Positions 1 to 38,838 of a stretch of DNA of 38,838 nt are shown here, piece after piece. The first letter of the stretch is position 1. Every line of letters starts with the position of its first letter. The position numbers and the translations under genes are program-made. The notes under the pieces were generated by a model. It made no database searches, was not told the DNA's origin, and saw only the letters and a list, made by a program, of their open reading frames with translations. This DNA is from Candidatus Aminicenantota bacterium (lineage in GTDB: Bacteria; Acidobacteriota; Aminicenantia; JAMOAD01), in assembly GCA_027067555.1 (NCBI GenBank), contig JAMOVU010000088.1, positions 1-38,838 of the forward strand. Direction: 5' to 3'.

Positions 1-1225
1 CGCCTATCTCAATATCACCGTATTGAGGATGCTTGTAATGATGCCAGTTAACAAAACCCGCACCATGTAAAATTTCATCATTCCACTTCATCCTCTCTTC
101 CTGAGTAACCTTTCCATCCTTATTAAAATCCTGTTGTGCTCTGTAAAGCTCATTTGTAAAGGAGATTATTCCAAGTGTTCTGTAACTAAAATCATTGAAA
201 CCTCCGAAAACAGGATAAAGGTCTTTCCAGCTTATCATATACCTGTATCCGGGAAGCATTTTCTCTCCCTCTTTCCCGATAAAATCATAAACCTTAACAT
301 CAGCAAAGGGATATCTTCCCATATTGCTTGCACCCGGACCTCTTAAAATCATTCCACCCGAATTGTGAAAATCCTGTGTTGCGGCTATATTTTTATGGGA
401 AATCAAAAATTTTGCTATTGCCATCGTTTCCGAAGGCTGGAACGGATAATCACTTGTTCCATACTGGATAAAGGGAGGCATCCAGTTAAAACCATAAGTC
501 CTGTTCATATCATATCCGCCAATAGGATCTTCGTTAACCTGACCATCCCCATCATTATCTATACCTTCAAGCCCCAATATTATATAATCTCCCTTCTCAC
601 CGGGTTTGACTCTTTCCATTATTCTCGGATCTTTGGGATTAAGCTTTAAATAGCCTGTGCCAAGTTTTACCTTTTTCCTCATCTGAACAATATTTCCGTC
701 TCCGTCAAGATCATCAAAATCATCCTCATCATAAAGACCATCCCTATCATCATCAACTGGTTGTTTATTTGCCCTTGATGTGCTCGGAGTATTGGGTTTG
801 TCCATAAAAAATGCCCTGCCGTCAGGATTTACTATCGGCACTATGTAAAATGCAACCCTATCCACAAGATTTGTAATCTTTTTAATCTTTCCATAATTGG
901 AAAGAAGATAATCCATAATGTAAAGTGTAACCTCGGTGCCCTGAATCTCATTACCGTGAATATCAGCATCAACATACATTGCAGGTTTATCCGAAGCTTT
1001 GCCTGTATCAGGATTGTTTATCGTGACAGCCCAGAGATCTCTTCCCTGATAACTTTTTCCTATGGTTTCTATCTTTACAAACTTCGGATACTTTGCCTTT
1101 ATCTTTTGAAGAGCATTGAAAACCTCTTTATAATTGTAATACCTATCATATCTGAGAATCAGTGAGTAAGAAAGGGAAGCAATAAAAAGCACCAACACGA
1201 ATGCAATTAAAATTCTTTTCCTCAT
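1..1225 (-). CDS. Secreted M14 zinc carboxypeptidase (partial, C-terminus beyond window)
   Basis: Read directly on the minus strand from the ATG at 1225; about 408 residues are present and the gene runs off the left edge. Residues 1-20 form a signal peptide. Zinc-site residues of family M14 are visible: H90-G-N-E93 (HxxE), a second histidine H287 in a DFHNSGG motif, and the catalytic glutamate E359 in FTNEL. An NR motif for substrate carboxylate binding lies in DMNRTYGF. Aspartate-rich loops of calcium-binding type (DDDRDGLYDED, DLDGDGN, DNDGDGQVNED, DFNKDGKV) are inserted in the catalytic domain. The start overlaps the stop of the upstream gene by ATGA, with GGAGGTG just before it, so the two are probably translationally coupled. 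By family it should remove C-terminal residues from peptides outside the cytoplasm; the exact specificity cannot be read. Confidence 0.9.
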   Translation of the reverse strand, partial: MRKRILIAFVLVLFIASLSYSLILRYDRYYNYKEVFNALQKIKAKYPKFVKIETIGKSYQGRDLWAVTINNPDTGKASDKPAMYVDADIHGNEIQGTEVTLYIMDYLLSNYGKIKKITNLVDRVAFYIVPIVNPDGRAFFMDKPNTPSTSRANKQPVDDDRDGLYDEDDFDDLDGDGNIVQMRKKVKLGTGYLKLNPKDPRIMERVKPGEKGDYIILGLEGIDNDGDGQVNEDPIGGYDMNRTYGFNWMPPFIQYGTSDYPFQPSETMAIAKFLISHKNIAATQDFHNSGGMILRGPGASNMGRYPFADVKVYDFIGKEGEKMLPGYRYMISWKDLYPVFGGFNDFSYRTLGIISFTNELYRAQQDFNKDGKVTQEERMKWNDEILHGAGFVNWHHYKHPQYGDIEIG

Positions 1226-3222
1226 TTTACACCTCCGAGGTTAATAATCCTTTCAATATCGGAAATCCTCTTATGGGTAATTCTTATTTTAATCTTTTTG
1301 TTTTTTCCGGGCCAGATTAAATAGCTCACCTCTTTGGAAGAGCCAAGCCCTCCGAGATCGGAAATCCTCACAAGCTTTTTACCCTCAATCAACAATGAAT
1401 CTTTCGGAAGTTCAAGCTTAACAAGTATCGGCATGGAATATTTGTTCCTTCTTCCTATTGCAAGATAAAAGGGAATATAGCCTTCATTAACAATAAAAAA
1501 TTTAACTCTGTAAGCTCCGCTTTTCTCTTTCTTCACGGAAAGTCCTTCAAGCTTCACATCGGGAGTTTTTTTGACAAGTAAGTCAAAAAAGTCATTAACG
1601 AGCTTTGTGTTTTTAACAGCTGTATCAAAAGGCGGGATTTCATCCACAAAAGGAATAATTCCACCGATTTCGACTTCTCCCAACTGAGGATGATTGAATT
1701 TTTGCCATTTAATCACTCCCTTACCCTTAAGCTCTTTTTCTATATAATTTTTAAGTGCTTTGTTTTTGGAATCTCCCTTGGAACCGGCTTTTGATTTGTA
1801 TTTTTCAATAAATGAAGCCATCTTTGCAGGAGTTATCCTTCCACTCTCTATCATCTTTTTAAGCATTTTCACATTAAAGGATGGGGAAGCATTGAATTTT
1901 TTCATAAACTCCTTAAGCTCAGAATCTTTAAGTTTTAAAAACTCCTCTTTGCTCATCTTTTTAAGTTTATCAAGAGTAAGTCCCTTTCCGGATTTTTTCT
2001 CTTCTTTTGGCTCGGGCAAAGACCAGACATCAACACCTATAACAGGAGTGCCTGTGTTAAAATAAAGCCACTTTATTAAAGAGCCATCCTCCTCTCCCTT
2101 TGCCTTTCTTTTAATGTTAATTTTGTCCTTTTTAGCAAGATCTTTGTACTTTTTGGACAATTCTTTATAGTAAGAATAATCTTTGGGATCAATGCTCACA
2201 GGAGGAGCTATTCCTAAAAAGCTTGCAACCATCTGCTCTGTAATTTTCATCCCCCTTCCGATTCCTGCCTCTTTCAGTATTTTTACAAGTTCACTAAGTG
2301 TATATTGTTTTTTAGTATCAATCCCCAAAAATTTACCAAAACTATCGGGAACCTTTACCTTCATATCTCCCAATTTCGCAGTTCTTCCCATTTCCGGAAG
2401 TTTTAGCATATTGTTTGTTCTATCAATAATATAGGCAAGCTCAATATTTTTATGACCTAAGATAAAATCAGCTATGGCTTTTGTTGTTTTTTCTGACACA
2501 GGGAAAAGGCCTGAGCTTTTTCTATAATATTTGAAAAGCGGGGGGAAATTATTGTTTATTATAACTCCGCCCTTTGAGTCTTCATTGTATTTACCATCAC
2601 CATCATTATCAATCCCTTCAATATAATACTTATAAACACCTCTTTCCTCTTTAACTGGATCGGCTTTTTTTAAAACATAGGGGAAACCCTTATCTTCAAT
2701 ATACTTTCCATCAACAGCCTTAACTCTCATTATGGTTATATATCCGTCTCCATTGAGATCTTCAGGTGGGTCCTCATCAATAAGCCCATCTCCATCATCA
2801 TCCTTGGGAGTGTAATTTTTAACCCTCTTTTCAAGAGGCTTTTTAAAGGGTACGGAATAAAGGTCAGGATTAAGGACAGGAACAATATAAAAGCACTTGT
2901 CTTTATAAGCTTTATCGGATGATTTTACCTTATCCAGTACGAACTTTGAGAGCAATAGCGCAGATTCACTTGCAGCAAGATCATATCCTGATATGTTTGC
3001 ACCAACAAATACAGCAGGAGCTTTTTCATTTCCTACAACCAACACATAAATTCTTTTTCCGGAATCAGTTTTTCCAAGAACTTTAAGCTTTGCATAAGGT
3101 GAAGCTGAAATTGTCTTAAAAGATGAAATCAGCTGACCGTATGTCTTATAGCCATTCACGGAAGATTCAACCATAAAAGGAATCAAAAGAATAACCAAGA
3201 ATAAAACAATTGACTTTTTCAT
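1222..3222 (-). CDS. M14-carboxypeptidase-like protein lacking zinc ligands (probable pseudoenzyme)
   Basis: 666 residues from the ATG at 3222; an in-frame GTG at 3228 lies inside the Shine-Dalgarno (GGAGGTG) and is not chosen. A signal peptide covers about residues 1-22. The protein is a paralogue of its downstream neighbour: it shares the FYIVPxxNPD core, the calcium-type loops DDDGDGLIDED and DLNGDGYI (141-162) and DNDGDGKYNED (205-215), and a C-terminal GEVEIGG segment. The HxxE pair is replaced by S78 and D81, the second zinc histidine by about D267, and no glutamate sits where FTNEL would be (the aligned stretch reads VDVWSL). A Lys-rich helical insert lies at about 400-490. It is therefore probably non-catalytic, perhaps a binding or partner subunit of the adjacent enzyme; that role is inference. 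Confidence 0.85.
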   Translation of the reverse strand: MKKSIVLFLVILLIPFMVESSVNGYKTYGQLISSFKTISASPYAKLKVLGKTDSGKRIYVLVVGNEKAPAVFVGANISGYDLAASESALLLSKFVLDKVKSSDKAYKDKCFYIVPVLNPDLYSVPFKKPLEKRVKNYTPKDDDGDGLIDEDPPEDLNGDGYITIMRVKAVDGKYIEDKGFPYVLKKADPVKEERGVYKYYIEGIDNDGDGKYNEDSKGGVIINNNFPPLFKYYRKSSGLFPVSEKTTKAIADFILGHKNIELAYIIDRTNNMLKLPEMGRTAKLGDMKVKVPDSFGKFLGIDTKKQYTLSELVKILKEAGIGRGMKITEQMVASFLGIAPPVSIDPKDYSYYKELSKKYKDLAKKDKINIKRKAKGEEDGSLIKWLYFNTGTPVIGVDVWSLPEPKEEKKSGKGLTLDKLKKMSKEEFLKLKDSELKEFMKKFNASPSFNVKMLKKMIESGRITPAKMASFIEKYKSKAGSKGDSKNKALKNYIEKELKGKGVIKWQKFNHPQLGEVEIGGIIPFVDEIPPFDTAVKNTKLVNDFFDLLVKKTPDVKLEGLSVKKEKSGAYRVKFFIVNEGYIPFYLAIGRRNKYSMPILVKLELPKDSLLIEGKKLVRISDLGGLGSSKEVSYLIWPGKNKKIKIRITHKRISDIERIINLGGVK

Positions 3223-3311
3223 TAACACCTCCGATTAAATTAATACGAAAACAGGACAATTTTGTTCACTAATGGAACAAGAGAATAAAAAATTAATAAA
3301 AAAAAAGAAAA

Positions 3312-4496
3312 CTACTCTACTTCTACAAGCTCTTTTACCACATATGAGCTTTTTCCAGAAGAATCACTTCTAAGTTCAGCTACCTTTGCATAGACTCCGG
3401 GCATCGAATCTATCATCCAGTAAACAACCTTATTATCCCCATCAAACCCTTCCACAACAGTACACATAAATTCTCCTGCTTTAACTTTAATTTTTTCTTT
3501 TCCTTTGATTCTGTAAGGGAAAAGCTCTTTTAAAGGAAAAAAATAATTGTACCTTTCGCTTAAATCATCTTTGTATCTCTGAGAAAACTGCTCCTCTTTA
3601 CCATCAATGATATTAAAATTTGTGAAAACAATCCTTTTCTTATCAGAAAGCACCTTTACCCGTGAAATAAAAGGTGAGTACTTAAAAATACCTATACTCT
3701 TTACAAAAATCCCCCTTCTGTATCTAAGATTTTTAATTCCCTTGAGAAAATCAATCATTCTCTCATAATCATTCCAGGGTAATTTATCATGATAATCTGC
3801 GTCCTCATCAAAATCCTCATATTTAAAATCAATTTTTAAAAGAGAGTCTTTTTCAGATTTTCTCCTTAAAGCTTTAAAACTTTGACCATTCTTTTCAAAA
3901 GTAAAAACATTCGTGTCAATATTTTTAATACTTAATTTCCCCTTCAAAGGAGTTGAAATCAGTGTCAGGAAAAGGGATTTATTCTTTGAATCATAAAACC
4001 ATTCCCCTGAAAGCTCTGTTATAGCCCCGTCTTCAAATTTCACCAATTTCACATCAAAAGGAAGGTCAAGCTTAAGATATTTTGTAAAATCTCCTCCATC
4101 TATTTTCCACAAACCTGCCAATCCCGATTTTTTGTTTTCATCTGCAAACTCACCTCTCTTAATTCTCAAATATGTATATTTACCCCTTTTATTTTCCAGA
4201 ATCATAAACTTATTATCAATTTTTACTATTTTATTTACCCCATTCAAACCTTTTGCAAACCTTGACTCAATAATAATACTTTCTTCATCCGAAGAAATTC
4301 TCCACTTCCCAAATTCTCTACCCATTAATATTACTTTTCCCTCCTTTGAAAATCCAACCATCATATAAGGCTTACTTATTTTTCCATTAACCTCCGCCTT
4401 TACAAGAAGCCAATCTCCCGAGACAGAATTATTCGCCGGTAAAAGCGGAAATACAAATAAAAACAAAATCACAACAATAAAAAACACTTTTTTCAT
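3312..4496 (-). CDS. Secreted protein with two lipocalin-like repeats, function unknown
   Basis: 394 residues with an N-terminal signal peptide (hydrophobic residues 4-20, cleavage near PANNS). The ATG at 4496 follows AAGGAG at good spacing. Two related beta-rich units start with a G-x-W motif (SGDWLLVKAEVNGK near residue 27 and GLAGLWKIDGGD near 125), which resembles the opening of lipocalin-like domains. The C-terminal third contains VKAGEF and VVYWMIDSMPGVYAKV, a pattern seen in some secreted beta-barrel proteins of unknown function. I do not recognise a specific family. It lies 89 bp upstream of the M14 pair on the same strand and may share its transcript, since no clear promoter was found in that gap. 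Confidence 0.75.
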   Translation of the reverse strand: MKKVFFIVVILFLFVFPLLPANNSVSGDWLLVKAEVNGKISKPYMMVGFSKEGKVILMGREFGKWRISSDEESIIIESRFAKGLNGVNKIVKIDNKFMILENKRGKYTYLRIKRGEFADENKKSGLAGLWKIDGGDFTKYLKLDLPFDVKLVKFEDGAITELSGEWFYDSKNKSLFLTLISTPLKGKLSIKNIDTNVFTFEKNGQSFKALRRKSEKDSLLKIDFKYEDFDEDADYHDKLPWNDYERMIDFLKGIKNLRYRRGIFVKSIGIFKYSPFISRVKVLSDKKRIVFTNFNIIDGKEEQFSQRYKDDLSERYNYFFPLKELFPYRIKGKEKIKVKAGEFMCTVVEGFDGDNKVVYWMIDSMPGVYAKVAELRSDSSGKSSYVVKELVEVE

Positions 4497-4526
4497 TTAA
4501 TCTCCTTTTAAAAAAATAAGGCAAAG

Positions 4527-4553
4527 ATTATATTAGATTTCCCCCTATGTCAA
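4527..4553 (-). promoter_or_regulatory. Sigma70-type promoter for the 4496 gene
   Basis: On the minus strand TTGACA (4553-4548) is followed after 15 bp by TATAAT (4532-4527). The spacer is shorter than the 17 bp seen at other promoters here, though both hexamers are perfect. The start codon is 31 bp downstream with an AAGGAG site. Confidence 0.5.
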
Positions 4554-4582
4554 TCCGATTTTTTTATTCTTTCCGATTTTTT

Positions 4583-5107
4583 TTATTCTTTTGGCTTCAC
4601 CTTTTTAAAAAGTAATCTCAAACAATCCCTCTTAAAATTAAAAAATGGTACTTCCCTTTTATATTCAAGGTATTCTTCTCCGAATTTTTTAATGGCTTCA
4701 GGCTCTTCTATAAAAATTATCATAATAACCATTAACAAAATTTCAAGAGGGGCTATTATTAAAATAAAAGATACACTCCCGAGTAAAAATGCAAAAGATA
4801 CGGGAAACAGCATTAACCCCAGATGCATCGGATGACGCATACAGGAGTAAACGCCCTCTTTTACAAGCTTATTGGTTTCCATCCTCGGGATATTTCCCTC
4901 TCGCCCATATTTAGCAAGAGTTCTTCCGGTGTTTTTACTGATTATAATCACAATTCTTAAAAGTAAAACACCGATAAAGAAAGAGATAATATGCCATATT
5001 AAATTTTTAAATATCTCTGAGAAAAGCTTTAAATCAAGGAAAATCCCCGCTAAAGCTCCCCCAAAAATAAAAACTATCCAGACTATAATTCTTGCAGAGT
5101 TTTTCAT
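4583..5107 (-). CDS. Isoprenylcysteine/phospholipid methyltransferase-like membrane protein
   Basis: 174 residues with about four hydrophobic segments (8-25, 35-55, 95-115, 115-134). The region after the third segment has the signature of the ICMT/PEMT fold: LVKEGVYSCMRHPMHLG (81-97) and E134-E135 followed by KKFGEEYLEYKREVPFF (140-156), which in known members bind S-adenosylmethionine. Such enzymes methylate prenylcysteine or phosphatidylethanolamine, but bacterial members have diverse or unknown substrates, so no substrate is assigned. It begins 9 nt after the stop of the 54-aa membrane protein gene at 5117-5281 and is probably co-transcribed with it. Confidence 0.8.
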   Translation of the reverse strand: MKNSARIIVWIVFIFGGALAGIFLDLKLFSEIFKNLIWHIISFFIGVLLLRIVIIISKNTGRTLAKYGREGNIPRMETNKLVKEGVYSCMRHPMHLGLMLFPVSFAFLLGSVSFILIIAPLEILLMVIMIIFIEEPEAIKKFGEEYLEYKREVPFFNFKRDCLRLLFKKVKPKE

Positions 5108-5116
5108 TTTAAATTA

Positions 5117-5281
5117 TTACCAGCGCCTTCCGCCTCTTCTTCTTCCGAACTTACCTATCAAACCAATAATAAGAAATAAAAATCCCAGTGGCCAGATTGA
5201 GCTTTTCCCGTAAATCAAAAGTCCCACTATAAGCCATATTGCTCCAAGCACTAAAAATATGTCATAAATCCTTCTCCTCAT
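5117..5281 (-). CDS. 54-aa membrane protein with Arg-rich tail
   Basis: Reading the minus strand from the ATG at 5281 gives a 54-residue protein ending in TAA at 5117. GGAGG lies 5 nt upstream of the start and a good promoter sits just before that, so it is very likely expressed. It begins MRRRIYDIF, has two hydrophobic segments (about 7-24 and 29-43) joined by YGKSSIWP, and ends in a basic tail (GKFGRRRGGRRW). The positive ends suggest a hairpin with both termini in the cytoplasm. It is the first gene of an operon with the ICMT-like methyltransferase. No known family is recognised. Confidence 0.7.
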   Translation of the reverse strand: MRRRIYDIFLVLGAIWLIVGLLIYGKSSIWPLGFLFLIIGLIGKFGRRRGGRRW

Positions 5282-5296
5282 AAAAACCTCCAGTCA

Positions 5297-5325
5297 AAAG
5301 TAGCAGGTAAAAAATAATCTGTCAA
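5297..5325 (-). promoter_or_regulatory. Sigma70-type promoter for the 54-aa protein/methyltransferase operon
   Basis: On the minus strand TTGACA (5325-5320), a 17-bp spacer and TACTTT (5302-5297). The start codon at 5281 lies 15 nt past the -10 box, leaving room for only a short leader that holds the GGAGG site. Confidence 0.6.
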
Positions 5326-5395
5326 GATCGAGAAGATAATGATAAATTATCCCCCAAGTTTAAAAAAATTATGATATTAAAAAAACTTTAAACTC

Positions 5396-5424
5396 TTGAC
5401 AATAAAATTAACTAATATTATTTT
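5396..5424 (+). promoter_or_regulatory. Sigma70-type promoter for mscL
   Basis: TTGACA at 5396-5401, 17-bp spacer, TATTTT at 5419-5424. It is divergent from the promoter at 5297-5325. The -10 box is imperfect, so the exact box is less certain than the -35. Confidence 0.5.
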
Positions 5425-5460
5425 ATTAACATTAACAATAAAAAAGAAAGGAGGAAAGAA

Positions 5461-5892
5461 GTGTTAAAAGAATTTAAAAAATTTCTTATCAAAGGAAATG
5501 CGGTGGATATGGCGGTAGGTTTTATGTTCGGAGCAGCTTTTGCAAGTATCGTGAAAGCTTTAGTAAATTATATTATAATGCCACCAATCGGATTACTTCT
5601 TGGCAAAGTGGATTTTTCCAATCTTTTCATAGCCCTTGACGGGAAAAAATATGAAAGTATGGCAGCCCTTGATAAGGCAGGTGCCCCCGCTATTAAATAT
5701 GGCCTTTTTATAAATGATTTAATCTCTTTCTTAATCTTGGGCTTTATTATTTTTATGATGGTAAAAATTATAAATTCCCTTCATAAGAAAGAAGAAGTTC
5801 AAGCCGAACCAACTACAAAAAAATGTCCGGAATGTGCAATGGAGATTCCAATAGAGGCAAAAATATGTCCTTATTGTAATGTAAAATTGTAA
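5461..5892 (+). CDS. mscL: Large-conductance mechanosensitive channel MscL with C-terminal zinc ribbon
   Basis: 143 residues from a GTG start with GGAGG 6 nt upstream. The N-terminus (LKEFKKFLIKGNAVDMAVGF) is the amphipathic S1 helix and pore helix start typical of MscL; the second membrane helix is about residues 84-104 (LISFLILGFIIFMMVKIIN). MscL is a homopentameric inner-membrane channel that opens under membrane tension and releases solutes on osmotic downshock. The C-terminal tail carries CPEC-x10-CPYC (about 121-138), a zinc-ribbon pattern in place of the usual short cytoplasmic helix. Similar tails occur in some other bacterial MscL proteins; their role is not established. The gene stands alone with its own promoter. 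Confidence 0.95.
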   Translation: MLKEFKKFLIKGNAVDMAVGFMFGAAFASIVKALVNYIIMPPIGLLLGKVDFSNLFIALDGKKYESMAALDKAGAPAIKYGLFINDLISFLILGFIIFMMVKIINSLHKKEEVQAEPTTKKCPECAMEIPIEAKICPYCNVKL

Positions 5893-5931
5893 TTTTCGTT
5901 TATTTTGAAAAAACCATTGTTTTAATTTTTA

Positions 5932-6167
5932 GTGAAAAGAGACAAAAATAATATATCTTATTATCATTTTGATTCTTTTTTTCTTATTTTCAATGCACCT
6001 GAGAGCAAAGGCAACAGAAAGAAAAATCCGAGAAAGAAATCGTTAAGACAACATCCAAAGATTTCAGAAGAGATTGGGAAAGCAGCAAAAAGCAGCCCCC
6101 CTATGTCAACCGAACATCAGAAGAGCATGTATGGAACTTTCCCCTACTGTTCTTTGTCATCCTTTGA
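5932..6167 (+). pseudogene. Possible decayed small membrane-anchored protein gene
   Basis: The 250 bp after mscL contain no convincing intact gene. One forward frame reads a strongly hydrophobic stretch followed by MHLRAKATERKIRE and then stops. A second frame continues from about 6035 as EKEIVKTTSKDFRRDWES and runs in a protein-like way to a stop at 6165-6167. Joined by one frameshift they give an anchored, charged peptide of about 75 residues. A GTG at 5932 could have been the start but would need another shift, and no good ribosome site is visible. Its end overlaps the end of the minus-strand gene at 6144-6443. This is a weak call based on peptide appearance only. Confidence 0.3.
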
Positions 6168-6443
6168 AAAAATATCCTTTATAATCACATACAATGGCAG
6201 TAAAATAAAGAAAACAAGAGGATAAACAATGATGTAAAGAAATATTACATAGGTCGCATAACCGGCAAAAATAGAAAAGGGAATGCTTAGCAAGAGCCAG
6301 GATATTACTTTAATAGGATTAGAATACTTTAAGGCTTCATCTATGAAAATTATGTAATAAATAGCACTGAGAATTGTTATTGGTATGTAAAATTCCCCAT
6401 ACTTTTCGAATTTTTCATTAAGGTCATCCAAAAGCTTTTTCAT
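6144..6443 (-). CDS. Small integral membrane protein, function unknown
   Basis: 99 residues from an ATG at 6443 preceded by AAGGAAGAGGG. A charged N-terminus (MKKLLDDLNEKFEKYGEF) is followed by three likely membrane segments (about 19-34, 45-62, 67-88) and an acidic/lysine tail (FSKDDKEQ). It lies 58 bp downstream of the secreted repeat protein gene on the same strand, so the two may form an operon. No family is recognised. Composition matches the rest of the window. Confidence 0.6.
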   Translation of the reverse strand: MKKLLDDLNEKFEKYGEFYIPITILSAIYYIIFIDEALKYSNPIKVISWLLLSIPFSIFAGYATYVIFLYIIVYPLVFFILLPLYVIIKDIFSKDDKEQ

Positions 6444-6501
6444 CCCTCTTCCTTTTTAAGGTATAGACATATACAGCTTTGGCAACTGCCCGGTTTCCCG
6501 C

Positions 6502-7008
6502 TTACCAATCCCACAAATCATCATCCTCATCTTCGCTCTCTTTGAGAAAAAGGCCAGAGTCCTCCATTCGGAAATCAGAGATAAAATCATTCTCAAGGGG
6601 CTTTTTGATAAGGGTTTTTGGATTTAAAGTTGGAAGATAAAGGTAAGGGTTTGAGGATAAATAGCCTATTTTAATCCCAAGACTGTTTTTAATAACCGGA
6701 GGGTTAAAAGAAAATGGGTCCCAGGGAGAAGAGAGGGAAAACTCTGAGCCATACGCTCCAAAAGTATTCCAGATGCTATCAGGTGAGAATTTATCACCGT
6801 ATTTTCCGAAGGGGTTGTAAATGGAGTTCGGGTCAAAGTGTGAGCAATTAAGACATCCCAGATACTTACCCGAAAAAGAATCATAAATCAGAAGAGGCTC
6901 ATATTGGCTTTTCTCTTTAAAAAATAGATAATCATCTCCCGAATACAAAAAACAGGATAAAGCAATAACCCCCATGATTAAAGCAAAAACAATCGCTCTT
7001 TTAAACAT
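6502..7008 (-). CDS. Secreted protein with 16-residue FxPxSIWNxFGxYG repeats
   Basis: 168 residues; the ATG at 7008 follows a near-perfect AAGGAGGTG site. Residues 1-24 form a signal peptide (the ALSC at 16-19 is only a poor lipobox). A GCLNC motif (C52, C55) leads into 16-residue units at about 58-73 and 74-89, with a degenerate third from 90, each of the form F-x-P/S-x-SI-Y/W-N-x-FG-x-YG. Similar CxNC plus SIWN repeats occur in small uncharacterised proteins of many bacteria. The C-terminal end is acidic (ESEDEDDDLWDW). The function is unknown; an extracytoplasmic location is inferred from the signal peptide. Confidence 0.7.
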   Translation of the reverse strand: MFKRAIVFALIMGVIALSCFLYSGDDYLFFKEKSQYEPLLIYDSFSGKYLGCLNCSHFDPNSIYNPFGKYGDKFSPDSIWNTFGAYGSEFSLSSPWDPFSFNPPVIKNSLGIKIGYLSSNPYLYLPTLNPKTLIKKPLENDFISDFRMEDSGLFLKESEDEDDDLWDW

Positions 7009-7071
7009 ACTCCACCTCCTTATTTTATATTTTAGCAGGGGGTATGTAGCAAATAGTGATACAGGCTATTG

Positions 7072-7089
7072 AAAGCCGAGCAGCAGAAA
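7072..7089 (+). repeat. 18-bp repeat copy A (AAAGCSGAGCAGCRGAAW)
   Basis: AAAGCCGAGCAGCAGAAA here closely matches AAAGCGGAGCAGCGGAAT at 7677-7694 (15 of 18). The two copies lie in the same orientation on either side of the decayed toxin-antitoxin pair. The core GAGCAGC occurs a third time at 7745-7751. Confidence 0.5.
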
Positions 7090-7152
7090 TTTTTTGTCCC
7101 GTCCTAAAATAGGTTGACAATTCATCTCTATTCAAAGTGCTTAAACCTATTG

Positions 7153-7384
7153 TTAGTAAATATCTCCTCTGGTATTTATATCAACTATTTTTATCTCTTC
7201 TTTCTCAAGAACAAAAATCACTCTGTATTTCCCTACTATCAATCTATACATATTTTTCACCCTTTTACCTCTTTATATCTCCATAATCAGGCAATTTTTC
7301 AATCGACTCAATTAACCTCCGCTGTAGCTCTTTGTTTAGCTTTCTTAAATAATTTACACTCGTCCTACTGTAAACTATTCTCAT
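7153..7384 (-). pseudogene. Broken RelE/ParE-family toxin gene
   Basis: On the minus strand an ATG at 7384 opens a RelE-like frame (MRIVYSRTSVNYLRKL, then IEKLPDYGDIKR) that stops at TAA 7267-7265, where the family usually has leucine (DIKxLKG). Coding similarity resumes in another frame at the ATG at 7251: MYRLIVGKYRVIFVLE, ending INTRGDIY and a stop at 7153, which is the usual RelE C-terminus. Thus a nonsense change and a frameshift of one or two bases both separate the halves. RelE toxins cut mRNA on the ribosome or inhibit gyrase; this one should make no full-length protein. Its start overlaps the antitoxin stop by ATGA, the normal layout of such pairs. Confidence 0.8.
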
Positions 7385-7620
7385 AAACCAAGTTCTTTTC
7401 TCACCTCATCTGAAGAGACAAACTCATCATTTTTCAAAATATTCAAAAGCCTTTTCTCTTCTTCATCACTTAGTTTTAGTTCACTATCCTTACCCTTGTT
7501 ATCAATCATATATCTCAAAGATTCCCTTATGAGCTTGGACAAACTTATTCTTTTAACAAATGCAAAACTCCTTGCCTTTTCATAAGTTTCTTCATCTATG
7601 GTTATATTCAATCTTTTCAT
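7381..7620 (-). CDS. Ribbon-helix-helix antitoxin (partner of broken toxin)
   Basis: 79 residues. The start (MKRLNITIDEETYEKARSFA) has the beta-strand plus helix of a CopG/RHH DNA-binding domain, with ISLSKLIRESLRYMID as the second helix (to about residue 40); the acidic C-terminus (LSDEEEKRLLNILKND) would bind the toxin. RHH antitoxins repress their own operon and neutralise the toxin. It is followed, with an ATGA overlap, by a disrupted RelE-type gene, so the antitoxin is now without a working partner here. An AATACA/TGTATT inverted repeat (7631-7656) covers the promoter and is a candidate operator. Confidence 0.8.
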   Translation of the reverse strand: MKRLNITIDEETYEKARSFAFVKRISLSKLIRESLRYMIDNKGKDSELKLSDEEEKRLLNILKNDEFVSSDEVRKELGL

Positions 7621-7636
7621 TTTTCCCTCTAATACA

Positions 7637-7665
7637 TAGATACGCTATTCTGTATTAATTGTCAA
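7637..7665 (-). promoter_or_regulatory. Promoter of the RHH antitoxin operon, with candidate operator
   Basis: On the minus strand TTGACA (7665-7660), 17 bp, TATCTA (7642-7637). The inverted repeat AATACA (7631-7636) and TGTATT (7651-7656) brackets the -10 region, a usual position for autoregulation by an RHH antitoxin. The start codon is 16 nt past the -10 box. Confidence 0.55.
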
Positions 7666-7676
7666 GGGGATTTTAT

Positions 7677-7694
7677 AAAGCGGAGCAGCGGAAT
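7677..7694 (+). repeat. 18-bp repeat copy B
   Basis: Second copy of the AAAGCSGAGCAGCRGAAW repeat, directly upstream of the antitoxin promoter. Together with 7072-7089 it brackets the module. Confidence 0.5.
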
Positions 7695-7753
7695 TAAATG
7701 AAGGAATGAAAAATGAAAAATTAAGAAATATTAAGATACGAGCTGAGCAGCAG

Positions 7754-7795
7754 CTTTCGACTTTCTACTCTTTACTTTCGACCTTCAACTTTTAA
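7754..7795 (+). repeat. Degenerate tandem heptanucleotide repeat (6 units, consensus CTTTCRA)
   Basis: Six consecutive 7-bp units: ctttcga, ctttcta, ctcttta, ctttcga, ccttcaa, cttttaa. The array overlaps the 3' end of the second broken toxin gene and otherwise lies in non-coding DNA. The rest of the gap 7621-7784 holds only the promoter and GAGCAGC copies. Confidence 0.65.
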
Positions 7796-8052
7796 CTATA
7801 TTATAAATCTCCCTTCTATGACCTACAAAATGTATTGTTATCTTAAGCAAAACCTTATCAACTGTGTATATAACTCTTCTCCAACTCTTAATTTATAGAA
7901 CTCAGCCAAATCACCTTTTAAAGTTAATGGCCTGATAAAATCATAATTTTCTCCCACCCATTCAATCTTTGAAAGAATCCTTTTTCTTACACTTTTATCT
8001 CTCTTTAATAAACCCTCTTTTGCTGTTTTTGTGAATTGATTTCATATATCAA
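7785..8052 (-). pseudogene. Second broken RelE-family toxin gene
   Basis: On the minus strand, starting at a TTG right after the antitoxin stop, the frame reads IYEIN, then needs one restored base (about 8033-8037) to continue FTKTAKEGLLKRDKSVRKR and through GDLAEFYKLRVG. A second shift near 7876-7881 is needed to continue RVIYTVDKVLLKITIHFVGH and RREIYNIVKS before the stop at 7785. Both the YKLRVG-x-RVIY and the HRREIYN motifs are typical of RelE/ParE toxins. With two frameshifts it cannot make the full toxin. The upstream antitoxin gene is intact. Confidence 0.8.
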
Positions 8053-8250
8053 TTATTCAATCTCTTTTTTTATATCTTCAAGAGGAAATAATTCTCCCCT
8101 CTCTTCTTCACTTTTGCTCTTTTTCAATATTTCACTAAACTCTTTCTTTATTTTCATTCCATAATCAGGATCAAAATATTCATCAAGAACTTCTTTCATT
8201 ATTTTTTTCAGTTTTTTTTCACTCAAAACAGAATCTTCCTTCCTTAGCAT
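8053..8250 (-). CDS. Small antitoxin of a RelE-type pair (toxin broken)
   Basis: 65 residues from the ATG at 8250, with AGGAGG 7 nt upstream and a perfect-spacing promoter. The DPDYGMKIKKEF motif (about 33-44), the helical lysine/glutamate-rich body and the C-terminal PLEDIKKEIE fit short antitoxins that pair with RelE/ParE toxins; the family match is by pattern only. Its stop abuts the start of a toxin gene that now carries two frameshifts. It may survive as an anti-toxin shield against related toxins or simply not yet have decayed. Confidence 0.65.
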   Translation of the reverse strand: MLRKEDSVLSEKKLKKIMKEVLDEYFDPDYGMKIKKEFSEILKKSKSEEERGELFPLEDIKKEIE

Positions 8251-8269
8251 TCTTTATCCTCCTGTTATT

Positions 8270-8298
8270 AATATAGCTTTATGCCTGATTTATGTCAA
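8270..8298 (-). promoter_or_regulatory. Promoter of second antitoxin operon
   Basis: On the minus strand TTGACA (8298-8293), 17 bp, TATATT (8275-8270). The sequence before the -35 (CCCC) matches that at the other antitoxin promoter, so TGTCAAGGGG occurs at both on the plus strand (7660-7669 and 8293-8302). Confidence 0.65.
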
Positions 8299-8312
8299 GG
8301 GGGCTATTTTCG

Positions 8313-8367
8313 TCAAAAATAATCTAACCGAAAGTAAGATGTTTCATCAAAAAGAATCTAACTGAAA
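8313..8367 (+). repeat. Two 21-bp direct repeats, 34-bp period
   Basis: Copies at 8313-8333 and 8347-8367 share TCAAAAANAATCTAACNGAAA with two mismatches. They sit between the second antitoxin promoter and the 3' end of the DUF4143 ATPase gene. Only two units are present, so this is not a CRISPR array. Confidence 0.6.
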
Positions 8368-8381
8368 AAAGAAGAGGGCGC

Positions 8382-9644
8382 TCATAAAAAATCGTAAATT
8401 CTTTTATGCTCTATTCCGTCAATATTGCCCAATAGAAGATCATCCATACTAAGGACTATTTTTTTATAATTATCCCTGATTGATTTCAAATTGCCGAATT
8501 CCCTATCAATCACACTTTTATCCGCCAATACATAAGTAACCTGTATGTATATTTTTTCCTCATTATTTTCAGCTATGAAATCCACCTCTTTGTTTCTCAA
8601 TTTGCCGATAAAAACATTATAGCCTCTTTTTATCAAAGAGAGATAAACGATGTTCTCAAGGATTTTTCCTATTTGATAGTCAATATTGGAGCTAATATAA
8701 TTTTTGAATACAATGTCATTAACATAATACTTTTTTTCTCCTGTCAGGATTTTTTTGCCCTGAATATCATACCTTTTTACTTCGTGAATTGAATAGGACA
8801 TTGTTATGTATTTTATATAATTGTCAATTAATTCGTGATTGACAGAATATCCGTTTGATTTCAGATGTTTTACAATGGAGTTTGTTGAAAATGTTGTCCC
8901 AATCGTATCAATCAGATATTCGAACAATCTTTCAAGAAGCCTTATATTTCTTACTCCGAATCTTTGTACGATGTCTTTTAATATAATTGAATCTTTAAGA
9001 TTGGTTATGTAATTGTATCTCAGACTTTCATCATTCAATTTGTAAAGTTCGGGCAAGCCTCCCATTTTTAGGTATTTCAAGAAGGATTCTTTGTTGCGTT
9101 TCAATTTAAAATATTCGAGAAATTCATTGTAATCAAAAGGAAGAATATTAATAGTAATGTACCTTCCGGACAAATATGTTGAAAGCTCTGTTGAGAGCAA
9201 ATTTGCATTTGAACCTGTTATAAATATTTCAAAATCCCTTTTATAATCTTGAGACAATGAGTTAATTATTTTCTCCCACTGCTCTATCTCCTGGACATCA
9301 TCCACAAACAAAAAGATTTTCCCTTTGGGATTAAATTCTTTGATGTATTCATTAATCACTCTGTTTAAAATTTCCGAATTCCTTATGAATTTTAATTCAA
9401 AAATATCCATATTCAAACAGAGTATGTTTTTCCTGCTCACTTTGTTTTTATTAATAAGATTATTAATTATCATTCGTAATATGTAGCTTTTGCCAACTCT
9501 TCTCTGGCCCAATATCACTTTTATCAGTTTATTCCCAGTAAAATTATCTATTTTTTTAAGATAAAATTCCCTGTAAAATCCTGTATCAATTTTCTCATTA
9601 TTCCAAAAATTGTACTTTTCTAAAATATTAATAATTTCAGACAT
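8382..9644 (-). CDS. AAA-type ATPase with DUF4143 C-terminal domain
   Basis: 420 residues from the ATG at 9644. Walker A is GQRRVGKS (46-53), preceded by KVIL; Walker B is FLFVDDVQE (111-119); a sensor-like ITGSNANLLS follows. The C-terminal part ends with EVDFIAENNEEKIYIQVTYVL, the PD-(D/E)xK-like pattern of DUF4143. Proteins of this family are frequent in archaea and bacteria, often in mobile or variable regions; their target is unknown. It stands alone in the accessory stretch. The promoter -10 box ends only 6 nt before the ATG and there is no Shine-Dalgarno, so a leaderless transcript is predicted. Confidence 0.85.
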   Translation of the reverse strand: MSEIINILEKYNFWNNEKIDTGFYREFYLKKIDNFTGNKLIKVILGQRRVGKSYILRMIINNLINKNKVSRKNILCLNMDIFELKFIRNSEILNRVINEYIKEFNPKGKIFLFVDDVQEIEQWEKIINSLSQDYKRDFEIFITGSNANLLSTELSTYLSGRYITINILPFDYNEFLEYFKLKRNKESFLKYLKMGGLPELYKLNDESLRYNYITNLKDSIILKDIVQRFGVRNIRLLERLFEYLIDTIGTTFSTNSIVKHLKSNGYSVNHELIDNYIKYITMSYSIHEVKRYDIQGKKILTGEKKYYVNDIVFKNYISSNIDYQIGKILENIVYLSLIKRGYNVFIGKLRNKEVDFIAENNEEKIYIQVTYVLADKSVIDREFGNLKSIRDNYKKIVLSMDDLLLGNIDGIEHKRIYDFL

Positions 9645-9650
9645 ATTTGA

Positions 9651-9679
9651 ATTTTACAAAAAATTTTAATATTTTTCAA
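9651..9679 (-). promoter_or_regulatory. Promoter of the DUF4143 ATPase, leaderless layout
   Basis: On the minus strand TTGAAA (9679-9674), 17 bp, TAAAAT (9656-9651). Six bases separate the -10 box from the ATG at 9644, which puts the expected +1 on or next to the start codon. Confidence 0.65.
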
Positions 9680-9711
9680 GTATATCTGAAATTTATTTAA
9701 AATTTGCAAGA

Positions 9712-9731
9712 TTTTCAGATCTATCTGAAAA
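9712..9731. promoter_or_regulatory. 20-bp palindrome, candidate operator
   Basis: TTTTCAGAT and ATCTGAAAA are 9-bp arms separated by CT. A further half site ATCTGAAA occurs at 9684-9691, next to the -35 box of the ATPase promoter. The position suggests a regulator-binding site upstream of that promoter; the regulator is unknown. Confidence 0.4.
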
Positions 9732-9764
9732 ATTATTTGGCAAAGAGTTTAGAGTTCTTAAAAA

Positions 9765-9794
9765 GGAGTTTATAAGAAAAATCGTTGAAATGCA
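9765..9794 (+). repeat. 30-bp imperfect direct repeat copy A
   Basis: Contains AGAAAAATCGTTGAAA (9775-9790), identical to 10152-10167; the flanks match partly. The two copies bracket the orphan antitoxin gene in the same orientation, about 377 bp apart. Confidence 0.55.
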
Positions 9795-9873
9795 GCGAAG
9801 TTTCCCGTTACTATAATGTGGTATACAAAGAAATTATGCCATTAAAAAGAGGATTAATTCTTTCCACTCTATC

Positions 9874-10071
9874 TTAAATGAGTCCATCCTCTTTGAGCTC
9901 TTTTAATAACTTATTCATAGAGCGAGTAGGCTCTTTTCTCCTTTCCGCAATAGCTGCAAGATCTTCCAAATCCTCAAGGAGTTTTGAGTATTCTTCCATT
10001 GGTATTATCACAGCTTTTTTATTTCCTTTGCTATCAGTTATAAATTCCTTTTTAATATTATCCATTCTCAT
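9874..10071 (-). CDS. Phd/YefM-type antitoxin, orphan
   Basis: 65 residues if started at the ATG at 10071 (GGGG 4 nt upstream); a second ATG at 10065 is also possible. The start KKEFITDSKGNKKAVIIPMEEY followed by a helical stretch (LLEDLEDLAAIAERR) matches the fold pattern of Phd/YefM antitoxins, in which the N-terminal half binds DNA and the C-terminus covers the toxin. No toxin frame follows: the 90 bp downstream hold only short stop-ridden frames. It thus seems to be an orphan, as in the other two decayed modules nearby. Confidence 0.7.
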   Translation of the reverse strand: MRMDNIKKEFITDSKGNKKAVIIPMEEYSKLLEDLEDLAAIAERRKEPTRSMNKLLKELKEDGLI

Positions 10072-10087
10072 TTTTCCCCTCACTAAA

Positions 10088-10115
10088 ATTATAGCCTATT
10101 TTCCGAAAAATTCAA
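10088..10115 (-). promoter_or_regulatory. Promoter of the orphan antitoxin
   Basis: On the minus strand TTGAAT (10115-10110), 16 bp, TATAAT (10093-10088), with the ATG 16 nt past the -10 box. Confidence 0.6.
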
Positions 10116-10141
10116 GAGCTACTTTAAATTTTGCAAAAAAA

Positions 10142-10171
10142 GGAAATTATTAGAAAAATCGTTGAAACGCG
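10142..10171 (+). repeat. 30-bp imperfect direct repeat copy B
   Basis: Second copy of the repeat at 9765-9794, with a 16-bp identical core and partial flanking identity (GGA..TTAT before the core, .GC.G after it). Confidence 0.55.
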
Positions 10172-10220
10172 GTATAGAAAACTCTACATAGATTAATTAC
10201 TTAATTTCCCTTGCCAGATA

Positions 10221-10820
10221 TCAGGAAGAGATTCTTCCAAATTTGGTATAAGTTGAGACTACCTTTTTCACATAGGATTTATTCTTGTAAAGATAGCCAT
10301 TGTTGTATCTGAAAAGTGCAAGGTCAAGATCACCGCCTTCTTGATCATAATAGTGTTTTAGAATCTTTAACCCTAAATCAATATTATACTCAATGTCAAA
10401 AAGTTTGTTGGGATCAATCTTATAATAATCTTTCCACACATTGTAGTTTATCTGCATAAGCCCGTAAGCTCCGGCAGGTGAAATTGCATACTGATTAAAA
10501 TCACTTTCCACCTTAATAAGTGCAAGAATAAGCTCAGGCTTGAACCCGTACTCTCTGCTCTTTTTGTAAACTATGTTTGCAATCTTATCAAAATGGGGAT
10601 ATTTACTCTTCAGTGCCATAGCTTTAAACCTGTAAAGCTCATAATCTTTCATAAGGCTTTTGTATTTTGCCAGCTCTTTTGTAAGTTCAGCCTTTTCTTT
10701 TAAAAGAGCTTTTCTCTGTGTCTCAATTTGAAGTCCCTTTTTAATAATAAAATAATTGGAAAGAATGCTTAAAAACAGCAGAACACTAACTAATATAAAT
10801 ACTTTATTGTTTATCTTCAT
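10221..10820 (-). CDS. Membrane-anchored lytic transglycosylase (SLT/GH23)
   Basis: 199 residues; ATG at 10820 with GGAGG 6 nt upstream. Residues 7-26 form an N-terminal membrane anchor, 30-60 a short coiled coil (ETQRKALLKEKAELTKELAK), and 75-195 the SLT domain. The catalytic glutamate is E105 in ALIKVESDFN; AYGLMQI (118-124) and RYNNGY are the other family motifs. The enzyme cleaves the glycan strand of peptidoglycan to form anhydro-muropeptides, acting in the periplasm. It is transcribed alone, divergently from the barrel protein gene at 10942. Confidence 0.9.
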   Translation of the reverse strand: MKINNKVFILVSVLLFLSILSNYFIIKKGLQIETQRKALLKEKAELTKELAKYKSLMKDYELYRFKAMALKSKYPHFDKIANIVYKKSREYGFKPELILALIKVESDFNQYAISPAGAYGLMQINYNVWKDYYKIDPNKLFDIEYNIDLGLKILKHYYDQEGGDLDLALFRYNNGYLYKNKSYVKKVVSTYTKFGRISS

Positions 10821-10846
10821 CTTGATCCTCCCTTTAAACTTGGAGT

Positions 10847-10876
10847 ATTATAGCAGATTAAAATAACCAAAGTCAA
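10847..10876 (-). promoter_or_regulatory. Promoter of the lytic transglycosylase gene
   Basis: On the minus strand TTGACT (10876-10871), 18 bp, TATAAT (10852-10847). It is divergent from the promoter at 10908-10936, with 31 bp between the two -35 boxes. Confidence 0.65.
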
Positions 10877-10907
10877 ATTTACCACCAATTTAGTAGGAAA
10901 TCTTCAA

Positions 10908-10936
10908 TTGACATTAAAAACACATTTTAATATTAT
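10908..10936 (+). promoter_or_regulatory. Promoter of the barrel protein gene, leaderless layout
   Basis: TTGACA (10908-10913), 17 bp, TATTAT (10931-10936). The ATG begins at 10942, five bases after the -10 box, and no Shine-Dalgarno is present between them. Confidence 0.75.
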
Positions 10937-10941
10937 TTTTA

Positions 10942-12039
10942 ATGAGACTGAGAATATTTTTTGTTCTACTTCTTTTCTCTACTTTTTCACTAATTTCCAA
11001 AGAGCTTAAAATTGAACACAAACTTTCTTTAAGGGCCTATCTTATGGAAGATCAAAGGATTTTCTGGAGCGGACTTGAAAGAAGCTTTGGTGTTGAAGGA
11101 AAACTAATTCTTAATTTTTCAAAAATTAAAGATAAAAGGGGATTTTTCAGCACTCTTGAAATTTTCTTAAATCAACCCTACGGAAAAAATATTTTAACAG
11201 ATAATGAAAGAAAAAAGTATGCACAAAGCTTTAAAGTTAATACATTTGAAATCTCAAGGTTAACCATAGGATACAAAACAAAAAGCTTTACAATAAAACT
11301 CGGAAAGGATTATTCTCCTTTCGGAAGAATTTATTATCCGATTTTTTTTAATAATTACAGATTCTCCTCTCCTTTTATAAGAAGCGAAGCAATACTTTTG
11401 AAAGAAACAGGGATATTTTTATCATACAATCCATCCTTTATATCAATAGATTTTGCAATAGTAAACGGAGAGGAGAACAGAGATACCAACTCCTTTAAAG
11501 CAGGTATTATAAGAGCTGGCTTAAACTTTCCCTTTTTCAAACTCGGAGTCTCATTAAAAGCCCATGATGGCATCGGTTCAGAGCAGCAAAAAGTTTATAA
11601 AAATCATCTCGGAGCTGATTTATTTATCAAAATTAATAAGGTCTCTCTTTCAGGAGAATTTATCTATGATCAATACGGATTTCATAAGGAGTTTGATGAT
11701 TCTGAGATATTCTGGCCTACAAGTTTTTATTACAGAGATATATTTTACAAATACAACACTCCTATAGAGGGCATGGGAGGATATTTAAACCTTAAAATAG
11801 GAGAGAATAATAATCTCTTAAACCTATCATACGGAGAATACCATCCTAAAAAGATAGGAAATCCCTATCATGATCAGAATATAAAAAGGTTCATTTTAAA
11901 AGGAAGCAAGAAATTAAACAAATATCTTCTTTTCTTCATTACTGGAATTATTGAAAACGAGAGGGAATTTAAAGAGCCGTGGAGAAAGGGTGAAAAAGGC
12001 TATGCTTTCTCAGTCGGAATGGAGTTTAATTATGAATAA
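10942..12039 (+). CDS. Outer-membrane beta-barrel (porin-like) protein
   Basis: 365 residues beginning with a signal peptide (MRLRIFFVLLLFSTFSLISK, cleavage near residue 19), which fixes the start at 10942 although no ribosome site precedes it. The rest alternates polar and hydrophobic residues in short aromatic-rich strands (FTIKLGKDYSPFGRIYY, LFIKINKVSLSGEFIYD, YAFSVGMEFNYE) typical of an outer-membrane barrel of 12-16 strands. The motif KLGKDYSPFG recalls the constriction-side segment of phosphate-selective and similar porins. A substrate cannot be named. The last 8 bp overlap the next gene, so the two barrels are co-translated. Confidence 0.7.
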   Translation: MRLRIFFVLLLFSTFSLISKELKIEHKLSLRAYLMEDQRIFWSGLERSFGVEGKLILNFSKIKDKRGFFSTLEIFLNQPYGKNILTDNERKKYAQSFKVNTFEISRLTIGYKTKSFTIKLGKDYSPFGRIYYPIFFNNYRFSSPFIRSEAILLKETGIFLSYNPSFISIDFAIVNGEENRDTNSFKAGIIRAGLNFPFFKLGVSLKAHDGIGSEQQKVYKNHLGADLFIKINKVSLSGEFIYDQYGFHKEFDDSEIFWPTSFYYRDIFYKYNTPIEGMGGYLNLKIGENNNLLNLSYGEYHPKKIGNPYHDQNIKRFILKGSKKLNKYLLFFITGIIENEREFKEPWRKGEKGYAFSVGMEFNYE

Positions 12040-12889
12040 AATTTTAAAGCTCAAAATTATTATTTTCATTATTTTATTAACCTCAAATTTAGCATTCGCT
12101 GAAAAAGAAAAAGTGAAAAAGATGAAGCTAACCTTTATTGAATATGCAAGGGGAGTCTCTTCTTCAACAAATTCAACGATTCATCTTTCAACCGCCTCAA
12201 AAGATCTTTATTTTTATGATGTTCATTTGATTGACAATTCTTTTTTCCCTGATAATTCCATAATACCAAACGCCTTTTTCAAGCCCCTCTTTAAAGGAGA
12301 TATTGTAGGAGCAGTAAAAGCGACCACAGAGCCATATTATGGAATAAGAACCTATCACTTCCTTAAAAATAAACCTCAAATAGGTTTTGGTATAGATTTC
12401 ATACATTTTAAAGTTTTTTTACCTGATGAAAAACAGATAGTTAAAATCAAAGGTACAAATGATGGAGAAAACATTAATCTAAAGGATGATGTACATAATT
12501 ATCTGAAGAGTTTTAATGTATCCCATGGAGTAAATCACATAGGGTTTTCAATTGTTTACAGAAAGATGCTTTATAAAAATGAAAAATTTCCCGATGGAAG
12601 ACTTCAACCATATATAAGTTTTCACATTGCTCCCTGTATCCCCCATCATGAAGTTCAAATTAAAAATAGTCAACTTAAAGCTTACTCGTATCAGGTAAAA
12701 TTCCTTAACTTTGGATTCGGAATTGGGGCTGGCGTAAGGGTTAGAATATACGAGCACTCTGGACTTTTCCTTGAGTATAAATACACATACACATTTTTGA
12801 GAAATCTATTTTTTGACAATGGAGAGGGCAAAATCCAATTAAATTTCGGAGTCCATCACCTCCAATGGGGTATCTCAATTGTAATTTAA
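12032..12889 (+). CDS. Outer-membrane beta-barrel protein, function unknown
   Basis: 285 residues from the ATG at 12032 (GGAG 7 nt upstream), overlapping the previous stop by 8 bp; the longer upstream frame is rejected because the signal peptide starts here (residues 1-23, ending LAFA). Beta-strand patterns are frequent, for example FGFGIGAGVRVRIYEHSG and GLFLEYKYTYTF near the end, and QIGFGIDFIHF in the middle. This looks like a small OmpA- or OmpW-type barrel. The overlap with the porin-like gene suggests that both function in the same outer-membrane process. No family is recognised with certainty. Confidence 0.65.
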   Translation: MNKILKLKIIIFIILLTSNLAFAEKEKVKKMKLTFIEYARGVSSSTNSTIHLSTASKDLYFYDVHLIDNSFFPDNSIIPNAFFKPLFKGDIVGAVKATTEPYYGIRTYHFLKNKPQIGFGIDFIHFKVFLPDEKQIVKIKGTNDGENINLKDDVHNYLKSFNVSHGVNHIGFSIVYRKMLYKNEKFPDGRLQPYISFHIAPCIPHHEVQIKNSQLKAYSYQVKFLNFGFGIGAGVRVRIYEHSGLFLEYKYTYTFLRNLFFDNGEGKIQLNFGVHHLQWGISIVI

Positions 12890-12946
12890 AGAACAGAGAG
12901 AGGTAAAAACTTTTTTTCAGTATTATCAAATCGCCAAAAAATTAAG

Positions 12947-12975
12947 TTGAAATAAGAAAATAATTGAGTTATAAT
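12947..12975 (+). promoter_or_regulatory. Promoter for lipoprotein operon
   Basis: TTGAAA (12947-12952), 17 bp, TATAAT (12970-12975): the best-scoring promoter in the window by eye. A GGAGG at 12995-12999 and the ATG at 13005 follow. The gap 12890-13004 holds nothing else that I can see. Confidence 0.75.
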
Positions 12976-13004
12976 AATTTACAGATAGTATAGAGGAGGT
13001 TTTG

Positions 13005-13883
13005 ATGAAGAAAAAGGTTATATATGGTTTAATAATCATTTCATTACTTTTTTTTATAACTTCTTGTAATAAAGCCAAAAAGACAGACAGTATTTATCTT
13101 ACTGTAGATTTTAGCACTCCCCATTATAGTGATACTTTCACAGATATAACATATCACTGGTATTTAAAAAAGCACTTAATCCCGTATGACCCGAATTACA
13201 AAGTTTTTGTCCACTTCTGGTGGGATAGCAAAAAGATGATGCTTTTGCAGGATGACCACGATTTTCCATGGAATATTGAAAACTGGAAGCCGGGAAAAGA
13301 GCTCACCTATACACACAAGGAAATTTATATTCCTGATTTTATAGATGATTTTGACCTTGAATCAACAGGCAAAGAGACAATAACTTTTACAGTCGGCCTC
13401 TGGAAGCCAAAAGTAAAAAATTCAAAAATTATTCTTTATCAGAAAAAACTTGAGTTTGAGTTAAGACCTGCCGAATACCCCGAAATAACCTATGCAGAGG
13501 GGTGGTATCCTGAAGAAAAGTTTGGCTATGGAATTTACGATAGCTGGAGATGGACATCAAAAAAAGCATCTATAATTGCAGATAACATAGGAGAACCTCT
13601 CTATCTTTATATATACGGGGGCGTTGACAAAAGCGTTTACCCTGATCAAAAAATTACAATAAAAATCAATGACAAAGAGCTTGAAAGCTTTATTCCTAAA
13701 GAAGGGAAATTTAAGAGAAAATACTTACTTGATAAAAATATTCTTGGAACTGAGGATGAGTTTAAGATTTATATAGAGACAGATAAGACATTTGTTCCTT
13801 CAAAGCTAAACAGAGGTAATGATGACAGGGAATTAGGAGTCCAGATATACCTCGTAAACCTGATGCCTGTTAAAACAAAATAG
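13005..13883 (+). CDS. Lipoprotein of unknown function
   Basis: 292 residues from the ATG at 13005 (GGAGG 5 nt upstream; a TTG one codon earlier is not preferred). The signal peptide ends in a lipobox I18-T19-S20-C21, so the mature protein should be lipid-anchored. The body is rich in aromatic residues and reads as beta-sandwich (VDFSTPHYSDTF, HFWWDSKKMMLLQDDHD, TFTVGLWKP, AEGWYPEE). It has no motif I can tie to a known enzyme. It is followed after 5 bp by the DUF1848 gene, probably in one transcript. Confidence 0.75.
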   Translation: MKKKVIYGLIIISLLFFITSCNKAKKTDSIYLTVDFSTPHYSDTFTDITYHWYLKKHLIPYDPNYKVFVHFWWDSKKMMLLQDDHDFPWNIENWKPGKELTYTHKEIYIPDFIDDFDLESTGKETITFTVGLWKPKVKNSKIILYQKKLEFELRPAEYPEITYAEGWYPEEKFGYGIYDSWRWTSKKASIIADNIGEPLYLYIYGGVDKSVYPDQKITIKINDKELESFIPKEGKFKRKYLLDKNILGTEDEFKIYIETDKTFVPSKLNRGNDDRELGVQIYLVNLMPVKTK

Positions 13884-13888
13884 CATAA

Positions 13889-14743
13889 TTGCTGATAATT
13901 TCAGCATCAAGAAGAACGGATCTTATAGCTTATTATCCGAAGTATTTTAGTAATATTTTAAAAAAAAGAAAGGTTGAGGTTCATGGGCCATTCGGACATC
14001 GGTATAGTGTAAACCTTTCTCCGTCCGGAGTACACACAATAGTTTTGTGGTCAAAGAATTTTGGAAATTTTATAAATAATAGATTTGGTTTAAAAGACTT
14101 ATTAATGAGCTATTCTCAAATATACCTCCACTTTACTATAACAGGTCTCGGTGGGACTGAGATGGAGCCTATTATTCCCGAACCTCAAAAAGCCCTTGAA
14201 CAATTAAAAGAACTTGTAAAAATAGTGGGCGATGAAAGAATAGCTATAAGATTTGATCCCATTATCTTTTACAAATATGAAGGAAGGCTTAAAACAAACT
14301 ATGATTTTTTTCCTATTCTAATAAAGGAAATTTCAAAATACAGGTTAAAAAAACTCATATTTAGTTTTGTTCAATACTACCCAACAGTAATAAAAAGATT
14401 TAAAAAAGTGGGGATTGAATACATTGATCCGCCAAAGGAGGAAAAATTAAAATTAGCTTCTGATATGGCAAAAGAAATAAGGGAAACAGATATTAAATTG
14501 TACGCATGTTCTCAAGAATTTCTTACCAAAATTAAAGGAATAGAAAAATCAAGATGTATTGATGCCGAATACTTATCAAATATTCATCCTCTCGGATGGA
14601 AGATTAAATACAAAAAAGACAGGGGACAGAGGAAAGAGTGCGGATGTTCAGAATCAAAAGATATAGGCAACTATGGAATGAGCTGCCCTGCCCCATGTCT
14701 TTACTGCTATGCAAATAAAAAGATAAATGTGAGGATAAAATGA
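13889..14743 (+). CDS. DUF1848 protein with C-terminal radical-SAM-like cysteine cluster
   Basis: 284 residues. The N-terminus LIISASRRTDLIAYY and the internal LWSKNF motif fit the DUF1848 family. The C-terminus has C251-x-C253 and C266-PAP-C270-LY-C273-YAN, a CxxxCxxC arrangement like the [4Fe-4S] loop of radical SAM enzymes, but at the wrong end of the protein; the family is described that way and its reaction is unknown. The start is unusual: an in-frame TAA lies directly upstream of a TTG at 13889, the next codon is CTG, and no Shine-Dalgarno is present, so translation may depend on coupling to the gene ending 5 bp earlier. The next gene overlaps by ATGA. Confidence 0.85.
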   Translation: MLIISASRRTDLIAYYPKYFSNILKKRKVEVHGPFGHRYSVNLSPSGVHTIVLWSKNFGNFINNRFGLKDLLMSYSQIYLHFTITGLGGTEMEPIIPEPQKALEQLKELVKIVGDERIAIRFDPIIFYKYEGRLKTNYDFFPILIKEISKYRLKKLIFSFVQYYPTVIKRFKKVGIEYIDPPKEEKLKLASDMAKEIRETDIKLYACSQEFLTKIKGIEKSRCIDAEYLSNIHPLGWKIKYKKDRGQRKECGCSESKDIGNYGMSCPAPCLYCYANKKINVRIK

Positions 14744-14931
14744 AACTTTTTATCTGGATTATCTTAGGTGCTATTGGCACAGGTTTTATAATTTATGGGA
14801 AAAGACAACAAAATTATCTTTTTTTCCTCTCCGGAGCCTTACTTTACATCGTCCCATATTTTTTTAAGAGTATTATTTTTTTAATTTTAACAGCTATTTT
14901 AATAATCGCTCTACCTTTCTTTTTAGATTAA
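14740..14931 (+). CDS. Small two- or three-segment membrane protein
   Basis: 63 residues starting within the stop of the DUF1848 gene (ATGA overlap), so probably co-translated. It has hydrophobic segments at about 3-18, 27-41 and 44-61, a short basic loop YGKRQQN, and an aromatic YFFKS junction (GALLYIVPYFF). Small proteins with the same GF-x-YGK and L-x-x-x-PYF pattern occur in Proteobacteria, sometimes labelled amino-acid transport protein without evidence. The function is unknown. Confidence 0.7.
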   Translation: MKLFIWIILGAIGTGFIIYGKRQQNYLFFLSGALLYIVPYFFKSIIFLILTAILIIALPFFLD

Positions 14932-14957
14932 ATTTTGTTATGAGTAAGAAAACTAAT

Positions 14958-14986
14958 TTGATAAGCCTTGAAAATTAATATAGAAT
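14958..14986 (+). promoter_or_regulatory. Promoter for trmH
   Basis: TTGATA (14958-14963), 17 bp, TAGAAT (14981-14986). An AAGGAG at 14998-15003 and the ATG at 15010 follow. Confidence 0.55.
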
Positions 14987-15009
14987 TATAAAATCTCAAG
15001 GAGTAAAGG

Positions 15010-15603
15010 ATGGCTACCGAAGAGAGAATAAAAAGGATAAATGATGTTCTTAATAACAGACAGAAAGACCTTGTAGTGGTTCTTGAGAATATAAGAAACA
15101 CCCATAATGCAAATGCAATTATAAGGACCATGGATCTTATAGGGATTCAAAATCTCTATATTATTAACACTCTTCAGGAACCTTTTCCTATAAACACAGC
15201 AATTTCCACAGGAGCTGAAAAGTGGATTACCATAAAGCAATTTTTCTCCGTAAAAGAGTGCGTAAAAGAGTTAAAGAAAAATAATCTTAAAATTTTTTCA
15301 ACCCACCTTAAAGCAGAGGCAACACCAATTGATAAAGTGAACTTTTCCCAACCGGTTGCAATTGTGTTCGGAAATGAAAAAGAGGGAATCTCAGATCAAA
15401 TGTTAAAAGAGAGTGATGAGAACATATTCATACCCATGAGAGGGATGGTAAAAAGTTTTAATATATCAGTATCAGTGGGTATTATTCTCTATGAAGCAAT
15501 ATCCCAGAGAATAAGCTCAGGATATTTGGATAAAGGGAAACTTTCGGAAAGTGAAAAACAGGAGCTTTTTAATAATTGGATTTTTAATCGCCGTAATTTT
15601 TAG
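15010..15603 (+). CDS. trmH: tRNA guanosine-2'-O-methyltransferase TrmH (SPOUT family)
   Basis: 197 residues with the three SpoU/SPOUT motifs: NIRNTHNANAIIRT (27-40), FGNEKEGIS (120-128), and IPMRGMVKSFNISVSVGI (141-158), which form the knotted S-adenosylmethionine site. The length and the short N-terminal helix fit TrmH, which methylates the 2'-O of G18 in the D-loop of tRNA. The substrate assignment to G18 follows the family and is not directly visible. A separate SPOUT gene, trmJ, lies at 25589. The 3' end overlaps the next gene by 53 bp. Confidence 0.85.
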   Translation: MATEERIKRINDVLNNRQKDLVVVLENIRNTHNANAIIRTMDLIGIQNLYIINTLQEPFPINTAISTGAEKWITIKQFFSVKECVKELKKNNLKIFSTHLKAEATPIDKVNFSQPVAIVFGNEKEGISDQMLKESDENIFIPMRGMVKSFNISVSVGIILYEAISQRISSGYLDKGKLSESEKQELFNNWIFNRRNF

Positions 15604-16495
15604 CAATATATCTTTTGCTAATATTTACAGGCTAAAAATGAACTTTTATGCAAGATCATGGGGGACACTCATACTCATAATACCTTACAGAGCGTATGCT
15701 GAGGTGGGAGCTGATCTTTATCTAAAAGAGACAGAAGAAAATGGAAACTTTCACTATTCTTTTTCAGATATAGCTTCTCCCGTTTACTATGTACAAACTA
15801 TTGATTTTATCCCCAAGGAAATTCACGCAAGGGTGGGAGCAAAAAGCATAGAAGAGGGTGTCAGATTTGGCAATGAAAAACTTAATCAAATATGTACAAC
15901 GGATCCTATCTTCTGTGAAAATATTCCCAAATCCAGGAAAAAAGCTTTACCCTTTTTATTCAAAAGTTTTGATAAAAATAATTTTGAATTTATAAGGCTT
16001 AAAAAAGGGAAAATACCAAAAGAAAGTATAAAAAACAGAATAGAGCTTTATTATGCCTGGCCAGCTACTTCAAAATTTGGTATTCCTTCCTATGATATGT
16101 TAAAAGCTTCCTTATGTTTCTTTAGCATAAGGTTCAGAGAATATGAAAACTCGGGAAAATCAAATTACCGGGTTATGAACATAAATCTTAATGAGTGCCT
16201 TAACAGTGTTCTATACTATGCAGTACCAGCTGTCAAAAGATTTGTCCATTTAAGACAAAAGCGATTATTTCATATGTACTTTACAAGAGAAAGAAAAAAT
16301 GGAAATATATTTTTAAAGGGGGAAGCATATCCGAATGTAAAAGTGTGGGGGAAATATAAGATAAGATATTTTAAGAGAGAGATAATACTCGAGGATGGTT
16401 CTGAAAAATTCCTTTCTGATAAAATTGAATTAAAAGTTACGGATGACAATGGGAAAGGTGGAAAGGGTATTATAGAATTTTACAAAGTAAAGTAA
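15551..16495 (+). CDS. Secreted protein of unknown function
   Basis: 314 residues from a GTG at 15551 that lies inside trmH in another frame. The choice is supported by the resulting signal peptide (positive KNR, hydrophobic 6-18, cleavage after SFA at 23). The mature part is basic and rich in tyrosine and phenylalanine, with repeated short beta-like stretches and a few cysteines. It resembles proteins of the envelope, possibly DUF3108-like, but I cannot place it. It begins inside trmH, so co-transcription and coupling are likely; the long overlap is odd. It ends 80 bp before the tricorn gene. Confidence 0.6.
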   Translation: MKNRSFLIIGFLIAVIFSNISFANIYRLKMNFYARSWGTLILIIPYRAYAEVGADLYLKETEENGNFHYSFSDIASPVYYVQTIDFIPKEIHARVGAKSIEEGVRFGNEKLNQICTTDPIFCENIPKSRKKALPFLFKSFDKNNFEFIRLKKGKIPKESIKNRIELYYAWPATSKFGIPSYDMLKASLCFFSIRFREYENSGKSNYRVMNINLNECLNSVLYYAVPAVKRFVHLRQKRLFHMYFTRERKNGNIFLKGEAYPNVKVWGKYKIRYFKREIILEDGSEKFLSDKIELKVTDDNGKGGKGIIEFYKVK

Positions 16496-16575
16496 ATACC
16501 CTGCAACAATCTCCCTTTCATTTCGTTTAAAATTGTATTATGATTTTATAAGAGACTTTATAAAAAGGAGTTTTT

Positions 16576-19500
16576 ATGAGAAAAAAACTTTTTATTCTTA
16601 TCCTTGTGTTCGGTTTAATTTCCTTTGGTTTTGCTCTGAAGGATTCACGTCTTTTAAGATTCCCCGATATCAATGGGAATCAAATTGCGTTTGTGTATGC
16701 GGGAGACATATGGACAGTATCCGCAAATGGTGGAGATGCAAAGAGGCTCACCTCTCACATCGGTCTGGAACTATTTCCGAAAATTTCACCCGATGGAAAG
16801 TGGATAGCATTTTCAGCAGAATATTCAGGCTCAAGACAGGTTTACATTATGCCATCAGAAGGTGGAGTTCCCAAACAGCTTACCTATTACAATGATGTCG
16901 GAGAGATGCCTCCGAGAGGAGGATGGGATTATGCTGTTCTGGATTGGACTCCCGACAGTAAAAAGATTCTGGTAAGAGCCAACAGAACACCTTATGGAAA
17001 GAGAATGGGAAAATATTACCTGGTTCCCATTGACGGAGGGCTTGAGACTCCCCTTGAAATTCCGGAAGCAGGTTTCGGAAAATTTTCTCCGGATGCAACA
17101 AAAATAGTTTACACTCCCATATCAAGGGAATTCAGAACATGGAAGAGAACAAAGGGAGGAAGAGCTCAGGATGTATGGATTTATGATCTTGTAAAACACA
17201 GCTCAAAAAGGCTCACAAAATTTCCCGGAACCGACCAGCATCCTATCTGGTATAAAGATAAAATATACTTTGTATCTGACAGAGGACCAAATGCAAGATT
17301 GAATTTTTATTCTTATGATTTAAAAACAGGAAAAATAACTCAAATTACCCATCACAAAGAGTATGATGTGCTCTGGCCATCGGGTAGAAATGGAGTTGTC
17401 GTGTATGAAAACGGAGGATACATATACAAACTTAATCTTGATACGGGGAAAACACAAAAACTTACTGTGAATATTGAGTTTGATAATCCGAACAGACTTC
17501 CCTATTTTAAAAATGTGGTTAAATACATTTCAAGATTTGGCTATGATATCTCACCTTCCGGCAAAAGAGCTGTATTTGATGCAAGAGGGGATATTTTCAC
17601 TGTTCCTGCCAAAAAGGGAATAACATACAATCTTACAGAATCTCAGGGAGTAAAAGATTCATATCCCGCATGGTCTCCCGATGGAAAATGGATTCTCTAT
17701 TATTCTGATAGAACCGATGAGTATGAAATCTATCTTACTGACCCAAAAGGTAAAAAGACAATCCAGCTTACGAAAAACAGCCATACATGGAGATTTCCTG
17801 CTGTATGGTCACCTGACAGTAAAAAGATTCTTTTTTCCGATAAAAACCAGCTTTTGCAAATCCTTGATATAAAAACAAAAAAAATCACAGTGGTTGATAA
17901 AGCAAGACTGTTTGATATAACAGACTACGACTGGTCACCTGATTCACAATGGGTTATTTACACAAAGGATGCTTCAAACGGACTTGATGCAATCTGGGTG
18001 TACTCCTTAAAAGATAAGAAAAAATATCAGCTTACGGATAATGAATTTAATAATTTTGGCGGTGTATTCTCAAAGGATGGAAAATATATCTACTTTCTTT
18101 CTATGAGAACATTCAATATGAATTTCTCAAGCTATGAGTTTGATTTTGTTTACAATAAAGCCACGAAGATTTATGCAATGGCATTAACAAAGGATGCACC
18201 AAAGCTTTTTAAAGATGAAAATGATGAAGAACCTATAAAAACCGAAGAACCCAAAGTTAAGTCAAAAAAGAAGAAAAGTTCCAAAAAGGAAGCTAAAAAA
18301 CAGGTTATTGTAAAAATTGACTTTAAAGGAATTAATGACCGAGTTGTCGCCTTTCCTATAAAAGCCGGCGATTACAGAGGGATAGCTACAATAGAGGGAG
18401 GAATTCTCTACTATAAGGACAGAGGACTTTACAAGTTTGACATCAAAAAGAAAAAGAGTGAGTTAATAATCAAAGGAGTCTCAGGTATTAAAATTTCAGC
18501 AAACGGTAAAAAACTTCTTTACAGATCTGGAATAAAATACGGAATCATTCCAATCTCACCAAAGCACAAAGTGGGAGACGGACTTTTAAATATGAAAGAT
18601 GTTACAATGAAAATTGACCCTGTCAAAGAATGGAATGAAATTTACAGAGACGGATGGCGCCTTTACAGAGATTGGTTCTATGTTAAAAATATGCACGGAG
18701 TTGATTGGAAGGGAATGTATGAAAAGTACAAAAAGCTCCTGCCATACCTTGGACACAGAGCTGATCTTGATTACATTTTCGGAGAGCTAATAGGTGAACT
18801 TAATGTTGGACACTGCTATGTGCACTGGGGAGATTTCCCGAGAGTAAAGAGAGTGGATACGGGACTCATAGGTGCCGAGCTTGTGGCAGATAAAAAAGCC
18901 GGAAGGTATAAAATCGCAAAAATTTTTAAAGGTGAGAACTGGAAAGAAGCTACAAGATCACCATTAACTGAACAGGGGATAAATGTTAAAGAGGGAGATT
19001 ATATAATCAAGATAAACAATCATGAGGTAACTCTAAAAGATAACCCTTACAAATTTCTTGAAAATACTGTGGGAAAACTAATTCCGATAACTGTAAATTC
19101 AAAACCGACAGTAGAGGGAGCAAAAACTTATTTAATCAGACCCATAAAAAGCGAACTTGCTTTAAGACATCTTGATTGGGTAAATTCAAGAAAAGCACTT
19201 GTTGAAAAACTTTCGGGAGGAAGAATTGGATATGTATATGTTCCTGATACTGCTGTTGCAGGAAACAGAGAGCTTTTCAAAGGATTTTATGCAAACAGAG
19301 ATAAAGAAGCCCTTATTGTTGATGAAAGATACAATGGAGGAGGATGGAGCCCCGGTAAGATGATAGAGCTTCTTTCAAGAAAGAGAGTGAGCTATTGGAG
19401 AAGAAGAGGGCTTGAATTGAGACCCGAACCATTTTATGCAATCGATGGTCCTAAAGTTATGCTTATAAATCATTACTCCAGCTCAGGTGGAGACAATTTC

Positions 19501-19848
19501 CCTTATTGGTTTAGAAAGGCAAAATTAGGAATCATTATAGGTACAAGATCATGGGGAGGACTTGTCGGATACGGATGGAGCCCTTCACTTGCAGACGGAG
19601 GAAGTTTTGCCATACCTTCATCGGGAATTGTCGGAACAAATGGAAAATACATAGTGGAAGGAGTCGGAATTTATCCTGACATTGAGGTTGAGGACAGACC
19701 CGAACTTGTTGCTAAAGGACATGACCCATCTCTTGAAAGAGCTATTAAATATCTTTTGGAGCAGTTGAAAAAACATCCTCCGAAAAAAACTCCGAAAAAT
19801 CCGCCTGATCCCGACAGATCAAAATGGTATGAAGGAGAAATCAAGTAA
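16576..19848 (+). CDS. tri: Tricorn-type S41 protease, secreted
   Basis: 1090 residues, ATG at 16576 with AAAGGAG upstream, signal peptide 1-20. N-terminal half: two beta-propeller regions with repeated FSPDGKWIA/WSPDSKKIL blades (about 30-310 and 315-540), then a Lys/Glu-rich linker (553-577). The C-terminal half carries a helical cap, a PDZ-like domain (about 775-850) and an S41 protease core. Active-site residues at family positions: H746 in NVGHCYV, the nucleophile within the HYSSSGGD stretch (966-973), and E1028 in VEGVG. Position 745, a serine in the archaeal enzyme, is glycine here. Tricorn trims peptides into small fragments; a secreted form suits extracellular or periplasmic peptide use. 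It ends in a strong terminator. Confidence 0.9.
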   Translation: MRKKLFILILVFGLISFGFALKDSRLLRFPDINGNQIAFVYAGDIWTVSANGGDAKRLTSHIGLELFPKISPDGKWIAFSAEYSGSRQVYIMPSEGGVPKQLTYYNDVGEMPPRGGWDYAVLDWTPDSKKILVRANRTPYGKRMGKYYLVPIDGGLETPLEIPEAGFGKFSPDATKIVYTPISREFRTWKRTKGGRAQDVWIYDLVKHSSKRLTKFPGTDQHPIWYKDKIYFVSDRGPNARLNFYSYDLKTGKITQITHHKEYDVLWPSGRNGVVVYENGGYIYKLNLDTGKTQKLTVNIEFDNPNRLPYFKNVVKYISRFGYDISPSGKRAVFDARGDIFTVPAKKGITYNLTESQGVKDSYPAWSPDGKWILYYSDRTDEYEIYLTDPKGKKTIQLTKNSHTWRFPAVWSPDSKKILFSDKNQLLQILDIKTKKITVVDKARLFDITDYDWSPDSQWVIYTKDASNGLDAIWVYSLKDKKKYQLTDNEFNNFGGVFSKDGKYIYFLSMRTFNMNFSSYEFDFVYNKATKIYAMALTKDAPKLFKDENDEEPIKTEEPKVKSKKKKSSKKEAKKQVIVKIDFKGINDRVVAFPIKAGDYRGIATIEGGILYYKDRGLYKFDIKKKKSELIIKGVSGIKISANGKKLLYRSGIKYGIIPISPKHKVGDGLLNMKDVTMKIDPVKEWNEIYRDGWRLYRDWFYVKNMHGVDWKGMYEKYKKLLPYLGHRADLDYIFGELIGELNVGHCYVHWGDFPRVKRVDTGLIGAELVADKKAGRYKIAKIFKGENWKEATRSPLTEQGINVKEGDYIIKINNHEVTLKDNPYKFLENTVGKLIPITVNSKPTVEGAKTYLIRPIKSELALRHLDWVNSRKALVEKLSGGRIGYVYVPDTAVAGNRELFKGFYANRDKEALIVDERYNGGGWSPGKMIELLSRKRVSYWRRRGLELRPEPFYAIDGPKVMLINHYSSSGGDNFPYWFRKAKLGIIIGTRSWGGLVGYGWSPSLADGGSFAIPSSGIVGTNGKYIVEGVGIYPDIEVEDRPELVAKGHDPSLERAIKYLLEQLKKHPPKKTPKNPPDPDRSKWYEGEIK

Positions 19849-19864
19849 AATTGCTTTTTAATAG

Positions 19865-19897
19865 GAAGCCGACCGTTTTTGAGAAACGGTCGGCTTC
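19865..19897 (+). terminator. Intrinsic terminator after the tricorn gene
   Basis: A perfect 14-bp stem (GAAGCCGACCGTTT against AAACGGTCGGCTTC) with a 5-nt loop TTGAG, far more GC-rich than its surroundings, followed by ATTGTTTTCATT. It lies 16 bp past the stop codon. The U-tract is only moderate. Confidence 0.85.
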
Positions 19898-19937
19898 ATT
19901 GTTTTCATTAGATCCTCATATACTAATTATTCAAAAA

Positions 19938-19966
19938 TTGATAATAATCTCAAATAGTGCTAAAAT
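19938..19966 (+). promoter_or_regulatory. Promoter of the phospholipid/msbA operon
   Basis: TTGATA (19938-19943), 17 bp, TAAAAT (19961-19966). It is the only clear promoter found for the eight overlapping genes 20006-26341. Confidence 0.65.
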
Positions 19967-20005
19967 ACCGTATGAATTCTTTTTTTAAAATTTTCAGGAG
20001 GGCCA

Positions 20006-20233
20006 ATGAAAGATTCAGAAATCAAAAAAATTTTAGTGGAAAATGACGAGGAATTTAAAAAAATTTATGAAGAGCATCAAAATTATGAAAATCAACTTAA
20101 AGATTTTCAGGATAAGCATTTTCTTACCTCAGAAGAAGAGTTAGAAGTAAAAAAAATAAAAAAGAAGAAACTTTTTCTTAAAGATAAAATGCAACAAATA
20201 ATAAACGAATATAGAAAAGAGAGTAAGAATTGA
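20006..20233 (+). CDS. YdcH/DUF465-type small coiled-coil protein
   Basis: 75 residues starting after an AGGAGG site. Pattern: EEHQNYENQLKDFQDKHFLTSEEELEVKKIKKKKLFLKDKMQQII, two amphipathic helices separated by a TSEEE turn, as in DUF465 (YdcH) proteins. The function of the family is unknown. It is the first gene of the operon; its stop overlaps the TTG start of psd by TTGA. Confidence 0.8.
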   Translation: MKDSEIKKILVENDEEFKKIYEEHQNYENQLKDFQDKHFLTSEEELEVKKIKKKKLFLKDKMQQIINEYRKESKN

Positions 20234-20832
20234 TAGCAAAGGATGGCCTTATTTTCATAATCCCAGCCTTTTTTTTTACTGCACTTTTTTGGTATTTCCG
20301 TCTCTATATTCCATTTGCATTTTTTCTTCTTTTAACAATTGCATTCCTATTTTTTTTCAGAAATCCACCGAGGAAAATACCGGAATTAAAACCGGGGGAA
20401 GTTTTATCACCTGCGGATGGAAAGGTAATTGAAATTGTAAACACTGAACATGGAAAAAGACTCAGTATATTTTTAGCTCTTTATAATGTTCATGTTTTCA
20501 GAGCCCCGATAGGAGGAAAGTTAAATACTGTAAAACTCATAAAAGGCAAATTTCATCCTGCATACAAATTGGAAGCATCAACAGAGAATGAAAGGGTGAA
20601 GATGGTAATTGAGGGAGAAAACAGAATGGAATTTGATGTGATTGCAGGAGTTGCTGCAAGAAGAATAAAGCCCTGGAAAAAAGAGGGAGATAAAGTTAAA
20701 GCGGGAGAGCTCCTGGGAATAGTTATGTTTGGTTCAAGAACGGATATCTATATTCCCGAAAACTTTGAACTTTATGTAAAAGCGGGAGATAAAGTCAAAG
20801 GAGGCTTAAGTAAAATAGGGAGGTTTAAATGA
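20230..20832 (+). CDS. psd: Phosphatidylserine decarboxylase proenzyme, short archaeal-type
   Basis: 200 residues from a TTG start overlapping the previous stop. Two hydrophobic N-terminal segments (about 7-40) are followed by SPADGKV (the family's N-terminal signature), HVFRAPI, and F-G168-S169-R, the Gly-Ser bond that cleaves itself to form the pyruvoyl group. This short form differs from the LGST type of E. coli. The enzyme decarboxylates phosphatidylserine to phosphatidylethanolamine at the membrane. It is paired with pssA, the previous step, whose start overlaps its stop (ATGA). Confidence 0.93.
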   Translation: MIAKDGLIFIIPAFFFTALFWYFRLYIPFAFFLLLTIAFLFFFRNPPRKIPELKPGEVLSPADGKVIEIVNTEHGKRLSIFLALYNVHVFRAPIGGKLNTVKLIKGKFHPAYKLEASTENERVKMVIEGENRMEFDVIAGVAARRIKPWKKEGDKVKAGELLGIVMFGSRTDIYIPENFELYVKAGDKVKGGLSKIGRFK

Positions 20833-21596
20833 AAAAAGAAAAGACAGTAAAAAAAAGAAGAAAAAGGATTAAGATAGAATTTTATTTTCTTCCTTCACTT
20901 GTTACTGCAGGAAATGCGGTATTTGGGTTTTTAAGTATTGTTTACACTTTAAAGGAAAAATATTATTTTGCCGCTCTTTTCATATTCTTTGCGGCTCTCT
21001 TTGATTTTTTTGACGGTAGAATAGCAAGAGCCTTGAAAGTATCTTCAGAGTTCGGTACAGAGCTTGATTCCCTTGCTGATACAATTTCTTTTGGAGTTGC
21101 TCCTGCCCTACTTATATATTCATGGGGATTAAGAGAATTGGAACCATTTTCAATAGTGATTGCATCCATTTTTGTTTTAGGGGGGATTATAAGACTTGCA
21201 AGATTTAATGTTATTCACCTCAATAACCCCGAAAGCAATAGTACATATTCAGGTCTTCCGATTCCAATGGCAGCATCAGCACTTTACTCTTTTGTTCTTA
21301 TTCACCCTACTCCAATAAACTCAAAAGCATTCACTCTATTTTTGGGTTTTTGGGTAATTCTTTTTGCTTATTTTATGACTTCAAAGATAAAATTCAGAAG
21401 TTTTAAAGACATAGGGATGAAAACAAAAAACATATTTCCTCTTCTTTTTTCATCCATAGTAATTTTAGGACTTGTTTATTATACAGGTTATACAATTGCG
21501 ATAGTTTTATATCTATATTTAGGATATAATCTTTCAAGACTAATTTTTAAAAGGAAGAAAGCGGCACAATATGAGCTTAAAACAAAAGAAAATTAA
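20829..21596 (+). CDS. pssA: CDP-diacylglycerol--serine O-phosphatidyltransferase
   Basis: 255 residues with about six to eight membrane segments and the CDP-alcohol phosphotransferase motif D-x2-DG-x2-AR-x8-G-x3-D-x3-D seen exactly in DFFDGRIAR, then GTELDSLAD. The enzyme transfers a phosphatidyl group from CDP-diacylglycerol to serine and releases CMP. The product is the substrate of the Psd encoded just upstream. The basic N-terminus (KKRRKRIKIE) precedes the first helix. The start overlaps psd by 4 bp and the 3' end overlaps the next gene by 26 bp. Confidence 0.93.
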   Translation: MKKEKTVKKRRKRIKIEFYFLPSLVTAGNAVFGFLSIVYTLKEKYYFAALFIFFAALFDFFDGRIARALKVSSEFGTELDSLADTISFGVAPALLIYSWGLRELEPFSIVIASIFVLGGIIRLARFNVIHLNNPESNSTYSGLPIPMAASALYSFVLIHPTPINSKAFTLFLGFWVILFAYFMTSKIKFRSFKDIGMKTKNIFPLLFSSIVILGLVYYTGYTIAIVLYLYLGYNLSRLIFKRKKAAQYELKTKEN

Positions 21597-22530
21597 GGTT
21601 GGAGTATTAGGTTATACATCAGAACTTTCAAAAGAGTTGAAGTCTTTCATTGAAGAAGAAGGTCTTTTTGAAGAGTTAAGGTTTAATTTTTATGATCTAA
21701 ATGCAAAGGATGATTACTCTATATTGGGAGATTTCAGAGATGAAAGTATTGTGGTCAAGTACCCTAAGATTGATGAATTAAAAACAAATGATATTTTAAT
21801 ACTTACTTCAAATTTGCCTCAAAATGAAGATATAGTAAAACTTTACAAGGATGGGATAGTAATAGACATAGCAGATTCCCTTGACGAATATTCATTACTT
21901 TACAGTGGTGAAGAAAAAGATACCTTGAAAAATTCAAGAATAATAAAATTACCACAACCAGCTTCATTTATTTTATACAAAATACTAACCCCCATAAAAA
22001 AGAGCTTTGGCCTTGAATGGGCCCTTTCAAATGTGTTTTTCCCCGCTTCATCAAAAGAAGGAGGTATAGATAATTTTTTGGATCAAATTCTAAATTCTCT
22101 CAACATGAAACCAATAAACAAAGAGGTTTTTAATGAACAAATAGCCTTCAGCTTTGCCCCGATAGAGGAAGAAGTTGAAAGGAAAATAGAGGAAGAAACA
22201 AGAAAACTTTTGGGGATGAGAGAAGTTGGAGTTGAATCCTTTTTCGCCTCTGTTTTTCACTCATTCTCTTTCTTCATACACTTTAAAACATTAAAACCAA
22301 TTGAAGAGGATATTTTCAAATACAGTTTTGAAGTTGAAAATTTCTTTAGATTTTCAAGAAAAAGACTCACCTCCCCTATTGAAGCAGCAGGCAACAATAA
22401 AATAGAGCTCTCATTCTTAAGAAAGGTAAAAGACATGGAAAATACCTATTTTTTTAATGCATCTGCTGATAATTTCAAAGCCGGGATAATTCTGAGCGTA
22501 GTGGAAATTTTAAAAAAACTTACGGAGTAG
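21571..22530 (+). CDS. Aspartate-semialdehyde dehydrogenase-like protein lacking the catalytic cysteine
   Basis: 319 residues. Fold landmarks of the ASADH family are visible: GVLGYTSELSKEL at the NAD(P)-binding start, DILILTSN and DGIVIDIADS in the Rossmann domain, EEETRKLLG in the second domain, and ADNFKAGIILSVVEIL matching the family C-terminal helix. Where ASADH has the nucleophile in NPNCSTI, this protein reads PQPASFI with alanine at 131. The glycine-rich loop GATG is GYTS. It is therefore probably a non-catalytic homologue, like the USG-1 type proteins of gammaproteobacteria. Its place between pssA and msbA, with a 26-bp overlap, is odd for lysine/threonine metabolism and suggests an envelope role; that is inference. 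Confidence 0.8.
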   Translation: MSLKQKKIKVGVLGYTSELSKELKSFIEEEGLFEELRFNFYDLNAKDDYSILGDFRDESIVVKYPKIDELKTNDILILTSNLPQNEDIVKLYKDGIVIDIADSLDEYSLLYSGEEKDTLKNSRIIKLPQPASFILYKILTPIKKSFGLEWALSNVFFPASSKEGGIDNFLDQILNSLNMKPINKEVFNEQIAFSFAPIEEEVERKIEEETRKLLGMREVGVESFFASVFHSFSFFIHFKTLKPIEEDIFKYSFEVENFFRFSRKRLTSPIEAAGNNKIELSFLRKVKDMENTYFFNASADNFKAGIILSVVEILKKLTE

Positions 22531-22533
22531 AGC

Positions 22534-24339
22534 TTGTTTAAAGACATAAAAAAACTCTTTTCTCTTCTAAAACCATACAAAAGAAAGGTATTTATCGCCT
22601 TTTTTTCAATGATAATGGTTGCTTTTTTTACAATGCTCATTTCAGTTATCATCCAGCCCATAATGGATGTTCTTTTTCTTAAAAATAGCTCCTCTGTTAA
22701 CAAAACAGGTTCATTTTTGGTTAAAAAATTTGTAGAAGAGCTTGTACATTCCGGAAAGGTTGATTTGGTTAAAGTTCTACCAATAGCACTTGCACTTATT
22801 TTCCTTGGAAAAGCTTTTTTTAGTTTTCTCTCAAATTATCAGATGAATAGCATAGGACTCCATGTAATAAAGGATCTCAGAGACAAACTATATGTTCATC
22901 TTTTAAGACAATCCATAAGATTTTTTTCAAGGAAGAGAACAGGTGATATAATTTCAAATATAACTAATGATCTTGATAAAGTTCAAAACTCTGTAACAAC
23001 AACAGTTTCAGAGCTCATTGTAGAATCTTTCACACTTTTGGGGCTTCTCTTTGTTATATTCTACCAGGATTGGCATCTTGCACTTATTACTTTCGTAATA
23101 ATCCCCATTACAATCATACCCGTTAAATTTTTTGCAAGAGTCGCAAAAAAGGAAGGACATAAAATTCAGTCATCCGTGGGAGATATATCCTCCTCCCTTT
23201 TTGAACTTATCCATGGTATAAGAATAATTAAAACATATAATATGGAAGAATTTGAAAAGAAGAAATTTCTAAAAACCTCGGAAGATAATCTAAAATCAAA
23301 TATAAGGCTTGTCATCATAAAAGCAACATCATCTCCATTTATGGAATTTTTCGGAGGAGTCGTAGCAGCAATAATTCTTGCAATAGGAACATCAAAAATC
23401 CATGCCGGGAAAATCACTCCCGGGCAGTTTATGTCATTTTTCACAGCTCTCTTTCTTATGTATCCTCCCATAAAAAAATTAAGCCGTGCCAATACATCTT
23501 TGCAACAGGGAATAGCAGGTCTTGAAAGAATTGAGAGTATTTTAAAGGAAAAAAATGAGATAGAAAAATTTTCAGGTAAAAAGAAAATTGTGAGAGCAAA
23601 GGGAGAGATAGAATATAAAAATGTTTATTTCAGGTATGATGAAGGAAACGGGCATGTTCTAAAAAATATAAATCTTAAAATAAAACCCGGAGAAAAGATT
23701 GCAATAGTCGGGCTTAGTGGCTCGGGGAAAACCACTCTCGTGAATCTTATTCCGAGGTTTTTTGATCCAACTGAAGGAAGTGTATTTTTAGATGGAGAAG
23801 ATTTAAAAGAGATAGATATAATTTCCCTTAGAAACAATATAGGAATGGTCACACAGGATATAGTCTTATTTAATGATACTATTTACAATAATATAACCTG
23901 CGGTGAAAAGGTTGATATGGAAAAGGTTATAAATGCTGCAAAGTTTGCAAGAGCCCATGAGTTCATTGAAGCATTACCGGAAAAATACAATACAGAGGTA
24001 GGAGAAAGGGGACAATTTCTTTCAAACGGAGAAAGACAGAGGCTTTCAATTGCAAGGGTTTTCCTAAAAAATCCTCCTATTATAATCTTAGATGAAGCTA
24101 CGTCTTCACTTGACTCTGAATCAGAAGCCATTATACAAAAAGCTCTTGAAAATTTGATGAAAGAGAGGACAACACTTATAGTGGCTCACAGACTTTCTAC
24201 TGTGATAAATGCAGACAGAATTATAGTCTTAAGCAAAGGAGAGATAGTTGAAACAGGAACTCACAGTGAACTTCTTAAAAAGAAAAGTCTCTATGCTCAC
24301 CTTTATTCACTGCAATTTCCTGAGAGGATACAATTATGA
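22534..24339 (+). CDS. msbA: MsbA-type lipid A flippase (ABC transporter)
   Basis: 601 residues from a TTG with GGAG 6 nt upstream, 3 bp after the previous stop. Six membrane helices in residues 1-320, then an ATPase domain: Walker A GLSGSGKTTL (about 391-400), Q-loop TQDIVLF, signature LSNGERQ (about 496), Walker B IIILDEATSSLD (about 515), H-loop VAHRLST. It is a homodimeric half-transporter; MsbA moves lipid A-core across the inner membrane using ATP. Related half-transporters move lipids or drugs, so the substrate is inferred from sequence pattern and from the lipid-synthesis neighbours. Confidence 0.87.
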   Translation: MFKDIKKLFSLLKPYKRKVFIAFFSMIMVAFFTMLISVIIQPIMDVLFLKNSSSVNKTGSFLVKKFVEELVHSGKVDLVKVLPIALALIFLGKAFFSFLSNYQMNSIGLHVIKDLRDKLYVHLLRQSIRFFSRKRTGDIISNITNDLDKVQNSVTTTVSELIVESFTLLGLLFVIFYQDWHLALITFVIIPITIIPVKFFARVAKKEGHKIQSSVGDISSSLFELIHGIRIIKTYNMEEFEKKKFLKTSEDNLKSNIRLVIIKATSSPFMEFFGGVVAAIILAIGTSKIHAGKITPGQFMSFFTALFLMYPPIKKLSRANTSLQQGIAGLERIESILKEKNEIEKFSGKKKIVRAKGEIEYKNVYFRYDEGNGHVLKNINLKIKPGEKIAIVGLSGSGKTTLVNLIPRFFDPTEGSVFLDGEDLKEIDIISLRNNIGMVTQDIVLFNDTIYNNITCGEKVDMEKVINAAKFARAHEFIEALPEKYNTEVGERGQFLSNGERQRLSIARVFLKNPPIIILDEATSSLDSESEAIIQKALENLMKERTTLIVAHRLSTVINADRIIVLSKGEIVETGTHSELLKKKSLYAHLYSLQFPERIQL

Positions 24340-25220
24340 TAAGAAGTATGACAGGACATTTTTCGAAAACATATCAATTTGAAACATTCACATATTTTCT
24401 ATCAATAAGATCTTTGAACCACAGATTTTTAGAAATTAATTTCAGAGGAAATGTCACATGGTTGGGGCTTGAGTCCGATTTGAAGAAATTAACAGAAAAG
24501 CATATAAAGAGGGGAAAAATAGATATTATGATGGATTTTGAACTTTTTGACCCTTCTAAATTCCTAATACAGCTTAACTCTTCACTGCTTCAAAAAATTT
24601 TATACATACTCGAGCCAAATATAAAAAAGAGTGAGAATATTGTTATTAACATGGATTCACTTCTTAAATTACCTGGAGTTTTTAATATCAACTATGTTGA
24701 CTCCCCCTTCAATGAAAAAGAGAAAGAATTCATATTTTCAACATTTGAGGAAAGCCTTCTGGCAATAGTAAAAGAGAGAGAAAAGGAGGGTGAAAAATTA
24801 AGAAAACCGCTTATAGGGTATGCAAATGAGCTTAAAAAGAAGACTGATCAAATAAGGGACTTAATTGCCCTTCAGCCTGAAAGGATAAAGAAAAAATTTG
24901 AAGAAAGGTTAAAAGAATTTTATAAGATAAAGGATTTTTCAGAAGAAAAATTTTATGAAGAATTAGCTTTTTATCTTGATAAGGCAAATATAAATGAAGA
25001 AATTGAAAGGCTTGATTCACATATAAGCTATTTAAAAGAACTTCTTGAAGATGATTATCCTGATCCTGTCGGGAGAAAAATAGGATTTTTAATGCAGGAA
25101 TGCTTAAGAGAAATAAATACAATAGGCTCAAAATCTCAGGATAAGGAAATTTCAAGATTGGTCGTTGAGGGTAAAGAATTAATTGAAAGCATAAGAGAGC
25201 AAATAATGAACATAGAGTAG
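24336..25220 (+). CDS. yicC: YicC family endoribonuclease
   Basis: 294 residues, start overlapping msbA by ATGA. It opens with MIRSMTGHF and continues with SIRSLNHRFLEINFRG, the hallmark of the YicC N-terminal domain; the C-terminal DUF1732 part has EEIERLDSHISYLKELL and GRKIGFLMQECLREINTIGSKS. E. coli YicC is an RNA endonuclease; the family is widespread and of conserved but broad role in RNA turnover. In this operon it precedes a PqqD-like gene and trmJ. A nearby partner such as gmk is not visible. Confidence 0.9.
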   Translation: MIRSMTGHFSKTYQFETFTYFLSIRSLNHRFLEINFRGNVTWLGLESDLKKLTEKHIKRGKIDIMMDFELFDPSKFLIQLNSSLLQKILYILEPNIKKSENIVINMDSLLKLPGVFNINYVDSPFNEKEKEFIFSTFEESLLAIVKEREKEGEKLRKPLIGYANELKKKTDQIRDLIALQPERIKKKFEERLKEFYKIKDFSEEKFYEELAFYLDKANINEEIERLDSHISYLKELLEDDYPDPVGRKIGFLMQECLREINTIGSKSQDKEISRLVVEGKELIESIREQIMNIE

Positions 25221-25221
25221 T

Positions 25222-25599
25222 ATGAAAAAAAAGTATAGAAAAAACATAAATTTTTTAAAGCTTATTCCGGAAAGAAATGTGGAATTTGAAGAGGAAGAGA
25301 ATGGAAAAATAACGCTCATTCTTGAAAAAACAAAAAATCCTTTAATAAAAGCCATAATAAACTTTTTCAACAGATCCCAGTTTTTTAGAATCCACCTTGA
25401 TGAGAAGGGCAGTTTTATCTGGAAATTGATGGATGGGAAAAGGGATATGGAAGAAATCATAGAAAAAATAGTGGAAAGGTTTGGAGATGAAGAATCCATC
25501 ACTAACCGATTAAAAGTTTTCTTTCTTCAGCTCGAAAGAAGTAAATTTATAAAATATAAAAACATTGATTCTCCGGAGGTTAGAAAAAATGAAACCTGA
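25222..25599 (+). CDS. PqqD-like (RiPP recognition element) protein
   Basis: 125 residues, one base after the yicC stop. The stretch FRIHLDEKGSFIWKLMDG followed by KRDMEEIIEKIVERFGD and a final helix (ITNRLKVFFLQLERSKFI) fits the PqqD winged-helix fold, where a beta-hairpin and helices bind leader peptides of ribosomally made peptides. No radical SAM maturase or precursor peptide is seen in the neighbourhood. An N-terminal extension (1-50) is basic then acidic. Outside RiPP clusters, PqqD-like proteins in housekeeping operons have no known role. It overlaps trmJ by 11 bp. Confidence 0.75.
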   Translation: MKKKYRKNINFLKLIPERNVEFEEEENGKITLILEKTKNPLIKAIINFFNRSQFFRIHLDEKGSFIWKLMDGKRDMEEIIEKIVERFGDEESITNRLKVFFLQLERSKFIKYKNIDSPEVRKNET

Positions 25600-26341
25600 T
25601 TTCTCAAATGTTTATATTATTCTCCATAGCATAGAAAATCCCGGGAACATAGGTTCAGCAGCACGAGCCATGAAAAATATGGGACTTGAAAATATGGTTT
25701 TGATAAATCCACCGAATCTGGAAGCGGAAGAGGCAAAAAAATTAGCATATATGTCATACGATATTATTGAAAAAGCAAAGATAGTATCTTCCTTTGATGA
25801 AGCAATATCAATGGTGGATATAACCATCGCCACAACAAGAAGAAAGGGGAAGTGGAGAGAAAGATTTTTACCTCCGGAAGAAATCTCGGATTTAATTTTA
25901 AATAAAATTCAGGTAAATAAAGTCGGCATAATCTTCGGAACTGAAAAAACCGGCTTAACCAATGATGAAGTAATCAAATGCGATTATGCAAGTGAAATAC
26001 CAACTGTTGTTGATTATCCATCTTTAAATGTCTCTCAGGCAGTAATGATTTATGTTTACGAGCTTTACCGTGCCTTTATGCGCTCAAAAGATTTAAAACC
26101 TTATTCATCACCAGTTAAAAAAGCACCTGGAAGTGAATACAGAAGACTTTTTGACAGAATTATGACATTAATGAAAATTTTTAATATATCTGAAGGGTTT
26201 GAAAATAAATTTTCAAAATCATTAAACAGACTTTTTGCAAGAACAGAGTGGGAGATAAAAGATATTGCAACTTTTGATGCATTTTTAAAACATATAGAAC
26301 AGTATGCAGAAAGAAAAGGGGATTTTATAAAAGAAAAATAA
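25589..26341 (+). CDS. trmJ: tRNA (cytidine/uridine-2'-O-)-methyltransferase TrmJ-like
   Basis: 250 residues from the ATG at 25589, with GGAGG 9 nt upstream; an earlier in-frame ATA-type extension is rejected. SPOUT motifs: IENPGNIGSAARAMKNMG, FGTEKTGLTNDEVIKCD, and IPTVVDYPSLNVSQAVMIYVYE, then a C-terminal helical domain (LFDRIMTLMKIFNIS) as in TrmJ. TrmJ methylates the 2'-O of position 32 in the anticodon loop. The last gene of the envelope operon. The exact base specificity is family-derived. Confidence 0.85.
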   Translation: MKPDFSNVYIILHSIENPGNIGSAARAMKNMGLENMVLINPPNLEAEEAKKLAYMSYDIIEKAKIVSSFDEAISMVDITIATTRRKGKWRERFLPPEEISDLILNKIQVNKVGIIFGTEKTGLTNDEVIKCDYASEIPTVVDYPSLNVSQAVMIYVYELYRAFMRSKDLKPYSSPVKKAPGSEYRRLFDRIMTLMKIFNISEGFENKFSKSLNRLFARTEWEIKDIATFDAFLKHIEQYAERKGDFIKEK

Positions 26342-26408
26342 TAAAAATAAAACTTTTTCACATTTGCAAAAAAATTCATTTCCATATATGCTTTTATTGG
26401 AGGTAAAT

Positions 26409-26861
26409 ATGAAAAAAAGATTAGCTTTAATTGTGTTTTTCCTAATTACATTAACATTTCTCGCAATGGCAACACCACCATTCTATTATTCAGGAATTGA
26501 AACACCGGATAAGACAATCTCTTTCACGATAGGCTTTTACCCTGATAAATATAGCTGGCATGAGACACCATCCGCAGGAAAGTACTCTGTAATAATAGGA
26601 GCAATCATTAACAGTAAAAACGCTCAACAAATTGTATGGAAAGATTATAAAATCTACATAATGTTAAAGGATGGAACGCTTTTTAATAATTACACAACAG
26701 TAGCAAAAGACGGGCCATTTGCATGCAATTATACGGTAAACCCCGGAGAAACCCATTATCAGAATTTCACATTTAAGAAAAAATTTAATCCCAAAGATAT
26801 AGCAGCTGTTTGGCTAAAACTTTCGGATAGCAATTTTATAAAACTTTTATATAAAGAATAA
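26409..26861 (+). CDS. Small secreted protein, function unknown
   Basis: 150 residues from the ATG at 26409, GGAGG 6 nt upstream. A signal peptide (1-21, ending LAMA) precedes a beta-rich body with the sequence ISFTIGFYPDK, SVIIGAIINSKNAQQIVWKDYKIYIMLK, and a C-terminal AAVWLKLSDSNFIK. Its single cysteine (about residue 106) and alternating pattern suggest an immunoglobulin-like beta-sandwich. I do not recognise the family. A weak TTGCAA and TATGCT pair at 26364-26392 may be its promoter. It converges with the signalling operon, leaving 18 bp between stops. Confidence 0.65.
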   Translation: MKKRLALIVFFLITLTFLAMATPPFYYSGIETPDKTISFTIGFYPDKYSWHETPSAGKYSVIIGAIINSKNAQQIVWKDYKIYIMLKDGTLFNNYTTVAKDGPFACNYTVNPGETHYQNFTFKKKFNPKDIAAVWLKLSDSNFIKLLYKE

Positions 26862-26879
26862 AAAGATACGATTTTCCAA

Positions 26880-28106
26880 TTAAACAATATTAGCTTTCTC
26901 AAATTCTTTCTCCATTTTATTAACAATATCTTCTACTTTCTCAAAATCAAAAAAGTCCGCATCAAACTTTGCTTCTTTAAGTTCCTTTTTATTTCCATAT
27001 GTTAAGAATGAAACAATAATATCAAGAACAGATAAGGCTTTTATCTCTTTTCTGTACTCTTCGGAAGATTTCTCAGGAGCTGTATAAAACAATGAAGATT
27101 CTATGAAAATTTCCGGAAGATTCCAGGAACAAAGAAAGTAAGCCCCTAAATCTTTATGATTAATAACAGCCTTTATCTCATCCTCACTTTTTGAAAAACT
27201 ATAAAAATTTTCTTTTTTAAGATTTTCTGTAATTTTTAAAAAATTTTGAAAATCAAATCTGAGAAGTAAAACTTTTCCAATATTATAAAGTAAAGGAATG
27301 GCTTCATAATTAACTGATAGTTTTTCACCAAAAAGAGCTTCATAAATAGATGAATAATACTTTGACGCCACAAACGCGCCATTGAAAAGTTTTCTAACAT
27401 GAGGTTTTTGATATTCTGTATACGACAAATTTTTCATAGTATTAAAAAGAATTAGATTTTTTAATTGTAAATTTCCGATTCTAACTATAGCCTGGCGTAA
27501 AGAAAGGGTTTTATAAGAGCCATAAAAAATAGAGTTTGCAATATGCAAGATCTCCGTTGTAAGAGAAATATCTTTCTTTATTATGTCCTCCAACTGTTTT
27601 GCAGAAGCATTATTTTCCATTGCATGAGACACTTTTTTATAAGTTTCGGGTAAGGAAGGTAGTTTTTCAATTGAATTAATATATTTAGTTAATTTTTCAT
27701 CATTAATTGTCATGTAAATTGAAGAAATTTGTTTTATTTTATTTATCAAAGCATCCACTTCCCAAGGCTTTCCTATAAAAGTGCTTGCAATCCCCCGCAG
27801 TATGCCATCGGCTACAATTCCTTCTTCTATATATCCACTTAAAATTATTCTATAAACATTGGGATACTCATTTTTAACCTTTTTTAGGAACTCAAATCCA
27901 TTCATTTTTGGCATTTTATAATCAGAAATAACAAGGTCGATCTTCTCTTTTTTCAAAATTTCCAATCCTTCAAAACCACTATCAGCAGTAAAAACATTAA
28001 ACCCTTCAGGGATTAACGTCCTTCTTACTGCTTTTAAAATACTCGGCTCATCATCTACAACCAATATTGAAATTTTTGAAAAATCAATATCATCAAACAT
28101 CCTCAT
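26880..28106 (-). CDS. Response regulator with HDOD output domain
   Basis: 408 residues if started at 28106; an ATG at 28100 (MFDDIDF) is better spaced from the AGGGGG site and gives 406. Receiver domain: VDDEPS (17-22), phospho-acceptor D62 in ISDYKMPKMNG, conserved K113 in GKPW. The HDOD domain follows at about 146-345: LPSLPETYKKVSHAMENN, KKDISLTTEILHIANS, and RQAIVRIGNLQLKNL, without catalytic HD residues. HDOD proteins act as scaffolds in signalling and motility. The start overlaps the kinase gene end, so both are made together and this is the likely output of that kinase. Confidence 0.87.
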   Translation of the reverse strand: MRMFDDIDFSKISILVVDDEPSILKAVRRTLIPEGFNVFTADSGFEGLEILKKEKIDLVISDYKMPKMNGFEFLKKVKNEYPNVYRIILSGYIEEGIVADGILRGIASTFIGKPWEVDALINKIKQISSIYMTINDEKLTKYINSIEKLPSLPETYKKVSHAMENNASAKQLEDIIKKDISLTTEILHIANSIFYGSYKTLSLRQAIVRIGNLQLKNLILFNTMKNLSYTEYQKPHVRKLFNGAFVASKYYSSIYEALFGEKLSVNYEAIPLLYNIGKVLLLRFDFQNFLKITENLKKENFYSFSKSEDEIKAVINHKDLGAYFLCSWNLPEIFIESSLFYTAPEKSSEEYRKEIKALSVLDIIVSFLTYGNKKELKEAKFDADFFDFEKVEDIVNKMEKEFEKANIV

Positions 28107-30651
28107 TCCCCCTTTCTTTAATTTTTTTTGGAATTTTTATTGTAAATTTGACTCCCCCATTTTCACAATTCTCCACCAATAATTCACCGCCATGTTTATT
28201 AACAACAATATCATAAGAGATATTTAAACCGAGGCCGGTTCCCTTTCCAGCCTCTTTTGTTGTAAAGAAGGGATCAAATATTTTGTTCATAATCTCTTCG
28301 GGGATTTGTGGACCATCATTATAGATAGAGCAACAAACATATTTTTCCTCTTCATAAACTTTAATAAGTATTAATCCTTTCTCACTTCTCCCTTCAGACT
28401 CTATTGCTTGAGCTGCATTCACTATAATGTTCAAAAACACCTGATTTAACTCGTTCGGGAAACATTTAATCATTGGGACATCAGCAAACTCGGTTTTAAC
28501 ATCAGCAACATATTTATAGCTGTTTTTAGCAATGACAAGCGTACTTTTTATTCCTTCCCTGATATCATACTCTTTAAGTTTCCCCATTTGATCAACTCTT
28601 GAAAAACTTCTCAGATTTTTAACAATTGTAGTTATTCTTTCTACCCCCTCAAGACTCTCTTCAACAAGATCTTTCACATCATCAAGCATAAAATCAATAC
28701 GTTTTTCCTTTTTGTATTTTTTCATTAATTCAATAATCTCTCCGCACTCCTTCTTCCTCTTTTTTATTTCATCTTCCAACAACCCCATAAACTCAAGCAT
28801 TGCTCTATTATATTTTTTTAAAGTATTTAGATTGCTTGCGATAAAACCAATTGGATTGTTAAGTTCATGAGCTATTCCAGCCGCAAGAGTACCTATTGAA
28901 GCAAGTTTTTCCTGCTGGATTAATTTGGTCTGGGTTTCTTTTAGTTCTTTATAAGCCTCTTCAAGAGATTTAGTCTTTTCCTGTAATTCCCTCTCTCTCT
29001 TTATACTTTCTGTTATATCTCTCTTTAAAGCTGCATAATGCGTTAACTCCCCAGCTTTGTTAAAAACCGGAAAAACCGTTACTTCTTCATAATATGAAGA
29101 ACCATCTTTTCTTTTAATTTTAACTCTTGCCCTCCACATTTCCCCTTTATTTGCAACTGCCCTGATTTTTTCTACATCCTCTTGATTCAAATCCACTTTC
29201 TGAAGAAGTAAAGGATGTCTTCCTATAGCCTCTTCATACTTATAACCAGTAATCTTTTCAAAAGCGGGATTCACATATTCAATTATTTCATTCTTATTTG
29301 TAATGACAAAAGCAATATCAAGATTCTCAATCGCCCTTGCCAATATTCTCAGAGTTTCTTCTCTTTTAACCCTTTTTGTTATATCTCTAATTATACCTTC
29401 AACACCTATCGGTTTTCCATTTTCATCTTTAATCAAATGAGAATTAACGCTTGCAATAGCTATCTCTCCGTTCTTCTTCACCAACCTCAGTTCATACTCA
29501 TTAACTTCCCCCTCTTCCATTAACTTTTTAAAGAATTTTTCTCTTTCCTTATCATTCAAATACACCCTGGATACATTTTTTCCAATCAATTCCTCGGGCT
29601 TATACCCTGTTATTTTCTCAACAGAAGGACTTAAAAGGGTAATAATCCCCTTAATATCAGTTTGATAATAAATGTCAGACAAAGAATTGAAAATCTTTCT
29701 GAACTTCTCTTCACTTTTTTTCAATTCCTCCTGAGCTTTCAAAAGCTCTGTCACATCTTTAATTATTCCCTGGAAACCTATAACCTTACCCTTATTATCT
29801 CTTATAACAACTGATGATGACTCTATCCTTACTATTTCACCATTTTTCTTTTTTAAACTTAAGGCAAAATCCTTGGTGTAACCCTTTCTTAAAATCTCAC
29901 TTAAAAAATGCTTTCTATCTTCATAATTAACATATAACTCCTTTGCTATATCAACTTTCATAACTTCTTCTTTATTATCATATCCAAATATTTTTATACA
30001 AGCTTCATTAACATCTAAAAACTTCCCATCAATAGTTGAAAAGTATATGCAATAAGGAGAAGTCTCAAAAAGTTTTGAATACTTTTCCTCTATTAAATTT
30101 CTTTCCTGGGTTATATTATAATTATACAAAGAAAACCCAATACTCTCAGCCACTTCAAGAAAAAGATTTTTCTCGAATAACTCATCCCATGCTGTTCTTT
30201 GTTTTTTAATATTCACCTTTAATACACCATAGAATTCACCTTTGTAATTAACTTTTACAAGGAAAGTATTGCAATCTTTTTCTTTGCTCAAAAAGGGACA
30301 ATCCTTACAAATATCCCTATTTTCATAAAGCCTCAAGAAATCGTTATTTTCATTAACAATTTTCATCACACAATTTGGAAGATTTTTCTCCTCAATCATT
30401 CTAAGTAATATGTCTTCCTTTTCTCTTAACGAAGGGGATAAAGAGTATTCACTTACCTCATAATCCTGGTTAAAAAGAAAAATCATAGCATTTTCATAAT
30501 ATTTTGAAGATTCAATAATTTCACAAACCTCTTTAATTAAAGAGTGTTTATTTTTGGTCTTTAAAATAACCTTATAAATCTGATTAACAGTTACAAGAGA
30601 ATCATAATACTTCGCTTCCAAATCTATTGCATTCTCTTCTCTAATCTTCAT
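28093..30651 (-). CDS. Three-PAS histidine kinase with N-terminal GAF-like, Cys-containing domain
   Basis: 852 residues, ATG at 30651 after AAGGAGGGG, no membrane segments visible, so probably cytoplasmic. Domains: GAF-like (about 15-178) with C115-x2-C118 and C127; PAS 1 (190-305), PAS 2 (312-430), PAS 3 (434-552), each ending in a G-I-I-x-D-x-T type PAC motif; a coiled linker (555-585); HisKA with H595 in AGIAHELNNP; HATPase_c with N-box NIIVNAAQAI (741-750), FDPFFTT (792-798) and GTGLGL (804-809). It should autophosphorylate H595 and pass phosphate to receivers encoded in the same operon. The three cysteines could bind metal or sense redox; this is inference. Confidence 0.93.
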   Translation of the reverse strand: MKIREENAIDLEAKYYDSLVTVNQIYKVILKTKNKHSLIKEVCEIIESSKYYENAMIFLFNQDYEVSEYSLSPSLREKEDILLRMIEEKNLPNCVMKIVNENNDFLRLYENRDICKDCPFLSKEKDCNTFLVKVNYKGEFYGVLKVNIKKQRTAWDELFEKNLFLEVAESIGFSLYNYNITQERNLIEEKYSKLFETSPYCIYFSTIDGKFLDVNEACIKIFGYDNKEEVMKVDIAKELYVNYEDRKHFLSEILRKGYTKDFALSLKKKNGEIVRIESSSVVIRDNKGKVIGFQGIIKDVTELLKAQEELKKSEEKFRKIFNSLSDIYYQTDIKGIITLLSPSVEKITGYKPEELIGKNVSRVYLNDKEREKFFKKLMEEGEVNEYELRLVKKNGEIAIASVNSHLIKDENGKPIGVEGIIRDITKRVKREETLRILARAIENLDIAFVITNKNEIIEYVNPAFEKITGYKYEEAIGRHPLLLQKVDLNQEDVEKIRAVANKGEMWRARVKIKRKDGSSYYEEVTVFPVFNKAGELTHYAALKRDITESIKRERELQEKTKSLEEAYKELKETQTKLIQQEKLASIGTLAAGIAHELNNPIGFIASNLNTLKKYNRAMLEFMGLLEDEIKKRKKECGEIIELMKKYKKEKRIDFMLDDVKDLVEESLEGVERITTIVKNLRSFSRVDQMGKLKEYDIREGIKSTLVIAKNSYKYVADVKTEFADVPMIKCFPNELNQVFLNIIVNAAQAIESEGRSEKGLILIKVYEEEKYVCCSIYNDGPQIPEEIMNKIFDPFFTTKEAGKGTGLGLNISYDIVVNKHGGELLVENCENGGVKFTIKIPKKIKERGNEDV

Positions 30652-30675
30652 ACACCCCTCCTTAAAAAAAGATAA

Positions 30676-31191
30676 TTATTCTGAAGTTTTTATTAAAGAT
30701 TTTAATTTTTTGTTTTCATTTTCCAATATCTCTATTTTATTTTTCAATTCCTTAATTTCTCTCTCTCTTTCTTTAAGAATTTTTTCCAATTTTTTCTTTT
30801 TCCTGCACTCTCTATATTGCTCAATTGCCTGCCTTATTGTTGGGATTAGTTCTTTCTCCGAATTCCATGGTTTTGGAATAAATCTGTGGGTTTCTCCTGT
30901 ATTAATAGCTTCAAGAATTACCCTCGCATCTGTAAAAGCTGATAATATTATTCTAACCGTATCAGGATAATTCATTCTAACAGAGTATAAAAGCTCAAGT
31001 CCATTGAGTTCCGGCATACTGAGATCCGTAATTATAACTGCAATTTCAAATTCATTCATAATTTTCAAGGCTTCATTTCCACTTTGAGCAAAAAATTTAT
31101 TATATGATTCATCAATTAGTTCTCTTTTCAAAGCATTCAAAATATTTTCATCATCATCAACAAAGAGAACATTTATATCTTTTTCTACCAT
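30676..31191 (-). CDS. Stand-alone receiver with C-terminal coiled coil
   Basis: 171 residues; GGGAGGG 4 nt before the ATG at 31191. The receiver domain has VDDDEN (11-16), phospho-acceptor D56 in IITDLSMPELNG, S84 and K107 in PKPW. Residues about 120-165 are a coiled coil rich in E, K and L (ILKEREREIKELKNKIEILE) with no DNA-binding or enzyme domain. The receiver subtype (DTVRIILSAFTD, ETHRFIPKPW) is that of RpfG-like regulators. It lies 24 bp upstream of the kinase gene. Confidence 0.88.
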   Translation of the reverse strand: MVEKDINVLFVDDDENILNALKRELIDESYNKFFAQSGNEALKIMNEFEIAVIITDLSMPELNGLELLYSVRMNYPDTVRIILSAFTDARVILEAINTGETHRFIPKPWNSEKELIPTIRQAIEQYRECRKKKKLEKILKEREREIKELKNKIEILENENKKLKSLIKTSE

Positions 31192-31215
31192 TTTACCCTC
31201 CCTTTATTAATTCTA

Positions 31216-31902
31216 TTAAAATATATCCTTAATTTTCAATAAAACATCTATTACTTGCTTTGCCCGGTTTTTTAGTTTTTCAAGTTCTTTCAAAATATGC
31301 TCCTCAAGCTCCATATTACTATTTTTTGAGAGTTCATCAATCCAGTAAACAGCCTCTTCTATAAAAGGAATCGTTTTGGCACTGAGGATAGATAAAATCT
31401 CTTTCTTTTTTCTATTCGATTCTTCTATTTTTTTTATCAATTCTTCTTTTTCTTTTATCTGTTTTTGTAGCTCTATTGTCTTAAATTTAAGCTCTTTTAT
31501 CATCTTATTCCTTTCCATCATTAACCTGTGATGTTCAAGAGCCTGTCTTATAGCTGGTTTGAATTCGGCTTCCAATTTCCACGGTTTAACCAGATATCGG
31601 TAGATCTGTCCTGAATTTATAGCTGCAATAAGGGTCGATACCTGAGCATAGCCAGTTAATACAATTCTGACAATATCAGGATACTTTTTCTTAACTATTT
31701 CAAGAAGTTCAAGCCCATTCATTTCAGGCATTCTCATATCAGTAACAATAACATCCACCTTGTTTTCTTCCAATATTTTTAAAGCTTCCTTCCCGGAATT
31801 AGCAAAAAACATTTCATAAGGCTCATCCATTAAGCTCCTTCTTATGGACTTGAGTATATTTTCCTCATCATCAACAAATAGTATAACCCCATTGTTTTCC
31901 AT
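31216..31902 (-). CDS. Stand-alone receiver with long coiled-coil and helical tail
   Basis: 228 residues from the ATG at 31902 (AAGGAG 7 nt upstream); a longer TTG-started frame is rejected because the promoter lies inside it. Receiver: VDDEEN (10-15), D55 in IVTDMRMPEMNG, T83, K106 in VKPW. After residue 125 a coiled coil (MIKELKFKTIELQKQIKEKEELIKKI) and a helical end of unknown fold. It is a paralogue of the next receiver protein and of the receiver of the HDOD protein. It is the first gene of the signalling operon. Confidence 0.88.
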   Translation of the reverse strand: MENNGVILFVDDEENILKSIRRSLMDEPYEMFFANSGKEALKILEENKVDVIVTDMRMPEMNGLELLEIVKKKYPDIVRIVLTGYAQVSTLIAAINSGQIYRYLVKPWKLEAEFKPAIRQALEHHRLMMERNKMIKELKFKTIELQKQIKEKEELIKKIEESNRKKKEILSILSAKTIPFIEEAVYWIDELSKNSNMELEEHILKELEKLKNRAKQVIDVLLKIKDIF

Positions 31903-31920
31903 TTTTTGCTCCTTATTATA

Positions 31921-31949
31921 TTTATAATCCTCTTTTGTAAAAAAATCAA
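31921..31949 (-). promoter_or_regulatory. Promoter of the signalling operon
   Basis: On the minus strand TTGATT (31949-31944), 17 bp, TATAAA (31926-31921). The leader would be about 12 nt, just enough for the AAGGAG site. Confidence 0.6.
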
Positions 31950-31991
31950 GTTTTTTCCATTTTCTAATACTATTCAAATATTTATTTCATC

Positions 31992-32020
31992 TTGAAAAAC
32001 TCATTTAAAAAGGATAATAT
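31992..32020 (+). promoter_or_regulatory. Promoter of glmS
   Basis: TTGAAA (31992-31997), 17 bp, TAATAT (32015-32020). The predicted leader is only about 20 nt, holding GGAGG, so no ribozyme or riboswitch fits. Confidence 0.6.
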
Positions 32021-32048
32021 TAAATTCTTATTAATATCGGAGGTTAAT

Positions 32049-33869
32049 ATGTGTGGAATTGTTGGATACATGGGAAAAGAAAATGCAATGGATATAATAA
32101 TCAATGGTTTAAAGCATCTTGAATACAGAGGTTATGATTCTGCCGGGGTTGCTTTTGTTGAGAAAAAAAAGATAAAAAAAATCAGAGAAAAAGGAAAAGT
32201 GGATCTTTTAAAAAAAGAAATCGATAAATTAAAAATTATTACACATTCAGCAATCGGGCACACAAGATGGGCTACCCATGGAAGTCCCAGCAAAGAGAAC
32301 ACCCACCCACATTCAGATTGCAAAAATAAAATCGCACTTGTTCATAATGGTATCATTGAAAATTATCTTGAATTAAAAAATCTGTTAAAAAGCAAAAAGC
32401 ACAAATTCTCTTCCGATACAGACACTGAAGTAATAGCGCACCTTCTTGAAGAAAATTTGAAGCATTATCCTATATTTGATTCAATATTAAATACTATAAA
32501 CATTTTAAAAGGCTCCTTTGCTCTGCTTTTTATTTTTGCAGATTATCCGGAGCTTATGATTGGTGTTAGAAAAAATTCCCCCCTTGTTTTTGCTGAAAAA
32601 GACGGAGATTCCTTTTTCTCCTCGGATATTATAGGAATTTCAACATATGTGGATAGAGCATATTTTTTAGAGGACGAAACCATAGTTTTCTTAAACAAGT
32701 CAAAGTTTTCATTTTTTGATTTTAAGGGAGCGGAAAAAAAGATTCCCGCCAAAAGAATTGAAAAGAGCAGCTTTTTCATTGAAAAGAAAGGTTTTAAACA
32801 CTTTATGCTCAAAGAAATTTTTGAGCAACCGGAAGCTATAAGAGAAACAATTCAGGACAGATATTCAATTGAAGACGGCACTATTAATATAGGAATTGAT
32901 AAATCACTTTTTGAAGGAATTGATAAGATTAAAATTCTTTCATGCGGAACATCCTATCATGCAGGATTAATAGGAAGTTATTTCTTAGAATCATTTGGAG
33001 GAGTTGAAACATCGGTAATTCTTTCATCAGAATACCCGTACAAAGAATTAAAGGAAAAAGAAACAACCCTCTTTATCGCAATTTCCCAATCGGGAGAAAC
33101 AGCGGATACATTAAAAGCAATAAGAAAGGTCAAAGGGAAAAACAGAATAATAGCAATTACAAATGTACCTGAAAGCAGTATTACAAGAGAGAGTGATAAC
33201 TATGTTTTAACCCATTGCGGGCCCGAGATTTCAGTAGCCGCTACAAAAACATTCACATCTCAGGTGGCTCTGTTGTTTTTACTCTCTTTACAATTATCCC
33301 AACAAAAAAATGCCTTAAATAAAAAAGAGATAATAAAATTACTTGAAGAGCTGAGAAAAATTCCTGTTCAAATGGAAGGTGTACTTAACAAAAGTTCATT
33401 AATAGAAAAAAGCGCTTCAAAATTCTATCAAAAGGAGAATTTTTTATATATTGGAAGATGGATAAACTATCCTGTCGCAATGGAAGGTTCTTTAAAATTA
33501 AAGGAAATCTCATATATATTCTCAGAAGCATATTCCGGGGGGCAACTAAAACACGGCCCTATATCTCTTATTGATGAAGGAACTCCTCTTATTGCGATAG
33601 CTCCTGAAGATAGAGCTAAAGTAAAGATTCTTTCAAACATAGAGGAAGCAAAAACAAGAGGAGCAGAAATTATAAGCATAGGAACCAAGGGAGATAGTGA
33701 ATTGCTCTCATTGAGTGATGTTATGTTCTCTATTCCTCCTGTAAACGAGTTTTTATCACCATTTTTGACGATTGTCTATGCTCAACTTTTTGCCTATTAT
33801 ATAGCTCTAAGAAGAGGTGTAGATATAGATCAACCGAGAAATCTTGCAAAATCTGTTACCGTAGAGTAA
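32049..33869 (+). CDS. glmS: Glutamine--fructose-6-phosphate aminotransferase (isomerizing)
   Basis: 606 residues from the ATG at 32049, preceded by GGAGG. The start M-C-GIVGYMG makes Cys2 the N-terminal nucleophile after Met removal, which excludes a longer TTG-started frame. GHTRWATHG and the HNGIIENY motif belong to the glutaminase domain (to about 240). Two SIS domains follow: SCGTSYHAG and ISQSGETADTLKA in the first, EISYIFSEAYSGGQLKHGP in the second. The C-terminus DQPRNLAKSVTVE is the usual end. The enzyme makes glucosamine-6-phosphate for peptidoglycan and lipopolysaccharide. It is followed by rlmN after 2 bp. Confidence 0.97.
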   Translation: MCGIVGYMGKENAMDIIINGLKHLEYRGYDSAGVAFVEKKKIKKIREKGKVDLLKKEIDKLKIITHSAIGHTRWATHGSPSKENTHPHSDCKNKIALVHNGIIENYLELKNLLKSKKHKFSSDTDTEVIAHLLEENLKHYPIFDSILNTINILKGSFALLFIFADYPELMIGVRKNSPLVFAEKDGDSFFSSDIIGISTYVDRAYFLEDETIVFLNKSKFSFFDFKGAEKKIPAKRIEKSSFFIEKKGFKHFMLKEIFEQPEAIRETIQDRYSIEDGTINIGIDKSLFEGIDKIKILSCGTSYHAGLIGSYFLESFGGVETSVILSSEYPYKELKEKETTLFIAISQSGETADTLKAIRKVKGKNRIIAITNVPESSITRESDNYVLTHCGPEISVAATKTFTSQVALLFLLSLQLSQQKNALNKKEIIKLLEELRKIPVQMEGVLNKSSLIEKSASKFYQKENFLYIGRWINYPVAMEGSLKLKEISYIFSEAYSGGQLKHGPISLIDEGTPLIAIAPEDRAKVKILSNIEEAKTRGAEIISIGTKGDSELLSLSDVMFSIPPVNEFLSPFLTIVYAQLFAYYIALRRGVDIDQPRNLAKSVTVE

Positions 33870-33871
33870 AA

Positions 33872-34927
33872 ATGAAAAAGAATCTTTTGGGAATGGATTT
33901 TCAGGAGCTTGGAGAAAATATAGGTAATATTCTCACAAAAAACTATCAATTAAAACAAATTTATCATTGGATTTACAAAAAAAAGGTATTGGAGATTGAT
34001 AAATTTACCAATATATCAAAAAACCTAAGAGAAAAACTTTCTGAAAATTTTTCCTTTTCTCCTCTGAAAATTATTGAAGAAAAAATCTCCCGTGAAGATC
34101 AAAGTAGAAAATATCTTTTCGAGCTTGAAGATGGAGAGAGGATAGAGGCTGTTTTTATTCCTCAAAGAGATAGAACCTCCATCTGTCTTTCTTCTCAGGT
34201 CGGATGTAAGTTTGGATGCAAATTCTGCCTTACAGGTCTTATGGGATTTCGCCGTAATCTTAAGTATAGGGAAATAGTGGCACAATTGCTTTCAGTCCTA
34301 CACATAAATAGGGAAAGATTAGACAAGAGGATAAATTTGGTTTTTATGGGGATGGGAGAACCTTTAGATAATTATGAAAATGTAAAAAGAGCAATAAAAC
34401 TAATAACAGATCCTGATGGGATTTCAATCTCTCCAAAGAGAATAACAGTTTCCACAATTGGAATTACCAATTATTTAGAGAGATTTTTAAATGAGATGAA
34501 GGATGTAAAACTTGCATTTTCAATGAACTCACCTTTCTCCGGAGTAAGAAAAGAGCTAATGCCGGTTGAGAAAAAATTTCCATTAAAGAAAAATTTAGAG
34601 CTTTTAAGAAAATACTCAAAGAAACTAAAATATAGAATTACATTTGAATATATAATGTTAAAAGGAGTGAATGATAGTCTTAAAGATGCCTCAGAATTTT
34701 TAAAAATTACAAGAGGAATTCCAAAAAAAATAAATCTTATTCCTTTTAACTATTTTGAAGGTTCTGAGCTTCAACCCACAGAAATGGAAAAAATAGAAGA
34801 GTTTGCAGAATATTTTAGGGACCACAGAATTGTAGTAACCATTAGAGATAGTAAAGGGAAAGATATTAAAGCTTCCTGCGGAAATCTTTTTGCCAAAACA
34901 GACATAAAGAAAATAAAACTTAAATAA
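33872..34927 (+). CDS. rlmN: Dual-specificity 23S rRNA/tRNA adenine C2-methyltransferase RlmN
   Basis: 351 residues. Radical SAM motif C112-KFG-C116-KF-C119 follows SQVG; FMGMGEPLDNYENV and TVSTIG are RlmN motifs; the C-terminal cysteine in SCGNLF is the methyl-carrying residue of this family. It methylates A2503 of 23S rRNA and A37 of tRNA. A basic N-terminal domain (1-90) precedes the barrel. Start is 2 bp past the glmS stop with only a weak ribosome site, so translation is probably coupled. It converges with the ctpA-like gene, only 3 bp between stops. Confidence 0.95.
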   Translation: MKKNLLGMDFQELGENIGNILTKNYQLKQIYHWIYKKKVLEIDKFTNISKNLREKLSENFSFSPLKIIEEKISREDQSRKYLFELEDGERIEAVFIPQRDRTSICLSSQVGCKFGCKFCLTGLMGFRRNLKYREIVAQLLSVLHINRERLDKRINLVFMGMGEPLDNYENVKRAIKLITDPDGISISPKRITVSTIGITNYLERFLNEMKDVKLAFSMNSPFSGVRKELMPVEKKFPLKKNLELLRKYSKKLKYRITFEYIMLKGVNDSLKDASEFLKITRGIPKKINLIPFNYFEGSELQPTEMEKIEEFAEYFRDHRIVVTIRDSKGKDIKASCGNLFAKTDIKKIKLK

Positions 34928-34930
34928 ATT

Positions 34931-36454
34931 CTATTTTTTCATTAAAAGTATCTCTTCCGCTTTTTTAAATTGGGGATCATCCTTAAGAATAGAGATAAAG
35001 CTTTCTTCCATACCCCAGACTCTTGAGACTATCTCTCTTCTTATTTGAAGATTTATAGAAGAAAGACTCTTTGTAAAATCACTATCTTTAAATTTTATTT
35101 TTTTACTTCTAAGAAAAGATTTAAAATCTTGGGTTATTCTTGCAGGGATAGGATCCGTATAAAGATTTATTTTTTGACCATCAAATATACAGATAGGTGC
35201 TTTTTTCTCAAACATTATCTTTCCCTTTAAACCTGTCTCTCCCTTTACAAGGTGATTTGCATAGGAGAAAAAAAGACCTTTGCTTCTTAATTTTGCTGTA
35301 AACATTGTAAGTTTTCCATCTTCAACCTTAACATCCGGAACTATCCCCCCTGTATTTTTTTCATAACTATCCTTATCATTATAAAACAAAAGATAATCTT
35401 CAAGGTGGGTATAATCTCTTTGAATCATTTTGCCTGAAGGAGTGTAATATCTTGCAGTAGTAAGAGCAATCGCAACATTACTTCTAATATGATAAAGCGT
35501 CTGCACCAGCCCTTTTCCCCATGTTCTCGTACCCACTATTATTCCCCTTTTATTATCCTGAATGGCTCCAGCAACTATCTCCGAAGCTGAAGCACTTCCT
35601 CTATTAACAAGCACGACAAGTGGAAGATTCTCATATTGTTCATTTCTCATCGCATAAAAAACTTTGTTCATTCTTTCAACTCTACCCTTAATAGAAACAA
35701 TAACCTTGCCTTTTTCAAGAAACTCATCTGAAATATTTAAAGCAGCTCTAAAATCCCCTCCTCCATTGTATCGCAAATCGAGAATTAATGATTTTATTCC
35801 TTTTTTAACAAGATTTTTAATAGCTTCTTCAAACTCTTTACTTGTTGTCCCTGTAAAAGATCTAATTACAATCATACCTATTCTTCCATTAGAAAATGGA
35901 TCAACAAAGTGATAAGGAATGGAATAAAGAGGAATTTCAGCTCTCTTTATTCTGAAATGCAAAAGTTTTTTAAAACCTTCTCTTTTTATTTTAATATTAA
36001 CATAAGTTCCCTTAGGACCTCTCAAAAGTCTTACAGCTTCATACTGAGTAAGATTCTTTGTTTGCTTACCTTCAACTTCTACAATAACATCACCAGCCTG
36101 GATTCCCAATCTATAAGCAGGAGTCCCTTCAAGTGGTGTTATAACTGTTAATCTATCCTCTATTTTTAAAATCTGAATCCCTATCCCATAGAACTTTCCG
36201 CTCTGATCTTCCTGCATAGTTTGAAAAGAATCAGGATCAAGAAGATATGAATGGGGATCAAGAGAGGAAAGCATCCCTCTTATAGCCGCATATGTTATTT
36301 TTTCTTCATTAATATTTTGCTTATAATAAAGCTTTTTTAGAAGTAGCAAAGTTTTCGTATATTTATAAAGCTGGCTTTTCCACGGAGTAAGAGATGAAGC
36401 GGTAATAAAAACTATGCTAAGCAAAATAATTACTAATATTTTCGATTTTTTCAC
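34931..36454 (-). CDS. ctpA: CtpA-type S41 C-terminal processing peptidase
   Basis: 507 residues from a GTG; the stop of the upstream aminotransferase gene shares one base with it. An N-terminal signal/anchor (5-22) is followed by a PDZ domain (about 88-170, GIGIQI and AGDVIVEVEG), then the S41 core with ILDLRYNGGGDF (224-235), the catalytic serine in NRGSASASEI (284-293) and the catalytic lysine K314 in TWGKG. A C-terminal domain of about 150 residues follows. Such peptidases act in the periplasm on C-termini of envelope proteins or on unfolded proteins. The pairing with an aminotransferase seems incidental. Confidence 0.93.
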   Translation of the reverse strand: MKKSKILVIILLSIVFITASSLTPWKSQLYKYTKTLLLLKKLYYKQNINEEKITYAAIRGMLSSLDPHSYLLDPDSFQTMQEDQSGKFYGIGIQILKIEDRLTVITPLEGTPAYRLGIQAGDVIVEVEGKQTKNLTQYEAVRLLRGPKGTYVNIKIKREGFKKLLHFRIKRAEIPLYSIPYHFVDPFSNGRIGMIVIRSFTGTTSKEFEEAIKNLVKKGIKSLILDLRYNGGGDFRAALNISDEFLEKGKVIVSIKGRVERMNKVFYAMRNEQYENLPLVVLVNRGSASASEIVAGAIQDNKRGIIVGTRTWGKGLVQTLYHIRSNVAIALTTARYYTPSGKMIQRDYTHLEDYLLFYNDKDSYEKNTGGIVPDVKVEDGKLTMFTAKLRSKGLFFSYANHLVKGETGLKGKIMFEKKAPICIFDGQKINLYTDPIPARITQDFKSFLRSKKIKFKDSDFTKSLSSINLQIRREIVSRVWGMEESFISILKDDPQFKKAEEILLMKK

Positions 36455-37644
36455 TACTTTTTCTCCGGATAAACTTCAAGGGATTTTTTTAATATATTCA
36501 TTGCTCTTTTTAATTTTTTCTCCTCCAATACATATGCCAATCTTATTTCATCAGATCCGAGCCCAGGTGTGGAATAAAATCCTCCGGCAGGAGCTACCAT
36601 AACCGTTTCATTGTTATAGTTAAACTCCTCAAGGAGCCACCTTGCATAATGCTCTGAATCTTTGACAGGTAATTTGACAACCATGTAAAAAGCGCCCATT
36701 GGAAGTTCCAAAACAACACCATCTATTGATTTTAATTCATTGAACATTATATCTCTTCTCTTTTTGTACTCTTTCTGAACTTCTTTAAAATAGGAAAAAC
36801 TCATTCTGTATGCCTCGGCAGCTGCGACCTGCTCGACAATCGGCGGACAGAGTCTTGCCTGAGCAAGTTTCATCACCCCGTTTAAGACATCTTTATTTTT
36901 ACTTATTATATATCCTATTCTTGCTCCGCAAGCACTGTATCTCTTTGATATGGAATCAACCGTTATCACCCTATCTTTGGCATCCTCAAAGTGAAGCATA
37001 CTTGTGTACTCTATTTCTCCGTAAATAAATTCTCTGTAAACTTCATCGCTTATTATAAAAAGATTATGTTTTTCTGCTATCTTAACTATTCTCTCAAGAT
37101 CTTTTCTCGGATAAACTGTACCTGTTGGATTATTAGGGGAGCAAACTAAAATTGCTTTCGTTCTATTTGATATTTTTTTCTCAATCTCCTCTGTGGAAGG
37201 TATGGAAAATCCGTTTTCAGCCTTTGTTGTTACAGGCACAAGCTTAATATTGCTCATCGCAGCATAACCATTATAATTCGTATAATATGGTTCAAATACA
37301 ATTATCTCATCATCAATATCAGCAACCACAGAAAATGCAAAAAGAATAGCCTCGCTTCCACCGGTTGTGATAATCATATCATCAGGCGAAACTTCAACAT
37401 TATAATTTTTAAAATAATCGGAAACAGCTTCTCTTAAAAAAAGCTCTCCCTGAGAATACCCGTAAGCTATGATCTCCTGAGAAAAATTTTTAATCGCATT
37501 TAAAACAGGAGCCGGGGTTTTTATGTCCGGTTGACCGATATTAAGGTGGAAAACCTTTATACCCCTTTTCTTCGCCTGATCCGCAAAAGGAACAAGTTTT
37601 CTTATTGGCGATTTCTGCATATTTTTAATTCTTTCTGAAATCAT
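36454..37644 (-). CDS. PLP-dependent class I aminotransferase
   Basis: 396 residues from the ATG at 37644 (GGAGG 5 nt upstream; an in-frame GTG at 37650 overlaps that site). Fold type I landmarks: NIGQPD (35-40), TGGSEA (94-99), SPNNPTGTVY (169-178), D200 and Y203 in ISDEVYREF, the PLP lysine K234 in SISKRYSACGARIGY. This matches the aspartate aminotransferase subgroup that also includes aromatic and branched-chain enzymes; the substrate is not clear. The first gene of a two-gene operon with the S41 peptidase. Confidence 0.92.
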   Translation of the reverse strand: MISERIKNMQKSPIRKLVPFADQAKKRGIKVFHLNIGQPDIKTPAPVLNAIKNFSQEIIAYGYSQGELFLREAVSDYFKNYNVEVSPDDMIITTGGSEAILFAFSVVADIDDEIIVFEPYYTNYNGYAAMSNIKLVPVTTKAENGFSIPSTEEIEKKISNRTKAILVCSPNNPTGTVYPRKDLERIVKIAEKHNLFIISDEVYREFIYGEIEYTSMLHFEDAKDRVITVDSISKRYSACGARIGYIISKNKDVLNGVMKLAQARLCPPIVEQVAAAEAYRMSFSYFKEVQKEYKKRRDIMFNELKSIDGVVLELPMGAFYMVVKLPVKDSEHYARWLLEEFNYNNETVMVAPAGGFYSTPGLGSDEIRLAYVLEEKKLKRAMNILKKSLEVYPEKK

Positions 37645-37665
37645 TTTCACCTCCGAATTAGATTT

Positions 37666-37694
37666 ATTTTAAAACTTGTAAGTATTCAAGTCAA
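37666..37694 (-). promoter_or_regulatory. Promoter of the aminotransferase-ctpA operon
   Basis: On the minus strand TTGACT (37694-37689), 17 bp, TAAAAT (37671-37666). The ATG is 22 nt past the -10 box with a GGAGG site between. Confidence 0.65.
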
Positions 37695-37819
37695 GCAAAC
37701 CATTTTCTTTAAAACATATTTTAAGCTCCATTCTTTTTGTACAATCAGCATCATTATTTGTTTCTCAACAAAAAAAATAAATAAAATTTTCACAAATGAG
37801 TAAAAAAATTAAATAAGTC

Positions 37820-37848
37820 TTGACAAAAAAATATAATTTGCTTACAAT
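37820..37848 (+). promoter_or_regulatory. Promoter of pilB, near-leaderless layout
   Basis: TTGACA (37820-37825), 17 bp, TACAAT (37843-37848). The ATG at 37858 begins nine bases after the -10 box and the gap (TTAATTGAC) has no Shine-Dalgarno. A TATAAT at 37832-37837 has no -35 at usual spacing. Confidence 0.7.
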
Positions 37849-37857
37849 TTAATTGAC

Positions 37858-38838
37858 ATGGCATACAGATTAGGAGAATTATTATTAAAAGAAGGGTTGA
37901 TCACTGAAGCTCAGCTGAAAGAAGCCCTTGAATATCAAAAGGAAAGGGGTGGAAGACTGGGCTCAATTTTTATTAATCTTGGAATGATATCAGAGGAAGA
38001 TATTGCAGAAGTTCTTTCCAAACAGCAGGGGGTACCGGCCATTAATTTGTCAAGGTTTGAAATTGACAAAAGCGTTCTCAACATTATAAGTGAAGAACAT
38101 TGCAGAAAAGCTCTTATTATTCCTATAAGCAAAATCGGAGACACTCTTACTCTTGCGATGGTTGAGCCAACAAATCTTATGACAATTTCTGAAATTGAAT
38201 TTATGACAGGATTAAAAGTACAACCTGTTATTGCACCGGAGTCTGCTATAAGAGCAGCTATAGATAAACACTATGGTACGACTTCAGAAGTAGAGCTTAA
38301 AAAAACATTTGAGGAATTTCAAGATGAATTCGGGGAAGAGAGCATTGAGTTTCTAACAGAAGAAGAGGAAATGAACATAGCTGAAATGGAGCAGGAAGCT
38401 GAGAGAGGACCAATTGTTCAATATGTTAACAATCTAATAAAAATCGCAGTTGAAAAAGGGGCGAGTGATATTCACATAGAGCCTTATGAAAAAAAGCTTA
38501 GAGTCAGGTATAGAATAGACGGAATTCTATACGAACAGCAGGAGCCTCCCTACAGTATGAAAGATGGAATTATTACAAGAGTAAAGGTTATTGCAAAATT
38601 GAGGATAGATGAAAAAAGAGTTCCTCAGGATGGAAGGATTAAGACCAAAATAAAACTTGCAAACGGAAGAGTAAAAGAAATAGATATGAGAGTGTCCACA
38701 CTTCCCACCTTATACGGTGAAAAAGTCGTTATGAGAATTCTGGATAAGGAACAATTAAGATTGGATCTTACCCAATTGGGCTTTGAAGAAGAATCACTTG
38801 AAAAATTCAAAAAAGCGATTAGAAGGCCGTGGGGAATT
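37858..38838 (+). CDS. pilB: Type IV pilus assembly ATPase PilB (partial)
   Basis: 327 residues are present from the ATG at 37858; the gene continues past the right edge, before the Walker A motif. The N-terminus has the MshEN pattern twice: RLGELLLKEGLITEAQLKEAL and RLGSIFINLGMISEEDIAEVL, each followed by a Q, which in known proteins binds c-di-GMP. The domain continues to about 150, then an acidic linker (EEFQDEFGEESIEFLTEEEE), then the T2SSE domain with ASDIHIEP, LRVRYRIDG and RVPQDGRI. PilB is a cytoplasmic hexamer that drives pilus extension with ATP. It is divergent from the aminotransferase gene and has its own promoter. Confidence 0.93.
   Translation, partial: MAYRLGELLLKEGLITEAQLKEALEYQKERGGRLGSIFINLGMISEEDIAEVLSKQQGVPAINLSRFEIDKSVLNIISEEHCRKALIIPISKIGDTLTLAMVEPTNLMTISEIEFMTGLKVQPVIAPESAIRAAIDKHYGTTSEVELKKTFEEFQDEFGEESIEFLTEEEEMNIAEMEQEAERGPIVQYVNNLIKIAVEKGASDIHIEPYEKKLRVRYRIDGILYEQQEPPYSMKDGIITRVKVIAKLRIDEKRVPQDGRIKTKIKLANGRVKEIDMRVSTLPTLYGEKVVMRILDKEQLRLDLTQLGFEEESLEKFKKAIRRPWGI

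Follow-up and report, generated by a model that had tools for sequence, protein, structure and literature searches.

Catalysis by M14 metallopeptidases requires the activation of a zinc-bound water. The M14 pseudopeptidases listed in a 2024 review, AEBP1, CPXM1, CPXM2, domain III of carboxypeptidase D (CPD-III) and yeast Ecm14, are all eukaryotic, from animals or yeast (PMC11266112). CPD-III is an inactive M14 domain that lies beside active ones and is thought to bind proteins or to present substrates (PMC11266112). Pseudoenzymes that work with active relatives are well known within this animal carboxypeptidase D and in family M16, the bacterial M16B pairs being encoded by a two-gene operon (PMC11266112, PMC9291397). 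No report of a bacterial M14 enzyme/pseudoenzyme pair was found in the literature searched, which covers subscription journals thinly. Here we explore a bacterial M14 gene pair that provides a simple two-gene system for testing the service a dead carboxypeptidase may render to a live one. The pair is found phylum-wide and has one early origin, by which it offers many natural variants, as well as a matched control in the form of an intact tandem pair.

The window, i.e. the whole stretch of DNA that was analysed, is the complete 38,838-nucleotide contig JAMOVU010000088.1 of a Candidatus Aminicenantota bacterium. At its start lie two adjoining genes, hereafter P and A, both on the minus strand, with the following layout.

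1222-3222, minus strand: P, zinc-less M14 homologue, 666 aa from its ATG (Peptidase_M14 match and A-profile match)
1-1225, minus strand: A, M14 zinc carboxypeptidase homologue (Pfam match; carboxypeptidase T as best PDB match)
1222-1225, minus strand: ATGA, in which the stop of P overlaps the start of A (read from the sequence; identical 4-base overlap in relatives)
1230-1236, minus strand: GGAGGTG ribosome site of A, within the final codons of P, which encode ...GGV (GGAGG there in most pairs with the 4-base overlap)
3226-3232, minus strand: GGAGGTG ribosome site for P, upstream of the ATG at 3222 (read from the sequence)

The 3' end of P reads ...GGA GGT GTA AAA TGA. An open reading frame for P can also be drawn from a GTG (1222-3228), which falls within P's own GGAGGTG ribosome site. 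The contig end cuts A, of which 408 aa are visible; the protein has 563-564 aa in genomes of the same genus or family (full length in L037, L038 and L039). P comprises a predicted signal peptide, an M14-like domain, two P-specific inserts and a C-terminal domain common to A. The catalytic domain of A begins directly after the signal peptide, without a propeptide, and aligns to mature carboxypeptidase T from residue 28. By a simple hydropathy test the N-terminus is hydrophobic in 48 of 50 P sequences and in all 50 A sequences, and both proteins are probably exported.

Both proteins score above the Pfam cut-off for Peptidase_M14 (21.6 bits), A with 159.7 and P with 34.7 bits, and they are 31% identical (E 9e-29). 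The P-family and A-family profiles match across 536 columns, including the C-terminal domain, with a probability of 100%. A search with the P profile retrieved M14 structures at E 1e-19, and the top PDB match of A is carboxypeptidase T at E 5e-22. Structure predictions from four-row alignments (window and L077) gave pLDDT values of 41.0 for P and 35.6 for A; a PDB fold search with this low-confidence P model yielded no match at E <=0.001.

The active sites were compared in 60 P and 56 A sequences, of which 58 and 55, respectively, are readable at the HxxE site.

947-958, minus strand: A zinc ligands 1 and 2, HGNE (H90, E93; H and E in 55 of 55 readable A)
365-367, minus strand: A zinc ligand 3, H287 (56 of 56 A)
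149-151, minus strand: A catalytic glutamate E359, equivalent to Glu270 of carboxypeptidase A (56 of 56 A)
500-505, minus strand: A Asn241-Arg242, equivalent to the carboxylate-binding Asn144/Arg145 (56 of 56 A)
2980-2991, minus strand: former HxxE of P, now SGYD (S78 and D81, numbered from the ATG; HxxE in 0 of 58 readable P)
2422-2424, minus strand: former third ligand of P, now Asp (D269, versus H287 of A; Gly in 40, Ser in 16 and Asp in 4 of 60 P, His in none)
2029-2031, minus strand: former catalytic glutamate of P, now Asp (D400, versus E359 of A; Asp in 42, Pro in 15, Asn in 2 and Arg in 1 of 60 P, Glu in none)

A is complete for all carboxypeptidase A positions, since the counterpart of Tyr248 is Y337, 22 residues before the catalytic Glu and Tyr in 55 of 56 A, and R151 probably corresponds to Arg127. 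Y348 had been considered for Tyr248 and was dropped, as counting 22 residues back from the catalytic Glu leads to Y337. As judged by these residues A is most likely a zinc carboxypeptidase with a complete active site, and it is predicted to be active.

In the window P the columns for the zinc ligands, catalytic Glu, Asn144/Arg145, Tyr248 and the probable Arg127 hold S, D, D, D, N-N, K and V, such that the counterparts of Tyr248, Arg145 and probably Arg127 are missing as well. Across the readable P the former HxxE site holds ExxH (25), ExxV (11), SxxD (3) or other combinations. The first-pass annotation had described a tandem of an M14 peptidase and a zinc-less paralogue from which the HxxE pair, the third ligand and the catalytic glutamate had been lost, and this description holds for the ligands, with a residue numbering that is right from the ATG (S80 and D83 in the GTG-start frame) and D269 as the former third ligand. 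The Glu has indeed gone too, but its replacement by Asp leaves a carboxylate at the catalytic position. This Asp would find no zinc-bound water to activate, because not a single zinc ligand remains. That zinc ligands might be recovered elsewhere in P was also considered: the alignment restored none in any P, and a regained HxxE was rejected, since HxxE strings appear at shifting positions and the window P has none. P hence is M14 by homology, has neither zinc ligands nor catalytic Glu, and fits the description of an M14 pseudopeptidase, a homologue under selection that has lost its active site and is predicted to be inactive.

Among known proteins CPD-III is nearest in kind to P: nearly all its active-site residues are replaced and it lies beside active M14 domains (PMC11266112). 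However, the CPD domains belong to one membrane protein and His69 is kept, whereas P and A are encoded by two bacterial genes and P has lost all three zinc ligands and carries calcium-type loops and inserts. AEBP1/ACLP, CPXM1, CPXM2 and Ecm14 resemble P in being conserved, extracellular proteins that have the M14 fold without activity, but they are eukaryotic and keep most zinc ligands (Table 2 of PMC11266112), and pairing with a neighbouring active gene is not described for them in that review. The alpha/beta subunits of the mitochondrial processing peptidase and the bacterial M16B pairs show the same combination of an active zinc subunit with a homologous subunit that lacks the zinc motif (PMC11266112, PMC9291397), and the bacterial pairs function in the manner proposed for P and A. 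Their fold, the HxxEH clam shell, is unrelated, P and A having M14 homology and neither the M16 fold nor its HxxEH motif, and the heterodimer is proven for M16 where it is presumed for P and A. Carboxypeptidase T (Thermoactinomyces, M14A) is the closest solved relative of A, which differs from it in its acidic loop inserts, its additional C-terminal domain and the absence of a propeptide; a pseudo-partner of carboxypeptidase T is not reported in the literature surveyed.

Outside the active site P has both retained and acquired elements.

2725-2802, minus strand: first acidic loop of P, calcium type, DDDGDGxxDED..DLNGDG (core acidic residues >90% conserved in P and A)
2566-2619, minus strand: second acidic loop of P, EGIDNDGDGxxNED (core residues >90% conserved in P and A)
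677-754, minus strand: first acidic loop of A (conserved in P and A)
515-568, minus strand: second acidic loop of A (conserved in P and A)
2194-2388, minus strand: P-specific insert that separates the former ligand 3 from the former catalytic Glu (spacing 71-72 aa in all A sequences, with a median of 131 aa in P)
1804-2019, minus strand: P-specific helical module (also present in Vps10/sortilin-type propellers)

Core motifs and calcium-type loops common to both proteins had been remarked on earlier, and the loop cores are conserved in both. These acidic DxDxDG loops may bind calcium; calcium is predicted in both proteins, and zinc in A. The two inserts flank the former catalytic Glu and vary among P clades; the stretch that follows the catalytic Glu measures 51 in A versus 108 in P. 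The helical module, about 65 aa long (about P residues 404-475), is homologous to an insert of Vps10/sortilin-type beta-propeller proteins (L075, L076, L078; G000:C104:7830-10523). Conservation analysis further identified invariant P-specific residues.

The pair recurs across the phylum Acidobacteriota, the window itself being from the Aminicenantes. P matches were obtained in 43 of the 60 nearest genomes, a few consisting of the insert module alone. Full-length P is present in 37 of these 60 Aminicenantes relatives, full-length A in those same 37 and either alone in none, as counted from tables that include some split copies and some truncated at the end of a contig. Close relatives in which A is kept have P as well. 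A scan of genome contigs named only one whole-protein relative, Candidatus Aminicenantes JAMOUT010000034. In an Acidobacteriota sample of 396 genomes, with scoring limited to the best two or three candidates of each genome, P and/or A occur in 57, and both genes in 54 of these. In two of the rest a fragment of the partner lies alongside (G075 and G142), and in one the contig ends inside P (G132). Neither a lone P nor a lone A was demonstrated in the sampled genomes. The order P-A is fixed, and the flanking genes vary on both sides. One locus (L049 in G052, 5194-6984) has a third tandem gene, with one P followed by two complete A copies. A distant M14 gene on a haloarchaeal plasmid has no annotated M14 neighbour.

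As a control, another tandem M14 pair was considered (L079-L084, six genomes, about 710 and 630 aa), both members of which keep all ligands. Degeneracy is therefore specific to P, and a tandem layout alone does not cause decay. Three single M14 genes (L103, L109 and L118) keep HxxE, but their third zinc His is replaced by Asp and their Asn144 by His, possibly an altered metal site. Individual members of the pair are disrupted in two genomes, P by two TAG stops in L092 (G078) and A by a split across two reading frames in L063 (G009), either of which may reflect decay or an assembly error.

In a tree of 132 proteins, made by a quick method with no mixture model, P and A separate into a single clade each, both with support 100, which indicates that the loss in P happened once and early. 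Where dN/dS was computable, it lies at 0.06-0.17 in P and at 0.03-0.11 in A. Purifying selection acts on P, and P evolves about 1.35 times faster than A. The 31% similarity, the one-clade trees and the purifying selection taken together rule out chance. P and A tree distances correlate with r 0.90, a figure inflated in part by species history, versus <=0.16 in 2000 permutations. The two trees have 30 of 50 splits in common, including cross-family groupings. Since several of these common splits join families of different classes (e.g. L050 with L087/L088; L098 with L066/L068/L069), they suggest that the pair was transferred as a unit. That a kept pseudoenzyme is tied to its active relative, as proposed in the first-pass annotation, is strongly supported by the fixed order, joint inheritance, apparent joint transfer and purifying selection, with no lone member shown in the sampled genomes. 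The further suggestion made there, of a heterodimer or of P as an adaptor or substrate-binding subunit, is compatible with these observations and may be right.

The ATGA overlap is real in the sequence, and together with the ribosome site inside P it fits the idea that both proteins are made in step. As a general rule this goes too far, as only about half of the pairs have these elements. A script found the 4-base overlap in 32 of 56 pairs; about 29 were left after reading, most with GGAGG inside P, L068, L069 and L070 having been dropped since a downstream ATG is the more probable start. In the remaining pairs the genes are a short distance of about 2-36 bases apart, or the script left the start ambiguous. 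Because about half of the pairs are without the 4-base overlap, coupling is common, not universal.

Since the pair is kept together, in the same order, across the phylum, the dead copy P very probably works as a partner of the live A. The reading we consider probable, based on sequence comparison, is that of an exported carboxypeptidase A with a zinc-less partner P that binds A and/or presents its substrate. P and A would be two parts of one exported peptidase unit. P would be an ancient paralogue, without zinc or catalysis, in which the loops that form the fold, those of calcium type and the C-terminal domain have persisted and to which two inserts were added. Its translation would come first and be followed at once by that of A, in many lineages through re-initiation at ATGA with the ribosome site inside P. 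P would then act with A, most likely as a bound pseudo-subunit in physical contact with it, holding or presenting substrate. Against this partnership it can be argued that co-inheritance of linked genes does not prove contact; the faster evolution of P, the missing overlap in about half of the pairs and the inserts that differ between P clades also count against it. A stricter form, which we propose only tentatively, is an obligate two-subunit carboxypeptidase, of which no description was found for family M14. The emptied pocket of P would be dedicated to receiving peptide C-termini, or would act as a rebuilt metal site in the ExxH clades, and would feed or restrict the active subunit A.

P could instead be a separate exported protein that binds peptides or polymers and shares with A a nutrient or cell-wall task without binding A itself. 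The carboxylate-binding Asn-Arg pair is kept in about half of P (Asn in 31, Arg in 28 of 60), and the ends of peptides may thus still be bound in the empty pocket, although the Arg is lost in the clade of the window. The helical module that P has in common with Vps10-type propellers, a peptide-receptor-like fold, points the same way, as does the Vps10-type gene that adjoins the pair in nine loci (L040-L043, L045, L047, L048, L068 and L069), and animal M14 pseudopeptidases are known to bind collagen (PMC11266112). Strict pairing, fixed order and joint inheritance, however, exceed what a common task needs, which makes independent binding rather unlikely.

It is less likely still that P is a folding helper or inhibitor of A that replaces the propeptide of other secreted M14 enzymes. 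P is always upstream and translated first and A has no propeptide, consistent with such a role, but P is longer than A and with its complete M14-like and C-terminal domains far exceeds a propeptide. No M14 homologue is known to us in such a role.

That the swapped ExxH and the P-specific His of NFPH make up a rebuilt metal site, or serve some new chemistry, is improbable. ExxH is present in 25 of 58 P, and the His after NFP, which A lacks, occurs in 90% of P, yet the arrangement is not conserved in P: others have ExxV, the window P has S and D and lacks the His at NFP, and the old site has no third ligand. Chance survival of P as a decaying duplicate, for which its faster evolution and the broken copy in G078 might plead, is rejected as extremely improbable by the selection and retention tests: dN/dS lies far under 1, the origin is single and old, the gene is retained throughout the phylum and P-specific residues are invariant.

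Elsewhere in the window a Tricorn-type protease and an S41 PDZ peptidase are encoded (16576-19848 and 34931-36454), in line with a proteolytic lifestyle, as is an MscL channel whose C-terminus matches zinc-ribbon families (5461-5892).
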